This document shows positions 1 to 64,000 of a stretch of 64,000 nt of DNA, piece by piece (position 1 is the stretch's first letter; every line of letters starts with the position of its first letter). The position numbers were made by a program, and so were the translations under genes. Below the pieces are notes generated by a model. The model saw nothing but the letters and a program-made list of their open reading frames with translations, made no database searches and had not been told where the DNA came from. The stretch is from Reinekea blandensis MED297 (GTDB lineage: Bacteria > Pseudomonadota > Gammaproteobacteria > Pseudomonadales > Natronospirillaceae), in contig NZ_CH724149.1 of NCBI RefSeq assembly GCF_000153185.1, positions 124,001 to 188,000 of the forward strand, in the 5' to 3' direction.

Positions 1-326
1 GGTGTCAGCGAATCGAACTGGCCTTGATCTAACCCCTGAACAGCCCATTCAACGGCCATCGCATCCCAGGAAAAAGCCTGAGCTTGTCCGCGATAAAGAT
101 TCCGGCTGAACTGATCAATCACCAAAATGGCCGCGAGGCGGGCGTGGGGTGTGTTTGGCCAGTCGTCCGGATAACCCTGCGTGAGACGGGTATGTGTGTC
201 TTTAAACTGAGCGGCAATGGCCTGATCGGTTGCGTCCGACGCTTGAAACCAGCGTTTTTGCCGGGCTTTATCCGGCGGCGACTGGTCACCAAACCAAAAC
301 GCCAATACCTGTTGCCAATCGCTCAT
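1..326 (-). CDS. DUF924 family protein, 3' part missing
   Basis: The reverse strand is open from an ATG at 326 to the window edge, so 108 codons of the N-terminus are visible. The protein starts MSDWQQVLAFWFG, then has RWF near residue 25 and the stretch LAAILVIDQFSRNLYRG near residue 70. This is the pattern of the DUF924 family, helical soluble proteins of about 180 residues with no settled function. The start codon overlaps the stop of the upstream membrane-protein gene (ATGA, positions 323-326), so the two are probably translationally coupled. The family call is from remembered consensus; the C-terminal half lies outside the window. Confidence 0.8.
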   Translation of the reverse strand, partial: MSDWQQVLAFWFGDQSPPDKARQKRWFQASDATDQAIAAQFKDTHTRLTQGYPDDWPNTPHARLAAILVIDQFSRNLYRGQAQAFSWDAMAVEWAVQGLDQGQFDSLT

Positions 327-2215
327 GCCTGTTGCTCCATCTCATCAGCAAAGGTTTTTGGTTTGAGTATCTGGCCGGCGATAAACACCCAGTAGGTGCG
401 TGTTAAATCGAGGAAGTAAGCCTGATTTTGCAGAATGTCCTGAACGGACAGTTCGCTCAGAGGCGTTTCACCCAGTGCTGTCTGGATTTGGTCGGACAGC
501 TTTCCGCTGCCATTCGGCAACAAGGGTAAGGCCGGTAGCTTCTGAACTTGCCCGACCCACTTCTGGTGTTGTTTAAGAATCTGTTGGTCCCGACGTCGCT
601 GTTTATCCTGAGGAACCTTCTGGTCGTTGAGTCGCCACATTTGAATCTGTTGCAGGGTTTGAAATGCTGAAAAGGCGCCTTTGGCGATGCCCATGAGTTT
701 GTGTTGCAACGCATCTTCAGGCCACAACGCATTGGCCGTAGCCCGCCATTTGCTGATTTGAACGTTCACATCTTTAATTTTTTTCGGTTTGGCGTGCAAC
801 TCCAGCGACTGTTCAATCATCAACTGCTGAGTATGCAAGACGTCCTGTGCCTGGCGGTTCAGCAGCAACGCATTCGGTCGTTTTTTTCGGGGGCTGGCGT
901 CGGTTGGTGGTATCAGCGCTTCCGGACGAATCAGCTGATCGTTGAAGCGGTCAGCCAACGGAATGTATTTCTGGAAGGTCTGCCACAGGTGTTGGCCAGG
1001 CATGGTAAAGACCGCCTGTCCCTGCTGGCGGCTGATGGCTTTCTGATAGCCTTCGGTTGTCGACAGTGCCCACAGAGCGGGTGACTCAATACGGAACAGG
1101 GCATGAATCTCATCGTTTTCTTTGTCGGCCTGTGAATCCCGTACCACCAGCGATTGCCATTGCGTGCCGCGTAAACGCAGACGGTGGCAGTACTCGGTGA
1201 ACTCTGGCCAATCGCGTTCCAGTTCTGTGAAGCGTTTTTCAATACGTTGTAATCGTCGGCATTCCCCCATGCCGACCAGGTCTTTGGCAATGTTTTGCGC
1301 CCGCTGATTTTGATGCTCATACATAGGCAGCACCCAGTTGTTCAACAACAGGGCGGTCTTTTTATGCAGGGTACGCAGCGCGCGGTACCATTGAATGAAT
1401 AAACCCCACGTCAGCGCATAGAAGCGAGACGCCCGAGGCGTCATACGCATGGCCAGCAGACCGACAAACTGTTGCAAGGTCAGGGACTCCATTACCGGTA
1501 ACCCAACTTCCAGCGTACAGCTGTTTTTCAGCCATTGTTTGGGACTCTGGTGAACGTTCAAGACCGGGTCATTGACCAATATGATATCCGCGACCTTAGG
1601 CGCGGACAGGTAGTCAGCAAGGCTGTCGGTCAGTCGCCAAAGCAGTTCTTCGGTGTCTTTATCCACAGCGATACCATCGACCTGCGCAGGACGTGGCCGA
1701 AGGACAACGGCCGGGATAAAAAACAAACTGGCGATCAGTAATTGGATGAACGCCGCCACAAACTGGCTGCCCCAGATCGATAGGTTCAACAGCGGACTGA
1801 GAATGGCCAGGCCAATCAGTGGCAGTATAAAGTAGGTGCCGACCGCCATAGCCGCCAGGATAATCAGACTGAACTGAGTTTCCAGTTCATCGCTGGCGTG
1901 CCGGTATTTGCTCGCAAAGTATTGTTCGATCCCGCCATTGAGCAGGTGCTTGCGGACCTCTTCCGGACTGTTTTTCTGATTTACCGCTAACGCCTTGGCT
2001 TTGATAATCAGGCCGGCCTGGGTGAGTTCACGACCCAGCTTCTGGGCCGACTCTTTATTGAGATTTTCTTTTAATACAGTCCGGCGACCGGCCATCATGT
2101 CATTAATCTGACTGTCGTTCAGGGACAGCTGATCTTTCAGCGAAAAGCTGACGGCGGTTTTGTTGGCATCGGGTTTGAACCCTTCAAACACCAGGTGATA
2201 GCGCGCGTTTTCCAT
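323..2215 (-). CDS. Membrane protein with M48-peptidase-like domain, catalytic motif absent
   Basis: This 630-residue protein has three visible parts. Residues 1-75 resemble the small N-terminal domain (YHLVFEGF...GRRTVLKENL) found ahead of membrane segments in several bacterial protein families. Two hydrophobic segments follow at about 115-140 and 150-172. Residues 185-290 then read like the membrane-bound M48 metallopeptidases that carry a conserved 'GLPL..GLT...L..VLAHEFGH' core: here VGLPVMESLTLQQFVGLLA is kept, but the HExxH position reads MRMTP (about 256-260). No other HExxH is present. I infer a catalytically dead relative, perhaps a scaffold or regulator in the inner membrane. The C-terminal 300 residues are helical and charged, with no recognised domain. 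It is cotranscribed with the DUF924 gene by a 4-base overlap. Confidence 0.6.
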   Translation of the reverse strand: MENARYHLVFEGFKPDANKTAVSFSLKDQLSLNDSQINDMMAGRRTVLKENLNKESAQKLGRELTQAGLIIKAKALAVNQKNSPEEVRKHLLNGGIEQYFASKYRHASDELETQFSLIILAAMAVGTYFILPLIGLAILSPLLNLSIWGSQFVAAFIQLLIASLFFIPAVVLRPRPAQVDGIAVDKDTEELLWRLTDSLADYLSAPKVADIILVNDPVLNVHQSPKQWLKNSCTLEVGLPVMESLTLQQFVGLLAMRMTPRASRFYALTWGLFIQWYRALRTLHKKTALLLNNWVLPMYEHQNQRAQNIAKDLVGMGECRRLQRIEKRFTELERDWPEFTEYCHRLRLRGTQWQSLVVRDSQADKENDEIHALFRIESPALWALSTTEGYQKAISRQQGQAVFTMPGQHLWQTFQKYIPLADRFNDQLIRPEALIPPTDASPRKKRPNALLLNRQAQDVLHTQQLMIEQSLELHAKPKKIKDVNVQISKWRATANALWPEDALQHKLMGIAKGAFSAFQTLQQIQMWRLNDQKVPQDKQRRRDQQILKQHQKWVGQVQKLPALPLLPNGSGKLSDQIQTALGETPLSELSVQDILQNQAYFLDLTRTYWVFIAGQILKPKTFADEMEQQA

Positions 2216-2449
2216 CGATCCGAAACCTCGACTACTGAATCGTTATTATCATGCTCGTTAAGCTACCCGATATCCCGCGCTATTCAAGCATTGGAGGGAT
2301 GGAATGAGGGGTGGTTCGCTATAATTTTGTCGTCATCAGTGTCAATTGAGATGAAGCCTGAGAGTTGTACCTTTGGCTGACGAGAGACATTGGTTTTTTC
2401 AGGGCTCTGAGGTAGGGTTCAGGCTGTTTATGAACAGGGATATAAATTC

Positions 2450-3490
2450 ATGACTGAGTCTGTATCGGCACCGGAGCCTGAGATTTCCGGGTCGGTCACC
2501 GCCCCCCGCACCGCCTGGTTCGATTTCTTACTTTTGTTGCTCACCTTAGGCCTTTATACGCCGTTTCTGTTGGTGTCACAGATCCGTGATCTGAAAAAGC
2601 TCTACCAGAGTCAACGTAAGCCATGGCTATGGTTTTTTGTTCCGTTATTTTTACCGGCGCAACTGTTCGCACTACCGTCTCTGCATCGTGAACTCACCGG
2701 GTATGAGCAGCGAATGGGGTTAACGTTGCAGAACTGGATCGCGGTTCTGTGGATCATCGCGGTGGTGTTATTGACCCTGTTGTCCTCCGTCATCAACCGA
2801 AGTGAGACGGTGGCCGAGTTCTGGCTGTTTCCTATCCTGGCGCTGCTGGCCGGTTTATACAGTCTGCTGGCATGGCGCATTCACCGAATTAAACGGGTCG
2901 ATACCCGCTTGCACGAGCAGCCCAGGCAACCGGCGACTCATTGGTGGGAGTGGGTCGTGGCGATCATGGGCTTTCTGTTGACGATTGTGTTGGCCGCATT
3001 GATGGTGTTTGAGTCCATGATGGAGGACGTGTTGGCCCGGCATGTTGATGTCCCGGCTTTTACCGTCGAAGGCACCGGGCTTACCTGGCCGATTCAACGC
3101 GTGCCCTGGCTGGAGATAGAGACCCCGGAAGATCCGGATGATCTGGTGACACTGCGCGGTGTGAACAGGGGGTTCATCGTTAACGTGTATCAATATTCCA
3201 ACCAGTCCGTAAACGAGGTGTTGGCGTCCCGACACATTCAGGCCATGAACATCGACGACGGCATGGTCTGTTCCGAACATCAAACCTTTGAACCGGGTTC
3301 ATTAAACGTGAAAGCGGTTCAGGAATGCATTACATCCATTGACTTTGGTACCGATGCTCAGTTCTCGGCGGTATTGGAACGAGATGGAACCGTTTATGAA
3401 CTCTATGCCCTCGTTGCCACGCCGGAATCGGAAGACGGAGGCATCATGACCAGTATCCGGGCCGCCATAGAAGGATTCTCCCTCCAATGA
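2450..3490 (+). CDS. Multi-pass membrane protein of unknown function
   Basis: A 346-residue protein with four to five hydrophobic segments at about 23-42, 62-76, 95-115, 123-142 and 165-190, followed by a soluble C-terminal domain of about 150 residues, probably periplasmic. The first segment context (TLGLYTPFLLVSQIRDLKKL) resembles small DUF4234-like membrane modules, but I do not recognise the whole protein. An AGGGA lies 12 bases ahead of the ATG. Its stop overlaps the start of the transglutaminase-like gene (ATGA), so the two form an operon and may act together at the envelope. Confidence 0.6.
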   Translation: MTESVSAPEPEISGSVTAPRTAWFDFLLLLLTLGLYTPFLLVSQIRDLKKLYQSQRKPWLWFFVPLFLPAQLFALPSLHRELTGYEQRMGLTLQNWIAVLWIIAVVLLTLLSSVINRSETVAEFWLFPILALLAGLYSLLAWRIHRIKRVDTRLHEQPRQPATHWWEWVVAIMGFLLTIVLAALMVFESMMEDVLARHVDVPAFTVEGTGLTWPIQRVPWLEIETPEDPDDLVTLRGVNRGFIVNVYQYSNQSVNEVLASRHIQAMNIDDGMVCSEHQTFEPGSLNVKAVQECITSIDFGTDAQFSAVLERDGTVYELYALVATPESEDGGIMTSIRAAIEGFSLQ

Positions 3491-5400
3491 ACAGAATAAT
3501 GTTTGCCCTGCTGTGCGTATGGCTCATGCCCGCGAACGGATGGGCGTCAGTCGTTTTTCCAATGGACAGCGATGCGTTGATCGCGCGGGCAAAGCTCGAT
3601 CAGCAGGAACAGGTCGCCGGCTATGATGAAGTGACGAATGTCTTGCGGCGAATCGTCGTCGATGTTGATGGGAACAAGGTGACTCGCCGTATTCAGGCAC
3701 TCTGGTTCTATCCCGATACCTCATCGGTGGAAGAATATGGCACGGAATCGATTTACTTTGATGATGTCAGTGAATCGGTCCGGGTCCACACCGCGGCGAC
3801 TTTATCACCCGATGGCACCGTCAGTCAGTTTGACCCCGCCAATGCTCAATACGGCGACAGCGATCAATACAATACCTTCAGCAACGGCCGGGTTCTGTAT
3901 TTGGCGTTGCCGGGGATGCAGGCCAATGGCTATACGGTGCTGGACTACGAAATTACCTCAGATCTTAAGCTTACAGAGACGCCCTTTGCGGACCATATAA
4001 GAGCGGAAAGTCTGTTTCCGTTGCGACAGTTCGAACTGATTGTTCGCGCACCCACGGTCACGCTGAACTGGGATAATTCACATCCTGCCGTTTACTGTGA
4101 GTCACTGGCCCATGAGACCCGCTGCTCAGGGCAAGACATTCCCGCCTTGCAGTTTGACAGCACGACCTACTGGCGAGATAAGTTACGAGGGGTCAGTTTT
4201 GCCGTTAATCTGGATTGGAGCGAGCTGGCCGCGCATGCATTAACCCTGTATCAGAATGCGTTCACTGAGCAGTCTGAAGTCGAGTCGTTGTATCAGCGAC
4301 TTGTTGACGGTATCGACTCCAAAGCTCAGCGCATCGAAGCGCTGTTTCGGTTTGTCGCTGAAGACATCCGCTATGTGTCTCTTTCGACAGAAGGGCATAC
4401 GCATACGCCCCATACCAATGATTCGGTGATCCGGAACCGATACGGCGATTGCAAAGATAAAACGGCACTGCTTCAGGCTTTGCTGGCGCTCGAAGGGGTG
4501 GAGGCGACGCCGGTGCTGGTATCGACCAATCGAACAGATCCTGATCGCTTAGTTTTGCCGAGCCTGAATTACTTTAATCACATCGTATTGTGCTTGGCGT
4601 ATCAGGGGCAGCGATACTGTCTGGACCCAACGGACAGCACTGTTCATTGGCAGAGCACATCCAACTGGATACAGGGTAAAGTGGCCTTGCCACTGACATC
4701 CACGACCAAACCAGAACAGATACCCGCCGAGAAACACCGCTGGACCATGGATATCCTTTCAGAACTGGTGTTTACCGAGGCCGGCGGCCTTCACGAAGTG
4801 CAAACGCGAACCTATTCGGATGCCTTTGCCGCCTATATGCGCGAGCAGTTACGAGGCTCGGATACCGATGAGCAACAGCAAATGCTGGTTCGACAATATC
4901 AGCAGGTGGTTGCCGATACGGACAATGTGAGTGCCATGGCTCTGGCTGGGACCCAGCGGGAAGATGATTACCGACAACTGCAGGTGCGTACCGAGGCCAA
5001 CTACAGTGCGTTTGCGACCACGGACAATCATCTGCGGTATACCGAAGACGATGCCTGGTTGGTTGACGATCTTCAATCCAGCTACCTGGACAATGAGTAT
5101 GACGCCGTCACCTTGGATGGCGTTCGCTATCGCAGTCGATATAACGTGGATGTGACTGCGCATTGGCGGGTCATGAGTCCCGCTCCGACTGTGGAACTGG
5201 TGCATCGGTTCGGTTCATTTAAGCGGGTGAGCAAAATACTCAATGATGGCCGGCTGTCGATCGAGACAATCCTGGAGATACCGCATCAGACGATCGGCTT
5301 AACTGAACAGGATGAGTTCAATCAGCTGTTGGATCGCTTTCTGGCTCTGCAGACCATTCGTATTGAAGCGCCTTTCAGCGCTGACAGCGCCAACCCCTAG
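3487..5400 (+). CDS. DUF3857 / transglutaminase-like periplasmic protein
   Basis: 637 residues beginning with a signal peptide (cleavage likely after NGWA near residue 20). Residues 50-220 fit DUF3857, a beta-rich domain; residues about 270-400 fit the transglutaminase-like cysteine fold, with the catalytic Cys in RYGDCKDKTALL, the His in NHIVL and the Asp in CLDPTDS, so the triad is intact. The C-terminal 200 residues are beta-rich like other members. Such proteins are exported and presumed to act on peptides or cross-links at the envelope; no substrate is established. It overlaps the upstream membrane protein gene by 4 bases and is followed by a two-way terminator. Confidence 0.8.
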   Translation: MNRIMFALLCVWLMPANGWASVVFPMDSDALIARAKLDQQEQVAGYDEVTNVLRRIVVDVDGNKVTRRIQALWFYPDTSSVEEYGTESIYFDDVSESVRVHTAATLSPDGTVSQFDPANAQYGDSDQYNTFSNGRVLYLALPGMQANGYTVLDYEITSDLKLTETPFADHIRAESLFPLRQFELIVRAPTVTLNWDNSHPAVYCESLAHETRCSGQDIPALQFDSTTYWRDKLRGVSFAVNLDWSELAAHALTLYQNAFTEQSEVESLYQRLVDGIDSKAQRIEALFRFVAEDIRYVSLSTEGHTHTPHTNDSVIRNRYGDCKDKTALLQALLALEGVEATPVLVSTNRTDPDRLVLPSLNYFNHIVLCLAYQGQRYCLDPTDSTVHWQSTSNWIQGKVALPLTSTTKPEQIPAEKHRWTMDILSELVFTEAGGLHEVQTRTYSDAFAAYMREQLRGSDTDEQQQMLVRQYQQVVADTDNVSAMALAGTQREDDYRQLQVRTEANYSAFATTDNHLRYTEDDAWLVDDLQSSYLDNEYDAVTLDGVRYRSRYNVDVTAHWRVMSPAPTVELVHRFGSFKRVSKILNDGRLSIETILEIPHQTIGLTEQDEFNQLLDRFLALQTIRIEAPFSADSANP

Positions 5401-5414
5401 TTCTCCAAAAGCAC

Positions 5415-5444
5415 AAAAAAAAGCGCAGTCGGTGCTGCGCTTTT
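5415..5444 (-). terminator. Bidirectional intrinsic terminator
   Basis: A perfect 10-bp stem (5419-5428 with 5435-5444, AAAAGCGCAG on the plus strand) closes a 6-base loop. On the minus strand it is followed by an eight-base T tract, serving the gene ending at 5493; on the plus strand only four T follow, a weaker stop for the transglutaminase-like gene. Confidence 0.85.
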
Positions 5445-5492
5445 CAGGGGATTGGTTACCGATAGTTCGAGCTTGTGCTCGATGTTCGGCAC

Positions 5493-6083
5493 TCAGATCC
5501 GGTAATCTTCGCCGTCTTTGCCGGTGAAGCTCTTTGCTTTCTCGATGCATTTACAGATGCGCTTGCCGGCTTTGGTGGTGGTGATTTCACTGTCACCGCG
5601 GACCATGCTGAACCAGTGCGTTCGGCTTGGTTCGTCATTAGCGGCAATGGTCACGTCACCCATATCCATAGCCTTGGTTTCAACCTGAATGTCGTCGACA
5701 CAGGCGGCGTCGCGACGGCCACGCTTACCATTCGGGTTGAAGATGATTTCAACGTGGTAGCCTTCATCATTCTTCAGCACCACTGAGGTCGGATCTTCTT
5801 TATGGCCGCTCAGTGCGACAAACTGCTTCGGTGACTTCAGACCCGCCTGTGTGCCATCTTCAAAGAAGGCCAGCAGGTGCTGGTAGTAGACGACATAGTT
5901 GCGCACGTCTTTGTGTGATCCTTTTGACAGCGGGAAAACCTTGTCCAGGAACTGTTTGCTGTAGTCCATCATTTGCTGAATGCGCGCATCGTTGAGCGAG
6001 CTGATCAGCGTGACTTCTTCTTTGATGAAGCTTTCAAATCCATGATCGATTTGCGGGTGTGGTTGGGCAGTCATCGTTTTCAC
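5493..6083 (-). CDS. Truncated malate synthase G-like protein lacking catalytic residues
   Basis: A 196-residue protein that aligns by eye with part of malate synthase G. FESFIKEEV (16-24) matches the MSG N-terminus; FLDKVFPLSKGSHKDV (45-60), SPKQFVALSG (84-93), PTSVVLKN (98-105), GYHVEI (108-113) and DAACVDDIQVE (125-135) match the beta-rich insert region of E. coli GlcB; DMGDVTIAANDE (140-151) matches the DCEDSVAAVDAED segment, with the acidic E replaced by G. The rest of the TIM barrel, including positions equivalent to Arg338, Glu427, Asp455 and Asp631, is absent. The frame is intact, has its own terminator and diverges from a DUF3612 regulator. It may be a remnant under selection or a binding or regulatory protein; enzyme activity is unlikely. 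Confidence 0.65.
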   Translation of the reverse strand: MKTMTAQPHPQIDHGFESFIKEEVTLISSLNDARIQQMMDYSKQFLDKVFPLSKGSHKDVRNYVVYYQHLLAFFEDGTQAGLKSPKQFVALSGHKEDPTSVVLKNDEGYHVEIIFNPNGKRGRRDAACVDDIQVETKAMDMGDVTIAANDEPSRTHWFSMVRGDSEITTTKAGKRICKCIEKAKSFTGKDGEDYRI

Positions 6084-6189
6084 TCTCTTCGTCAGTTCGG
6101 GTTACGCTCAGCTTATGTCACCGTGTTTTCGTTGTTCTCGGCTGTGCTGCATGGCATGAGTGGAACTATAGGGTAAAAAACAATACAAT

Positions 6190-6216
6190 TTCACAAATAA
6201 AATTTCACAATGTGAA
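6190..6216. promoter_or_regulatory. Candidate operator between malate-synthase-like gene and DUF3612 regulator
   Basis: A 13-base palindrome TTCACAATGTGAA at 6204-6216 has a third half-site, TTCACAA, at 6190-6196, 14 bases upstream. It ends 9 bases before the start codon of the XRE-type regulator, which lacks a good Shine-Dalgarno. I infer autoregulation and possibly control of the divergent gene. Confidence 0.55.
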
Positions 6217-6225
6217 TTTTACAAA

Positions 6226-7749
6226 ATGAAAGCCAGTAAAAGCCTGATCCGCCAGTCGCATTTTCTCGGTACCAAGATCCGGAACCTGCGTAAACAGAAC
6301 AATCTGACCATGGAAGACCTGTCAGCACGCTGTATTCGCGTCGACCCGGATTCCGCCCCCAGTGTCAGCTACCTTTCCATGATTGAACGCGGTAAGCGCA
6401 CGCCCAGCCTGGACATGCTCGAAGTCATCGCGGCGGTGTTCCAGAAGGACGCTGACTGGTTTCTGGACGATGAGCCGCAGGCTGAGGCCATCGCCCCGGT
6501 GAAAAGTGAAACCAAGGGCGGCATTCCCGGCATGCCGCTGGAACCGAGCTTTCTGTTCTCCAATGACATCCTGCAGATCGCCATCCCGGAACTGCTCTCT
6601 CAGGCTGGCGTTTCCGGCCGACAGTTCGCTCATTTGCTGATTCGGGCCTATCAGGAACATCATCAGAACCACTTCCCCGACCTGGAACGTGCCGCTGAAG
6701 AGGTCGGACAGAAGCGCATGCCGTTGTCGGTCGAAGATCTGACGGCGTTGCTGAAAAAACAGGGCTTGGGTGTCCGCTGGTTCCGTCAGCCACCGAAGGG
6801 TGTCATCGATGAGCTGGGGGTGTATTCGAAAAACATCATTTCATCCTACCTGGAAGACGGTGTCTTGTTCTTAAACGAGACGCTGAAAGACTTCCCGACC
6901 CGCCTGAAGTACGAAATGGCCGTGCACATCGGACATTGTGTGCTGCATACCAAGGACGGCTATCAAACGGTTAAGGCGGTCGGTGGCAGTCACGGCGGTA
7001 AGTTCAATAAGGCTGGCGACATTAATACGGCTTCTACCATGGTCAATGCGAAGAACATCCTGCGGGCTTGGCGCTCATTTGAGTCCAGTTTTTTTGCCGG
7101 CGCGTTGTTGTGTCCACGGGTGCCGTTCCGCCAGTTGCTAGACAGGATGGGGTATGAAATTGACGTGCATAAGCAGGTGGGCGTCTCTGCCTCGGTGGCG
7201 ATGCGCCGTATGACGGCGGTCTCGCCCTACTCGCACTGGCATTATTTTGATGCCTATTCGCCCGGCAAGCTGAAGGCGGTTTACCGCGGGAACGGGATTC
7301 CTTTGCCCTGGGGGAACCTCAGTGCGGTCGATGACCCCTGTCCACAATGGGCGGTGTTCCGGAAAATCAACGAAGAGGTTAACGTCTCATCGGCCCAGAT
7401 TTCGATTCTGGATACGGTGACCGGTCCGCGCATCTATTGTTGTGAGTCCATTAAGGTCAACGACATGGCCGGCAACGGTCACGTTCTGACCGCCGGGATC
7501 GACCTGAACCCGGCGCTGGAAACCAAAGGCAACAACGCGGAAGAGATGGCGCAGACCCTGAAAGATGCCTGTGTCAGTAAAGGCGGGGTCGCGACGATCC
7601 CGAAAAACATCCGCACGGAACTGTCCAGTGTGTCGCGGATCCTCAACATTAACTGGATTGATCGGGGGGCACAGGAACCGGCTCAGCTGATCTGTTCAAA
7701 AAGCGCGAACTGTCCTCGCACTCCCTGTTGCTATGGGAACCGGGGCTGA
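6226..7749 (+). CDS. XRE-family transcriptional regulator with DUF3612 domain
   Basis: 507 residues. An XRE helix-turn-helix occupies about 10-75 (LGTKIRNLRKQNNLTMEDLSARC, split by the family insertion before PSVSYLSMIERGKRTPSLDML). The remainder matches the DUF3612 family as I remember it from Vibrio, including EPSFLFSNDILQIAIPELL, LKYEMAVHIGHCVLH, WHYFDAYSPGKLKAVYRG and the Cys-rich tail CPRTPCCY. It is related to the ScfR-type regulators (RamB, PrpC-like) of acetate, propionate and glyoxylate metabolism, which bind acyl-CoA-like ligands. The Cys pairs at the C-terminus could hold a metal. Its position opposite a malate-synthase-like gene supports a role in the glyoxylate shunt. The ATG has no clear ribosome-binding site; the start follows family length. 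Confidence 0.8.
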   Translation: MKASKSLIRQSHFLGTKIRNLRKQNNLTMEDLSARCIRVDPDSAPSVSYLSMIERGKRTPSLDMLEVIAAVFQKDADWFLDDEPQAEAIAPVKSETKGGIPGMPLEPSFLFSNDILQIAIPELLSQAGVSGRQFAHLLIRAYQEHHQNHFPDLERAAEEVGQKRMPLSVEDLTALLKKQGLGVRWFRQPPKGVIDELGVYSKNIISSYLEDGVLFLNETLKDFPTRLKYEMAVHIGHCVLHTKDGYQTVKAVGGSHGGKFNKAGDINTASTMVNAKNILRAWRSFESSFFAGALLCPRVPFRQLLDRMGYEIDVHKQVGVSASVAMRRMTAVSPYSHWHYFDAYSPGKLKAVYRGNGIPLPWGNLSAVDDPCPQWAVFRKINEEVNVSSAQISILDTVTGPRIYCCESIKVNDMAGNGHVLTAGIDLNPALETKGNNAEEMAQTLKDACVSKGGVATIPKNIRTELSSVSRILNINWIDRGAQEPAQLICSKSANCPRTPCCYGNRG

Positions 7750-8619
7750 TCAGTTTGCCAGCTGTTGGCGAAGCAGAGCCTGAACTTCGGTCAGTCCATA
7801 GCGCAAGAGCAAATCGTAGATCGGGTCCGGATCGTCGGGTTCGGCCATTACCCGAACACGGGTTTCTGGCTGGCTTAACTGAGCGATGGCATTCTGTACG
7901 GTCGGGTCTTTGCGCAGCAGCTGTTCCAGTGCGCCCGAGTCCGCAAAAGCGGTCAGCGTTTCGGTCAACTGCTGATGCAGATCGGCTCGGCAAGGCGACA
8001 CATAGAGGAAAAAATCCATCGGGAAAATAAACAGGGTGTTCGGTAAGGTGGTCAGTTCTGGTCGGGATGCCAGCTCGAGCTGGGCTTCCTGAATCCCCCG
8101 CTGAAACGCGTCTACTCGGCCGCTTTCCAGCATCTGCCAAAGCGACAAATACGGCGCTGTCTGCACGGAATAGCCATAGGACTGCAAAATGCGGGTGCCG
8201 GGCCAGCCACTGCCGGAGCCAATCACCAACCCGCGTGGCTGGTTGACTCTGGCAGCCAGTTCGTCGACTCGATCGTTACGGACGGCCAAGACCCTCACAC
8301 CCAACAACCCGCCGGTCAATGGCACATCAACCTGAAGCAGCCGGGATTCTCGCGTCGCGTCATAGCCGGTGAAATAGACATCGAATGGCGCGTTACATTG
8401 CTCCATTTCAATGATCGCTCGCGTTTGATTCATATCGGTAGCATCCGCCCAAATCAGAGAGGTTGGCGCGTCCGAGGCCTGCAGAGCGGCTTCCAGGGTT
8501 TTGATCACCAAGGCAAAGGGCGACATGTCGGTATGTTCGCGGGCAATGAGGATGGGGTCCGCCCAGACACCGGACAGGGTCAGCGAGCATGTCAGGACGA
8601 TTAAACAACGAGATATCAT
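7750..8619 (-). CDS. Periplasmic solute-binding protein (family 3-like), no permease nearby
   Basis: 289 residues with a signal peptide (cleavage near GVWA, residue 20). The body reads like the type 2 periplasmic binding fold used for amino acids (bacterial SBP family 3): a hinge-like GLVIGSGSGWPGTRILQSYGY near 135-155 and SGRVDAFQRGIQEAQLELASRP near 170-190, similar to the 'G.aDa' segment of the family. No ABC permease or ATPase lies in the window, so it may feed a sensor or a distant transporter. It ends directly against the stop of the DUF3612 gene (no gap), and a chemoreceptor is 0.8 kb away on the other strand. Confidence 0.6.
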   Translation of the reverse strand: MISRCLIVLTCSLTLSGVWADPILIAREHTDMSPFALVIKTLEAALQASDAPTSLIWADATDMNQTRAIIEMEQCNAPFDVYFTGYDATRESRLLQVDVPLTGGLLGVRVLAVRNDRVDELAARVNQPRGLVIGSGSGWPGTRILQSYGYSVQTAPYLSLWQMLESGRVDAFQRGIQEAQLELASRPELTTLPNTLFIFPMDFFLYVSPCRADLHQQLTETLTAFADSGALEQLLRKDPTVQNAIAQLSQPETRVRVMAEPDDPDPIYDLLLRYGLTEVQALLRQQLAN

Positions 8620-8726
8620 GAGTTAGGCCGTCAGCGCTGAGTCGGTGTGTGGTTTCAGTATAAGCGGTATGACTGATGCGTGCATTATGGTAAAACCTCG
8701 TCCGCAAACTGAGAATAGGGAAGACT

Positions 8727-9215
8727 ATGGAACGTTTTTTTGAACGCCTGATGTACGCGTCGCGTTGGATCATGGCACCGATTTACCTGGGCTTGAGCCT
8801 GGTCTTATTGGCGTTGGGTGTGAAGTTCTTTCAGGAAGTCATTCATTTGGTACCGACCTTGTGGACGATGAAAGAGGTGGACCTGATTCTGGTGACCTTA
8901 ACACTGGTCGATATTGCGCTGGTGGGCGGATTGATCGTCATGGTGATGTTTTCCGGCTACGAAAACTTTGTCTCCAAGTTGGACATCGATGAGGGAGATG
9001 AGAAACTCGCCTGGTTGGGACAGCTCGACTCCAATAGCCTGAAAAACAAAGTCTCAGCGTCGATTGTGGCCATTTCGTCTATTCATCTGTTGAAGGTCTT
9101 TATGAATCTGACCTACTACGATGAAGAGAAAATCATCTGGTATGTGCTGATTCACTTAACCTTTGTTCTGTCGGCCTTCACCATGGGCTTTCTCGACAAA
9201 ATCACCAAACACTGA
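8727..9215 (+). CDS. YqhA/UPF0114 family membrane protein
   Basis: 162 residues matching E. coli YqhA in length and pattern: [20 protein letters not shown] at the start, then [16 protein letters not shown], a charged loop, and a C-terminal helix ending FTMGFLDKI. Four hydrophobic segments are visible (about 14-36, 52-76, 108-125, 135-155), so it sits in the inner membrane. The family has no established function. AGGGAAG lies 7 bases ahead of the ATG, and the gene appears monocistronic. Confidence 0.85.
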
Positions 9216-9331
9216 TTTATCGCGGCCGGGTCTGTTCCGGGCTTGGCCGTTCCTCCCGAGACAAATTTTCTTAACCTCCGCTGCGCAGGCCGCGCACGCT
9301 CAGAAAACCTTTCTATACTGAAGGCTTGTGC

Positions 9332-9348
9332 TCAGACCTGAGGTCTGA
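9332..9348. promoter_or_regulatory. Palindrome in the leader of the chemoreceptor gene
   Basis: TCAGACCTGAGGTCTGA is a perfect 7-base inverted repeat around TGA. It lies 14 bases beyond a TATACT (9313-9318) that could be a -10 element, and 53 bases before the TTG start of the receptor. It could be an operator or a small RNA hairpin; no regulator is recognised. Confidence 0.35.
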
Positions 9349-9400
9349 AAAACGCACCAGGGAACGGTGAGATGTCGTTATTCCGAGCCCGGAGGTTTCA

Positions 9401-11428
9401 TTGAAAAAAATAACAATAACATTGATTGGCAAAATATCGGCTGGATTCACATTGGTTCTGGCTTTGATGGTCGTGACGACGCTGGTCGCGGTGAACAACC
9501 AACGTCAGACCGGCGCTGAGTTTAATGGCCTGGCCGATGAGGTGCTGCCCCTGCTCAAGCGGGCCTATTCGCTACAGATCCAGTTACAGAATGCAAATAA
9601 GTCGGTGTCTCAACACGCCGCCAGCGAAACTCCGGAGACCATGGCCACTTACCGCGCCGAGTTTGAAGCCGCTGTCGGTGAATATATTTCGACCTATCAG
9701 CAGGTGTTGACGGCCAGCCGTGAGACGGAGCTAACCACACGCGTCGACGCGGCCCAGCAGGCGGCGCAAGTCAGTTTTGACATCGGGGCTCAGCATCTGG
9801 ATGTTCATCGGGATGCGTTGTTGGTGGCACAACAGTTCAACGAACGTTATCAGTCCGTTTCCGGCAGTTGGCTCAGTTTCGATGGTGACATGCGGCTGGT
9901 TGAAACCACCATCAACCGGTTGAAAAATGAGGAAGACCCTAACGCCATTCAGGTGGAAGTGGATGCTCGCCTGGTGATGGAAAAGCTCCGGTTGATGCGA
10001 TCTGCGTCGGCCGCTGTGGTGGGCATTACTGACCCCGATACGCTGGAGATTACGATGAGCAATCTGCAGCGGAACATCGACCAACTGGCACCGAAAATGG
10101 AAGCTCTGGAGAGTACCGCCAACTACATCCACCGCAAAACTTTGCCCTACGTTGAGTTAGCAGACCAAATCATCGGTAACGACGAGGCGCTGTTTAATCT
10201 CTATGTGCAGCGAAACCAGTTGCAGGATCGGGATACCGAACTGTTGCAGCAATTGGCCGAAGCAGTGAACTCCGGTATTACGCAGCATCAGGCGGTGATT
10301 GACCGGGTTGCCGCGCAAACGGTGACCACAGCGGGTCGGGTTCAGTCGGTCAACGAGCGGGCCTTCAGCACTCTGGGTGTCGTATTGCTGGTGTCGCTGG
10401 CTCTTGGCGGTGCCGTAATTGTCAGTGTCATTCGCTCTATTCGCCGGCCGATGAAACAGATACAGGCCGTCTTGGCTAACGTCAGCGACGGTGATTTGTC
10501 GCAGGATGTTGCCATCCGCTCCCGTGATGAGTTTGGCGTCATTGCCGAAGGCCTTAACGGATTAATCCGCAATCTGCGCACGATCATTCAAGGGATCTCG
10601 GAAAATGCCCGGTTCATCGAAACCGTGACTCAGCGAGTCACCCAGACCACCCAGAACTCATTGAGTAAGCTCAGTGATCAGAAAGAGAAATCGGAGAGTA
10701 TTGTGCGTGCGACACATCGGCTGACCGAGAGCTCTGAGCAGATCAGTCAGGGGGCGTCGTCGACATTGGAGGATGTGAATGGCGTCAGCCAATCGGCCGA
10801 AGAAGCCAACGACAACGTGCAGTCGACGTTTGATAACGTCAAAGAGCTGGCCTCGGGGGTGTCGTCCGCCGGGGAGGTGATCGGACGTTTAAAAGACGAG
10901 TCGGTGAACATTTCGCAAATCCTGACCACCATTCAGGGCATTGCCGAGCAGACGAACCTGCTGGCGTTGAATGCGGCGATTGAAGCGGCCAGAGCCGGTG
11001 AACAAGGGCGTGGCTTTGCGGTGGTGGCCGATGAAGTGCGCAGTTTGGCCGGTAAAACGCAGGCGGCGACGGAACAGATCGATACCCTGATCGCTGGGTT
11101 CCAAACTCAATCCGCCACAGCGTCGGAAACCATGTCAGCGAACCTCAACCGTCTCGATGTGCTGGTGCAGAATGCTGAACGGACGGAGGCTTCCGTTCAG
11201 GCCATTCGAAAGGCGCTGGTGGGCATCAATCAGCAGAGTGCGGACATCGACAGTCAAACCTCGGAACAACGACAGACGACCCATCAGGTGACCGCAGAAA
11301 TCGAAGAAATCGCCGTCATTGCTGACCGCATTCTCGACAATGCGTCGCAGAACGCGCAGGCGTTTGTGGAACTCAGCGATTTAGTGCAAAAACAAAGCGA
11401 GTCCGTGGCTCTGTTCAGGACTCAATAG
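9401..11428 (+). CDS. Methyl-accepting chemotaxis protein with helical sensor domain
   Basis: 675 residues starting at a TTG; the start is set by GGAGG at 9391-9395, five bases upstream, and no better ATG is in frame. TM1 is at about 10-31, a long helical periplasmic domain spans 32-318, TM2 is at 320-345, HAMP at 345-400, and the cytoplasmic signalling domain follows, with the hairpin tip ([20 protein letters not shown]) around 515-535. There is no C-terminal CheR/CheB pentapeptide. It should signal to CheA/CheW; no che genes are in the window. The sensor is long enough for a helical bimodular-type fold, so a protein-bound ligand (for example a binding protein) is possible but unproven. Confidence 0.9.
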
Positions 11429-11439
11429 TCAGCTAAGCG

Positions 11440-12072
11440 TTATTCGAGCATCTGTTTGATGCGGGCTTTGAGCATCTCGATGACCACGCGGTTTTTGCCG
11501 CCGCGTGGCACGATGATATCTGCCCATTGCTTGGAAGGTTGCACGAACTCCATAAACATGGGGCGTACGGTGCGCTTGTACTGCTCGATAATGGAGTCGA
11601 CCGTACGGCCACGTTCTTCAATGTCGCGCTTCAGGCGTCGCAGCAGGCAGATGTCCAGATCGGTATCCATGAATACCTTGGCGTCGAGACGTTTGCGGAT
11701 GTTTTTGTCATTTAGCAACAAAATACCTTCCACAATGATCACTTTGGTGGGCACATGGGTGGTGGTTCGATCCGAACGGTTGTGCATTTTGTAATCGTAG
11801 ACGGGGACTTCAACCGAGCGTTGGCCGGCCAGTGCATCCATCTGTTCGATGAGCAGATCATGATCAAACGCATTGGGGTGGTCGTAGTTGATCTGTTCGC
11901 GTTCCTCGAAGGTCAGATCATGACGGGCCTTGTAGTAGCTGTCTTCCTTGATGATTGAGATCGCCCCTTCGCCCAACTCAAACTGCAACTCGTGATGAAT
12001 GGTATGTGCCAGCAGGCTTTTACCGGATGCCGAGGCGCCGGCAATACCGATAAAGATGGGGGCGTCGTTCAT
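11440..12072 (-). CDS. udk: Uridine kinase
   Basis: Phosphorylates uridine and cytidine to UMP and CMP in pyrimidine salvage. From the ATG at 12072 the protein is 210 residues, close to E. coli Udk (213). The P-loop GIAGASASGKS is at 8-18, EDSYYK near 41, DHPNAFD near 60, and the C-terminal lid region RRLKRDIEERGRT near 143. An upstream in-frame ATG at 12240 would add 56 residues unlike the family; AGGA lies 8 bases ahead of 12072, so the shorter form is preferred. It is convergent with the chemoreceptor gene with an 11-base gap. Confidence 0.95.
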   Translation of the reverse strand: MNDAPIFIGIAGASASGKSLLAHTIHHELQFELGEGAISIIKEDSYYKARHDLTFEEREQINYDHPNAFDHDLLIEQMDALAGQRSVEVPVYDYKMHNRSDRTTTHVPTKVIIVEGILLLNDKNIRKRLDAKVFMDTDLDICLLRRLKRDIEERGRTVDSIIEQYKRTVRPMFMEFVQPSKQWADIIVPRGGKNRVVIEMLKARIKQMLE

Positions 12073-12270
12073 GATGGGTCCTGATATCTGGAGACCGCCT
12101 CTGACATCGTGAAGCCGTGGCGGTCGTTTAATGCTGATTTCGGCGAATTTTAGAAGGTTATGCAAAGCTTGTCGCCCACTAATCCGCAAAAATACCAGGA
12201 AGGCTTGATCTGCCCCGGTCTGACCGCAGGTTAGTGACAACAGTTTGTTCGATGATTCGCATCAACTATT

Positions 12271-12300
12271 TTGTAATAAAATTACATACTGGGTGATAAT
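12271..12300 (+). promoter_or_regulatory. HexR-type box overlapping the pgk promoter
   Basis: TGTAATAAAATTACA at 12272-12286 is a perfect palindrome equal to the published HexR consensus (TGTAAT-N3-ATTACA) known from Shewanella and Pseudomonas. It covers the -35 region (TTGTAA, 12271-12276) of a promoter whose -10 is GATAAT at 12295-12300, 18 bases downstream. HexR senses KDPG and controls central sugar metabolism, so pgk, and fba if cotranscribed, would be in that regulon. No hexR gene is in the window. Confidence 0.75.
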
Positions 12301-12365
12301 CGTCCGCCAAGTGGCTACAATGTCGCCCAACAATTCAATCCCAATTCAACGTTTAAGGAACTGCC

Positions 12366-13526
12366 ATGTCTGTGATCAAAATGTCCGATCTGGATCTCGC
12401 CGGTAAGCGCTTACTGATTCGTCAGGACCTCAATGTACCTTTGAATGACGCGGGCGAAGTGACGTCAGACAAGCGTATCAAAGCTTCACTGCCGACCATT
12501 GAACTGGCGCTGGAAAAAGGCGCGAAGGTCATGATCATGTCGCACCTTGGACGTCCGACGGAAGGTGAGTACGAAGAGAAGTATTCTCTGGCACCGGTTG
12601 CGGCTTACATGGGTAAACTGCTGGGTCGTGAGATTCCGCTGGTTAAAGATTGGCTGGACGGCGTCGATTCCGACGCTGACGTCGTGATTCTGGAAAACGT
12701 TCGCTTCAATAAAGGCGAAAAGAAAAACGACGACGAGCTGTCCAAGAAAATGGCCAAACTGTGTGATGTTTACGTCATGGACGCCTTCGGTACTGCGCAC
12801 CGGGCTCAGGCGTCGACTCATGGTGTGGCCAAGTACGCCGAAATCGCCTGCGCCGGTCCTTTGTTAGCCGGCGAACTCGACGCCCTCGGTAAAGCCATGG
12901 ATGAGCCCGCTCGTCCGATGGTGGCCATTGTTGGTGGTTCTAAGGTATCCACTAAGCTGACCGTTCTGGAAAGCCTGTCTAAAGTGTGCGACCAGCTGAT
13001 TGTTGGTGGTGGTATCTCCAATACCTTCGTTGCTGCCCGTGGTTTCAATGTTGGTAAATCGTTGCATGAACCGGATCTGATCCCTCAGGCACAAAAGCTG
13101 ATGGCTGAGCTGGACATCCCGGAAGCGGTTGATGTCCGTACCGCACCGGAGTTCTCTGCAACGGCCGAAGCGACCATTAAAGCCGTTGATCAGGTGACCG
13201 ACGATGAAGAAATTCTCGACCTGGGCCCTGAAACTGAGAAGAAATACGCCGAAGTGATCAAAAACGCGAAAACCATCCTTTGGAATGGCCCAGCGGGTGT
13301 GTTTGAATTCGACAACTTCGACAAAGGTACTCGTGCCATTGCCGAGGCGATTGCAGCAAGCGATGCGTTTTCAGTTGTGGGTGGCGGTGATTGTATCGCA
13401 GCGATTCAGAAATTCGATATGGAAGACAAGTTCTCCTATATTTCCACCGGTGGTGGTGCGTTCTTAGAGTTCGTCGAAGGTAAGAAATTGCCTGCAGTCG
13501 AGATTCTGGAAGAGCGCGCGAAGTAA
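12366..13526 (+). CDS. pgk: Phosphoglycerate kinase
   Basis: Glycolytic enzyme interconverting 1,3-bisphosphoglycerate plus ADP and 3-phosphoglycerate plus ATP. 386 residues, full length. Signatures seen are RQDLNVPLN (19-27), SHLGRPTEG (58-66), DAFGTAHR, the [10 protein letters not shown] segment near 190 and the C-terminal nucleotide loop [16 protein letters not shown] precedes the ATG by 6 bases. The usual upstream partner gapA is absent; the next gene is fba, separated by 318 bases of inverted repeats. A HexR-type box covers its promoter. Confidence 0.98.
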
Positions 13527-13562
13527 TATTTTAAATCTGGTGGCTCTATCCGGCCATCAACC

Positions 13563-13656
13563 GCCGGCTTTGCTTTTGAACTGTCGACGTAAAAACATCC
13601 GTGTAGTCTCGGCGCGAACATCCTTGTTCGCGACGCAGTTCAAAAGCAAAGCCGGC
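13563..13656 (+). repeat. Long inverted repeat 1 in the pgk-fba spacer
   Basis: Two 21-base arms, 13563-13583 and 13636-13656, are perfectly complementary (core GCTTTTGAACTG). The 52-base interior contains a second hairpin, GCGAACA (13614-13620) with TGTTCGC (13625-13631) around a 4-base loop. A further small hairpin, TGACC-TTG-GGTCA, follows at about 13662-13674. There is no T tract, so this is not a standard terminator. It may be a REP/MITE-like insertion or a structured leader RNA. Confidence 0.7.
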
Positions 13657-13702
13657 AGTCGATGACCTTGGGTCACTGGCACATCAGGTAGGCACGGACA
13701 CA

Positions 13703-13810
13703 GGTAAGTGCGCGTGAGGTTTATTTGACGACGTCTGAGGACAGGACGTCCGAAGCGAGCCGTCAGGACGACGATTAGCGCTCGGCAAATAAGCCTCACG
13801 TGTGCTTACC
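13703..13810 (+). repeat. Long inverted repeat 2, directly upstream of fba
   Basis: Arms 13703-13727 and 13786-13810 form 25 consecutive pairs, of which four (13709/13804, 13710/13803, 13712/13801, 13720/13793) are G-U pairs when the plus strand is transcribed; on the other strand they would be A-C mismatches. The interior holds another stem, CGAGC (13756-13760) with GCTCG (13780-13784), and the palindrome GGACGTCC (13744-13751). It ends 34 bases before the fba start, so a read-through transcript from pgk would carry it. Confidence 0.7.
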
Positions 13811-13844
13811 GGTAAATTAAGCAACCTATTAAGGGTAAGCCCAA

Positions 13845-14921
13845 ATGACTAAGATTTTAGACGTAGTAAAGCCAGGCGTTGTTGCCGGCGACGACCTGCA
13901 AAAGATTTTTGAAATCGCGAAAGCCGAAAAATTCGCATTGCCAGCGGTTAACGTTGTGAACTCTGACTCCATCAACGCCGTGATGGAAGCTGCAGCGAAA
14001 GTTAAGGCACCTGTCATCGTTCAGTTCTCAAACGGTGGTGCAGGTTTCTTCGCGGGTAAAGGCCTGAAAGGTGAAGGTCAGGAAAACCAGATCAAAGGCG
14101 CTGTTGCCGGTGCTAAGTACGTACACGCTATGGCCGAAAGCTACGGCATTCCTGTGATTCTGCACACCGACCATGCCGCCAAGAAGCTGCTGCCTTGGAT
14201 CGACGGACTGCTGGATGCGGGCGAGAAGCACTTTGAAGAAACCGGTAAGCCACTGTTCTCTTCTCACATGCTGGATCTGTCTGAAGAGCCACTGGAAGAA
14301 AACTTGGAAATCTGTGCTGAATACCTGAAGCGCATGGATAAGATGGGCATGACCATCGAAATCGAACTGGGTATTACCGGTGGTGAAGAAGATGGCGTGG
14401 ACAACAGCGATGTTGACCAGGCGGACCTGTACACCAAGCCAGAAGAAGTTGCACGCGCATACGAAGTGCTGAGTGCGGTTTCTCCACGTTTCACGATTGC
14501 AGCATCTTTCGGTAACGTTCACGGCGTTTACAAGCCAGGTAACGTAAAACTGAAGCCAACCATTCTGCGTGATTCTCAGGCCTACTGCGCTGAGAAATTT
14601 GGTCTGTCTGAAAAAGGTCTGACCTTTGTTTTCCATGGCGGTTCCGGTTCAACTGCAGCAGAAATCGAAGAGTCCATTTCTTACGGTGTGGTTAAAATGA
14701 ACATCGACACCGATACTCAGTGGGCGACCTGGAATGGTATTCGTGAATACGAAGCGAAAAACCATGACTACCTGCAAGGACAAATTGGTAACCCGGAAGG
14801 TCCGGATTCTCCAAACAAGAAATACTATGACCCCCGTGTGTGGCTGCGTGCTGGCCAGCAGGGCATGGTGACTCGTCTGGAGCAAGCATTCAAAGAACTG
14901 AACGCTTACGACGTACTTTAA
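13845..14921 (+). CDS. fba: Class II fructose-bisphosphate aldolase
   Basis: Zinc-dependent aldolase splitting fructose 1,6-bisphosphate into dihydroxyacetone phosphate and glyceraldehyde 3-phosphate. 358 residues, the length of E. coli FbaA (359), and of that subclass. Zinc and catalytic motifs are visible: LHTDHAAKKLLPW (around 105-117), EIELGITGGEEDG (about 172-184), ASFGNVHGVYKPG and FHGGSGST. AAGGGTAAG precedes the ATG. It shares orientation with pgk and is closed by a strong terminator. The coding sequence uses a narrow set of common codons, as expected for a highly expressed enzyme. Confidence 0.97.
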   Translation: MTKILDVVKPGVVAGDDLQKIFEIAKAEKFALPAVNVVNSDSINAVMEAAAKVKAPVIVQFSNGGAGFFAGKGLKGEGQENQIKGAVAGAKYVHAMAESYGIPVILHTDHAAKKLLPWIDGLLDAGEKHFEETGKPLFSSHMLDLSEEPLEENLEICAEYLKRMDKMGMTIEIELGITGGEEDGVDNSDVDQADLYTKPEEVARAYEVLSAVSPRFTIAASFGNVHGVYKPGNVKLKPTILRDSQAYCAEKFGLSEKGLTFVFHGGSGSTAAEIEESISYGVVKMNIDTDTQWATWNGIREYEAKNHDYLQGQIGNPEGPDSPNKKYYDPRVWLRAGQQGMVTRLEQAFKELNAYDVL

Positions 14922-14963
14922 TCTGAGTTGGTTAAAGTCGGTGTGGTAACGCACCATTTATAG

Positions 14964-14990
14964 AAAGGCCTGCCGATGCGGGCCTTTTTT
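14964..14990 (+). terminator. Intrinsic terminator after fba
   Basis: A stem of ten pairs (14964-14973 with 14978-14987, one T-G pair) around the loop CGAT is followed by T residues to 14990. It ends the pgk-fba unit. Confidence 0.9.
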
Positions 14991-15100
14991 GTGGTCCATG
15001 GTTGCTTAAAAAGCTTGTGCTTTGATGTAAAAAATACTTATCAAATTGACGGTCTTGGTCTATTCTGCATCCACAGCTGACAATGGATGACACCTGTACA

Positions 15101-16765
15101 ATGAGACCGACCGTCCACCTGTTCTTTGTGCTTGGATGCTTGCTGAGCTTGCCCGTACAGGCAAAGCCAGCCGAGAACACTGTAAATATTCTGGTCATTA
15201 ACGCTTACTATCAGCGTCTGCCATGGACGTTGAGCTTTAATGACGGTGTGCAGACCGCACAAATGTCCATTGAAGACGCCGATGTCACGCTGTTTTTTGA
15301 AAACCTCGATGTAACCCGCAGCGATCAACAGCAGTCGGAGACGTTCCGCCAGTATTTACGCGAAAAGTACTCATCGATCCATCTCGATGCGGTCATTGCC
15401 GATTCCGCGCCGTCGTCAGCCTTTCTTGAACAGATGCCGGTTTTCGACTCGTTGATTCAGATTCATCACGCCCTAAGCAATCGGTCTGTTGTCCGGCAGC
15501 AGAACCGACTGCTGTTCAGTAATGATCAGACGCATTTTATTGAGCGAACATTGGAAATCATTCGTGAGCAGAACCCCGATCTGCAGCGACTGGTGGTTAT
15601 CGAGTCAGGTGCACCGCCTGCCCGTCGGGTTCGACCGGTAATTGAGTCTTATCTTCAGCGTTTTCCCGATATTGCACTGGAAGTGCCATCCGATTTTCGT
15701 TGGCCAGAGTTGTTGACGCGCCTGACGGATCTGGACAAGCAAACGGCCATCTTTTATGGCGCGATGTTTCAAGATTCCGACGGGCAAGCGTTTGTGCCAC
15801 GGGACGCCCTGAAGGAACTCACTGAAGCGACCAATGTCCCTGTCTATGGCAGCTATGCAACTTATCTTGGGACCGGGATGATTGGCGGACATCTGTCTGA
15901 TCCGGCGAGGACCGGTCAGAGTATGGTTGAAGCGGTGATGGACTATCTGCGCTTTGGTGAGTTTGCCGGTTTTTATCCGACCAGTCAGAGTTACATTGAT
16001 GCAACGGCCGCCCGGCGGTTTCGGTTGGATACCTCACTGTCGACTCCGGTCATCCTGCTGAATGAGCCGGAACGTTGGTATCAGCGAAATGATCGTGTTC
16101 TGCTCTGGGTGCTGTTGGTCTTTATTCTCGTGTCCGTTCTCAGTCTCTATTGGAATTCGCGGTTGAAGCGACTCGTGGATCGCTTACACCAAACCAACCG
16201 AATGTTGAAGGACACCAAAAAAGCGCTGTCCATTTCTAATGGCGAACTGAAAACACTGTCGCGACAAGACCCGCTCACAGGGCTGTATAATCGCCGGGCA
16301 ATGTTGCCTATGATTGAAGATGCCGTTTCTGAGTATCAACGCTACGAACTGCCGTCGACGTTGATGCTCCTGGACCTGGATGACTTCAAGCTGATTAACG
16401 ATCAACTCGGTCATAACATTGGTGATGCCGTACTGAAAAGCGTAGCCTACGTCTTGCAGTCGGTGTCCCGCCGAACCGATACCATCGCACGATGGGGCGG
16501 TGAAGAGTTTTTGATTCTGGCCAAGGGGATTCACGCTGAAGAAGCCTTTCGTTATCTTGAAAAAGTCCGTAAACAAATCCGCGAATCGCAGACCATTGAT
16601 GATCGCCCGATTACCTTCAGTGCGGGCGTCTGTGAAGTTCAGGCCAATCATACCGCCGATACTCTGATTGCCGAAGCTGACCAGGCCATGTACGACGCCA
16701 AGCTCAATGGTAAAGATCGAACGTGCATTCATCGTCCTGATGAACCGTCAGTTGCTAACACCTGA
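15101..16765 (+). CDS. Diguanylate cyclase with periplasmic binding-protein sensor domain
   Basis: 554 residues from the ATG at 15101 (an ATG at 15083 is also open; the later one puts the signal peptide at the N-terminus). Residues 30-320 look like an ABC substrate-binding domain of the type found in sensor proteins (VNILVINAYYQRLPWT, then GTGMIGGHLSDPARTGQSM). A membrane segment at about 330-350 leads through a coiled coil to a GGDEF domain at 390-545. The active site reads GGEEF, with an RxxD inhibitory site (RRTD) five residues ahead, so synthesis of c-di-GMP with product feedback is expected. Ligand binding in the periplasm presumably sets activity. The gene stands alone. Confidence 0.85.
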   Translation: MRPTVHLFFVLGCLLSLPVQAKPAENTVNILVINAYYQRLPWTLSFNDGVQTAQMSIEDADVTLFFENLDVTRSDQQQSETFRQYLREKYSSIHLDAVIADSAPSSAFLEQMPVFDSLIQIHHALSNRSVVRQQNRLLFSNDQTHFIERTLEIIREQNPDLQRLVVIESGAPPARRVRPVIESYLQRFPDIALEVPSDFRWPELLTRLTDLDKQTAIFYGAMFQDSDGQAFVPRDALKELTEATNVPVYGSYATYLGTGMIGGHLSDPARTGQSMVEAVMDYLRFGEFAGFYPTSQSYIDATAARRFRLDTSLSTPVILLNEPERWYQRNDRVLLWVLLVFILVSVLSLYWNSRLKRLVDRLHQTNRMLKDTKKALSISNGELKTLSRQDPLTGLYNRRAMLPMIEDAVSEYQRYELPSTLMLLDLDDFKLINDQLGHNIGDAVLKSVAYVLQSVSRRTDTIARWGGEEFLILAKGIHAEEAFRYLEKVRKQIRESQTIDDRPITFSAGVCEVQANHTADTLIAEADQAMYDAKLNGKDRTCIHRPDEPSVANT

Positions 16766-16831
16766 GGCGATTGCAAAGCCCCGGTGGACTGTGTAGTTTG
16801 TTCGCAAACAAAAAAACAGTAAGAGAGTCCC

Positions 16832-18211
16832 ATGCGTATTAAGACGTTACTGCTGAAGTGGGCAGCCGGTCTGGTGCTGATCCTGTCACTGTTATTGGCC
16901 GCGGTGTATTTTCTGGTCGGCTATTCCCCAAAATATCTCTATAACGCACCGGCGGTCGCCACTGGCATTGGTGCCAAGCTCGCCTGCTCAGGCTACTTTG
17001 TCAGTGGTTTTACGTTGGAAAAAACCGCGGCGGATATTGAGGTTTATTCGCCCATTCTGGCCATGCTGGATTATGAGTTTAATGAGACTGAGAAGTCCGT
17101 GAGTGCTTCCCTGCTCGGCATTAAAACGCGGACAGCGTCTTATCAGGAAGGGATTGGTTGCGCGCTGGACTATGCCGGTATAGACGTTCGAGCTTCGGTT
17201 AACTGGCCAACAATGCACGCCGCCAATGCCGCCTGGCCCAGGGGCGATTCTGTGCTGACCATCCGCCCGCTGATACAACAGCGACTCGACGCAATGCTGG
17301 CGGCCGACAACGCCGATGGTCATGATACCCGTGCTTTGTTGGTTGCACACAAGGGCCAGATCGTCGCTGAATCCTACGTTGATGGCATTGATGCACAGAC
17401 GCCTTTGCTCGGATGGTCGATGACCAAGAGCGTCAATGCGTTGCTGGTAGGGATGCTGGAAATGCGCGACCGTCTGTCGGTGAACGAAACCACCCTTTAT
17501 TCGCATTGGGCCGATGATGATCGTGCCGACATTCGTCTGGAAGACTTGTTACACATGACCGACGGGCTGGATTTTGATGAAGAATACGATCCGGGTGAGC
17601 CCTCGACACGGATGCTGTTTCAGGAACCGGATGCGGGCGCTTACACGGCTGGACGTCCGCTTCGCTTTGCGCCGGGCACGCATTTTAATTATTCATCGGG
17701 TACGGCCAACCTGATCGCAGACTTGGTTCAACAGCGCATCACCGGGGGTGTGCAAAGCGATGTGAACGCCATCGTCAATGACTTCTTTCGCCCATTGGGT
17801 ATGACGTCTGTTGCCTATGAGATGGATGCATCGGGTCTGTTTATCGGCAGTTCCTACCTCTACGCATCAGCAAGGGACTGGGCCAAGATTGGTCAATTGA
17901 TGCTGAACCGCGGGGAGCTCAACGGAACGCGCTTCTTTACCGAGGATTTTTACCAGCGCGCGGTTATGCCGAACGGGTCCGATAATAAATCCGATTACGG
18001 TTACCAGTGGTGGCTCAATCGCGGCGATGACTCCCCCTTGTGGCCATCACTACCGGACAGCGCCTTTGCAGCGCAGGGAAATCGAGAGCAACGGGTACTG
18101 GTGTTACCGGACGATGAGCTGGTGATTGTCCGGCTGGGTTGGTCACCGAAAGATTACATCGATGATCAAAACTTTGCGGAGATCCGCGCCTGGTTTCAGG
18201 AAGCGGAATAA
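16832..18211 (+). CDS. Membrane-anchored serine hydrolase (class C beta-lactamase fold)
   Basis: 459 residues. One N-terminal hydrophobic segment (about 8-30) probably anchors it with the domain in the periplasm. The hydrolase domain starts near 140; the nucleophile motif SMTK is at about 196-199 and the tyrosine motif YSSG at about 287-290, with LEDLLHMTDGLDFDEEY between them and YGYQWWLN further on. This is the layout of class C beta-lactamase-like esterases and D-aminopeptidases; the substrate cannot be told. AAGAGAG precedes the ATG. No ampR or ampD homologue is nearby, so a housekeeping rather than resistance role is likelier. Confidence 0.85.
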   Translation: MRIKTLLLKWAAGLVLILSLLLAAVYFLVGYSPKYLYNAPAVATGIGAKLACSGYFVSGFTLEKTAADIEVYSPILAMLDYEFNETEKSVSASLLGIKTRTASYQEGIGCALDYAGIDVRASVNWPTMHAANAAWPRGDSVLTIRPLIQQRLDAMLAADNADGHDTRALLVAHKGQIVAESYVDGIDAQTPLLGWSMTKSVNALLVGMLEMRDRLSVNETTLYSHWADDDRADIRLEDLLHMTDGLDFDEEYDPGEPSTRMLFQEPDAGAYTAGRPLRFAPGTHFNYSSGTANLIADLVQQRITGGVQSDVNAIVNDFFRPLGMTSVAYEMDASGLFIGSSYLYASARDWAKIGQLMLNRGELNGTRFFTEDFYQRAVMPNGSDNKSDYGYQWWLNRGDDSPLWPSLPDSAFAAQGNREQRVLVLPDDELVIVRLGWSPKDYIDDQNFAEIRAWFQEAE

Positions 18212-18325
18212 GCCTCATCGCGGTGCCAACTCAGCATTGCGAATAATAAATCGGCTCGTGAGCTTGCAGCCATGTACGTGACCCGGTTAACTGGCTCTTG
18301 AAGCATCCGAAAGTGTGAAGGGGGA

Positions 18326-18730
18326 ATGATGCCGCTCAAACAAGTAAGAACCCAAGCGCTGAAAACCATTGAAATGACTGCCTTGCTGGTCATTGCCGCC
18401 GCGACGGTGGTTGCGGTGTTTCAGGAAATCATGGTGATGGTCAATAACCGTGCGGTGACGCTGGCGGATCTGTTGTTGCTGTTTATCTATCTGGAAGTGT
18501 TCGCCATGGTGGCGCTCTATCTGGATACAGGAAAGCTGCCGGTGCGGATGCCACTGTACATTGCCATCATCGCATTGGCGCGTTACCTGATTCTGGATAT
18601 GAAAAGCCTCGATACCTGGCGGATCGTCGGGATTGCGGTGACGGGCTTGTTACTGGCCGTCACCGTGTTTGTTATTCGTTTCGGGCATTTGAAGTACCCC
18701 TACCCGAAGCAGGATCAGCTGGAGGAATAA
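18326..18730 (+). CDS. PsiE family membrane protein
   Basis: 134 residues with four hydrophobic helices, matching the phosphate-starvation-inducible PsiE family: LLLLFIYLEVFAMVALYLDTGKLPVRMPLYIAIIALARY is typical in order and spacing. The function is unknown; E. coli psiE is in the Pho and CRP regulons, but no Pho box is visible in the 114 bases upstream here. ATG at 18326 and 18329 are both possible; a GGGG run lies one to five bases ahead, which favours 18329. It is convergent with the transporter gene on the other strand. Confidence 0.8.
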   Translation: MMPLKQVRTQALKTIEMTALLVIAAATVVAVFQEIMVMVNNRAVTLADLLLLFIYLEVFAMVALYLDTGKLPVRMPLYIAIIALARYLILDMKSLDTWRIVGIAVTGLLLAVTVFVIRFGHLKYPYPKQDQLEE

Positions 18731-18755
18731 CCTCCTCCAGCGATGTGGCAGAAAC

Positions 18756-19982
18756 TCAGCTCGCGGTTCGGGCGTCGAATGAACCATTGTCTGGGTGAAC
18801 ACCCAACACTTTGCGATTGAGCAGGCTGTAGAGTCGGATGGTTTTGTACTGTAGATAAATCAGCGGCAGGTATAGAACAAAGTAGGCTAAGTCGAACTTA
18901 CTCAGCACTTCAGCCGGTAACACCGGAACCAGACCTTTGTTGATCCAGAAGTTGAGCAGGACAAAGCCGGCCACACCCGGACAGATTAAAGCAAAAGAAG
19001 AGGGTGATCGGTTTGACCCATGCACGAACCGACCAAAGTAGTTGGTTCGCTTTTTCACCGACAGGCCCAGAATTGCAAACATGCCCTGCATTGCAATGAA
19101 TGCCGTCAGCCAGAAAAACGGCGATCCGGTGTGCACATCCACCAACACGTGAGCGCCATGGCTTAACCGCATGAGGGTAATGCCAACGATGGTCAGAACC
19201 GGAATCATCACCAACAGGGTGGGTAAGCCTTCAACCGCAGCGCCGTGCTCAAACATAGCGCGGAACCCCAGTACCAGCTTAATTAACGCCAGCACCAGTG
19301 CAGTCACCGTAAAGAAGATCGCGCCGATCATGCCAATGATGACCGTGACCGGCAGGTCACTCATGGCGGCGGACGCGGCAAACCCAACGCCGATCATGGC
19401 AAAGGCAAACGCCGGCAGGATCTGCGACAGGTTGTTGTTCTTGCTGCAATCGAACCCACCTTCGGTCATCGCCCGGGAAAAGAAGTCGAGATAAATGCGA
19501 AACGCCTGCACCCCTATCGCACCGAAGGCGAGTAAAGCAAACGGGAACAGCCATTCTTTAATACCCCAGAGCCCGGGAACAAACACCGCCGCAAGGATGA
19601 ACAGCACGTTGACACCCATGCTCAACGTCAGCGGAATCGCCATCAGCTGGGTTTCGGCATTGGAGTTTTTCAGGCTCTGAAACGCGTCGGTCTGTCGAAA
19701 GGCTTGATAGGACGACAAGTTCCAGAGCAACATTCGGAAATAATTAATGGCAAAGCCGATAATGCCAACCATGGCGATAACGGCCGTGATCTGCAGCCAG
19801 AGACTTGAGCCCTGAAAGACGTCGGCCATGTGACTGAATGCAGGGATCGGACTGCCTTGGTGTGGCATCCAGAACATCAGGTACATGAAAAAGCTGATCG
19901 ACAGTCCGCCACTGCCCAGTGCGGACAAAAAAAACAGAGGGGAGTAGCCCTCTGCCGTGGGTTGTTTGAGCCTGAAAAACAT
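18756..19982 (-). CDS. SLAC1/TehA-like membrane protein (TsoY-like)
   Basis: 408 residues with about ten hydrophobic segments and an internal pattern reminiscent of the tellurite-resistance/dicarboxylate (TDT, SLAC1) channel fold. I recall closely similar proteins being called the TsoY family, some with selenocysteine; here a Cys lies in GGFDCSKNNN near residue 178. I did not verify that name. Substrate is unknown, small anions such as sulfite being one option for the fold. The leader has two near-identical palindromes over and downstream of a good promoter, and AAGGAGG before the ATG, so expression is likely strong when derepressed. No repressor gene is adjacent. Confidence 0.6.
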   Translation of the reverse strand: MFFRLKQPTAEGYSPLFFLSALGSGGLSISFFMYLMFWMPHQGSPIPAFSHMADVFQGSSLWLQITAVIAMVGIIGFAINYFRMLLWNLSSYQAFRQTDAFQSLKNSNAETQLMAIPLTLSMGVNVLFILAAVFVPGLWGIKEWLFPFALLAFGAIGVQAFRIYLDFFSRAMTEGGFDCSKNNNLSQILPAFAFAMIGVGFAASAAMSDLPVTVIIGMIGAIFFTVTALVLALIKLVLGFRAMFEHGAAVEGLPTLLVMIPVLTIVGITLMRLSHGAHVLVDVHTGSPFFWLTAFIAMQGMFAILGLSVKKRTNYFGRFVHGSNRSPSSFALICPGVAGFVLLNFWINKGLVPVLPAEVLSKFDLAYFVLYLPLIYLQYKTIRLYSLLNRKVLGVHPDNGSFDARTAS

Positions 19983-19998
19983 ACCATTCCTCCTTTTA

Positions 19999-20088
19999 AT
20001 TAGTGTTTTCTAATATAAAGGAATGGAAGTCTTTTGTGCTCATTAATTAGAATTTTCTAATATTATTTTTGACTTAAATCAATTTCAA
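19999..20088 (-). promoter_or_regulatory. Promoter with two palindromic operators (ArsR-type)
   Basis: On the minus strand, -35 TTGAAA (20083-20088), a 17-base spacer and -10 TAATAT (20060-20065) form a near-consensus promoter. Operator 2, ATTAGAATTTTCTAAT (20046-20061), is a perfect palindrome overlapping the -10. Operator 1, ATTAGTGTTTTCTAAT (19999-20014), is an imperfect copy 47 bases downstream in the leader. AT-rich palindromes of this shape are typical of ArsR-family repressors such as the sulfide-sensing BigR group, an inference. Confidence 0.75.
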
Positions 20089-20210
20089 ACAGATGTCGAA
20101 CGAGACGTTGATTAACCAACTTTGAAAAACCCCTCTAGACTCAACAATACAGGCCGATACAACGGTCAGAGTAGTCGTTGCGTTTTTGTCGCCTTTTTTG
20201 GAGCACATAC

Positions 20211-21893
20211 ATGAAAAACCCTTTTCGATCCTTTAATGGCATCATGATGATGATGGTGTTCGTACCATTTCTGATCATGGCCGTATCCGCTGGAATCATG
20301 CAGGTTCGTTCGCTTGATCATATGGCCAGCGATTTTACGGTTATGGCCGAGGAGCGCATTCTTGAGGTGGAGAAGAAGCGTATCCGCACCGTTGTCGAGT
20401 CGGCCGTCTCTCTGATTCAACCCTATCTGTCCCAGCCCGGTGCACAGGGTAAAGAAGCCGGCATTGAAGTGCTGACAACCTATGAGTTTGATGAGGGTGA
20501 CGGTTACTTATTTGGTTATGAGTACGATGGAACCCGGCTTCTGCTGGGGCCGGGCCAAGCGGGCCTAGGTGATAACTTTATTAATCTTCAGGATGAGAAT
20601 GGTCAGTACCTGATTCAGGACATGACACGAATCGCTCGTACAGGTGGTGATTTCTACACCTACTATTTTCCCAGACCGGGTGAAACGGAAGCCAGTCCAA
20701 AATACTCGTATGTGATTGGTATTCCGCAATGGAACATGTTTATCGGTACCGGAATCTACCTAGACTCCATTGATGCCATGGTCGCCGACCTTGCAGAAGA
20801 GGCGCGTCAGGTTGAGCGCCAGGCCAGCAGCAGTTTCCTGGTCAGTTTTGTGGTGATTGCTTTGTTGGTGCTGGTGGCCGGTGTGGCTGCGATCCGCTCA
20901 TCGCAGAAACTCACCGGACAGTTCAGCCGCTCGGTCGCCGAACTGGCGGATGGCAATGGCGACCTGACCCGAACCGTACCGGGATCCGTCATCGACATTT
21001 ACGATCAGATGGCCACGAACTTTAACCGGTTTATCGGCGTATTACGCAATGACATTCAGTTGTTGAAGGAAAACAGTCAGCAGTTGCTGGATATGTCTTC
21101 GCAGTCGATGCAGCAACAGTCAGAACTGGCGTTGCAAACCGAAACTCAGAAAGACAACACCTTGCAGGTGGCCACCGCGATCGACGAAATGAGCTCGACG
21201 GCGAGTGAGATCGCCGATAACTCCGAAACCACTCGCGAGTTTGCACAAAACGCCAATCAGGATATGCAGAATATTCTGGGCCAGGTTAAGAACTCACTGA
21301 ACCAGTTGGGTAACCTGAACGAAGCGATGGAGTTCGTGCAGACATCGACGCAGGCGCTCGGTGAAAACGTGCAGGACATTCATCGTGTCCTCAGCGTTAT
21401 TCAGGGGATTTCTGAACAGACTAACTTGTTGGCATTGAACGCGGCTATCGAAGCGGCTCGAGCCGGTGAGCAGGGACGAGGGTTTGCCGTTGTAGCCGAT
21501 GAGGTTCGTTCTCTGGCTCAGAAGTCTCAGGACAGTACGGTGGAGATTTCAGACATTCTGGCCAAGCTGGAACAGGCCTCTGCTAAGACCTCTGATGATA
21601 TGGCGCGCAGTACCGCCAGCCGTGAGGCCGTTGCCGAAGCGATGGCGCAAATTCAGGAGCTGGTGGCGTCGACCACAGAGAACATTGAGAACCTGGCTGA
21701 GCGCAATGTTCAGATTGCCACAGCCGCGACTGAACAATCGTCGGTAGCGCAGGACATCGCGCGGTCGGTTAACGATGTCTCCACCAGTTCGGAAGCCATC
21801 AAAGATCAGACCGAAGAAACCACGGCTCAGTTCCACCGTGTGCAGGAGCTCGCCGAAGAAATTGCCGAAGTGGCGAGCCACTTCCGCACTTGA
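20211..21893 (+). CDS. Methyl-accepting chemotaxis protein with single Cache domain
   Basis: 560 residues from the ATG at 20211, which has GGAG seven bases upstream; a longer TTG start at 20178 has none. TM1 is at about 10-30. Residues 33-205 form a Cache domain of the sCache_2 kind ([19 protein letters not shown], then [20 protein letters not shown]), which usually binds small organic acids. TM2 is at 207-226, then HAMP and the signalling domain with its tip ([20 protein letters not shown]) near 402-422. There is no C-terminal pentapeptide. It is transcribed alone. Confidence 0.9.
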
Positions 21894-21919
21894 TTCTTCT
21901 CAGGGCCTGTTAACTGGTC

Positions 21920-22570
21920 CTATAACTGCGCTGGTACCTCACTGAGCAGGTCCAGCGCTGTTTTCATACGCGCCAATGGTGATCGCATCTCTAACAGGTT
22001 CTGCATAATGTCCGGGTCTGTCTGCAGTAGGCTGAACAGTTCAAAACTGAAGGCATCGACGGGTTTCTGAATCCACGTATCGCTGTTGAGTGTGGCCTGA
22101 ATTTCGACGCTGTCTGCCGTTAAGGCCAGCAACCGATGCATCAGCTTGTCTTTGAGTAACTGAGCTTCATGAGCTTCTTCCGGCGACATCGGATCATCGT
22201 CCACTGGGGTGGCGTCAAAGATCATGAAGGGCAATGCCTGGACTTCCCGATCCAATCGATAGCGTTGATCCAGCGCCACGCTGATCATCATGCGTCCATC
22301 CTGAAGGGTTTCGTGCAATCGACACTCGCCTGCAGTCACCAATTGTACCGGTCGATAGGTGGCCTGATTGGAGTTCAGCGCTTCACTGAGTGTTTGATCT
22401 TTCGGCGCTTCGCGCACCTGCTTTTCAACGTGGCAGATGGCCAGCGGCAGGCCAGTCTCGATGCAATGCTCCACCATGGTCCGGTAGCGGGGCTCGAACA
22501 CATGCAGGGGAAAATGCGTCCCCGGAAAGGCGACGCATTGTGGAATCGGAAATACAGCTATTTCGGTCAT
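21920..22570 (-). CDS. LON substrate-binding domain protein
   Basis: 216 residues from the ATG at 22570 (GGGAG six bases upstream; an ATG at 22582 gives four more residues without a better signal). The whole protein matches the N-terminal domain of Lon protease: IAVFPIPQCVAFPGTHFPLHVFEPRYRTMV is the hallmark. There is no ATPase or protease domain. Stand-alone members are common in proteobacteria and have no defined role; related human cereblon uses the fold for substrate recognition. The downstream neighbour is convergent. Confidence 0.85.
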   Translation of the reverse strand: MTEIAVFPIPQCVAFPGTHFPLHVFEPRYRTMVEHCIETGLPLAICHVEKQVREAPKDQTLSEALNSNQATYRPVQLVTAGECRLHETLQDGRMMISVALDQRYRLDREVQALPFMIFDATPVDDDPMSPEEAHEAQLLKDKLMHRLLALTADSVEIQATLNSDTWIQKPVDAFSFELFSLLQTDPDIMQNLLEMRSPLARMKTALDLLSEVPAQL

Positions 22571-22671
22571 ATCGGCTCCCATCGCCAGTGACTGTCAATG
22601 GATTCGAACTGGTGACGAGTATAGATCACCTCAGCCAAGATCAACCTGAATAAACGGTATGACGCGGTTGA

Positions 22672-23952
22672 TCAGTTAATCAGGTAAGCGGCATATTTCA
22701 TGCGTTTCTGCAGCTCATCCGCCGCGTCTATCGGTGCCTGATCGCTGGTCATGAACGTATGGATCACCGCGGCGATTTCACGCCGAATCACATCCCGAAC
22801 CGCCATGCCCTGTGAGAGCGATGGGACCAGATTGCCGGCCGACAAGGCCTGCTGTTTGCGCTGAACGGCAAACTGGAGGCATTCACTGATGCTTTCCAGG
22901 CCGGTTCCGCTGATCGCGGGTAGGCCGCCCTTGTAGTTGTTGAAAAAGTACTGCGCATCGGTATCCATGACCACGTTCAGGGCACGACGCTGCTCAGGTG
23001 TCATTGGCTGAGAGCGGGCGTTCAGTGCTGCAATGGCATCGACGCGTAGGGACAGGGCATCGTGCTCTCCGGGGAAGGCCGTGCAGTAATAATGCTGATT
23101 GGCTATGCGCCCCTGCCTGGCCAGCTCGCCATGCGCCCAATCGCCTTGAATGACCAGACCAGCGGTGTTGGCCGTTAACATTGCAATGGCTTCGTGCCAG
23201 CCGGCGTTTTCGTCCAGGCGCTGAATGAAGGGTTTCAGTTGCGCCATCTTGGTGAGCACCGCGTTGAAGTCATCTTCAGCGTTGCGCAGAGCGGTCTGGT
23301 TCAGCTGGTCAAACAATTCGGTGTATTTGGGCGCTCCAAAGTCGGCAAGGTAGATCGTTTCAAAGATCAGCAGGTCCTGATCAGAGCTGCCGTCATGAGC
23401 TATTGGTGTCAGGTCACTGTCGGCGATGGCTTGCAGCATGGTCAGCAGGTCGTTCCAACTGGCCTGATAATCAATACCCGTGGCGTCGACCAGTTGTTTA
23501 TTGGCCCAGACCCAGTTGCTGGTGTGCACACTGATGGGCGCGGCAATAATCTGTCCGCGATGCGTAACCGTCTCCAGAATTTCCGGAGGAATGCGTTCCG
23601 CCCAGTTCTGTTCCTGGGCGATCTGCGTCAGGCTGTGTAACTGGCGCAGGTCATACCACTGGCGCAGTTCCTCATTGCTCAGGGAGATCAGCGTTGGGGT
23701 TTCTGCTAAGCCATTCGCTAATCCTTTGATGGCTTCGGATCCGTCGAGGGACGCGGCCGAAGGCTGCAGTGTCGTAATGGTCAGATTCGACTCACTGAAG
23801 CGGGTTTCCAATACATTAAAAGCTTTGATTTCGTTAGGTGACTGCCAGGTCTGTACAACCGTCAGCGGTTCGGCAAACAGACAGGCAGGGGCTGTCAGCA
23901 TCACGCTGCATACCAGAATAATGACTCGTCTCATGAATGGTCTCACTTGCAT
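22672..23952 (-). CDS. Extracellular solute-binding protein, family 1 (sugar type), orphan
   Basis: 426 residues with a signal peptide (cleavage near CLFAEP, about residue 28; an internal ATG at 23934 is an alternative start). The pattern is that of ABC sugar-binding proteins: IIAAPISVHTSNWVWANKQL near 134-153, TPIAHDGSS, GLVIQGDWAHGEL near 262-274, and a C-terminal QRKQQALSAGNLVPSLSQGMA. No permease or ATPase is adjacent. It lies head-on to nothing similar and near a chemoreceptor at 20.2-21.9 kb, so it may serve a distant transporter or a sensor. Confidence 0.75.
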   Translation of the reverse strand: MQVRPFMRRVIILVCSVMLTAPACLFAEPLTVVQTWQSPNEIKAFNVLETRFSESNLTITTLQPSAASLDGSEAIKGLANGLAETPTLISLSNEELRQWYDLRQLHSLTQIAQEQNWAERIPPEILETVTHRGQIIAAPISVHTSNWVWANKQLVDATGIDYQASWNDLLTMLQAIADSDLTPIAHDGSSDQDLLIFETIYLADFGAPKYTELFDQLNQTALRNAEDDFNAVLTKMAQLKPFIQRLDENAGWHEAIAMLTANTAGLVIQGDWAHGELARQGRIANQHYYCTAFPGEHDALSLRVDAIAALNARSQPMTPEQRRALNVVMDTDAQYFFNNYKGGLPAISGTGLESISECLQFAVQRKQQALSAGNLVPSLSQGMAVRDVIRREIAAVIHTFMTSDQAPIDAADELQKRMKYAAYLIN

Positions 23953-24126
23953 TGAACGTTATGCGCACGTATCGAGATGTGCTTATGGTCTGGCCCTGAT
24001 AACAGGCTCTAATAGGTAGGCGCGATAGTTTGCCCTGATTGTCGCCTTCTGGTCAAACCGATGTGTCGTCGATTGGTCGGAAGCGGTTTGTCATGCCGAG
24101 TTGAGGTTTGTCTGGAATGCCGCGGA

Positions 24127-25782
24127 TCACCGCGGCGATGGTGGTGCTTTGATCAGAATAACGGAATGATTTTCCGGGTGAGTGTGAATGTTTTGATAAT
24201 GTTCGCTGATGGGTCTTCGCCGGACTTTTTGTGTGGGGGTCAGCCAGCCGGACTCGACCGTCCATGCCTTGTCTGACACCAGCAACGCGGACAATTTTTC
24301 ATGTGAGTCGAGTCTGCCGTTGATGCTGACCAGCGTGTTTTCCAGTATCTCGGTAAGCCCGTTGATGCGGCCGGGTGGTTGGTTGAGTTGCACCGCGGCG
24401 ACGGGCTGCCCTTGGTTTTCGCCAAACACGCAGGCCAGGTCGATTAACGGCTCCTGTTGCAGCCGCGTTTCGATGGGACCCGGGTTTACAAATTTACCTT
24501 TGCTGGTTTTAAACGGGTCCCGCAACCGGCCGGTCAGCGCCCAACCGGTTTGGTTGTCCTGCCATTGCCCGAGATCGCCGGTATGGAAATAACCTTCTTC
24601 GGTAAATGCGGCGGTCGTGGCTTCGTCGTCGTTAAAATAACCGGAAAACAGGCCGGGTGAGCGAATCAGCAGCTCGCCTTCATGGCTGACACGTATCTCG
24701 GTTTGCGGTACCGGACGTCCAACTGTGCCTTTGGATCTCGATTGAAACGGGTAGTTCATGGTGGCCAGCCCGCAGGTCTCCGTCATCCCCCAGGCTTCTG
24801 AAATGGGGATGCCGAGCTTTTCATACCAGGTCAGCAGATCAATCGGCATGGCCGCGGCACCACTGCCGGTCAGACGAGCGTGTGACAGACCCAGCAGGCG
24901 ACGCACCAGACGGCCAAACAGACGATTGACGCCCGGTATGGCAAGCAGGGCATTGACCAGGCTTGGCGGCAGCTTCGCGTGGATGGCGGTCTGGAAGTTT
25001 TTCCACAGTCGGGGAACAGACATGAACGCCGTCGGTTGGGCGCGCTTCAGATCGGCTGCAAAGGTGGACAGATCGTTAGCAAAAAACAGCTGCGCACCAC
25101 TGTAGACCGCATTGCCCTGAATCATCATGCGTTCGGCAATGTGAGCAGCAGGCAGGTAGGACAGGAATCGATCCTCTGGCGTTACTTGCATGGCTGAGCG
25201 CGTGTTCTGACAAGCGTAGTGATACGCGCCATAGCTGAGCTTGACGCCCTGTGCCTTACCCGAGGTCCCTGATGTGAAATGAATGGTCATGATGTCGGAT
25301 GTCGTCGGAACAACCCATTCGGTCTCAGGCAGCGGTTCGCTGGCGGTCAACGTTGCCCAGTCCAGATCCGTTCCGATCGTCTCGTAGGGCAGATTGGCCG
25401 TCGTCAGGTGACTGACCTCCAGTGCATCGGCCAGTGTAGGATCGTCCAGCTTTCCGATGAATAACCAATGCACCGGCACGGCCTTCAGCGCCTCGTTGAG
25501 GTGTTCGGCCGTTTGTGTTGGATACAGTGGCACAGTGATGAGCCCGGCCATCTGAGCGGCCCAGTCGAGAATGAACCACTCCGCACAGTTTTTACTCAGG
25601 ATGCCAATGCGTTGGCCGGGTTCCAGGCCACGTTGTCGAAGTCCGCCGGCCAATCGACTGACGGTATCGAAAGCCTCCCGATAGCTGTACACCCGGATGT
25701 GACCGTCGCTCAATGGCTGGGTCAGAAAAGGACGCTGGTTCAGTTGCAGACTGAGTTGCTGCAGAGATTGGTAAGGTGACAT
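24127..25782 (-). CDS. AMP-dependent acyl-CoA synthetase/ligase
   Basis: About 551 residues from the ATG at 25782; a GTG at 25809 is also open and neither has a strong ribosome-binding site. The adenylation motif reads MTIHFTSGTSGKAQGVKL, with AWGMTETCG and YFHTGDLGQWQD further on and KTSKGKFVNPGPIE in the C-terminal part. This layout is of long-chain or medium-chain fatty-acid:CoA ligases of the ANL superfamily, activating a carboxylate by ATP to the acyl-AMP and then to the CoA thioester. The substrate cannot be told. It stands between an orphan binding protein and the two-component operon with its own spacing. Confidence 0.85.
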   Translation of the reverse strand: MSPYQSLQQLSLQLNQRPFLTQPLSDGHIRVYSYREAFDTVSRLAGGLRQRGLEPGQRIGILSKNCAEWFILDWAAQMAGLITVPLYPTQTAEHLNEALKAVPVHWLFIGKLDDPTLADALEVSHLTTANLPYETIGTDLDWATLTASEPLPETEWVVPTTSDIMTIHFTSGTSGKAQGVKLSYGAYHYACQNTRSAMQVTPEDRFLSYLPAAHIAERMMIQGNAVYSGAQLFFANDLSTFAADLKRAQPTAFMSVPRLWKNFQTAIHAKLPPSLVNALLAIPGVNRLFGRLVRRLLGLSHARLTGSGAAAMPIDLLTWYEKLGIPISEAWGMTETCGLATMNYPFQSRSKGTVGRPVPQTEIRVSHEGELLIRSPGLFSGYFNDDEATTAAFTEEGYFHTGDLGQWQDNQTGWALTGRLRDPFKTSKGKFVNPGPIETRLQQEPLIDLACVFGENQGQPVAAVQLNQPPGRINGLTEILENTLVSINGRLDSHEKLSALLVSDKAWTVESGWLTPTQKVRRRPISEHYQNIHTHPENHSVILIKAPPSPR

Positions 25783-25893
25783 AAAAGCGTCAGCGCGGGA
25801 TGAGGTCACGATCGTCTCATTTTTTCAGAACAGGGTTCCACCTTACGGGGAAACGTCCGATTCAGATTGATCCAGCACAGAAAAACGGTTTGC

Positions 25894-27180
25894 TCAGTTG
25901 GATTCAATCGGTTTGGCGGCTGGTAAGGTAATGAGAAACTCAGCGCCTTTTAACCGGTTAGATCGTTGCACCTGTAACTGCCCGTTGTGCCAATGCGCAA
26001 TACGGTCCGCGATGGCCAAGCCCATGCCAAACCCCTGATGTCCGGAATCGGATTCGCCCCGAACAAACGGCCTTACCAGCGTCGACAGTTGCGCCGGATC
26101 GAGACCGGGGCCGTCGTCGTGAATGTGAATGATGTGATGGTCACGCACTCGCTCCGCTTCAATACAGACCTGGCCAGCACCATAGTTCAGCGCATTGTTG
26201 AGGACATTGTGTAACAGCATGCGCAGGTAGGTGGTTTGCCCGGACGTCCACAGATGCTCTGTAGATGTGGCCAGAGTCACCATGCCATTCGGGTGATGGT
26301 CAACGTAGGATTGCAGAATGTCGAGCAGGTTAACCGGCTCGCGGTCCAGCTGTACCAGGTGTTGTTCCAGCCGGGCATAGTGCAATAAGGCTTCCACCAA
26401 CGCCTGCATTTCATCGATGTCGTTACTGAGGTGGTCTTCGTAACGGCGGCGCTCGTCCGGATCGGTCGATTCGCTCAGCATGTCGATGCCAAAACGCAAT
26501 CGCGCCAGCGGCGTTCGTAAGTCATGCGAGACCGCACTGCTGATCAGTCGGTTATCCTGCAGCAGTGATTCGATCTGATCGGCCATGCGATTAAAGGTGC
26601 GTTCAATGTCGGTGATGTATGACAAGCGACGGGACGGCAGGCGTGCGCTGAAATCGCCACGTCCCCAATCCAGGGCACTTTGCCGGAGACGTCGCAGACT
26701 GAAAACCAGCGGCAGCAGCCAGAGTAACAGCAGTAATGCAATCCCTGAATAAAAAGCCACGCTGAGCAAGGCCGAAATCATGGTTTGCCTTGGATTTGTT
26801 TGCAGGGCGGGTGGCGTCATGGCCAGAATGCGTTGATGGGCCGGTAACCAATAGTGCAGGATCAGACCGCCGGTGGTTTCCAGAATCAGTGGCTGACCTT
26901 GTTGCAGCGGTTGCCAGAGGCTGTCGGGCAAAGGCAGTTCATCGGCCGTTAATAATGACAGTTGAGTCCCCTGATCGTTTTGCCAGGCAAGCAGAAACTG
27001 TTCGGGGTCGGCACTGTCGTTGAGACCGGCGGCGAGTTGTCGACCGAGCATTTCATAGTGGGCCACCGGACTGTTCTGTTCTTCGGCCAGAAACGTCGTG
27101 AAGATCCGATCAAATGCCCAACCGAGGGCGACAATGGCCAGCAGCAAGACAATAAGAAGTGACAGACTCAGTTTTTTCAT
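25894..27180 (-). CDS. Sensor histidine kinase (RstB/CarS-like)
   Basis: 428 residues. Membrane segments at about 5-25 and 135-160 bracket a periplasmic sensor of about 105 residues; HAMP follows, then HisKA with the phospho-acceptor in SAVSHDLRTPLARLR (His near 217) and the ATPase domain with the N box LLHNVLNNALNYG and G boxes DDGPGLD and GFGMGLAIAD. It lies three bases after the response regulator gene, so the pair is cotranscribed with the DUF3019 and OmpV-like genes. The arrangement recalls Vibrio CarRS next to ompV, which adjusts the envelope to peptides and calcium; that assignment is by context only. Confidence 0.9.
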   Translation of the reverse strand: MKKLSLSLLIVLLLAIVALGWAFDRIFTTFLAEEQNSPVAHYEMLGRQLAAGLNDSADPEQFLLAWQNDQGTQLSLLTADELPLPDSLWQPLQQGQPLILETTGGLILHYWLPAHQRILAMTPPALQTNPRQTMISALLSVAFYSGIALLLLLWLLPLVFSLRRLRQSALDWGRGDFSARLPSRRLSYITDIERTFNRMADQIESLLQDNRLISSAVSHDLRTPLARLRFGIDMLSESTDPDERRRYEDHLSNDIDEMQALVEALLHYARLEQHLVQLDREPVNLLDILQSYVDHHPNGMVTLATSTEHLWTSGQTTYLRMLLHNVLNNALNYGAGQVCIEAERVRDHHIIHIHDDGPGLDPAQLSTLVRPFVRGESDSGHQGFGMGLAIADRIAHWHNGQLQVQRSNRLKGAEFLITLPAAKPIESN

Positions 27181-27183
27181 GGC

Positions 27184-27906
27184 TCAGGACCAGGCATCCG
27201 TAACCAGCAGATAGCCTTTGCCCCAAACAGTTTTAATGCGATCCGGGTGTTCGGCGCTGCCCAGTTTTTTGCGGATTCGTGAAACCAGAACATCCATGGA
27301 GCGATCAAAACCGTCATATTCCAGGCCGCGGACATCTTTCAGCAGTTGTTCGCGGGTGACAATGGTGCCGGCGTGACTGGCCAGATACCAAAGGACATCG
27401 AACTCATTAGAAGAAATGCGGACCGGCTCGTCGTGCAAGGTGGTGGTGCGAGCGGTGGCATCGATCACCAATGCGCCAAGCCGAAGTTTTTGATCCGACG
27501 CTACGTCAGGGACCGGATTGTGGAGTTCGCGTTTCAGCAACCCTTTGATGCGGGCCAATAACGCGCGCGGGCGAACCGGTTTGGTGATGTAATCGTCAGC
27601 GCCCATTTCCAGACCCAGTACTTCGTCGGTTTCTTCTAATCGCGCTGTCATAATCAGTATCGGCCGATGATAAAAGACCCGAACTTCACGACACACATCA
27701 AAACCATCTTTACCGGGCAGGTTGACATCGAGCAGGACCAGGTCGGGCTGATCGTCTCGGATGAGGGTCACCGCATCGATACCATTGGTCGCAAGCGTGA
27801 TGTCGTAGCCCTGATTGGTCAGGTAATCGGCGATCCAGGTCGCTAAGGAGGCATCGTCTTCAACCAATAGGATGTGCGGTGTGCTCAAGGGTGAGAGTTG
27901 GCTCAA
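27184..27906 (-). CDS. OmpR-family response regulator
   Basis: 240 residues: a receiver domain with the acidic pocket VEDD (15-18), phospho-acceptor Asp60 in LVLLDVNLPGKDG and Lys in YITKPVRP, then an OmpR/PhoB winged helix from about 140 (TREQLLKDVRGLEYDGFDRSMDVLVSRIRKKLG). Its start overlaps the stop of the DUF3019 gene by 4 bases (27903-27906). It is the partner of the kinase gene that follows three bases later. The target is probably its own operon and envelope genes. Confidence 0.93.
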   Translation of the reverse strand: MSQLSPLSTPHILLVEDDASLATWIADYLTNQGYDITLATNGIDAVTLIRDDQPDLVLLDVNLPGKDGFDVCREVRVFYHRPILIMTARLEETDEVLGLEMGADDYITKPVRPRALLARIKGLLKRELHNPVPDVASDQKLRLGALVIDATARTTTLHDEPVRISSNEFDVLWYLASHAGTIVTREQLLKDVRGLEYDGFDRSMDVLVSRIRKKLGSAEHPDRIKTVWGKGYLLVTDAWS

Positions 27907-28337
27907 AACAGCCTCCAGCTGTTGCGTCGTTTTTTACTGTCGCCGTAAACCCAGGAGACCGTCAGCGTGGCCTGGGCGATCTCCTGTCGTTTGTTGCTTG
28001 TTTGGGGCGTCAGAACCAGGCGATAGCTCAATGAGATGTCTGAGGCAAACTCAACCCGGGACCGTCCCTGACGCACGCTTTCCCAACAAACCAGTGGCTC
28101 CGGTTCGTCTTGCAGATACAGACAATAGTCCGCGATCTCATTAGTTTGCCAGCGAACAATGACGGTCTGGTAACAGGTCTGTCCTTCGTTCATGGCGACG
28201 CAACGTTCCGGAGTCAGCGTCAGTTCGCCCTGCGGTTGGGCCAGGGCGTCCTCACTCAATGTCGCCACGACGGCTAAAAGTAAGGCGGCGATCATCCGGA
28301 TCAGTTGTTGGCGACTTCCGATATCGTAAACCCACAT
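27903..28337 (-). CDS. DUF3019 periplasmic protein
   Basis: 144 residues with a signal peptide preceded by a 15-residue N-terminal extension; AAGGAA lies nine bases ahead of the ATG at 28337, which supports the longer start over the ATG at 28295. The mature part fits DUF3019: LTLTPERCVAMNEGQTCYQTVIVRW, YCLYLQDEPEPLVCWES, and a beta-rich end, with paired cysteines that could form disulfides. The family is small, secreted and found beside OmpR-type two-component systems in Vibrio and Shewanella; a role as a sensor accessory is plausible but not established. Confidence 0.85.
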   Translation of the reverse strand: MWVYDIGSRQQLIRMIAALLLAVVATLSEDALAQPQGELTLTPERCVAMNEGQTCYQTVIVRWQTNEIADYCLYLQDEPEPLVCWESVRQGRSRVEFASDISLSYRLVLTPQTSNKRQEIAQATLTVSWVYGDSKKRRNSWRLF

Positions 28338-28347
28338 GGCTTGTTCC

Positions 28348-29439
28348 TTACAGCACCAACATCAACATCAGTCGACTGCTCAGATGCTCGCGGTTGTCGC
28401 CTTCCCAGAATGGACTGTCGATGATGGCTTGCGAGTACTGGGTATAGTTCATCTGGCCGCGAATGATCCAGTCTTCGCTGATCGGGTACGAGGCACCGAC
28501 TTCTGCGTTGTAAGTCAGATCGTCTCCGGGGTTGTACTCAGCAAAGTCACTGTTTGCTTCAGCGGCAGTGACACCGTAGTAATAGTCCATGACTTCTTCG
28601 GACTGATAAGATGCGCCGACAATGCCATGCAGGTTCAGGTTTTTAATCTGTAATCGCGCACCGGTCTGCAATGATGCCGTAAAGCCTTCATGCCGGCCGG
28701 AAATTTCTTCGCGAATCTGTCCCTGAATCACCAGGGGGCCCAGATAAATCGCTGAACGGAAACCCACGCTCCAGTCAGCTTCACGAATACGAATCGGTAA
28801 CAACAGTTCATCGTCTTTGTCCTTGGCAAAACTGTCGTGCTCTTTACCAATGATGACGTCCATGCCGACATAGTCGGTGTTCAGAAAATTAAGACCAAAG
28901 ACGCCATTGCGGCCGCTGTCGGAGTAATACTCGTAGAACAGTCCGGAAACCTGCAGGCTGGCATTGAGCTGAGTGTCGACTTCCAGGCCTTCAAACCCTT
29001 CACGCATCATGGTTTCGCCGTCGCTGTATTCCAGGCCAACACCGAGCTCCAGAAAGCCACCGTCGCGGTCCTGAGCTAAAGCGAAAATGCCTTTACGTGG
29101 CTTGCCACGAAAAGCGTTGTCCAGCTTTTCCATGACTTCCTGTTCCCACTCTTCGAGCTCTGCGTCGGTTTCAGCTTCGCTCAGTTCTTTGCCATCGCGG
29201 TAAATTTTAAAATCGACATCATCGTCGCTTTCGTCATCTGGGTCGCCTTCGTCGATGGTCAGTTCAATGATGGTTTGACCGCCTTCACTGTTCTTAACGA
29301 TTTCCACCGTCGCGGTGCCATCGTCCTGATGCTCAATGCGCGCGCTGTCATCGGTACTTGGTTCATCGGCCGCCAGAGCGGTACCCAAGGTGAATAATAG
29401 GATGGGGGTTAATCTCAGCGCCTGGTTATGAAGTGTCAT
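28348..29439 (-). CDS. MipA/OmpV-like outer membrane protein with acidic N-terminal region
   Basis: 363 residues. A signal peptide (cut near ALAADEP, about residue 23) is followed by an unusual acidic stretch to about 110, including GDPDDESDDDVDF, and then a beta-barrel of alternating polar and hydrophobic residues (about 115-363) ending in LMLMLVL. The barrel resembles MipA/OmpV (the AEVGASYPISEDWIIRGQM segment is typical, and DSPFW recalls the family's DSP motif). AAGGA precedes the ATG. It is first in the operon with DUF3019 and the two-component system. The acidic domain could bind cations such as calcium, an inference. Confidence 0.75.
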   Translation of the reverse strand: MTLHNQALRLTPILLFTLGTALAADEPSTDDSARIEHQDDGTATVEIVKNSEGGQTIIELTIDEGDPDDESDDDVDFKIYRDGKELSEAETDAELEEWEQEVMEKLDNAFRGKPRKGIFALAQDRDGGFLELGVGLEYSDGETMMREGFEGLEVDTQLNASLQVSGLFYEYYSDSGRNGVFGLNFLNTDYVGMDVIIGKEHDSFAKDKDDELLLPIRIREADWSVGFRSAIYLGPLVIQGQIREEISGRHEGFTASLQTGARLQIKNLNLHGIVGASYQSEEVMDYYYGVTAAEANSDFAEYNPGDDLTYNAEVGASYPISEDWIIRGQMNYTQYSQAIIDSPFWEGDNREHLSSRLMLMLVL

Positions 29440-29519
29440 GTTAGGTGTCCTTTTCAGCAGAGAGTCTCAGCCTATCGAAATGCGGTAATTCAAGTCGTAA
29501 CAGTTTCGGTCAATCTGTA

Positions 29520-30530
29520 TCAATCTGTATCAGTTTTCGTCAGCGGTGTTTGTCGACTGAGAATGACGGCACCGAGCCGCTGTTCCGTTTCGACCCGCTC
29601 ATGAGCCTGGCGGATGTCGTGATCGGCGACCATTGAGTCGATGACCGGTTGCACCGTTCCATCGCTCAGCCAATCGGCCAACTGTTGCAGTTCTTCCCGG
29701 GTTTCACCGGCCAGCTTTAAGATGGCGCGCTGCTGATTGCCATGGTTGAGCCGGCGGGCGTGACGAAAATCGGCGAGGGTCGGATTGCCGGATAGGTAAG
29801 TTCCGGATTCGGTTAAATGCTTCAGAAAGCCGGGCATGGGCAGTCCGGCGACCATGTTAAAAACGCAATCCCAGAGCGGGTGCTGAGCATCGAGTGGGTT
29901 GTTCTGGTAATCGAGGACCATATCGGCGCCAAGCTGAGACAGCATCGGTAACTTGTGCGCGGCATCGATGCAGGTGACGTGAGCGCCTTTAAGTTTGGCA
30001 ATCTGCAAGGCGTACAGTCCGATACTGCCGCCTGCGCCATTGATCAGCAGTCGCTGCCCCGGTTTAAGCTGAGCGAGCGTCATAAAATGCAGGGCATTCA
30101 GCCCGCCGAGAATGCAGGCAGCGGCCTGTTCGGAAGAGACATTCTCAGGCGTTTTAACCAGGGTTGCCGAGTGCGGCAGGGTCACAAACTCGCCATAACC
30201 ACCTAATGTCATACCGGTGCTGCCAAACACCCGATCACCCACCGCAAAGTCCTGAACCTGATCACCAATGGCGTCTACGGTGCCGGCAATGTAACCACCT
30301 AAGATGCGGCGCTGTCGACGGGGTTTCCAAAAGCCGAAGTACAGTCTTAAGGGCAGTGCAAACCACTTGACCGGAAAACGAAAGCTGCGCAACTCACAAT
30401 CGCCTTTGGTGACTTCGCAGGCCTCAACTCGGATTCGAAGGCTTTTGTCTTTGAGTTCGGCAACGGGTACGTCGTCCTTGAGTTCAAGTACGGATGGGTC
30501 ACCGTACTGTTGGTATTGAATGGCTTTCAT
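29520..30530 (-). CDS. Zinc-independent MDR oxidoreductase (quinone-reductase type)
   Basis: 336 residues from the ATG at 30530 (GAGG eleven bases upstream). It begins MKAIQYQQYGDPSVLEL, typical of the medium-chain quinone oxidoreductase group. The GroES-like half ends near 125; the NAD(P)-binding half carries LLINGAGGSIGLYALQIAKLKG (the AxxGxxG-type Rossmann turn, near 146-167). Catalytic-zinc residues of alcohol dehydrogenases are absent. It reduces quinones or enones with NAD(P)H by family. It is last in a three-gene minus-strand cluster, 25 bases after the VTT protein gene. Confidence 0.85.
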   Translation of the reverse strand: MKAIQYQQYGDPSVLELKDDVPVAELKDKSLRIRVEACEVTKGDCELRSFRFPVKWFALPLRLYFGFWKPRRQRRILGGYIAGTVDAIGDQVQDFAVGDRVFGSTGMTLGGYGEFVTLPHSATLVKTPENVSSEQAAACILGGLNALHFMTLAQLKPGQRLLINGAGGSIGLYALQIAKLKGAHVTCIDAAHKLPMLSQLGADMVLDYQNNPLDAQHPLWDCVFNMVAGLPMPGFLKHLTESGTYLSGNPTLADFRHARRLNHGNQQRAILKLAGETREELQQLADWLSDGTVQPVIDSMVADHDIRQAHERVETEQRLGAVILSRQTPLTKTDTD

Positions 30531-30555
30531 GCTCGGGTCCTCTGGCATTCACCGT

Positions 30556-31119
30556 TCAGAAGCGCAATTGCTGTAACAGCAGTTCTGCGCCGTAGATGTA
30601 TAGGGCGTTCAGTATGGCTTCGCCGGTCATGACACCGGCCACTATTTTTTTCCGGGAGACCCGCATACTGCTGGCGACATAGACGATGGCGTCCGTTGGT
30701 GCAAACGGAAAAAAACTCCACAGAACGATGGCATAGTAACCGTTGCGATCGATTCGGTCGCGTACTTTGACGTAGTGACGATTGTTGACCCGGGCGAGGG
30801 CAACATCGATGCCGACGTGTTGAATCGCCAAGATAACCAGCAGACAGGACATGAAAATGCCCACCATGTTGGCTGCAAACGTCAGATGCGCAGGAAACAG
30901 CGCAATGCCGATAAACAGTAACGGTGTACTCGGGATAAACGTCATGCCACGAACAGAAAGCAGCAGGGTGTACAGGAGTAAACTGAGGACGAACCAGTCG
31001 TCAACATAACCGGTCAGGGCCGAAGTTACGGTGCTGAGGTCGTTCCCGAGCCAATTTAAGTAAGTGAGCAGGCCGGTGACGATGATCAGCAGCCAAAGGC
31101 TGAGTAAAGTTTTATTCAT
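30556..31119 (-). CDS. TVP38/TMEM64 (VTT) family membrane protein
   Basis: 187 residues from the ATG at 31119. Hydrophobic segments alternate with the VTT signature: FIPSTPLLFIGIALFP in the first re-entrant loop and GYYAIVLWSFFPFAPTDAIVYVAS in the second, ending near EAILNALYIYG. The family relates to DedA and TMEM41/VMP1 proteins, whose eukaryotic members are lipid scramblases. The start lies inside the end of the upstream gene (8-base overlap, 31112-31119), so the two are coupled. Confidence 0.8.
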   Translation of the reverse strand: MNKTLLSLWLLIIVTGLLTYLNWLGNDLSTVTSALTGYVDDWFVLSLLLYTLLLSVRGMTFIPSTPLLFIGIALFPAHLTFAANMVGIFMSCLLVILAIQHVGIDVALARVNNRHYVKVRDRIDRNGYYAIVLWSFFPFAPTDAIVYVASSMRVSRKKIVAGVMTGEAILNALYIYGAELLLQQLRF

Positions 31120-31675
31120 CGCAGGCGGCAAACTCCAGCACCAGATAGTAATCCAGCCAGGCGTGGTGGTTTACAAACAAACCCAGACATTGATTAGGGA
31201 ACGCCGGAACGAACATTAATTGAAAACCCAGCCACGGCTGCTCAAATCCGGGTAATACGGTACCTAAGGTTTCATTAGCAAGAACGTCATGGCGTGCATG
31301 CCATTGATTCAACAGTGCGTAACCTTCGTCTTGAAACTGCTGATACATCTGTTCCAGCGATTGGTTTGGCCGTTGATAACGCTCGGCAAACTCCGCCGGT
31401 GACAGCGTCTGGATGTACACCAGTTCGCCCTTGGAGATAGGTGGTGCAGGGTGTCTCCGCTTGAGCTTTTTCTCACAGGTTTTTTCCTGACCGACACTGT
31501 CCGCGGTTGACCAACGGTGCTCATAGCAGACCTCATCGGTGTCAAAAAGGTATGGCAGGGTGGCGTTCATCAGCGCCGGGTTACTCAGATAAATGGTCAG
31601 CGACAGCAACAACAGCAAGATCAGGCTGATCAGGAAGACAAAGAATTTGATGAGGCCTTTCAGTATCGGAGTCAT
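31112..31675 (-). CDS. Membrane-anchored protein of unknown function
   Basis: 187 residues with a single N-terminal hydrophobic segment (about 8-30) and a soluble domain outside. The domain holds four Cys (VCYEHRW, KTCEKKL, NQCLGLF, FAACDE) that could pair in the periplasm, and an aromatic-rich C-terminus. I recognise no family. It heads the small operon with the VTT protein and the oxidoreductase; the 8-base overlap with the VTT gene suggests a linked envelope role. Confidence 0.55.
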   Translation of the reverse strand: MTPILKGLIKFFVFLISLILLLLLSLTIYLSNPALMNATLPYLFDTDEVCYEHRWSTADSVGQEKTCEKKLKRRHPAPPISKGELVYIQTLSPAEFAERYQRPNQSLEQMYQQFQDEGYALLNQWHARHDVLANETLGTVLPGFEQPWLGFQLMFVPAFPNQCLGLFVNHHAWLDYYLVLEFAACDE

Positions 31676-31940
31676 GGGTTTGCCGTGTTCACCAAGATCG
31701 TTCTATCTTACGCAACGACTTGGCTGATGGCTAAGTGTGTTGACCTGCCTGTCGGTTGATCCGTTTTGCTCATGTCCTGTGTCGTCCTGCTCCGTATTCA
31801 TCGGAAGGTGACGTTAACGCAGACGAGCGCGGTTGACATGGGCCGTAGGTCACAGGTGTGAAAAGGAGAGCGTTTCAATCTCAAGTTTCTGCGACAACGG
31901 CCGTTAATAACGGAGACTGGAGCATGGATCGAGACGCGTT
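31676..31940. other. Intergenic region, no gene seen
   Basis: 265 bases between divergent genes. It contains TTGACA near 31832 without a matching -10, and at 31924-31947 a 7-codon reading frame (MDRDALC) with GGAG eight bases upstream, whose stop overlaps the ATG at 31941. Nothing else can be supported. Confidence 0.4.
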
Positions 31941-32129
31941 ATGCTAAAACTGACTTCGGGCAATTGCGCCCAACGTTTTATTGGAGACCTGGTGTCGTTC
32001 AGAGGGGAACGGTATACCGTGACGGCTAATTATCCCCGTCACGGGTATCTGTTGATGCGAGAAAAACGGTCAACCGCTGATCGCTCAGCCCAATCAAGGC
32101 GCGTCCGATACGCGGCACTCGAAGGTTGA
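31941..32129 (+). CDS. Small basic protein, hypothetical
   Basis: 62 residues, strongly basic at the C-terminus (REKRSTADRSAQSRRVRYAALEG). GDLVSFRGERYTV near 15-27 looks like a small beta-barrel strand pair, which makes it better than a random frame, but there is no good ribosome-binding site of its own. It could be translated by coupling from the overlapping 7-codon frame at 31924. It is convergent with the barrel-like protein gene. Unrecognised; it may not be a gene. Confidence 0.35.
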   Translation: MLKLTSGNCAQRFIGDLVSFRGERYTVTANYPRHGYLLMREKRSTADRSAQSRRVRYAALEG

Positions 32130-32140
32130 GCGGGTTTTAC

Positions 32141-32737
32141 TTACAACGAACCAAACTGAAAGCTGATAAACACGCTGGGTTTGGACAGATCGTTACTGTT
32201 CAGGCCCGGTAGTGACGGATCGGAAGCAAGTCGATAGGCACCTCCCACTCCGATTTCCAGAAACTCAGTCAGGTTGACTTCGACCGCGGCGGACAGTTCA
32301 GTAATCAAAAACGAGCCGGTATCTGAGATATCCGTATCCGTATCGATCGTGGTCACACCGCCGGCACCAAGTAACAGGGTGGTGTCGACATGCACCAGCG
32401 CCTCCGGATCATAGGTGTAACCCAGCATCAGACCGCCATACCCCATATCCAGCTTGTCACCGTTGTTCCAGCCCAACTCATTCACCAGGCCATAACCACC
32501 ACCGCCAAGCATGATTGAATGTTTACCGGTGGTGAAGGTAGCTCCCCCCATGCCGCCGATTTCGAAGGTTTGCTCATTCTGGATCTGACTGACTTTAAAC
32601 AGCGGGCCACCGAACCCTCCGACGCGCGCATTGTCCATATCGATCAGCGATTCTTTGGCAACCACCTGAGTGGCCAGAATGCCGCTGGCGAAAACCAGTA
32701 CCGCAGCACTCAGATAATTGGTGAGTAATGAACGCAT
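32141..32737 (-). CDS. Exported glycine-rich beta protein, hypothetical
   Basis: 198 residues from the ATG at 32737, chosen because AAGGAGG lies six bases upstream; a longer frame to 32854 has no such signal. A signal peptide is cleaved near VVAKE (about residue 27). The mature protein is rich in Gly (GGFGGPLF, GGMGGATF, LGGGGYG, LLLGAGG) with alternating strands and ends in the aromatic FISFQFGSL, like small outer membrane barrels. Similar proteins are found in marine bacteria without known function; I recognise no named family. Confidence 0.7.
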   Translation of the reverse strand: MRSLLTNYLSAAVLVFASGILATQVVAKESLIDMDNARVGGFGGPLFKVSQIQNEQTFEIGGMGGATFTTGKHSIMLGGGGYGLVNELGWNNGDKLDMGYGGLMLGYTYDPEALVHVDTTLLLGAGGVTTIDTDTDISDTGSFLITELSAAVEVNLTEFLEIGVGGAYRLASDPSLPGLNSNDLSKPSVFISFQFGSL

Positions 32738-32857
32738 AGCAAACCTCCTTGCAGACGGATCGTCATTATGGGGGCCGGATCTGAACGCCAGCTTAACCCC
32801 GATCCTCAGAACGATAACAAGGCCATTGCTGAAACCAACAGTGCCTGTGGTCATGTT

Positions 32858-33142
32858 TTACGGCTGCGATGGGTCCGGTGCCGATGACTGGCGCTGTTGT
32901 TCAAGCTCGGCCTCCAGCGCCGACAGTTGTGCTTCCAAGGCTCGCAGCTGCTTACGGTTGTTTTCAAGCGCCGCCTGTTGGACTTCAAACTCTTCGCGGC
33001 TGACGACATCCAGTTTGGTCAACTGACTTTGGATGAGCGCACGGATGTTGTCGCGAACATCGTTGCCTGTGTGTTTGCCCTGATCGAGTAAATCGGTCAG
33101 TTGAGTGGTGAGTTCATTGAGAAAATCGTTGGGTGATTTCAT
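32858..33142 (-). CDS. ubiK: UbiK, ubiquinone biosynthesis accessory factor
   Basis: 94 residues from the ATG at 33142. It starts with amphipathic helix residues (MKSPNDFLNELTTQL), then DVRDNIRALIQSQLTKLDVVSREEFEVQ and a coiled-coil tail (ENNRKQLRALEAQLSALEAELEQQ). This is the UbiK (former YqiC) pattern; the protein trimerises and links the Ubi complex with lipid for ubiquinone synthesis. The ATG is preceded by AAGG. It diverges from glnK, and the NtrC-type site at 33200 lies between them. Confidence 0.9.
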   Translation of the reverse strand: MKSPNDFLNELTTQLTDLLDQGKHTGNDVRDNIRALIQSQLTKLDVVSREEFEVQQAALENNRKQLRALEAQLSALEAELEQQRQSSAPDPSQP

Positions 33143-33199
33143 AGCGAATCCGGCCTTTTTCAAAGTGGTGGTTGGCGTGTTTCTTTTTGGCTCTTTTTT

Positions 33200-33234
33200 G
33201 CGCACCTATACGGTGCGCCGCCCTAAACTGGTGC
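33200..33234 (+). promoter_or_regulatory. NtrC binding sites upstream of glnK
   Basis: GCACC-N5-GGTGC at 33202-33216 lies in a longer palindrome GCGCACC-TATAC-GGTGCGC (33200-33218) and equals the NtrC consensus. A weaker second copy, GCCCT-N5-GGTGC (33220-33234), is 18 bases on, so the two sites are one and a half turns apart, as is usual for NtrC enhancers. They stand about 85-100 bases upstream of the sigma-54 promoter. Confidence 0.75.
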
Positions 33235-33298
33235 GTAGGTTGTTGGTGTGACGGCCGTCACAGCCTCTAAGTTATTGATTTTATGGGCTTTGGTGAGT

Positions 33299-33316
33299 TG
33301 GCACAGCCTTCGCAAT
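33299..33316 (+). promoter_or_regulatory. Sigma-54 promoter of glnK-amtB
   Basis: TTGGCACAGCCTTCGCAA keeps the -24 GG and -12 GC with the required ten bases between them and differs from the consensus TGGCAC-N5-TTGC at one base (TC for TT). Transcription would start near 33326, giving a leader of about 200 bases before glnK. Confidence 0.75.
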
Positions 33317-33496
33317 AACCTCGTTGGCACTGTGCGACACACTCAACAGATCAAGCATTGTGTGCATTGTAAGTACAGACAGGTCGTTTCTCTAGCGAAA
33401 TAAAAGCAACAACTGCCAGAGGAAAGACTGACATAACAACCGTCTGATCAAGACGCCTCTGTTATAGGTCGCCGGCTTATACCAGAGACTTCCTGA

Positions 33497-33871
<375 letters not shown>

Positions 33872-33896
33872 TTAACGAATTTCCAGTCGGAGAGAT

Positions 33897-35117
33897 ATGA
33901 TGAACGATGTAATGCAATTGTCTTATGCACTCGACACCTTTTATTTTCTGGTGTGCGGTGCGCTGGTAATGTGGATGGCCGCGGGCTTTTCAATGCTGGA
34001 AGCGGGTCTGGTCCGCTCTAAAAATACCACGGAAATCCTGACTAAAAACGTCGCCCTGTTTGCGATCGCTTCCCTGATGTATCTGGTTTGCGGTTACGCA
34101 ATCATGTACGACGGCGGCTTCTTCCTGAGCGGTATTCTGGAGTCTGGTGTCACCGGAGCTGAAGATGACTGGTACTACGCACCATCTTCTGACTTCTTCT
34201 TCCAGGTTGTGTTCGTTGCGACCGCCATGTCGATCGTGTCAGGTGCGGTAGCAGAGCGTATGAAGCTCTGGGCATTCCTGGCGTTCGCTGTCGTGATGAC
34301 CGGTTTCATCTACCCAATGGAAGGTAGCTGGACTTGGGGTGGTCAGGCTGTGTTCGGTATGTATGAGCTGAACTTCCTCGACTTTGCCGGTTCCGGTATT
34401 GTGCACATGGCCGGTGCGGCTGCGGCTCTGGCTGGTGTTCTGCTGTTGGGTCCACGTAAAGGTAAGTACGGTAAGAACGGTGAAATTAACGCCATTCCAG
34501 GTGCTAACCTGCCTTTGGCCACGCTGGGTACCTTCATCCTGTGGATGGGTTGGTTCGGCTTCAACGGCGGTTCTGTTCTGCAGACTTCTACCGTTGATAC
34601 AGCGAACGCGGTTGCGATCGTCTTCCTGAACACCAATGCGGCCGCCGCTGGTGGTGCCATCGCTGCGCTGATCCTGGCTCGCATCCTGTTCAAGAAAGCG
34701 GATCTGACTATGATCCTGAACGGTGCACTGGCTGGTCTGGTGACCATCACTGCGGGTCCGGACATCGTGTCTCCGGTTGAAGCAACCATCTTTGGTGGTC
34801 TGGGCGGTCTGTTGGTGGTCTTCAGCATCCTGGCTCTGGACAAACTGAAAATCGACGATCCTGTCGGTGCCATCTCAGTTCACGGTACTTGTGGTTTCCT
34901 CGGCCTGATGCTGGTACCTCTGAACTCTGACGCAACCTTCCTGGGTCAGTTGGGCGGCGCACTGACCATCTTCATCTGGGTCTTCGTTGCTTCTCTGATT
35001 GTTTGGGGCGTACTGAAAGCGATCATGGGTATCCGTGTGACCGAAGAAGAAGAGTACGAAGGTGTGGATATCGCCGAGTGCGGTATGGAAGCCTACCCAG
35101 AATTCAATAAAGGCTAA
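33897..35117 (+). CDS. amtB: Ammonium transporter
   Basis: 406 residues with eleven membrane helices. The family signature is present (FYFLVCGALVMWMAAGFSMLEAGLVRSKN), as are the pore histidines in SGIVHMAGAAAAL and ISVHGTCGFLG. It has no cleavable signal peptide, unlike E. coli AmtB. GGAGA precedes two adjacent ATG codons. It follows glnK by 25 bases and ends at a strong terminator. It conducts NH3/NH4+ inward, gated by GlnK. Confidence 0.97.
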   Translation: MMNDVMQLSYALDTFYFLVCGALVMWMAAGFSMLEAGLVRSKNTTEILTKNVALFAIASLMYLVCGYAIMYDGGFFLSGILESGVTGAEDDWYYAPSSDFFFQVVFVATAMSIVSGAVAERMKLWAFLAFAVVMTGFIYPMEGSWTWGGQAVFGMYELNFLDFAGSGIVHMAGAAAALAGVLLLGPRKGKYGKNGEINAIPGANLPLATLGTFILWMGWFGFNGGSVLQTSTVDTANAVAIVFLNTNAAAAGGAIAALILARILFKKADLTMILNGALAGLVTITAGPDIVSPVEATIFGGLGGLLVVFSILALDKLKIDDPVGAISVHGTCGFLGLMLVPLNSDATFLGQLGGALTIFIWVFVASLIVWGVLKAIMGIRVTEEEEYEGVDIAECGMEAYPEFNKG

Positions 35118-35153
35118 TTGCCAGCGGGTGACCGCGAGAGAGTGAATCTTCTT

Positions 35154-35180
35154 AAAGGCACCTTCGGGTGCCTTTTTTTT
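35154..35180 (+). terminator. Intrinsic terminator after amtB
   Basis: A 9-bp stem AAAGGCACC/GGTGCCTTT (35154-35162, 35167-35175) with a TTCG tetraloop is followed by T residues to 35180. Confidence 0.93.
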
Positions 35181-35293
35181 GAGAGTTGGAAACCTGAATT
35201 GAGTCTGAACGATGCTCCGGGAATGAAGACTTGGAATTGACCTGATCTGCGACTGGTGCCAATCTGTGGCGACTATTGCCTGAGGACAACCCC

Positions 35294-36118
35294 ATGCGTT
35301 ATTGGCCAATCCTGGTTGCGCTGCTGTTTAGCAGTTGCGCCAATCTGTCTTTGACCGATGTGTATCGAACACCCGATTTTCAGTACCAGAGCACCCGCCT
35401 GACTGCGGTCAGCCTGGATGCCTTGACGGGACAGTCCAGCATTCAGATTCGTAACCGCAACCCTTATCAGATTCCGGTCAGTGAACTGGAAACGGAACTC
35501 TGGCTGGAAGGTCAGCCCTGGTTGACGCTGTCGAACCGCTCCATTGGCGGTTTGCCCGCCAATGGCACCATTGAGACCGAGCTGGACTGGGCCTTGGTCT
35601 ATGATGAACTCGCGCGGCGTGCAGGCGATGTCTACCGAGCGGGTGAGGCAACGCTGACCTTGCGTATGCGGCCGACGTTGGATGTACCGGTATTGGGACC
35701 ACAAACGTTGGATTGGTCTGCACAGTTCACAGTGCCGATTCCGAAACTGCCGAAGTTGCGTCTGACGGATTGGTCGGTACGCTCGTTGACACTCACAGAA
35801 GTGACGCTGGCTTTAGGTGTTGAGGTTGAAAACCCGAATGTGTTTTCCATCGCAACCCGGGGCGTTGCATTGGATCTCGATCGCAATGGCCGATCGTTGG
35901 CCTCGCTAGGTTTGGCCGATCAGACGCTCGATTCAAAGACAACACGAACACAACAGGTGATGGTCAGCCTCTCGATTCTGGATGTCGGTTTATCGCTGGC
36001 GAATGCACTGAACAGCGGTGAATGGCCTCAGAATCTGAACCTGGACTGGCAGGGTAACTGGTCAAGTTCGGATCTGGCAGTACCTTTACCATCGCTGCCC
36101 GGGGGGCAAGTGCGGTAA
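35294..36118 (+). CDS. LEA type 2 family lipoprotein
   Basis: 274 residues from the ATG at 35294 (GAGGA seven bases upstream). The N-terminus reads MRYWPILVALLFSSC, a probable lipoprotein signal with Cys15. The rest fits two LEA-14/WHy-type beta domains: VSLDALTGQSSIQIRNRNPYQIPVSELETELWL and the second copy VTLALGVEVENPNVFSIATRGVALDLDRNG. Such envelope proteins are common in gammaproteobacteria without a defined role. It stands after the amtB terminator and is followed by the AapJ-like gene with a 60-base gap. Confidence 0.8.
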   Translation: MRYWPILVALLFSSCANLSLTDVYRTPDFQYQSTRLTAVSLDALTGQSSIQIRNRNPYQIPVSELETELWLEGQPWLTLSNRSIGGLPANGTIETELDWALVYDELARRAGDVYRAGEATLTLRMRPTLDVPVLGPQTLDWSAQFTVPIPKLPKLRLTDWSVRSLTLTEVTLALGVEVENPNVFSIATRGVALDLDRNGRSLASLGLADQTLDSKTTRTQQVMVSLSILDVGLSLANALNSGEWPQNLNLDWQGNWSSSDLAVPLPSLPGGQVR

Positions 36119-36178
36119 ACTCGGTCAAAACAGGTAAATGTACTCGGTGCAGTACCAAAAGAAGAAAAAGAGGATTGT

Positions 36179-37186
36179 ATGAAGTGGCGAATGGGAGTGG
36201 CGGTGGCCCTCAGTTTGGCGTTTTCGCTGGCTCAGGCGTCGACGCTCAATGATGTCCGTAAAACGGGCTTTCTGAAATGTGGCGTCTCGACCGGGATTCC
36301 AGGGTTTTCCAATCCGGACCGTAATGGTAACTGGACCGGTTTGGATGTGGACGTCTGCCGCGCGGTTGCGGCGGCGGTTCTGGGCAATGCAGAAAAAGTC
36401 CGTTATATCCCGCTGACCCCGGGTGATCGGTTTAATGCGCTGCAATCCGGTGAAATCGATGTGCTTTCGCGGATAACAACGTGGACTCACAGCCGTGACA
36501 CCACTCTGGACATTATTTTCGCCGGCGTGTCTTTTTACGATGGGCAAGGATTCATGGTTCGGGAAGATGCGGGTATTCGCTCTCCGCAGGAACTGGATGG
36601 TGCCGCGATTTGCGTGCAAAAGGGGACCACCACCGAACAGAACCTGGCCGACTATTTTCGGGAACATGGTTTACGGTATCAACCGGTGTCATTCACCTCC
36701 TCTGATCGGGCGATTAACGGCTTTAAAGCCGGGCGATGCTCTGCAGTTACTTCGGATCGGTCGCAACTTTATGCCCAACGCACAAAGCTCGACGATCCCT
36801 CCAGTGCCCGGATTTTACCCACGGTCATTTCCAAAGAGCCTTTGGGCCCGGCTGTGCGTCAGGACGATATGCAGTGGTACAACATCGTGAAATGGTGTCT
36901 GTTTGCGTTGGTGAACGCGGAGGAGTTAGGTGTTACCAGCGCTAATGTCGATGAAATGCGTAAGTCGAATAAACCGGTCGTTCAGCGTTTACTGGGCGTC
37001 AACTCAGATACGGGGCGTGCCATGGGACTGGCATCCGATTGGGGTTACAACATTATTTCTCAGGTGGGTAATTATCAGGAAATATACGATGGTAATGTCG
37101 GCAAGGATTCCGAGCTGGAAATCGACCGCGGGCTTAACTCTCTTTGGAGCAAAGGCGGTATCCTGTTTGCGCCACCGTTGATCTGA
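36179..37186 (+). CDS. General L-amino acid binding protein (AapJ-like), orphan
   Basis: 335 residues with a signal peptide (cut near AQAST, residue 20). It carries the amino-acid-binding start TLNDVRKTGFLKCGVSTGIPGFSNPD and GNWTGLDVDVCRAVAAAVLG, and is full length for AapJ/BztA-type periplasmic components. The aapQMP partners are not in the window, so the permease must be elsewhere or the protein serves a sensor. GAGG lies ahead of the ATG. It is close to glnK-amtB, a fitting context for a nitrogen-source uptake gene. Confidence 0.85.
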   Translation: MKWRMGVAVALSLAFSLAQASTLNDVRKTGFLKCGVSTGIPGFSNPDRNGNWTGLDVDVCRAVAAAVLGNAEKVRYIPLTPGDRFNALQSGEIDVLSRITTWTHSRDTTLDIIFAGVSFYDGQGFMVREDAGIRSPQELDGAAICVQKGTTTEQNLADYFREHGLRYQPVSFTSSDRAINGFKAGRCSAVTSDRSQLYAQRTKLDDPSSARILPTVISKEPLGPAVRQDDMQWYNIVKWCLFALVNAEELGVTSANVDEMRKSNKPVVQRLLGVNSDTGRAMGLASDWGYNIISQVGNYQEIYDGNVGKDSELEIDRGLNSLWSKGGILFAPPLI

Positions 37187-37219
37187 ACAGTTTTTCTGTG
37201 CTCCGGAGTTCATGGCCCT

Positions 37220-37714
37220 CTAGAGGTAACGTCGGGCCTTGAAATATCGTTGCCGCCAATACTGGTTGTCGAGGCTCGACTCGATGACCCCTTTTGAAGT
37301 CGACGCGTGAATGAAGCGGCCCTGACCGGTATAGATACCGGCATGGAGCTGCTTGGCACTGGTTCTGAAGAAAACCAGATCGCCCACCGACAGTTGATCG
37401 CGGCGAATGGGCTGACCGTTCACCGCCAGTTGCTCCGTGGTTCTGGGCAGCGACATTCCAAATGCTTCGTTGTAGGCCACCTTGATAAACCCAGAACAAT
37501 CAAACCCGTTAGCGTCCGTGCCACCATAGCGGTATGGGGTCCCCCGATACTGTGCATACACCTTATCCAGTCCGTTCTTGGAAGGGGCGGAGGTCGGCGT
37601 TGTCATTGTTGCCGTGGTGAGAGTAGCCGGCGAGCCGTTCATCGCGTCGAGGCTCTGAAAACCGGCACAGCCGGACAACAGACACAGCATTGCAGGTGCT
37701 ATAAAACGAGGCAT
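37220..37714 (-). CDS. NlpC/P60 family lipoprotein
   Basis: 164 residues from the ATG at 37714. MPRFIAPAMLCLLSGC is a good lipoprotein signal (Cys16). The C40 peptidase domain runs from about 50, with the catalytic Cys in NGFDCSGFIKVAY, His in QLHAGIYTG and a third polar residue in GRFIHAST. By family it cleaves peptide cross-links of peptidoglycan, as Spr/MepS does. A longer frame to 37885 lacks a signal at its start. It is convergent with the binding protein gene and divergent from the NnrU gene. Confidence 0.88.
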   Translation of the reverse strand: MPRFIAPAMLCLLSGCAGFQSLDAMNGSPATLTTATMTTPTSAPSKNGLDKVYAQYRGTPYRYGGTDANGFDCSGFIKVAYNEAFGMSLPRTTEQLAVNGQPIRRDQLSVGDLVFFRTSAKQLHAGIYTGQGRFIHASTSKGVIESSLDNQYWRQRYFKARRYL

Positions 37715-37844
37715 CGCATTCTGATCAATCAGGGTTTCTGGTGTTATAGCAGAAGATAGTCCGTTTCGCACGGCTGAAAGGGTTGTTGTGCTATGGTGAC
37801 TGGAAGGATTGTTAACGTCGACACTAACGACCAAGGAGCCCTTG

Positions 37845-38393
37845 ATGACGCTGCTGCTGATCGGTTTGCTGGTATTTTTTGCCATTCACATACTTTCATC
37901 CACGCCCCTGCGCGACCATCTGGTGGGGGCGTTAGGTGCCATGCCCTATAAGGGGGTTTATGCACTGATTTCCTTTATCGGGCTGGGTCTGATCATCGCC
38001 GGCAAAGCTCGGGCACCCTTTGAGCCCGTTTGGGATGCGTGGCCGGCTTTACGTCCGGCAACGTTGCCGTTGATGTGGGCCTGTTTCGTTCTGTTACCGG
38101 CAGCCCACATGAAAACCAATATTAAGCGGTTTACCCGGCATCCGATGTTGTGGGGCATCATCCTGTGGTCCGTTGCGCACTTGGCTGTGAATGGTGATCT
38201 TGCGTCGATGCTGTTATTCGGCAGTTTTGCGCTCTATTCGGTGTATGCGATGGTCAGTCAGACCCGTCGTGGTGCTGCACTGCAAACCGAACCAGTCGCC
38301 GTAAAATACGATGCCATGGTGGTAGTCGCCGGGACGATTGTCTTTGTCGCCATCTGGCAGCTGCACGGCGTGCTCTTTGGTCTGCCTTTGTAG
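37845..38393 (+). CDS. NnrU family membrane protein
   Basis: 182 residues from the ATG at 37845 (AAGGAG six bases upstream). Five to six hydrophobic helices carry the NnrU signature [31 protein letters not shown] and [25 protein letters not shown]. NnrU is associated with nitrite/nitric-oxide reduction in some denitrifiers but is also found without them; relatives are isoprenylcysteine methyltransferase-like. No denitrification genes are nearby. It precedes acs by 94 bases. Confidence 0.8.
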
Positions 38394-38487
38394 GCCACGA
38401 CTTCGGTCGTATACACTAAGGTCGCATTGTCCTTTCGACTGTGAAAATCAAAATAGTCGCAACACAAAAACAAGAACGGGTGGCACG

Positions 38488-40431
38488 ATGAGTTCAGAAA
38501 AGTATCCGGTTCCGGAAGCAGCCGCAGCGCGCACAAAAGTCAATAATCAACAATATCTTGAGCTGTATAAACAGTCGGTTGAAGACAACGAAGGGTTCTG
38601 GAGAGAGCAGGGCCAGCGCCTGGACTGGTTTAAACCCTATACCGAAGTGAAAGACGTCAGTTACGACAAAACCAACCATCGCATTCGTTGGTATGCCGAT
38701 GGTGAGTTGAACGTCGCTTATAACTGCATCGACCGGCATCTGGAGAGCCGGGGCGATCAGACGGCGATCATTTTCGAAGGTGATGAACCGACAGACGACG
38801 CGCACATCACCTATCGTGAACTGCATGCCAATGTCAGTCGCATGGCTAACGTGCTCAAATCGTTGGGTGCCAAGAAAGGCGATCGCATTACCATTTATAT
38901 GCCAATGATACCGGAAGCAGCCTACGCGATGCTCGCCTGTGCCCGCATTGGCGCGATCCACTCGGTTGTTTTCGGTGGCTTTTCACCGGAAGCACTAGCC
39001 GGTCGGATTGAGGACTGTACTTCGAACCTGATCATTACCGCAGACGAGGGTGTAAGGGGCTCTAAGAGCATTCCATTGAAAGCCAATGTGGATAAAGCCC
39101 TGGAACATGAGGGTACTAAATGCGTGAACCACGTCCTGGTTGTTCAGCGCACCGGCGGTAAGGTCGATTGGAAAGATGGGCGCGATGTTTGGTATCACGA
39201 CCGTTTCGATACAGTTGATTCCGAATGCCCATGCGAGCCTATGGAAGCAGAAGATCCGCTGTTTATCCTCTATACCTCGGGTTCAACAGGCAAACCGAAG
39301 GGCGTTCTGCATACAACCGGTGGTTACCTGGTTTATGCCTCGATGACTCATGAGTACGTTTTCGATTACCAAGACGGCGATGTGTATTGGTGCACCGCCG
39401 ATGTTGGCTGGGTAACCGGGCACAGTTACATCGTCTATGGGCCATTGGCCAATGGTGCTGTGACGTTAATGTTTGAAGGCGTTCCGACTTACCCATCACC
39501 GCGACGATTCGCCGAAGTGGTGGAAAAGCATAAGGTGAATATCCTGTACACCGCACCGACGGCGATTCGCGCATTGATGGCGACCGGAGATAAGGCGGTT
39601 GAAGGCACGGACCTGTCGTCACTGCGCTTATTAGGCTCAGTCGGTGAACCGATCAATCCGGAAGCCTGGGAGTGGTATCACAATGCCTTCGGCGCGGGCG
39701 AGTGCCCGATTGTGGACACCTGGTGGCAGACGGAAACCGGTGGCATTCTGATTACCCCGCTGCCCGGTGCGACCGAAATGAAACCCGGTTCTGCCACGCG
39801 GCCTTTCTTCGGGATTCAGCCAGCACTGGTCGACAATAACGGTCGGGAACTGGACGGGGCCGTTGAAGGCAATCTGGTCTTGCTGGACAGCTGGCCGGGT
39901 CAGATGCGTTCTGTTTTCGGTGATCATGAGCGGTTTATCCAAACCTATTTCAGTACCTATCCTGGCACCTACTTTACCGGCGACGGGGCTCGTCGTGATG
40001 AAGATGGCTACTACTGGATTACCGGTCGGGTCGATGATGTGCTGAATGTGTCAGGGCATCGTCTGGGAACGGCTGAAATAGAGAGCGCGCTGGTGGCGCA
40101 CCCATCGGTTTCAGAAGCGGCCGTGGTGGGTTACCCGCATGACATCAAAGGTCAGGGGATTTATGTCTACGTCAGCCCGATGGCCGGCATTTACCCTTCC
40201 GATGAGCTGACTCAGGAGCTGAAACAGTGGTTGCGTCAGGAAATCGGGCCGATCGCTACCCCGGACCTTATTCAGTGGGCCGACGGACTGCCGAAAACCC
40301 GGTCAGGAAAAATCATGCGTCGTATTCTGCGTAAGATCGCAGCCAATGAGTACGATGCTCTGGGGGATACGTCTACACTGGCCGACCCGGGTGTGGTTGA
40401 TGTCCTGATTGATGAACGGATGAATCGCTGA
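38488..40431 (+). CDS. acs: Acetyl-CoA synthetase
   Basis: 647 residues, full length. It activates acetate with ATP through acetyl-AMP to acetyl-CoA. The adenylation motif [12 protein letters not shown] begins at 262; [30 protein letters not shown] and the C-terminal [17 protein letters not shown] are all present, the last holding the Lys acetylated in Acs proteins. Frames open 50 codons upstream, but the start at 38488 matches the family. The probable two-component regulators of acetate use lie 4.5-10 kb downstream. An imperfect hairpin (38397-38410, TTCG loop) separates it from the NnrU gene. Confidence 0.97.
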
Positions 40432-40455
40432 TCGATCGCGGGTTCCCCCGACATG

Positions 40456-40498
40456 GGAATCATCAGAGCCACGGTGTTTATCCTGGCCTGATGATTCC
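40456..40498 (+). terminator. Inverted repeat after acs
   Basis: An 11-bp arm GGAATCATCAG (40456-40466) pairs with 40488-40498; after one bulged base, four more pairs (40468-40471/40484-40487) extend the stem. It is followed by a mixed TC stretch rather than a T tract. It may end or stabilise the acs message. Confidence 0.5.
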
Positions 40499-40572
40499 TT
40501 CCTCCTTGCTTCGACTTCAACGCCATCGGTAATTGTGCTTCAATTAGGGCATTTACGATCAGGGTAATTGAA

Positions 40573-41121
40573 ATGTCGAAGTCCATTGCGGATCAGCTGA
40601 TGGGACTGGGCCTGGCAGATAAAAAACAGGTTCAGAAGGACAAGGCTGAAAAGCGAAAGCAGCAGAAACAAGCGCGTAAACACAAACTGGAAACCACCGA
40701 TGAGTCTAAGACAGCGGTGGAGCAGGCCCGACGCGAAAAAGCCGAACGCGATCGTCAACTGAACCTTGAACGACAAAAAAAGGCGGACGAAAAAGCCCTG
40801 CTCGCTCAGGTGAAGCAGATTCTTCAGCATACGTCGATTCGCTCGGACGACGGCGATATTAAATACAACTTTGCTGACCGGCACGACAACAAAATCAAAT
40901 CCATCTGGGTGACACAAAGCATTCAGGAAAACCTCGCGACCGGCAAGTTAGCGATCGTCTCCAGTGATGATCAGTATCACGTGGTGACAAAGTCCGTTGC
41001 CGATAAAATTGCCGAACGCAGCCCCGCCAGTGTGGTGTTTGTCGCAGACAAAGACGAGTCTCTGCCCGAAGACGACGATCCCTATAAAGACTTCGTCATT
41101 CCTGACGATCTGATGTGGTAA
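40573..41121 (+). CDS. DUF2058 family nucleoprotein (YaiL-like)
   Basis: 182 residues. The N-terminal half is a lysine- and glutamine-rich helix (KQVQKDKAEKRKQQKQAR) and the C-terminal part is the DUF2058 core (IKYNFADRHDNKIKSIWVTQSIQENLATGKLAIVS, then YHVVTKSVADKI). The E. coli homologue YaiL is a small nucleoprotein of unknown role. It lies just upstream of the PLP-enzyme gene (stop at 41121, next ATG at 41127), so both are probably cotranscribed. Confidence 0.85.
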   Translation: MSKSIADQLMGLGLADKKQVQKDKAEKRKQQKQARKHKLETTDESKTAVEQARREKAERDRQLNLERQKKADEKALLAQVKQILQHTSIRSDDGDIKYNFADRHDNKIKSIWVTQSIQENLATGKLAIVSSDDQYHVVTKSVADKIAERSPASVVFVADKDESLPEDDDPYKDFVIPDDLMW

Positions 41122-41126
41122 CCGCT

Positions 41127-42365
41127 ATGACCAAAGTAAAAGGCTTCACCAGCCGAATTGTGCACCATGATCGTCTGCAGCGCTTCAGCGATGGACCGAT
41201 TCATGCGCCGATCTATAACAGTGTTCCCTACGGCTATGAAACAACGGAAGGGCTTGAGGCTGTTTTTCAGGGTAAAAACACCGGGCACTCCTATGCACGG
41301 CAGTCTACGCCCACCACCGATGCCCTGCAGTCGATGATCAATCAGGCGGAAGGCGGTGTCGGAACTCTGGTATTTGCCACTGGGATGGCGGCGTTGAATG
41401 CGACTTTTTTTGCATTGCTGAAGCAGGGTGATCATGTGATTGCCAGCCAGTACCTGTTCGGGAATACCTTCAGCCTGTTAACAACGCTGGAAAACTTTGG
41501 CGTCTCCGTGACCTTCGCGGACCTGACTGATGCCCGCAATGCCAAGGCCGCCATGCAGCCTAATACCCGACTGGTCTTTGCCGAAACCATTGCCAATCCC
41601 GGGACTCAGATTCCGGATCTTGAAGCCCTGGGCCAGTGGTGCCGCGAGGAACAGCTGGTCTTTATTGTAGATAACACCCTGACCTCTCCGTACTTGTTCA
41701 ACCCGTCAAAGGTTGGCGCCTCGCTGGTCATGAACAGTCTGTCAAAATACTTCAGCGGGCACGGAACCGTTTTGGGTGGCGCCATTACCGACACAGGGCA
41801 CTTCGACTGGCAGGGCTATCCGCACATCTTTGAGGGCTATCGTACCGGCGATCCGAAAAAATGGGCGCTGACTCAGATAAAGAAGAAAGCCCTGCGTGAT
41901 ATGGGCGGTACACTCAGTTCCGATGCGGCTTATCAGATTTCGGTTGGCGCTGAAACCATCGCATTGCGCATGGACCGGGCGTGTCATAATGCCTTGTCGC
42001 TTGCTCAAATGTTGGAAAACCATCCGAAAATCAGTCGAGTGCACTACCCGGGTCTGGAAAACCATCCTCAGCATCATCGAGCCCGGGACTGGTTTCGCCA
42101 TAATGGCGCTATCCTGAGCTTTGATCTGGCGGAAGGCTATGATTGCGCGGATCTGTTGAACCGGATTGATCTCGTTATCAATGCGACCCACCTGGGCGAT
42201 AACCGCACACTGGCGCTGCCGATGGCAAGCACTATCTTTTTTGAGATGGGCGCTCAGCGACGCGCTGAGTTCGGTATTGGAGAGCGGATGATTCGGTGTT
42301 CTGTGGGTATCGAAGAGACCGATGATCTGCTCGAGGCGTTTCAGTCGGCATTGGATTCGCTCTGA
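41127..42365 (+). CDS. PLP-dependent Cys/Met metabolism enzyme (sulfhydrylase/cystathionine synthase type)
   Basis: 412 residues from the ATG at 41127; a GTG at 41115 overlapping the previous stop is also possible. The fold-type I PLP signature is present: YARQSTPTTDALQ, FATGMAALNATFFAL, and the PLP-Lys in SLSKYFSGHGTVLGG near 206. It belongs to the MetB/MetC/MetY/MetZ superfamily, and length and the cofactor loop look like O-acyl-homoserine sulfhydrylases, which make homocysteine from sulfide, but I cannot separate it from cystathionine gamma-synthase or gamma-lyase by eye. Confidence 0.8.
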   Translation: MTKVKGFTSRIVHHDRLQRFSDGPIHAPIYNSVPYGYETTEGLEAVFQGKNTGHSYARQSTPTTDALQSMINQAEGGVGTLVFATGMAALNATFFALLKQGDHVIASQYLFGNTFSLLTTLENFGVSVTFADLTDARNAKAAMQPNTRLVFAETIANPGTQIPDLEALGQWCREEQLVFIVDNTLTSPYLFNPSKVGASLVMNSLSKYFSGHGTVLGGAITDTGHFDWQGYPHIFEGYRTGDPKKWALTQIKKKALRDMGGTLSSDAAYQISVGAETIALRMDRACHNALSLAQMLENHPKISRVHYPGLENHPQHHRARDWFRHNGAILSFDLAEGYDCADLLNRIDLVINATHLGDNRTLALPMASTIFFEMGAQRRAEFGIGERMIRCSVGIEETDDLLEAFQSALDSL

Positions 42366-42480
42366 ACACCATGACAGGGTGACAGCGCAACGAAAAAGAG
42401 TGACAATCATCGACGCCTGTACGAAACCGGCGTGTTAGTCGCCGGTTAAATAACAATGATAAAAACCAAGGGTGCTGCTC

Positions 42481-42969
42481 ATGAGTGGTCGACGATGGCT
42501 CGGATGTTGCGCGATCGTGCTGTGCGCCGGAGTCTCTGCGACAGAATCCGGCGATTTGCTACGGTCTTTTTCGGAAATGTCTCTGGAAACGCCGGTCGTT
42601 TTGCATGACCAATGGTCCGTAAGTGACCCGTTGGACTCAGACGCTTTTAAAACTGAATATTCGCAGTATTTTAATCAGTATATCGACGTAGCGACGACCT
42701 TATCTGTCCGTGCCATTGATTGCGCAAATGGCGTTTTGCCTCAAGCCGATGCCTACGAGTCAATGACCGACCTGAGTCGTTTATATACGTCGGTTGCAGA
42801 AACTGTGACCCGCAGCCAGACACAACTCCGGCTCTGGCAGGATTTGAATGACACAGCGGCCAGAGATCGTCTTGCCGAGCTTATTCCTTCGCTGACAAAT
42901 GCCTACAGCCGACTGATGTTTGAACTGTCCGGTTGCTCCGGTTTTTTGTATGGTGAGTTGGTAAATTGA
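42481..42969 (+). CDS. Exported protein of unknown function
   Basis: 162 residues from the ATG at 42481 (AAGGG about ten bases upstream; the upstream GTG at 42472 is too close to it). A signal peptide ends near GVSATES (about residue 20). The mature part is helical and acidic, with two Cys (AIDCANG and SGCSGF). It ends 61 bases before the CrbR-like gene, in the same direction, so it may be cotranscribed with it. No family is recognised. Confidence 0.6.
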   Translation: MSGRRWLGCCAIVLCAGVSATESGDLLRSFSEMSLETPVVLHDQWSVSDPLDSDAFKTEYSQYFNQYIDVATTLSVRAIDCANGVLPQADAYESMTDLSRLYTSVAETVTRSQTQLRLWQDLNDTAARDRLAELIPSLTNAYSRLMFELSGCSGFLYGELVN

Positions 42970-43030
42970 TCGTCGATAGAATGTCTGGGTGCAGCCTGTT
43001 GATGAATAACATCAGAAAAGGACGGAAATT

Positions 43031-43687
43031 GTGGATCGAATACTGATTGTTGATGACCACCCGTTGTTTCGAGATGCTCTGAAGTTGTCTTTAACTCAGA
43101 GTACCGGTCCGCATGCGCTGCAGGCGGCTGGACAAATCGAGTTCTCCTCCTCATTGGAAGAGGCGCTGTCGTTCCTGAAACAAAATGCCGAAGTCGATCT
43201 GGTTTTGCTGGATCTTCATCTGCCGGGTAATGATGGGTTTCTTGGCTTGCTTGAAGTGCGCAAGCTTTATCCTGCCATCGCTGTGCTGGTGATTTCGGGG
43301 AACGATGACCCTTCGATTATTGCCAAGGCAAGGGCTTGTGGCGCAGCCGGGTTTATTTCTAAATCGCTGGCAGCGGAGTCCATACTGCACGCAGTACAGT
43401 CGGTCTTACAAGGCGATGAGTACTGGCCAGACATCGATCTATCGCCGGATTCTGAGCTGGAAGACATCGCCCGTCGCATTAACGAACTGACGGACCAGCA
43501 GCTGCGAGTGCTGCGTCACCTTCAGGACGGTCGTCTGAACAAACAGATTGCCTACGATCTCGACATTTCCGAGGCGACGGTAAAGGCGCATGTCACCGCT
43601 ATCTTTCGTAAGCTGAATGTGCTGAATCGGACTCAAGCGGTGATTTTAGCGAACAAGCTCCACGTCGACCCGCCGATTTCCGCCTGA
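43031..43687 (+). CDS. crbR: LuxR-type response regulator, CrbR-like
   Basis: 218 residues from a GTG; AAGGA lies upstream. Receiver domain at 1-125 with acidic VDDH, Asp61 in LLDLHLPGNDG and the Lys in GFISKSLAAE. The LuxR helix-turn-helix is at about 150-210 (LTDQQLRVLRHLQDGRLNKQIAYDLDISEATVKAHVTAI). This architecture and the nearby SSS-type sensor kinase and acs match the CrbSR system (called ErdR/AcsR in Pseudomonas), which activates acs for acetate use. The name is an inference from architecture and context; a NarL-type regulator of another process remains possible. Confidence 0.75.
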   Translation: MDRILIVDDHPLFRDALKLSLTQSTGPHALQAAGQIEFSSSLEEALSFLKQNAEVDLVLLDLHLPGNDGFLGLLEVRKLYPAIAVLVISGNDDPSIIAKARACGAAGFISKSLAAESILHAVQSVLQGDEYWPDIDLSPDSELEDIARRINELTDQQLRVLRHLQDGRLNKQIAYDLDISEATVKAHVTAIFRKLNVLNRTQAVILANKLHVDPPISA

Positions 43688-43699
43688 TCCAAGGCTGAT

Positions 43700-43737
43700 G
43701 GGAGGTGACGAAATAGGTCACTTCCCGTCCTATTTCG
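43700..43737 (+). promoter_or_regulatory. Two mutually exclusive hairpins after the crbR-like gene
   Basis: Stem A pairs 43700-43709 with 43717-43726 (ten pairs, one G-U). Stem B pairs CGAAATAG (43709-43716) with CTATTTCG (43730-43737). The 5' arm of B is the loop of A, and A's 3' arm is the loop of B, so only one can form. There is no T tract. It could be a conditional 3' end, or simply overlapping repeats. Confidence 0.4.
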
Positions 43738-43915
43738 CATTTAACCTGTGATCCTTTCGAATGTGACTATCGTTCGGATATCGCGGCAAAAATCTGAAAG
43801 CCAGCAATCAGCGGCTTGCGCTTCCAATCCCCGAAAAATAACCCTGAAAACACTTCATTGGCACGGTTCTCGCTGAACTGATAGTAACGAAACAGTGAAT
43901 AACAGGTTCGCCAAC

Positions 43916-44119
43916 ATGTCAGCAGTGAAGAGCAATGTCATCCGACTGTACGATGTCAAACCGGAACTGGCTCTGGAGCATCTGAAGCGTTCAACAGGAT
44001 TGGATTTTGACGAATTACCGGAAAACCTGGCCGATAGAGTGGAAAAAACCAGCGGCCATCAGCCAGTTCCCCCGGTATTGACCGACATCGTTGACGAGCC
44101 GGTCTTCAGTAAAGCCTGA
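43916..44119 (+). CDS. Small protein of unknown function
   Basis: 67 residues from the ATG at 43916 (AGG about ten bases upstream; a GTG at 43895 adds seven residues). The sequence is acidic overall: VIRLYDVKPELALEHLKRSTGLDFDELPENLADRVE looks like two short helices. It lies between the regulator and kinase genes and is convergent with the 44123 gene with a 3-base gap. I recognise no family, but the composition is that of a real protein. Confidence 0.55.
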   Translation: MSAVKSNVIRLYDVKPELALEHLKRSTGLDFDELPENLADRVEKTSGHQPVPPVLTDIVDEPVFSKA

Positions 44120-44122
44120 GCG

Positions 44123-44494
44123 TTAGCTTTGGGCGCGCTGTGCCGTCTGCGCGGGGTTGGCAGCCGGTTGAACAAACAGCTCATCGACTCGATAGTCGTG
44201 GTGCTCGCATTCAACGATGATACTCATCGCCTGCAAAGGTCCGTTCACCTTAAGTTTTGCAATGCCCGACAACAGCAATGACGATGCGTTCACGTTGGTT
44301 TGGTCGATGTTCATACTGTGTTGGCCGCTGTCATCGTGCCAGAACAGTTGTAAGCGAATGGGTTGCTGTGCAACCCGATCGAATCTGAACCACGCAGCCA
44401 CGTTATAATCCGCTTGCCAGCGCATTTGTTTTTTTATTCCGCTGGGTTGCTTCAAAACCGAGTCAGGGACGTCGGTCAGTTTGTGTCTGTACAT
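44123..44494 (-). CDS. Hypothetical protein
   Basis: 123 residues; GAGGAG lies ahead of the ATG at 44494, which supports the gene. The middle reads VAAWFRFDRVAQQPIRLQLFWHDDSGQHSMNIDQTNVNASSLLLSG, a beta-rich pattern, with one Cys in VECEHHDYRVDELFV. No signal peptide and no family recognised. It follows the kinase gene on the same strand with a 147-base gap that has no terminator, so it could be on the same transcript. Confidence 0.55.
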   Translation of the reverse strand: MYRHKLTDVPDSVLKQPSGIKKQMRWQADYNVAAWFRFDRVAQQPIRLQLFWHDDSGQHSMNIDQTNVNASSLLLSGIAKLKVNGPLQAMSIIVECEHHDYRVDELFVQPAANPAQTAQRAQS

Positions 44495-44641
44495 AATGAA
44501 AGTCTCCTCTGACGAATAACAGTAACGACTCTGTTCCGTTAAATCCGTCGACTGCTTCTCACTGGCTTTTTGGTTTTTACCGATTTTTAGTTCCAGTTAA
44601 CACTTTCATGCGTTTTGATGCCCTTTCATGGCCCCAGTTCG

Positions 44642-47600
44642 TCAGGTCTGTCGGTTTTTGATCAACGCTCGAAGCGCGATGGGTTTTACCGGTTTGGCCA
44701 GATAACCCATGCCGGCATTGGCAGCCTGTTGTTGTAACTCGGCATCGCCGTGGGCCGTTACCAGAATGGCGTTCACGGTTTGCCCCCATTGACGCTTCAG
44801 TTCCTTAAACAGCTCGAACCCGGTCAGGGATTCACCAAGATGGTAATCCATAATCAACAGTTCAGGTGGCTCGGCGGCAAGCGCTTCGGCTCGGGTGGAA
44901 GCGGTTGTGACCTGGCAGCCCCAGCCACTGAGCAGGGTGTTCAGCGCATCGGTGTTCTGCCGGTCGTTGTCGACGACCAGAACCTTAAGTTGAAGCTGAT
45001 GAGATGGAATGGTCCGCTTAGGGCCTTCGGCTTTCGGCATCGGTACGTCGTCCACTAGCGGTACCTGTAAAGAAAAACACGAGCCACGATGCAGACGCGA
45101 ACGGACCTGGATCGGATGATCCAGGTGTTGACTGATCCGCGAGACCACACTCAGGCCCAAGCCGACTCCCTGTGCTTCCTGCTGATGTTGGTCCAGGCGG
45201 TTAAAGTCGAGAAAGATCCGTTCAAAGTCTGACTCATTAATGCCCAAGCCGGTATCCCAGACTTCAATTTGCACATGATCCGACCGTTTCCTGGCCGCCA
45301 GCAGGACACCACCGCGTCTGGTGTACTTGATTGCGTTGGACACCAGGTTTTGCAGTATCCGGCGTAGCGGGCGGGCTTCACTGCGGACATACAGATTGGT
45401 TTCGCGAACGATCAGACGAAGCTGCTTGTCACCGGCGATAGCACTGAATTCATCATTGATGGACTGAAACAGGCGGTTCAGTTCCACGGTTTCGAAGCTG
45501 GGTGCCTGCGTGGAACCGTCCAGCTTGGCGATTTCCAGCAGCGTCGAGATCAGTTCCTCTGTTGTACGCAGCGAGCTTTCCAGTTTTGGCAGAATGGCGT
45601 TGTCCGGCCATTGCTCGAGCAGCGCAGTGTTGTACAAACGGGCCGCATTCAGCGGTTGAAGAATGTCATGGCTGGCCAGTGCTAAAAATCGGGTTTTGCT
45701 TTCATTCGCCAGTTCCGCTTCGGTCTTGGCTTCCATGATCATAGATTCGGCTCGTTCGCGTTCGGCAATCTCGGCGCGCAGCTCTGCGTTTATTTCACGA
45801 ACTTCCTGAGTGCGTTGTTGTACCCGGGCTTCAAGTGTGTCTTTCGCTTCACGCAGTTCATCCTGAGCCCGGACGAACTCGGTAATGTCGTTGAATGTGG
45901 TAACAAAGCCACCACCGGGCAGTGGGTTACCCCGTATTTCAGTCACGCGACCATTGTTGCGGACGCGAATGAAGCGATGCGCTGTGCCGCTGCGCCAATG
46001 ATTCAGACGTTTTTGTACGTGTTCTTCCACTTCACCGGGGCCGCATTCCCCGCGCTCGGCGTTATAGCGAACCAGCGCCTCGATCGGCTTGCCGACGCGA
46101 ATCAGTTCTTTCGGGTAGTCATACATTTCCAGGTATTTGCGATTCCAGGCGACCAGCCGCAAGTCGCGATCGATCACCGAAACCCCGTGATCGAGGTTCT
46201 CCAGCGTTGATGACAGGACTTTTTGATTAAATTGGATGGCTTGAGTGGCTTCATCAAAAAAGGTCACCACATCTTCGAGGTGCAGCTCTCGACCAGCTAA
46301 CGCCGAATGCATCATCGCGCGTGCCGAGCTGGCACCAATGACGCCGGATAGCGTCCGTTCAATGTAGCGGATGAAATCCGCGGTCGGAATGTCATGGGCT
46401 TGCAGACGGATATGATTAACTCGCTCGAAGTCATCAATCCAGCGTTGTGTCTGATTGCTTCCGGCGAATCGCTCAAGCATGGAGATCAGTTCACCGGTTT
46501 TAACCTGGGGTTTTTTCTTCTGTCGATTGTCATCGGACTGCAGATGCTCGTTGAACTGAACATAGGCGGACGCTTGCAGCCGGTCGGCCAAGGTGGGTTT
46601 GGCTCGCCTCGAAAAGTACACGTAGGCCGCCACGTTGAACGCCAGACTGAAAAAGACACCGCGGGACAGGGCGTCACTGAACTCAAAGCCGAACAGGAAC
46701 TCCGGGCGCAGCCAGCGAATGTCATAAGGACCATGGGTGAGCAAGGTCTGATCGATAAATCCGGCCTGACTGAGCATGGGAACTATCAACGTCCAGAACC
46801 AGAGCAGACTGCCGACAATCATTCCGGCATAGGCGCCGTGGGTGTGAGCTTGTCGCCAGTACAGACCACCAATGAGCGCGGGCAGTAGCTGAACCACCAG
46901 AGAAAATGCCAGCAGGCCAATGGCTGATAAGGCTTCAGTTTCACCGAAGAGCAGGTTGTACAACCAGGCAATTAAAATGACGGCAATGATAATGATACGC
47001 CGAATCAACAGCAGCCAGGGTGCGACGGCTTCGGAGGATTCGTTCAGTCGTCGTTTCAACATTAACGGCACAAACGCGTCGTTGCTGAGCATGGTGGATA
47101 GCGTGAGTGTGGTGATCACAATCATTGCCATAGACGCTGAGAAACCGCCGATAAACACCAGTACCGTTAACCAAAACTGATCTCCGGCCAGCGGTAACAA
47201 CAGCACAAAGGTGTCGGCATCGATGCCTGAGCCTTCGAACAGACGCAAACCAGCGGAGGCAATGGGCAGGATCACCAGGCTGATCAGGATTAAATACAAT
47301 GGAAACACCCAGCGCGCGGTTTTCAAATGACTGAGCTGTGTGTTCTCAACCACCATGACATGAAATTGCCGGGGCAGTACCAGAATGGCCGCGCCGGCTA
47401 ATAACAACTGAGTCAGGAAGTTCAGACTGATTCCCGACCAATTGAATGCCTGTGCCGCGGCCAGCTCACTGGCAAATTCATCAGTGCCACTGTAAAAAAC
47501 AAAGATGACGTAGAGTGCCAGGATGATTAGGGCACTGAGTTTAATCAGCGATTCGAATGCGATGGTCAGCATCATGCCGGGGTGATGTTTCGACACATCG

Positions 47601-48133
47601 ACCTGGCGGGTGCCGAACAGAATGGCAAAGCCCATCATCGAGATGGCAACGACTAACGCCGTGTCGGGTATCGGCAGCGCGGGGTGCGCAGACGCTGAGA
47701 GCACGGTAATGGAGTTGGTGACGGCCTTAAGCTGCAAGGCAATATAGGGAATGCCGGCGACAGTACAGATCAGCGTCGACAGTAGGGCGATACCGCGTTG
47801 TTTGCCGTAGCGCGACGCCAGAAAGTCGGCAATGGACGTTGTGTTCTGTCGTTTGCCGACCCGAATCATCTTTTGCAGCAGTCGATGACCAAACACAAAA
47901 ACCAGCAACGGTCCGAGATAAATCGGCAAAAATGACCAGCCGCTGTTGGCGGCGGTACCGACCGCTCCGTAAAACGTCCAGCTTGAGCAATAGACTGCCA
48001 GTGACAGAGCATAAATGTAATGGCTGTGGCGTCGGGTTACGCGTTGACCGGAACGCGAATCACCGTAAAGCGCAATGCCAAAAAGCAAAGCGAAATAGAG
48101 CACAGCAAAGGCAAAGAGAATCCAAGGGTTCAT
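44642..48133 (-). CDS. crbS: SSS-type sensor hybrid histidine kinase, CrbS-like
   Basis: About 1163 residues from the ATG at 48133; an ATG at 48187 is also open without a better signal, but the shorter start places the first helix as in the family. The first ~530 residues are a sodium/solute-symporter (SLC5) module with about 13 helices (YCSSWTFYGAVGTAANSGWSF is typical). A PAS domain follows near 660-780 (ENLDHGVSVIDRDLRLVAWNRKYLEMYDYP), then HisKA with LALASHDILQPLNAARLY (His near 818), the ATPase domain and a C-terminal receiver (LKVLVVDNDRQNTD). This is the CrbS/CbrA-like architecture; CrbS senses acetate-related conditions and drives CrbR. Substrate transport by the module is unproven. 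Confidence 0.85.
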   Translation of the reverse strand: MNPWILFAFAVLYFALLFGIALYGDSRSGQRVTRRHSHYIYALSLAVYCSSWTFYGAVGTAANSGWSFLPIYLGPLLVFVFGHRLLQKMIRVGKRQNTTSIADFLASRYGKQRGIALLSTLICTVAGIPYIALQLKAVTNSITVLSASAHPALPIPDTALVVAISMMGFAILFGTRQVDVSKHHPGMMLTIAFESLIKLSALIILALYVIFVFYSGTDEFASELAAAQAFNWSGISLNFLTQLLLAGAAILVLPRQFHVMVVENTQLSHLKTARWVFPLYLILISLVILPIASAGLRLFEGSGIDADTFVLLLPLAGDQFWLTVLVFIGGFSASMAMIVITTLTLSTMLSNDAFVPLMLKRRLNESSEAVAPWLLLIRRIIIIAVILIAWLYNLLFGETEALSAIGLLAFSLVVQLLPALIGGLYWRQAHTHGAYAGMIVGSLLWFWTLIVPMLSQAGFIDQTLLTHGPYDIRWLRPEFLFGFEFSDALSRGVFFSLAFNVAAYVYFSRRAKPTLADRLQASAYVQFNEHLQSDDNRQKKKPQVKTGELISMLERFAGSNQTQRWIDDFERVNHIRLQAHDIPTADFIRYIERTLSGVIGASSARAMMHSALAGRELHLEDVVTFFDEATQAIQFNQKVLSSTLENLDHGVSVIDRDLRLVAWNRKYLEMYDYPKELIRVGKPIEALVRYNAERGECGPGEVEEHVQKRLNHWRSGTAHRFIRVRNNGRVTEIRGNPLPGGGFVTTFNDITEFVRAQDELREAKDTLEARVQQRTQEVREINAELRAEIAERERAESMIMEAKTEAELANESKTRFLALASHDILQPLNAARLYNTALLEQWPDNAILPKLESSLRTTEELISTLLEIAKLDGSTQAPSFETVELNRLFQSINDEFSAIAGDKQLRLIVRETNLYVRSEARPLRRILQNLVSNAIKYTRRGGVLLAARKRSDHVQIEVWDTGLGINESDFERIFLDFNRLDQHQQEAQGVGLGLSVVSRISQHLDHPIQVRSRLHRGSCFSLQVPLVDDVPMPKAEGPKRTIPSHQLQLKVLVVDNDRQNTDALNTLLSGWGCQVTTASTRAEALAAEPPELLIMDYHLGESLTGFELFKELKRQWGQTVNAILVTAHGDAELQQQAANAGMGYLAKPVKPIALRALIKNRQT

Positions 48134-48195
48134 GCAGATCTTATTCTTATTCGTCAGCGTAATCGCTACACTACCCACTTTTACCATAACTGAAA

Positions 48196-49218
48196 ATGAC
48201 TATGCATCAACCAAAGCAACATCCCTCCGTCGCGTATGGCCGTGTTGGCGTTCTGCTGGTCAATCTGGGCACGCCTGATGATCTGTCGGTGCGCAGTGTA
48301 CGCCGCTATCTTAGAGAGTTTTTGTCCGATTCCAGAGTGGTCGAAATTCCGAAACCGATCTGGTGGCTGATTTTAAATGGTATCGTATTGAACACCCGGC
48401 CTAAGAAGTCGGTCGCCGCCTACGCAAAAATCTGGCGACATGACGATCAGGAATCACCGCTGCGGTACTTCACCCGGGCCCAGTCCGAAAAACTGGCAAC
48501 TCATTGGCCGGAGTTGGTTGTGGATTTCGCCATGCGTTATGGCAATCCGGATATTGCGTCCCGACTCGATGCCATGCGAGCCGCCGGCTGCGACCGGTTA
48601 TTGGTGGTGCCACTTTACCCACAATATTCAGCAACCACCAATGCATCGGTCAACGATGCGGTTTTCGATCATTTGAAAACATTGCGCTGGCAACCGACCG
48701 TGCGTATTGCGCACCCCTGGTACGATCAGCCTGCCTATATCGATGCGCTGGTCCAACAGGTTCATGCGCATTTAGGCTCGGCGAATCCTGCACCTGACAA
48801 GATTCTGTTGTCGTTTCATGGGTTACCAAAGCGGTCACTGGAGTTAGGTGATCCTTACTATTGCCATTGTCAGAAAACCGGCCGCCTGCTCGCAGAAGCG
48901 CTGGGATGGCCGCATGACAAGGTGTTGATTACTTTCCAAAGCCGTTTTGGTCCGGCGAAATGGCTTGAACCCTACACGTCCGATACGCTGGCCGACTTAC
49001 CTGGCGAAGGCGTGAAGAATCTACTGGTGCTGACGCCGGGCTTTGCGACGGATTGTCTTGAAACGTTGGAAGAAATTGCCATGGAAGGGGTCGAGACGTT
49101 TAAAGCAGCCGGAGGTGAAAACTGTACCGTGTTACCCTGCCTGAATGACAGTGAAGAAGGCATGCAGGTGTTGAACGACATGGTGACCCGGGAGCTGGCC
49201 GGATGGTTGGCAACGTGA
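48196..49218 (+). CDS. hemH: Ferrochelatase
   Basis: Inserts Fe2+ into protoporphyrin IX, the last step of heme synthesis. 340 residues. Signatures seen are GVLLVNLGTPDD (17-28), YGNPDI, LPLYPQYSATTNASVNDA near 139-156, the catalytic His in LLSFHGLPKRSL near 205-216, QSRFGPAKWLEPYT near 250, and PGFATDCLETLEEI near 285. The start is either the ATG at 48196 or that at 48202. It diverges from crbS with a 60-base gap. hemL is in the same window at 61.3 kb, so two heme genes occur here unlinked. Confidence 0.95.
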   Translation: MTMHQPKQHPSVAYGRVGVLLVNLGTPDDLSVRSVRRYLREFLSDSRVVEIPKPIWWLILNGIVLNTRPKKSVAAYAKIWRHDDQESPLRYFTRAQSEKLATHWPELVVDFAMRYGNPDIASRLDAMRAAGCDRLLVVPLYPQYSATTNASVNDAVFDHLKTLRWQPTVRIAHPWYDQPAYIDALVQQVHAHLGSANPAPDKILLSFHGLPKRSLELGDPYYCHCQKTGRLLAEALGWPHDKVLITFQSRFGPAKWLEPYTSDTLADLPGEGVKNLLVLTPGFATDCLETLEEIAMEGVETFKAAGGENCTVLPCLNDSEEGMQVLNDMVTRELAGWLAT

Positions 49219-49756
49219 CGGTCAGGAAATAATGAATAAGGAGGCGTCGTCAGGAAGACGGCGCTTGCATATTCTTGTTCTTATTGGGGAAGCGTATCTG
49301 AAATTTCCAGACCATTGTTGTTTTTGGCGGTCCGGGAATAAAAACAGCGCCCTTATTCTTGTTTTTGGATGGGCGCCCACCGTTCTTAAATCCACCCACT
49401 TTTTGTTTTTGTTTACGGGTGTCTTATAGTCGTTGTGCCCTTGTAATAGCAGGGGGCGTGCCAAAAGTAATAAACCCTTTAAAATCAATAAGTTATATCG
49501 ATATGGTTGATTTATGATCAGGTCATATGCATGGCTGCTGTGGGTAACGTGGCTATCGGTAACACTTTTGGGGTTTGTGGTAACACTCTGCGTTTTAGTC
49601 AGCCGAATGTAAGCGTCGGTAACCTGAAACCTTGGCGTCAGGCAACCTTTCTGGCAGTAAATTGAATGATTCAGGTCATCTTTCTGCGTGGTTTTACCTC
49701 TCTCCACGTTCAGTGCAACGCGTAGTATCATGGTCGATTTGGATGGGAGGCAGTTT
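49219..49756. other. Large intergenic region with repeated GGTAAC motif
   Basis: About 540 bases hold no convincing gene. GGTAAC occurs four times on the plus strand at 49543, 49558, 49579 and 49618, with no copy on the minus strand near by, at irregular spacing (15, 21 and 39 bases). AT-rich CTTGTTTTT-like tracts fill 49270-49420. A minus-strand frame of 198 codons spans it but has poor composition for a protein. I see no terminator after hemH. Confidence 0.4.
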
Positions 49757-50026
49757 ATGTTTGGTTGGTTTAAGAAATCGGCACCGAAAGCCGTAACTCT
49801 GGAGTGGACTGAGTACAAAGGGTATCGCGTTGCGGCTGAGCCGGTGGCGGAATCGGGTCAATACCGGGTGGGCGGTCGAATTGAAAAAGGTGAAGGGGAA
49901 GCATTGCTGAGCCACACCTTTGTGCGGGCCGATCTGATTCCTACGTTGGATGAAGCAAAATCCTTCAGCCTGAAAAAAGCCCAGATGATGATAGATCAAC
50001 TGGGCGATCGGGTATTTGACAGTTAA
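49757..50026 (+). CDS. HlyU family protein
   Basis: 89 residues from the ATG at 49757, with GGGAGG seven bases upstream. It reads through the HlyU fold: YKGYRVAAEPVAESGQYRVGGRIEKG, then HTFVRADLIPTLDEAKSFSLKKAQMMIDQLGDRVF. HlyU was first described as a hemolysin activator in Vibrio but stand-alone short members occur widely, and no DNA-binding helix is obvious here. A regulatory role is therefore uncertain. It stands alone, convergent with hslO. Confidence 0.8.
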   Translation: MFGWFKKSAPKAVTLEWTEYKGYRVAAEPVAESGQYRVGGRIEKGEGEALLSHTFVRADLIPTLDEAKSFSLKKAQMMIDQLGDRVFDS

Positions 50027-50040
50027 TGGTAAGACTTACC

Positions 50041-50919
50041 TCAGTTCAGCGTCGAGTCGTCGGAGGCTGAAAACAGAGCCCTGACATCTTCCGGGGTAAA
50101 GGCATAGCGTTCGTGGCAGAACTGGCAGTCAATTTCGATATGGCCATTTTCTGCAGCCAAACTGACGGCTTCATCAACGCCCATGGTGCGGATAGCGTCT
50201 TCGCTGCGTTGTCGACTGCAAGTGCATTCAAATTCCAGCTGGTTCGGCTCATACACCCGAACCGTTTCTTCATGAAACAGGCGGTGTAACACTTCCGTTC
50301 CCGGTAATGACAGCGCTTCCTCAGTTGTCAGCGTTTGAGCCAGGTGAACCAGGCGCTCCCAGTCTTCGGACAGGTCGGCACTTAAGCTGCTGGCGCTGGC
50401 CGACTCGGGCATGGCCTGTAGCAACAATCCGGCTGATTTTTGCCCATCGGCATAGAGCCAGATGCGTGTCCGGATTTGCTCAGATTGCTGAAAATAATCT
50501 TCCAGAACCCGGTTCAGGGTCAGCTCGCCGTCATTGATGGACACGATCCCCTGGTATCGTTTGCCTTTGTCGGGTTCGATGGTAATGGCCATCTGACCTT
50601 CCCCCAACACCGGTCCGGCATCGTCGTAGTCATCGTTATATTGAGCAATGGCCCGTAAGGCTCGGTTGTGTCGGCACTCGGCCATCAAGGTGCGAACCTG
50701 GCCAGCACCGCGCACCTGCAAAGACAGAGTGCCGTCGAACTTGATGGTGTCACTGAGCATGGCGGTGGCCGCCATGAACTCGCCCAGCAACTGCTTCACA
50801 GCCGTTGGATAAGGGTGTTTGCTGAGTACGTCCTGATAGGCGCGATCGAGCTGGGTAAGCTCGCCCCGAATCGGCGTTTGGTCAAAAAGGAATCGAAGAG
50901 TCTGGTCAGATGAAGACAT
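50041..50919 (-). CDS. hslO: Hsp33 redox-regulated chaperone
   Basis: 292 residues. The zinc-binding cysteines of the redox switch are present as ECTCSR (CxC) and DCQFCHERY (CxxC) near 230-265; oxidation releases zinc and activates the holdase. The N-terminal domain matches (RGELTQLDRAYQDVLSKHPYPTAVKQLLGEFMAATAML). It is the last gene of a three-gene operon with hslR and the HAD phosphatase, as in E. coli. Gap to hslR is 14 bases. Confidence 0.95.
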   Translation of the reverse strand: MSSSDQTLRFLFDQTPIRGELTQLDRAYQDVLSKHPYPTAVKQLLGEFMAATAMLSDTIKFDGTLSLQVRGAGQVRTLMAECRHNRALRAIAQYNDDYDDAGPVLGEGQMAITIEPDKGKRYQGIVSINDGELTLNRVLEDYFQQSEQIRTRIWLYADGQKSAGLLLQAMPESASASSLSADLSEDWERLVHLAQTLTTEEALSLPGTEVLHRLFHEETVRVYEPNQLEFECTCSRQRSEDAIRTMGVDEAVSLAAENGHIEIDCQFCHERYAFTPEDVRALFSASDDSTLN

Positions 50920-50933
50920 AGGTTGGCCTGAGG

Positions 50934-51338
50934 TCAGTCATTGGGTTGAGATTTTAAACGAATCAGATCGCGCCGCTGTTTCTTGTTTGGCCGATGGTTG
51001 GGCGATGCGGCGGCCGCATTCATGGTTTTCCGCTGTTGGGCGTGTTGCTCGCGTCGGGCGATGGATTCTTCGGTTTCCTCATAGAGCGTCTGCGCAATGG
51101 TGGCGCTTTGCCGCTTGTCGAGAATATCGCGGATAATCACGGTCTTTTCATCCCAACCCAGCTGCATGCGCACGCTGGCGCCGATCTCCACCGTTCGGCT
51201 GGGTTTGCATCGCGCCCGGTTGTAATGAACCTTACCGCCTTCGATGGCGGTTTTCGCCAAGGAGCGGGTCTTGAAAAAACGGGCGGTCCAAAGCCATTTG
51301 TCGAGTCGGACGTTGGAAGTGTCACTGCTGTCAGTCAT
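50934..51338 (-). CDS. hslR: Hsp15 heat-shock ribosome-associated protein
   Basis: 134 residues with an S4 RNA-binding domain at 8-70 (VRLDKWLWTARFFKTRSLAKTAIEGGKVHYN) and a basic C-terminal tail (PNHRPNKKQRRDLIRLK). Hsp15 binds the 50S subunit carrying a nascent chain and helps recycle it. It overlaps the yrfG-like gene by 4 bases (51335-51338) and precedes hslO. Confidence 0.93.
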   Translation of the reverse strand: MTDSSDTSNVRLDKWLWTARFFKTRSLAKTAIEGGKVHYNRARCKPSRTVEIGASVRMQLGWDEKTVIIRDILDKRQSATIAQTLYEETEESIARREQHAQQRKTMNAAAASPNHRPNKKQRRDLIRLKSQPND

Positions 51339-52033
51339 ATGGATACGGGATACAGTTCCTGAAAATGATCAAACGCCGGATACCGAGATGGTTTTGCCGG
51401 TGCTTGTGAGTTCGGGGTGTGCACGCCGACCAGATGTCGGATGCCAGCCGCCTTCGCCGCATCCAGAATGTGGTCGTTATCGTCAATAAACAAGGTGCGT
51501 TCGGGTAAAAAACCGGTTTTTTCCTGTAACCATTGCCAATAGTCTGGCGATTCTTTAGGTGCCCCGGCAGCGTGCGCATCGAGCACAACATCGACCCAGC
51601 GACACAGATCAGTTCGGGTATCTTTTAAGGCAATGCTGTCGGGGTGTGCATTGGTCGCCAGGATAACGTGGCGTCCGCTGTGGCGAAGCCATTTCAGAAA
51701 CGCCAGCGCGCCGGCCCGAAATCCGATCAGATGGGCCAGCGTTGATTTGGCGGGACGAATGTCGAAACCGAGCTGCTCGCTCCAGAAATCGATGCAGTAC
51801 CACTCTAGCTGGCCGTACCACTCTTTGCCGATGCGGTTGATATGGGCCTCTGCCTGTACCCGTTCGATGTTTTTGGCTTCGGCGTACTGGTTAGGCAGGC
51901 CAACCCGCCAGAAGGTGTCATCGAAACACAGATCAAGGAGCGTGCCGTCCATATCCAATAACACCCAAGAGATTGCGTCCCATTCCTGAGAAGACAGGAC
52001 AGACATGGTAGACTGATGACTGGTACCTGACAT
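51335..52033 (-). CDS. yrfG: HAD-family nucleotidase, YrfG-like
   Basis: 232 residues from the ATG at 52033, with GGGAG about 13 bases upstream; an ATG at 52006 fits the alignment but has no ribosome-binding site. HAD motif I is WVLLDMDGTLLDLCFD, the motif II Thr is in ILATNAHPD, and motif IV is LFIDDNDHIL. E. coli YrfG dephosphorylates IMP/GMP and lies in the same place ahead of hslR-hslO. It diverges from cysQ with only 16 bases between starts, so promoters must overlap. Confidence 0.88.
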   Translation of the reverse strand: MSGTSHQSTMSVLSSQEWDAISWVLLDMDGTLLDLCFDDTFWRVGLPNQYAEAKNIERVQAEAHINRIGKEWYGQLEWYCIDFWSEQLGFDIRPAKSTLAHLIGFRAGALAFLKWLRHSGRHVILATNAHPDSIALKDTRTDLCRWVDVVLDAHAAGAPKESPDYWQWLQEKTGFLPERTLFIDDNDHILDAAKAAGIRHLVGVHTPNSQAPAKPSRYPAFDHFQELYPVSI

Positions 52034-52049
52034 CAAGTGACACTCCCGA

Positions 52050-52895
52050 ATGAATCGTCTTAACCCTAGCATAACAGCGGAAGACACGCTGACCGATACC
52101 AATCTGGTGACTCTGTATCAGCTCGCGCAAAAGGCAGGTGAGGCGATTCTGACGGTGTATGGCGATGAGTCTCGATGGCAGAAGCAGAGCAAGGCAGACG
52201 ATACTCCTGTCACGGCGGCTGACATTGAGTCGTCACGGATTCTGGTCTCCGGGTTAGCGGCCGTGGTTGATTGTCCGGTCGTCTCTGAAGAGGCGTTGCC
52301 GCCCTATGCGGAACGTGTCGCCTGGCCGCAGTACTGGCTGGTGGACCCGCTGGATGGGACGCGAGAGTTTCTGCATAAAACCGGCGAGTTCGTCATTAAT
52401 ATTGCGCTGATGCGTGATCATCAACCGGTCTTTGGTTTTCTCTACCAACCCACGACCGGATTAGCCTGGTGGGGCGGCCCTGGTCAAGGTGCCTTTCGCG
52501 GTCAGCCCGGTGATGCCCGGACAATGACCGGACAGGACGCCGGTGCTTCTCTGGTGGCACTGGGTTCGCGTCGTTCACGCTGGAAAGGCGCCTGGCGTGA
52601 TCAGTTGCAACAGGCCGGTTATGATGTACAAACCGAATCCGTTGGTAGCGCACTGAAGTTTGCTCGATTGGCTGAGGGCACGGCCGACTTGTATCCGCGC
52701 CTGGGACCGACCAGTGAGTGGGATACGGCCGCGCCGCAGGCCATTTTGGAAGCCACCGGTGGTGCGATCCGGCAGTGGAATGGGGCGCCGCTGGAATATG
52801 GTAAGCAGAACACTCTGAATCCGCATTTTATCGCGGTCGGTGACTCGGCGCTGTTACCGGTTTTGACCCGCGACTCTGCCCAATCTGATCAATGA
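52050..52895 (+). CDS. cysQ: 3'(2'),5'-bisphosphate nucleotidase
   Basis: 281 residues. Hydrolyses PAP, the by-product of sulfate assimilation, to AMP. Metal-site motifs of the inositol monophosphatase superfamily are present: VVSEEALPPYAER (Glu near 75), VDPLDGTREFLHKTGEFV near 97-114, and WDTAAPQAILEATGG near 227-241. Start codon follows the family; the upstream region is shared with the divergent HAD gene. Its 3' end overlaps the HDOD gene by 7 bases tail to tail. Confidence 0.93.
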   Translation: MNRLNPSITAEDTLTDTNLVTLYQLAQKAGEAILTVYGDESRWQKQSKADDTPVTAADIESSRILVSGLAAVVDCPVVSEEALPPYAERVAWPQYWLVDPLDGTREFLHKTGEFVINIALMRDHQPVFGFLYQPTTGLAWWGGPGQGAFRGQPGDARTMTGQDAGASLVALGSRRSRWKGAWRDQLQQAGYDVQTESVGSALKFARLAEGTADLYPRLGPTSEWDTAAPQAILEATGGAIRQWNGAPLEYGKQNTLNPHFIAVGDSALLPVLTRDSAQSDQ

Positions 52896-53767
52896 CTGGC
52901 GATGACTGATGCGACGCCCATTTCCTGGAAATCGTTGATCATTGCGCTGAGGTCATAGTCGCCCAGGCCCGTAAACTCAAATACGTATCGGCGGATACGC
53001 TCCCATTCATGATCGGTGTCGGTTTTGCCCAGCAGGCGGTAGTTACCACAGAGATGTTCGGCGATTTTCAGCACGGCGAGTAAGGTCCGCTTGTGAGCTT
53101 CTGCGTCAGAATCGCGCTCAAATACACGGGCGACATTGTGATGGTCACTGATGGCGTCACAAATCATTCTTGGGAGCTTCCAGGATCGCGCCGTGTAATA
53201 CCCGATGACCGCGTGATTGGTGCGGAAGTGCCGGTTTTCGACGTCGGTGATGCGTTCGACCGGGCTGGCATAGGCCTCTCGTAGAACGTCCATATAACCG
53301 TCGAACCGCTGGTTCATCAGCACAATGCCGGCATTGTGAAACAACCCTAGCGAGTAGGCATCTTCCGGTGCCGGTATGCCTATCTGACGGGCAATGCTGC
53401 GTGAGACCACGGCTATGTCCATCGACGTGTCCCAGAAACTGTTGAGCTGCTGGATGTCCTGATCGCTGAGCTGACCGCGAATGCTGAGACCGTTGACAAT
53501 GTTGACGACCGAACGGATGCCCAGAAGCATCACGGCCTGGTGCACGGACGTGATATGATTGGCCAGTCCGAATGAGGCAGAGTTGACGATTTTCAGCATG
53601 GTACCGGCAAGGCCGACATCCTGAGCAATCAGGTCGGCGATGCGACCGAGATCCGGTACCGGCTGAAACTGCTCCATTTGCAGATCAACCATGATCTGCG
53701 GCTGTGGTGGAATGGTAATGCCCTGCAGGATCTGTTCGATCTGTTCATCGTCAAGTTCAATGCTCAT
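52889..53767 (-). CDS. HDOD domain signalling protein
   Basis: 292 residues. The HDOD fold is seen from about 10 to 220: IPPQPQIMVDLQMEQFQPVPDLGRIADLIAQDVGLAGTMLKIVNSASFG at its start, SVHQAVMLLGIRSVVNIV after it, and the degenerate HD region LGLFHNAGIVLMNQRF. HDOD proteins act in signalling with c-di-GMP or chemotaxis partners and lack the HD metal-binding pair of true HD phosphohydrolases. Its C-terminal region is unassigned. No clear ribosome-binding site is visible. Confidence 0.8.
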   Translation of the reverse strand: MSIELDDEQIEQILQGITIPPQPQIMVDLQMEQFQPVPDLGRIADLIAQDVGLAGTMLKIVNSASFGLANHITSVHQAVMLLGIRSVVNIVNGLSIRGQLSDQDIQQLNSFWDTSMDIAVVSRSIARQIGIPAPEDAYSLGLFHNAGIVLMNQRFDGYMDVLREAYASPVERITDVENRHFRTNHAVIGYYTARSWKLPRMICDAISDHHNVARVFERDSDAEAHKRTLLAVLKIAEHLCGNYRLLGKTDTDHEWERIRRYVFEFTGLGDYDLSAMINDFQEMGVASVIASH

Positions 53768-53862
53768 GGCCGATACGCTATCTTTTATTCGGACGTTAAT
53801 TCAACAGTGTAGCAGTGGGCACCAAACTCGCCCGCGATTTCATCCAATCAGGAACTTCCAAC

Positions 53863-55059
53863 GTGACCCGACAGATTCTGACACTCAACGCCGGCGCCGA
53901 AAAACGATTGCGCAGCGGACACCACTGGCTTTATGCCAATGAAGTGGACACCTCAAAAACACCGCTGGCCGGCATCGAAGCCGGCTCGGTGGCCGACGTT
54001 CAGGACGCGCGCGGACGAACACTGGGCAGTTTCATGATCAACCCCAATGCGCTGATCTGTGGCCGATTGATTTCCCGTAAAGCCGGGCGGGAGTTGACCC
54101 GCTCGTTGCTGAAAAACCGGTTAAAGCAGGCATTGGCCATTCGCGAACAGTGCTTTGAAAACCCCTGTTATCGATGGGTGTACGGTGACAGTGATGGTCT
54201 TTCCGGTCTGGTGGTTGATCGCTTTGATGACATCCTCTCCGTTCAGGTATCGACGGCCGGTATGGAAGCTCACCTGCCGATGATCCTCGACCTGTTGCAG
54301 CGCTTGGTTCAACCGAAAGGGATTGTGCTGAAAAACGACGGCAAAATGCGCGCCGTGGAGGGTTTGCCATCCTACGTGGAAGTTGCCGTTGGCGAAGTGC
54401 CCGAACAGGTGGCATTGATTGAAAACGGCGTGCAGTTTCACGCCCCGCTGATCAGTGGCCAGAAAACCGGTTGGTTCTACGACCATCGTCCGAACCGAGC
54501 CCTGGCGGCCAAATGGTCCGCCGGTAAACGCGTGCTTGATGTGTTTTCTTACTTGGGCGGCTGGGGCATAACGTGCGCTGCACAGGGGGCGGCCGAAGTG
54601 ATTTGTTCGGATGTTTCAAACTCGGCGCTGTCAGGTGTCATGGAAAACGCCCGTTTGAACGGTTGTGACGATCGGGTTTCGACTATTCAGGGGGATGCAT
54701 TCGATGTGCTCGATCAGTTGAATCAGGAGCGTCAGCGCTTCGATGTGGTCATAGTGGATCCACCGGCTTTCATCGCCCGGCGTAAAGATATTGCGGCCGG
54801 CGAACGTGCGTATCAGAAGCTGAACGAGCAGGCGATGAAGCTGGTTAATTATGGCGGGCTGCTGATCAGTGCTTCCTGCTCAATGCACCTTCAGGCTCAG
54901 CGTCTCAATGACATCATCCGGTCCAGTGCCCGTAAACTTGAACGCCACGCCGTGTTGCTGGCAGAAGGTGGGCAAGGCGCCGATCACCCGGTGTTACCTG
55001 CTGTGCCGGAGACCCGTTATATCAAGTCATTGTTTACGCAGGTAACCCCCGGACTGTAA
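53863..55059 (+). CDS. rlmI: 23S rRNA m5C methyltransferase, RlmI-like
   Basis: 398 residues from a GTG at 53863 with AGGAAC upstream; an open extension to 53815 has no such signal. An N-terminal PUA domain (LNAGAEKRLRSGHHWLYANEVD) is followed by a linker and a Rossmann methyltransferase domain with the SAM motif VLDVFSYLGGWGITCA, and the catalytic-loop DPPAFIARR with the Cys in ISASCSMHL. This is the RlmI layout, modifying C1962 of 23S rRNA in E. coli. It diverges from the HDOD gene. Confidence 0.88.
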   Translation: MTRQILTLNAGAEKRLRSGHHWLYANEVDTSKTPLAGIEAGSVADVQDARGRTLGSFMINPNALICGRLISRKAGRELTRSLLKNRLKQALAIREQCFENPCYRWVYGDSDGLSGLVVDRFDDILSVQVSTAGMEAHLPMILDLLQRLVQPKGIVLKNDGKMRAVEGLPSYVEVAVGEVPEQVALIENGVQFHAPLISGQKTGWFYDHRPNRALAAKWSAGKRVLDVFSYLGGWGITCAAQGAAEVICSDVSNSALSGVMENARLNGCDDRVSTIQGDAFDVLDQLNQERQRFDVVIVDPPAFIARRKDIAAGERAYQKLNEQAMKLVNYGGLLISASCSMHLQAQRLNDIIRSSARKLERHAVLLAEGGQGADHPVLPAVPETRYIKSLFTQVTPGL

Positions 55060-55066
55060 GCGAGGA

Positions 55067-56218
55067 CTATTCCGTCACGATACTGATCTGAAAGGTGTCC
55101 GAGAGGCGGCTCAGGTTCAGGGCCAGCTGGGCAACCTGCTGCCGTGAATTTTGCCACGCGGTATTCTCTTCGGTGGTGTCGAATGGGTAGTTTTCAGGCA
55201 GCTCGGCAATCTGCGACTGTAACGTGGTCACCTGAGTGTACAGGCCATCGGCGGTGATGTCGGCGGTGTCCTGTTTTGCCAGCCATTGGCTGAAGCTTGG
55301 GTTGTCCTGAGGATTGAGGTATCGAACCAGACTCGAAAGCTCAGCGCTGATGAGATCACGTCCCTGCCCGCTGATTTGGGCTGGATGGTGCCATTCCGGT
55401 TCGCGGATGGCTTTGTCTTCAAAATGCCGGTCGAGCAGTTCCACCATCATTAACCGCTGCAGACTGCGCAGAACGTAGGCCAGCTGAGCGCGCTCCGGTA
55501 ATCGGCTGAACTCGTCGGGTGCCTGCCATCGTGTGCTGAGTTCGGTCAGATGCGTCAGCAGCAGCGAGCTGGCTTCATTCAGGTAGTCTTTTCGGCGTTC
55601 AACGACTTTGTTATCGGCGTCGTCGTTGGTCGCCAGCCAAACACCCTCTGTGGGAGTTTTCCATAGGAAGAACTCCAGAACCGGGAAGCCGACGGATGCG
55701 GATTCTTCGTCCATGAGCCGATGCTGGCTGCGTAGGTTATTGGCCGTCAGCGGGATGTCCAGTTCATGAACCAGGCCGGAGTAAGGGTATTCCGGCAACC
55801 CACCGATATAGCCTGCCTGAAAAGGCCGGGTATCGATCAGGTCGAGCAGTCTGTTGAAGTCATCGCTACCGGACAGGGTAAAGGGCAGCTGGTAGAACAG
55901 CCGGTTACTGACCCAACTTTGATAACACTGACGAAAACTGGATTGAGCCTGACTCTGGGCCTCATCGGTTGGCTGTGCAAGAAAGCGTTGAATATCACCG
56001 TTCATGGCTGAACAGAGTTTCAGCATGGCGGCCGACTGCTGTTCTGCAAGTTGGCTGAACGCTTGTGCCGATTCTGAAAACTCAAGCAGATGAGGCGCTT
56101 CAATCACCGGTGTCTCGTCGATAGGTTCGATGACCGTCACCGGGTCGTCAACGGTATCAGGTTCACCGCAAGCAACAAGCAGGGTGATCAGCGCGATCAG
56201 GCTGATAGGGTGTTTCAT
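55067..56218 (-). CDS. Imelysin/M75-like lipoprotein with altered GxHxxE
   Basis: 383 residues. LITLLVACGE gives a lipoprotein signal (Cys17). The rest follows the imelysin fold: SFRQCYQSWVSNRLFYQLP near 95, YPYSGLVHELDIPLT near 144, and GFPVLEFFLW at 177-186 where the M75 signature is GxHxxE; the histidine is replaced by Pro179 while the Glu is kept. The protein is therefore probably not a metal-bound peptidase of the canonical kind. Imelysin-like envelope proteins are often linked to iron uptake. Its start overlaps the end of the HAD gene (56215-56218). Confidence 0.75.
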   Translation of the reverse strand: MKHPISLIALITLLVACGEPDTVDDPVTVIEPIDETPVIEAPHLLEFSESAQAFSQLAEQQSAAMLKLCSAMNGDIQRFLAQPTDEAQSQAQSSFRQCYQSWVSNRLFYQLPFTLSGSDDFNRLLDLIDTRPFQAGYIGGLPEYPYSGLVHELDIPLTANNLRSQHRLMDEESASVGFPVLEFFLWKTPTEGVWLATNDDADNKVVERRKDYLNEASSLLLTHLTELSTRWQAPDEFSRLPERAQLAYVLRSLQRLMMVELLDRHFEDKAIREPEWHHPAQISGQGRDLISAELSSLVRYLNPQDNPSFSQWLAKQDTADITADGLYTQVTTLQSQIAELPENYPFDTTEENTAWQNSRQQVAQLALNLSRLSDTFQISIVTE

Positions 56219-56877
56219 GAATTTGTCCTCAGGTCCATGAGAGGCCAGCCGCGGCTTTCGGCGATTTGGCGCAGGCGGTCATCCGGGTTGACGGCGACTG
56301 GATTATCGACCCGTTCAAGCAACGGCAGATCATTGTGAGAGTCCGAGTAAAACCAGGCACCATCAAGCGATAGTTGATGATCGTCCAACCATTGGTTGAG
56401 ACGATCAACCTTACCCTGTTGGAAACTGGGAATACCGGTTGAGTGTCCCGTGTATACGCCGTTTTGAATTTCCGGCTCGCAGGCAATGATGTTTTCTATA
56501 CCAAGACGGTGTGCGATCGGCTCGGTCACAAAGCGGTTGGTCGCCGTAATAATTAATAACTGATGGTGTTGTTGGCGATGTTTGTCAATCAATGCCAGGG
56601 CAGCGGGTAACATCATGGGTTCAATGACCTCGGCCATAAACTGTTGATGTATCGGCGCAAGCTCTGCGGGGGTTTTGTCTTTCAGAAAACTGAGCGCGAA
56701 CTCGAGATACTCTAGAATGTTCAAGGTTCCGTTCTGATAATGCTGATAAAACCGGTTATTGACCCGGGCAACCTCTTCGGCATCGACTAATTGCTTAGCC
56801 ACCAGAAACTCACTCCAAGCGTGATCCGAGTCGCCGTTAATCAGGGTGTTATCAAGGTCAAATATTGCCAGGGTCAC
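56215..56877 (-). CDS. HAD-IB family phosphatase
   Basis: 220 residues from a GTG at 56877 with GGA nine bases upstream. Motif I is LAIFDLDNTLINGDSD, motif II has the Thr in LLIITATNRFVTEPIA, and motif IV is YSDSHNDLPLLERVD. It belongs to the SerB-like HAD-IB group that also includes YfhB/CicA, likely hydrolysing a small phosphate ester such as a lipid head-group or phosphoserine. It is convergent with nothing but divergent from rppH, and is coupled by 4 bases to the imelysin gene. Confidence 0.85.
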   Translation of the reverse strand: MTLAIFDLDNTLINGDSDHAWSEFLVAKQLVDAEEVARVNNRFYQHYQNGTLNILEYLEFALSFLKDKTPAELAPIHQQFMAEVIEPMMLPAALALIDKHRQQHHQLLIITATNRFVTEPIAHRLGIENIIACEPEIQNGVYTGHSTGIPSFQQGKVDRLNQWLDDHQLSLDGAWFYSDSHNDLPLLERVDNPVAVNPDDRLRQIAESRGWPLMDLRTNS

Positions 56878-57212
56878 AATGGGTTTCCAAAAGCCGTGTG
56901 TGGTGGGATTCTAGGGCCTGTCCGCTTGAATTGCATCCCCGCCGCCGAATTCAGACGCACAAGGTCGTACCTTAACAGTGGTTGACGTTTGTTGAAACGC
57001 AGGCCTATTCAGTTGTGAATGAGGTCAAATGATTTATGGTTACAGGTCACATTCTGGCGTGTCGTCAGACGATTTTACGGGCGTTTTGAGCGCCTGTGAC
57101 CCTGTCATTAATGCCAATATCGTTTTGGCGGGGGGTATGGAACAATGCTAAAGTCACATATCGTCAATAATTCTGACTTATAAAACATTCATAGTTAATT
57201 GGAATAACAGGC
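56878..57212. other. Divergent promoter region, no gene
   Basis: 335 bases between the HAD and rppH starts. It contains TTGACG at about 56980 and a TTATAA at 57178-57183 but no pair with good spacing. A short hairpin GGCG-N7-CGCC lies near 57079. I see no coding region, so control of both genes is unresolved. Confidence 0.35.
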
Positions 57213-57704
57213 ATGATCGATTCAGACGGATACCGGCCAAACGTCGGCATTATTCTCACCAACACCGCAGGTCAGGTGTTGTGGGCGCGCCGCATCGGTC
57301 AGGATGCCTGGCAGTTTCCTCAGGGCGGCATTCGTCAGCACGAAACGCCCATTGATGCGCTCTACCGCGAATTGAAAGAAGAGGTGGGTCTGAACGCGTC
57401 GGATGTAGACGTCATTGCCTGTACACGGGGTTGGCTGAAGTACCGGTTGCCGAAGCGAATGATTCGTCACAACACCTTGCCGATTTGTGTTGGACAAAAA
57501 CAGAAATGGTTTTTACTGCGTTTGCAAAGCCATGAGAGCCATATACGTTTCGATGCCAGCGATGACCCTGAGTTCGATGGTTGGAACTGGGTTTCTTACT
57601 GGTATCCGTTGTCCAAGGTGGTGTCGTTCAAGCGCGAAGTCTATCGGCAGGCGTTAACTGAACTGGCGCCTCGTATCACTCGTCCGCAGGTGGATTATGC
57701 CTGA
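57213..57704 (+). CDS. rppH: RNA pyrophosphohydrolase
   Basis: Removes pyrophosphate from the 5' end of mRNA, starting decay. 163 residues. The Nudix box runs [23 protein letters not shown] (the G, E, REL and EE positions are intact), preceded by [11 protein letters not shown]; the family's LPKRMIRHN and [10 protein letters not shown] are also present. It overlaps ptsP by 8 bases, so they are coupled. Confidence 0.97.
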
Positions 57705-59982
57705 TTTACTGAACTTACTGCGTCGTGTGGTCGAGGCAGTAAACGGGTCAAAAGACCTGAAGCTGAGTCTGAATCGTCTCACCCAGATGGTTCAACAGGG
57801 CATGGCCGTGGACGCCTGCACCGTGTTTCTCTGGGACAGCTCGGTGGAGCGGTACGTGTTGATGGCCACCAAAGGGCTGAGTGAAGACGCCGTCGGCCAG
57901 GTCACGCTGACTCAGAACGAAGGCATGATTGCCCTTGTTGGTAAACGAGAAGAGCCGCTTAATCTGGCCAACTCCAACCTCCATCCAAATTATCATCATG
58001 TGCCGTCAGTCGGTGAAGACGATTTTCATGGTCTTCTGGCGGTTCCTATCATTCATAACCGAAAGCTTCTGGGTGTGCTATCTGTACAGCGATATCGGGT
58101 CGAACGGTTCAGTGATGAAGAAGAAGCTTTCCTGGTGACCTTGTCGGCGCAGCTGGCCGGCATCATTGCTCATGCGGAAGCGACCGGCACCCTGTCGGGT
58201 ATGAACCTCATGGGAACCCAGGCTGATACCGATATTCGGTTTAAAGGCGTTGCCTGTGCCAGTGGAGTGGCGATCGGTCAGGGTTATGTGATCTCACCAA
58301 CGATCAGCCTGAACAGTGTCCGCTATACCAAAACCGAGGATATTGACGCGGAACTGGCCCGGTTTGAAGCCGCAATTTCCGGGTTGCGTAAGGAACTATC
58401 GGAGACTCGTCAGCGTCTTGAGGGTGAGTTGCGACCCGAAGAACTGGCCCTGTTTGATGTCTATGCCGGGATTCTCGACGATCAGGCTGTTGGTGGCGCG
58501 GTGCGCGAGCGAATCCGTAATCAGGAGTCTGCCCAAAGTGCCTTGGCGGAAACCATGCGTGGCTATGTCAGGCACTTTGAGGACATGGAAGACGCCTATC
58601 TGCGTGAGCGAGCTTCGGACATGCGGGATCTTGGACAGCGCCTGCTGACCTATCTCGTGGATGAGGAACCGGAGCGGACCATCCCTGAACATGCGGTCTT
58701 GATTGGTGAAGAAATATCCGCCGCGGTTTTTGGCTCGCTCGATCCGGAGTCGGTCTCGGGCATTGTCTGTTCTCAGGGCTCCGCCAACTCGCATCTGGCC
58801 ATTCTCGCGCGAGCATTGAACATTCCCACTGTGCTGGGTGCTCAGGATATCCCGTGGCAGGAACTGGAAGGGAAAGAGCTGGTCGTTGATGGTTACCGGG
58901 GGCATGTCTACTACAAACTGACCGATGATCGACGTGAGTATTTCGAATCGCTGGTCCGTGAAGAAAAAGAACGGGTCTCCGGCCTCGAAGCGCTGGCTGA
59001 TTTGCCCGCTGAAACCGCCAACGGCGATTCGGTGGATCTGATGATCAACACCGGTCTTCAAACCGACATTTTACGCTCTCAGGAAATCGGTGCTGATGGC
59101 GTCGGTCTGTTCCGAACGGAAATCCCGTTTATGATGCTCGGTCGCTTCCCCAGTGAAGAAGAGCAGGCCAAGATCTATCGAAACCAGTTAGAGGCTTTCT
59201 ATCCTCGTCCGGTCACCATGCGCACGTTGGATATTGGCGGCGACAAGAGTCTGGAGTATTTCCCCATCGAAGAAGACAACCCGTTTCTGGGTTGGCGGGG
59301 TCTGCGGGTGACGCTTGATCATCCGGAAATTTTCATTGTTCAGGTCCGTGCAATGCTGCGGGCAAGTCTGGATCTGAATAACCTCAGCATTATGTTGCCA
59401 ATGGTGACCAGTGTTGGCGAGGTTGAAGAGTCCCTTGCCCTGATTCATCGGGCCGTTTACGAGCTCAATGAAGAAGGGGTGCGGGTCGAGGTTCCGCGTG
59501 TCGGCGTGATGATCGAGGTGCCATCGGCGGTTTATCTGGTGAAGGACTTCCTGTCATTGGTTGACTTTATTTCCGTTGGCAGTAACGACCTGACGCAGTA
59601 TCTGTTGGCGGTGGATCGTAACAATCCTCGGGTGGCTGGTATTTATGACAGCATGCATCCGGCCGTTCTGAAAGCGTTGAAAATCATTGTCAGTGAAGGT
59701 CAGCAGGCGGGCATCCCGGTCTCCGTTTGTGGCGAACTGGCCGGCGATCCACTGGGCGCTGTTACGTTGCTTGGTCTGGGATATCGGCATCTGTCGATGA
59801 GCGGTGCCAATCTGCTGCGGGTTAAAGCGGTTTTACGACAAATAGATTCTGGTTGGGCGGAAACCGTTGCCAGCGGGTTATTGAATCTGGATGACCCGAA
59901 GGTCATCCGTTCAACGTTGCAATTGGCTTTGCAGAAGGCCGGCGTGCCGCTAACCAGTTTGGGCTTGCTCCCGTCTCGTTAG
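57697..59982 (+). CDS. ptsP: PTS-Ntr enzyme I (PtsP)
   Basis: First enzyme of the nitrogen phosphotransferase system; passes phosphate from PEP to NPr and IIA-Ntr. 761 residues. GAF domain at about 1-170 ([25 protein letters not shown]), then the EI N-terminal domain with the phospho-His in [19 protein letters not shown] near 362, and the PEP-binding barrel with [15 protein letters not shown] and [20 protein letters not shown]. The start has AGGTGG within rppH. Glutamine and 2-oxoglutarate sense through the GAF domain in related proteins. Confidence 0.97.
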
Positions 59983-59992
59983 ACCCCGGTGC

Positions 59993-60895
59993 CTATGGAA
60001 CGCCATGTCCCAGTGCTGCCACATAGATTTCAAACCAGGTTTGACGGTCAATGGTAATGTCCATCGCCTGGCCAATTCCACGAATCCGGTCGAGATTGTT
60101 GGTGCCGACAACCGGCAGAATATTGGCCGGGTGCGCCAGCAACCAGGCGAAGGCCACACAATCGAGTCGACTGTTTTGTTCATCCGCGATGGCCTGAAGT
60201 AGCGGGCGAACCCTTTGAGCGGCCGCTTCATCTCTAAACAACCGGCCGCCGGCCAGCGGCGACCAGGCCATGATGGCCATGTCGTCCAGTTGCAGTGCGC
60301 TCAGATCCCCGTTTGTCAGGGCTTCGGTGTGCAGAACGCTGATTTCAATCTGATTGATTACCAAGGGATGCTGCATGTGTTTTTGCAGCAGTCGCCAGTC
60401 GTCGGGTCGGAAGTTCGATACGCCAACGGAGCGGACCTTTCCGGCACGTACCAGATCATCCAGGGCTGCGCCGGTTTCAGCGGCATTCATCAGCGGGTCC
60501 GGGCGGTGAATCAACAGCGTATCGAGGTGGTCGGTTTTCAGCATCTGCAGGGAGCGATCAACGCTGGTTCGGATGTGCTCAGCACTGGTGTCGTAATGGT
60601 TCACCCGGCGGTCCGGGTACTTGTCGGACATCAGGGCAATGTCGCATTTGCTGACCAACTCAATCTGGTTACGCAGGCCGGGATCGGTCGCCAATACCTG
60701 GCCGAACAATCGTTCACATTCATAGTTGCCGTAGATATCAGCGTGGTCAAATGTGGTGATGCCCTCGTTTAACGCTGCATCTATTTTCGCTCGCACATGT
60801 TCTGTGGTGCGATTGGTATCGTCCGCCAGACGCCAGGCGCCATACACCAATCGGCTGTAGGTCAGGTCACTTTTCGGGATGGGAAGTCGTTGCAT
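59993..60895 (-). CDS. Aldo/keto reductase, YdhF-like
   Basis: 300 residues from the ATG at 60895, with AAGGA upstream; the open frame upstream to 61132 covers a tRNA and is not coding. The (beta/alpha)8 barrel carries the catalytic tetrad: Asp and Tyr in FDHADIYGNYE near 46-56, Lys in LVSKCDIAL and His in TLLIHRPDP. This subgroup lacks long loops and resembles E. coli YdhF, an NADPH-dependent reductase of unknown substrate. It is convergent with ptsP with 10 bases between. Confidence 0.85.
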   Translation of the reverse strand: MQRLPIPKSDLTYSRLVYGAWRLADDTNRTTEHVRAKIDAALNEGITTFDHADIYGNYECERLFGQVLATDPGLRNQIELVSKCDIALMSDKYPDRRVNHYDTSAEHIRTSVDRSLQMLKTDHLDTLLIHRPDPLMNAAETGAALDDLVRAGKVRSVGVSNFRPDDWRLLQKHMQHPLVINQIEISVLHTEALTNGDLSALQLDDMAIMAWSPLAGGRLFRDEAAAQRVRPLLQAIADEQNSRLDCVAFAWLLAHPANILPVVGTNNLDRIRGIGQAMDITIDRQTWFEIYVAALGHGVP

Positions 60896-61028
60896 GATGG
60901 GTTCCTTAAACGGTCTGAGGGCTACGATAGCCGCTCGGTTTCGTTTAATAAACAAACCCCGTTGATTCAGGTCGCCTTTTAGTGCGAACAGTCGTGGATT
61001 TAAGGCGATGGGAGCGTTTTTCAGGCAT

Positions 61029-61055
61029 AAAAAAAGCCGCTTGCGCGACCTTTTA
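61029..61055 (-). terminator. Terminator after tRNA-Leu
   Basis: On the minus strand GTCGC-GCAA-GCGGC forms a 5-bp stem with a GNRA loop, extended by a G-T pair and an A/T run and followed by a seven-base T tract. It lies 28 bases beyond the tRNA 3' end. Confidence 0.8.
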
Positions 61056-61082
61056 AATTCACCGGGAACTTCTGAAAAGAAG

Positions 61083-61169
61083 TGGTGCCTGGGAGAAGAC
61101 TCGAACTTCCACGGGGTTGCCCCCACTAGCACCTGAAGCTAGCGTGTCTACCAATTTCACCACCCAGGC
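61083..61169 (-). tRNA. tRNA-Leu (anticodon CAG)
   Basis: Read on the minus strand, an 87-base cloverleaf starts GCCTGGG and ends CCCAGGC-A-CCA with the CCA encoded. The anticodon arm is CTAGC-TTCAGGT-GCTAG, so the anticodon is CAG. The long variable arm (GGGGGCAACCCC) is that of a class II tRNA and the T loop contains TTCGAGT. It is transcribed after hemL with an 88-base gap. Confidence 0.97.
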
Positions 61170-61257
61170 ATCGGTGTGAAATCCGACGATAACTCGTCGA
61201 GAACGGCGCGCATATTAATGAGCACCGAATCGACTGTCAACAGATTTTCATATTTTT

Positions 61258-62541
61258 TTATAGCGATTTCAGTACCTTAGTGGCGGCCGCGATGGTTTTT
61301 TGAATGTCGTCATCGGAATGCGCTAACGACATAAAACCGGCCTCGAAACTGGAAGGTGCCAGATAAATGCCTTCGTTCAGCATGCCATGGAAGAACCGGT
61401 TGAAACGGTCACTGTCACAGCGGCCAACGTCCGCAAAACCTGTGACTTCAGACTGGTCGGTGAAGAACAGGCCGAACATGCTGCCCACGCGATTCGACGT
61501 CATCGGGATGCCCGCTTCACGCGCGGCACTCACAATACCATCAGTCAGTGTTTGGGTTTTCTGGCTGAGTTGTTCGTAAACGCCAGGCTCGCTAATAGCG
61601 TTGAGTGTCGCCAGCCCGGCGGCCATGGCCACCGGGTTTCCTGAAAGCGTACCGGCCTGGTAAACCGGACCGGTCGGGGCGAGGCAGTCCATGATATCGG
61701 CTCGGCCACCAAATGCGCCGACCGGCATGCCACCACCGATGACTTTGCCGAGCGTGGTCAGATCGGCTTGAGCACCGTAATGCGCCTGGGCACCGCCGAG
61801 CGCGGCGCGGAATCCGCACATGACTTCGTCAAAAATCAAAACCGCACCGGAAGCGGTACAAACTTCACGCAGGGTTTCGAGGAAGCCCGGTACGGGTGGG
61901 ATGCAGTTCATGTTTCCGGCAATGGGTTCGACGATGACGGCAGCAATGCGATCACCGAGTTCAGCAAAGCAATCCCGCACCGCTTGAGGGTTGTTGTATT
62001 CCAGGGTGACTGTATGTTCAGCGACCGAGGCGGGAACGCCGGGTGAGGTTGGTACGCCAAGCGTCAGTGCGCCGGACCCGGCTTTGATTAACAGGCTGTC
62101 GGCATGGCCATGATAGCAGCCTTCGAACTTGACCAGGATGTCACGACCGGTGAAACCACGGGCCAGTCGAATAGCCGACATGGTGGCCTCAGTTCCGGAG
62201 TTGACCATCCGCACTTTGTCCATAGATGGCACCAGTTGGCAGACTTTATCGGCCATCTGGATTTCCAGTTCGGTTGGTGCGCCAAATGACATGGCCTTGT
62301 CGACCTGTTGATGCACAGCCTCAGTGACCACGCTTGCGCCATGGCCGAGAATCATGGGGCCCCAGGACAGGACATAATCGATGTAGCTCTTACCTTCGGT
62401 ATCGATCAGATGCGCGCCTTTGGCTCGTTCAAAAAACACGGGGGTGCCTCCCACGCCTTTAAAAGCGCGAACCGGTGAGTTTACCCCGCCGGGAATGTGT
62501 TTCTGAGCCAGTTCAAACAGGTCTGAAGAAGAATGAGTCAT
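61258..62541 (-). CDS. hemL: Glutamate-1-semialdehyde 2,1-aminomutase
   Basis: Converts glutamate-1-semialdehyde to 5-aminolevulinate, the first committed C5-pathway step to heme. 427 residues. [18 protein letters not shown] (14-31), [18 protein letters not shown] near 117, and the PLP-Lys in [19 protein letters not shown] near 267 are intact. A minus-strand order hemL then tRNA-Leu is seen; no thiE or thiD neighbour is found. Confidence 0.97.
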
Positions 62542-62773
62542 GAGAACCTACAGTGTTATTCGTCGATAGGGGGCTATTCTGACGAGCCGCTGCACAAGAC
62601 GCAAATCCGATCGGCCGTGATGACTGCCAGATCTCGCACCGATGTTCGTGCTGGTTGACTCAGGGCATTTACGTGATCGCCAATGTGCCGGAAATGACTG
62701 AATAAATTGAAACGCCAATAGCAGGCTGGTTATCATGGTCGGATGTTCTTTAACCGTGGATGGCTCAGGATTC

Positions 62774-64000
62774 ATGACGGAATCTGCTCCTTCGCACTAT
62801 TTAGTGCCGTCAAAACTTTCCGTACCTTATCTACCGCCAAATGCCGTTAACCGCCCCAGGGTGGATGAGGCCTTTGTGGCAGCGTGTAAATTGCCGCTGG
62901 TGGTACTGTGTGCCCCCGCCGGGTTCGGAAAGACGACCGCAGCCCTTCACGGCTTTCAGGCTTTGAAAGACGATGAGCCGGAGGCCCGCATGGCCTGGCT
63001 GTCGCTGGACCCGGAAGATTCCGATCCTTTCAATTTTGCGGCCTATTTTATCTCGGCCATTGCTAAGCAGGTTCGTTTGTCCGATCAGCTGTGCCACTCG
63101 GGTGTGCATGATCGCAATACGCAGCTTAAATCGTTGTTTGGTCAACTGCTGTTCGAGTTGGACCGGATACACCAACGGCTAATTGTCGTACTGGACGATT
63201 ATCACGCTATTGATTCCGAAGAGGTTCATGCTGCAGTGGCTTACCTTGCCAAACACCTGCCACCTCATGTGACCTTAGTGCTGACAACCCGTTCGGACCC
63301 GCCGGCGAGCATCATGTCTCTGCGGCTGCAGGGGTTAGTCGCCGACATGTCTGCCGATTTACTGGGGTTTAACGTGGCCGAAGCGCAGACGTTCTTCCAG
63401 CAGGTCGGTGCCGGGTTTCAACTCGATGAAGGCGATGTTAAGCGATTACTCGAACACGTAGAGGGCTGGGCCGTCGGGCTTCAGCTCATTGTGCTGGGTC
63501 TGAAATCCAAACCGTCTTATGACGAGCTTAAGGCACGGCTGGAACAGAAAGATTTAAACGCCATTGATTATTTTGATTCTGAGGTGTTCGATTCACTGCC
63601 GGAAGACGTTAAGCGTTTCATGCTCAGTACCAGTGTCGTAAAGCGCTTCAATGCGGAGGTCGCTGAAGCGTTGGCCGAAGACGTCAATGTGCATGAAGTG
63701 CTGGAATACCTGCAGCGTCAGCATCTTTTTATCGTGCAGTTCAATGAACCGCAGCAATGGTTCCGTTACCACCATCTGTTGCGTGACTTCCTGAAGCACA
63801 AGCTGATCACCCAATCGGGTGGTGATGTGCGCGAGCTTCACCACAAAGCCTCTCAGGCGTTCCTGAAAATGGGCTACATCGTCGGCGCTGTTGATCATGC
63901 CATTCGCTCGCAGGACCAGAAGCAGATTACCGACATTCTTCGAACCTACGGAAATGATCTGAACCACAAGGCGCACTACGATCTGGTTAAGCGCTGCCTG
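62774..64000 (+). CDS. MalT-type LuxR-family ATP-dependent regulator, 3' part missing
   Basis: 409 codons are open to the right edge. The start at 62774 has AGGA eight bases upstream. The N-terminal ATPase of the STAND class carries the Walker A CAPAGFGKTTAAL near 50 and the Walker B LIVVLDDYHAID near 140, with TTRSDPP after it (sensor 1), and the following helical part (YHHLLRDFLKHKL) matches MalT-like proteins; the C-terminal LuxR helix-turn-helix would lie beyond the edge. Ligand and targets are unknown, and no maltose genes are near. Confidence 0.85.
   Translation, partial: MTESAPSHYLVPSKLSVPYLPPNAVNRPRVDEAFVAACKLPLVVLCAPAGFGKTTAALHGFQALKDDEPEARMAWLSLDPEDSDPFNFAAYFISAIAKQVRLSDQLCHSGVHDRNTQLKSLFGQLLFELDRIHQRLIVVLDDYHAIDSEEVHAAVAYLAKHLPPHVTLVLTTRSDPPASIMSLRLQGLVADMSADLLGFNVAEAQTFFQQVGAGFQLDEGDVKRLLEHVEGWAVGLQLIVLGLKSKPSYDELKARLEQKDLNAIDYFDSEVFDSLPEDVKRFMLSTSVVKRFNAEVAEALAEDVNVHEVLEYLQRQHLFIVQFNEPQQWFRYHHLLRDFLKHKLITQSGGDVRELHHKASQAFLKMGYIVGAVDHAIRSQDQKQITDILRTYGNDLNHKAHYDLVKRCL

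Follow-up and report, generated by a model that had tools for sequence, protein, structure and literature searches.

A free-standing malate synthase G domain beside a DUF3612 regulator in Reinekea blandensis: a possible non-catalytic docking protein of the glyoxylate shunt

The 64,000-nucleotide stretch of the Reinekea blandensis MED297 genome analysed here (contig NZ_CH724149.1, positions 124,001 to 188,000; hereafter the window) encodes a short protein corresponding to domain III of malate synthase G (MSG), next to a divergently oriented gene for a DUF3612 regulator. Judged by sequence comparison, this fragment originates from the kind of MSG that relatives carry in the same slot, has lost catalysis, is held by purifying selection, shares an operator with the regulator and recurs in several bacterial families. 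We propose, with a probability of about 0.4, that it is a docking protein without catalytic function, belongs to the DUF3612 regulon and tunes the glyoxylate shunt, and we infer that its partner is isocitrate lyase (ICL), full MSG or the regulator. The features of the locus, in positions of the window, are as follows.

5493..6074, minus strand: gene for the stand-alone MSG domain-III protein, 193 aa from its probable start; N-terminal helix, domain III and first barrel strand
5418..5445, minus strand: terminator-like hairpin followed by T residues, located downstream of the fragment gene and close to position 5400, where the convergent gene ends
6165..6194, minus strand: weak sigma-70-like promoter match (9/12) toward the fragment gene, overlapping the operator
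6183..6226, plus strand: operator of 44 bp, the final base of which is the first base of the regulator ATG; core TTTCACAATGTGAATTTTAC at 6203-6222
6226..7749, plus strand: divergent DUF3612 regulator, 507 aa, with helix-turn-helix, IrrE/M78-like domain and DUF3612

The initial annotation had read this frame as a stand-alone piece of MSG without catalytic residues, and the Pfam and structure searches that it called for bear this out. Pfam MSG_insertion (PF20658) matches residues 31-105 with an E-value of 1.3e-21, NCBIfam PRK08951 (NF006511) matches with 194.8 bits (E 1.3e-57; cut-off 173 bits), and MSG chains from the PDB align with the fragment across MSG residues about 147-331, the matches ending near MSG residue 329-333. 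In an AlphaFold model of the fragment the block-mean pLDDT is 93-98 across residues 41-130, and the best 50 PDB matches listed by Foldseek were all MSG (top E 1.1e-12); because MSG segments were present in the alignment from which the model was predicted, this fold match is a consistency check. By sequence and by predicted fold alike the protein contains domain III, and the PF20658, PRK08951, PDB and fold matches rule out both a chance ORF and an unrelated fold. The N-terminal helix, which had been recognised by eye, derives from MSG as well: when residues 4-33 of the fragment were compared with the N-terminal ends of full MSGs linked to DUF3612 (13 of the 23), only 2 of 2000 shuffles scored as well. 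The frame proposed at 5493-6083 on the minus strand is intact and yields 196 aa from GTG 6083 or 193 aa from ATG 6074. Its length is the part of the proposal that changes, as translation probably starts at ATG 6074, which we favour because GTG 6083 overlaps a purine-rich stretch and the orthologues have a matching ATG.

The fragment possesses no MSG catalytic residue, and the catalytic barrel and C-terminal domain required of an MSG enzyme were not found in it. In the first barrel strand, the MDCED of a full MSG (L035) is replaced by MDMGD, as had been noted. According to the structural reports, the Mg-binding residues of GlcB, Glu434 and Asp462 (PMC5207166), and the catalytic Asp631 of E. coli MSG (PMC3832036) map past the fragment's end on MSG. 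An enzyme in its own right is thus excluded, since the catalytic part is gone, and automatic annotation as “malate synthase” misnames the protein. PRK08951, a model of 190 aa, carries that enzyme name; the fragment exceeds its cut-off and falls into the same length class, yet lacks catalytic residues, and hence short proteins of this type are already catalogued, under an enzyme name. Our literature search found no paper naming PRK08951, PF20658, MSG_insertion or NF006511 and none joining Reinekea with malate synthase, and none was recognised as describing such a protein.

A complete MSG, a 746-aa frame on contig C6, is indeed present elsewhere in the genome, as the initial annotation had advised to check. 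It lies near ICL and divergent from it, with a gene that looks LysR-like by eye between them (C6, 450000-461000), suggesting that the shunt genes of this genome switched regulator. Identity of the fragment to this MSG is 31%, and it is 31-36% to the full MSGs of f223/g321 and 41-46% to those of Marinomonas-like genomes (f207) and of f197, in which the gene order is DUF3612, divergent MSG, ICL. The fragment is therefore best read, on sequence identity and gene order, as the remainder of an MSG that once occupied the slot beside DUF3612. Full malate synthases in relatives had been held in advance to speak against a retained role; they do occur, but only outside the genus, in Marinomonas-like genomes and in the same slot, so they reveal the origin of the fragment and do not refute its retention. 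Several independent origins of such fragments are suggested by a tree of the 120-column core, on which the fragment label takes four changes, two of them forced by starred branches; a single origin was not rejected by the AU test (p 0.178 for all sequences, 0.342 without L114 and L106, 0.324 without L114). Genome G167 carries a diverged 196-aa fragment (L114:3051-3638, minus strand) with an operator directly upstream. It groups with the MSG of its own genome (SH-aLRT 92) on a long branch and possibly arose independently.

Adjacency of the regulator family to glyoxylate-shunt genes, stated in the initial annotation, was recovered across the surveyed neighbourhoods. Among 79 distinct DUF3612 neighbourhoods including the window, 36 have a reduced divergent MSG, 23 a full MSG and 12 ICL directly; one has a malate synthase matching MSG weakly (probably type A), four have none of these and three are cut by a contig end. 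Two loci had been dropped before counting (L034, the same record as L112, and L115, a near-copy of L098), and G354 was left out because of a contig end. Stop to stop, the reduced frames measure 99-476 aa, and the part retained in all 35 aligned reduced MSGs is domain III. Ten derivatives of 373-476 aa in f148 (L160-L162, L164, L169, L175-L177, L181, L187) have eroded barrels without the catalytic stretches of the full enzyme, nine of them with ICL next, and look like intermediate stages of reduction.

Six of the seven genus members have the short form, whereas the 15 other genomes of the family all lack it; the remaining genus member, G380, gave no match to DUF3612 or to the queries that find full MSGs elsewhere. 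The gene pair is thus kept within the genus, and it recurs in other families, by which a genus-only curiosity is rejected. In overlapping genome samples, DUF3612 was detected in 34 of the 390 genomes from the order (33 above cut-off) and in 6 of the 369 from the class; the order of G258 gave 37 of 48, the family of G464 13 of 99 and the family of G460 1 of 61. All 39 genomes with a stand-alone fragment have DUF3612, most of these fragments having been found by looking beside DUF3612. Searches made independently of DUF3612 agree: in the class sample, a short frame is present in 3 of the 6 genomes that have DUF3612 vs 0 of the 363 that lack it (Fisher 2.4e-6, uncorrected for kinship), and in f148 in 24 of 37 vs 0 of 10 tested among the 11 without (Fisher 2.2e-4, likewise uncorrected). 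Across the 369 class genomes only the window exceeded the NF006511 cut-off; this model has too little reach for short forms that have diverged, and short frames were therefore possibly missed in that sample. Of the 39 fragment genomes, 36 have a further MSG frame of 500 aa or longer (exceptions: G791, 68% complete; G773, a contig-end piece; G881, cut and interrupted), so catalysis does not need the fragment.

Upstream of DUF3612 genes we found a conserved 44-bp site, nTAnAATTTCACAATAAAAATTnCACAnTGTnAATTTTACAAAA (68 of 77 aligned). Using a matrix built from most of the scored sites themselves and a threshold score of 25, the operator was detected in 35/35 reduced-MSG loci besides the window, 23/23 full-MSG loci, 12/12 loci with ICL directly and the single locus with a weakly matching malate synthase; 3/4 of the other DUF3612 loci and 2/3 of those cut by a contig end remained below 25. 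Three DUF3612 loci (L184, L189, L192) have neither operator nor ICL nor fragment nearby, and their regulator may have changed its role. Among 300 random segments of 500 bases drawn from these loci, 13 scored at least 25, all of them covering this intergenic site, and those not covering it reached 13.6 at most. Six fragments that lie away from DUF3612 and were outside the matrix are also preceded by the operator: five are located directly before ICL (scores 26.9-44.5), and the sixth is the G167 fragment of a different family, on a contig other than its DUF3612 (41.3). In the window genome the core pattern has one exact match, at 6203-6222; allowing two mismatches gave five matches, one overlapping the same site and four elsewhere (control: two). 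The only visible targets of the operator are therefore the regulator and the fragment gene. No convincing copy was found at the ICL loci of the six Reinekea genomes, the best score being 17.6, in the window genome only (L116); this possible degenerate operator has no counterpart in the five other genomes. The terminator ascribed to the fragment gene corresponds to the hairpin at 5445-5418, in a search that returned four terminator-like matches in 921 scanned bases against 1.6 expected, and for the sigma-70-like match toward the fragment one was found against 0.6 expected.

Where DUF3612 and ICL are separated, the fragment was found with either or both. In G776, G798, G799 and G800 a fragment but no ICL lies at the DUF3612 locus, and ICL elsewhere has a fragment of its own directly upstream together with an operator copy. 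In G788 the fragment lies beside ICL near a contig end, away from DUF3612, while in the six Reinekea genomes and in G460 (ICL not located) it accompanies DUF3612 only. No stand-alone fragment was detected in G781, G779 and G780, which have DUF3612 without ICL nearby, or anywhere in 11 of the 12 genomes in which DUF3612 directly faces ICL. The fragment can therefore follow the regulator, ICL or both, and it can be lost.

Constraint on the fragment was measured by dN/dS (NG86). The nearest pair, the window and G379, gave 0.074 at a dS of 1.63, pairs within g338 gave 0.051-0.149, and the 60 most similar pairs ranged from 0.05 to 0.38 where estimable, with one near-identical pair at 0; synonymous sites are saturated in many of these pairs. 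Purifying selection rather than neutrality is evident from these sequence comparisons, in keeping with the earlier argument, to which the six of seven genus genomes also speak, that a neutral remnant would have decayed. The reduced MSG pieces evolve faster than the adjacent DUF3612 (74% vs 98% identity for L182/L183). Overall, retention of the fragment and its co-regulation with DUF3612 are well supported at the sequence level.

A candidate for a contact site is a beta-hairpin of domain III. In all 35 fragments next to DUF3612, G[ST]H...Y is followed by [YH][FY]xx[LMVA]; the window has VVYY at residues 64-67. Among full MSGs linked to DUF3612, YY is present in 17 of 23, the six without it all belonging to g321. 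None of 36 unlinked MSGs has the aromatic pair, and many of them show a simple turn there, for example DG or NG; of 48 candidate unlinked loci 12 had been dropped, for want of a usable long frame or profile match or, for L026, because the genome has DUF3612. The MSG of the window genome itself (L002) is among the dropped loci, and its hairpin lacks the pair; the pair is likewise missing from the G167 fragment. The fragment model places it at the end of strand 60-66 and in the turn preceding strand 69-74, where it may form an exposed contact. A contrast test for positions changing along with the aromatic-pair domain (three contrasts) gave best scores of 0.43 for DUF3612 and 0.38 for ICL, and none of 60 label shuffles reached either score. 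As both signals are weak and similar and the shuffles ignore kinship, neither partner is singled out.

Assignment of the divergent regulator to DUF3612, made by eye in the initial annotation, is confirmed by PF12268 (E 1.4e-86). A sequence profile of DUF3612 run against the PDB returned helix-turn-helix proteins only. For the predicted DUF3612 model (pLDDT 78.8), the best solved matches are the Mycobacterium tuberculosis PrpR chains 6cz6, 6d2s, 6cyj and 6cyy, with E about 1e-10 and TM-scores of 0.56-0.72 by target length and 0.38-0.41 by query length; the model thus has a PrpR-like fold following the helix-turn-helix. Cysteines 36, 372, 406, 490, 496 and 502 are invariant in 45 aligned sequences. 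The last three are spaced CX5CX5C, and the iron-sulphur motif CX2CX4C was not found; C406 is a candidate fourth cluster ligand. PrpR is described as a CoA-binding protein that also holds a 4Fe4S cluster by means of a cysteine of its GAF-like domain together with CX2CX4C (PMC6765138), and Paracoccus RamB, which binds CoA esters and has two boxes as its recognition site, as a regulator of the glyoxylate cycle (PMC10370305). Like these ScfR/IsaR regulators, the DUF3612 protein combines a helix-turn-helix with an IrrE-like domain, has PrpR as best fold match, is tied to ICL and MSG genes and has similarly placed invariant cysteines. It differs from them in its C-terminal DUF3612 domain, in CX5CX5C instead of CX2CX4C, in an operator unlike theirs and in an identity of 15-17% in structural alignments. 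From these features we infer that DUF3612 is an acyl-CoA/iron-sulphur regulator of the glyoxylate shunt. No paper on DUF3612 was found in our literature search, and the present data assign to it an operator, a regulon and, probably, the role of an acyl-CoA regulator.

On our reading of the fragment as a docking protein, the regulator would sense acyl-CoA through its PrpR/RamB-like fold with an iron-sulphur cluster and switch the divergent promoter, and in the window genome the fragment would carry its output. The fragment is the likeliest carrier because the operator core has no other exact match and ICL and full MSG lie elsewhere without an operator; an effect on a shunt enzyme is therefore ranked first and feedback on DUF3612 second. 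The protein would act post-translationally, on ICL in the first place and on full MSG in the second, and would dock by the beta-hairpin with the aromatic pair at its tip. Several observations weigh against this. DUF3612 faces ICL in 12 loci without any adjacent MSG piece, G781, G779 and G780 have the regulator with neither a nearby ICL nor a fragment, and in Reinekea and G460 the fragment is unlinked to ICL. The pair is missing from six linked full MSGs and the G167 fragment, the reduced pieces change faster than DUF3612, the contrast scores are weak and alike for ICL and DUF3612, and the regulator could have weaker sites missed by the operator pattern. A rival idea is that the domain binds DUF3612 itself, initially within MSG, which would then be a trigger enzyme, and after its release as a separate protein feeding back on the shared promoter. 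We consider this co-regulator a possible though doubtful explanation. It agrees with the presence of DUF3612 in all 39 fragment genomes, with the class-sample and f148 searches, with a Reinekea pair that stays together away from ICL and with the lack of the aromatic pair in the 36 unlinked MSGs. However, the G788 fragment accompanies ICL apart from DUF3612, a pure feedback loop would leave Reinekea without a visible output, the 12 ICL-direct loci have no such neighbour, and the matching change in DUF3612 is weak.

Decay of an MSG made redundant by a second copy, with function gone, is a much less probable account. Most of the enzyme is missing, a long or full MSG exists elsewhere in 36/39 genomes, frame lengths vary from 99 to 476 aa and the pieces evolve faster than the regulator, all as expected of a remnant; but the frames are open, domain III is kept in every aligned reduced form, there are invariant positions, dN/dS is low in the listed estimable pairs, the operator is kept, and four genomes hold two fragment copies. 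MSG uses both acetyl-CoA and glyoxylate, and as a descendant of MSG the fragment had been suggested to sense one of these ligands. This is the least probable of the readings weighed here and finds no support, because the active site of published MSG structures (PMC5207166) is formed at the interface of barrel and domain II, of which the fragment keeps the first barrel strand only. If anything, acyl-CoA sensing would belong to the regulator, whose model matches PrpR. Binding of a partner, the other role that had been suggested, is the plausible one.

We know of no established purpose of MSG domain III. The inserted domain is what distinguishes MSG in size (PMC5207166, PMC3832036, PMC3112382). 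The fragment is the same domain by profile (PF20658) and predicted fold but free-standing, and its hairpin tip bears the aromatic pair which the 36 unlinked MSGs lack. It represents a natural dissection of MSG: in several bacterial families the enzyme was removed and a single domain stayed under a single regulator, which makes it possible to test what domain III does. The same lone-domain arrangement in other bacteria suggests that domain III has a control job of its own. A wider and tentative extension, which we think rather unlikely as a whole, is that domain III in DUF3612-linked MSGs is a docking module tying shunt enzymes to an acyl-CoA/iron-sulphur regulator, and that several lineages freed it as a stand-alone control protein; in the window species, whose genome has one exact operator match, it would be the sole visible output of the regulator. 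How an enzyme piece of this sort can work is illustrated by AcnSP, a plasmid-borne, biochemically tested aconitase-like small protein of 44 aa from Synechocystis that modulates aconitase (PMC7336809). Both are pieces of a central-metabolism enzyme kept as genes of their own; unlike AcnSP as portrayed there, the fragment is a whole domain within a regulon and is known here from its sequence.

Two neighbourhoods deserve mention in their own right. In G881 (L198), ICL is spread over two frames and the MSG match in that region contains stops; the frames of a 108-aa fragment and of DUF3612 are open. In the window, a 630-aa ORF of unknown function (323-2215, minus strand) is separated from the fragment by the genes at 2450-3490 and 3487-5400, and the other five genus members with a fragment likewise have this ORF on the far side of it.
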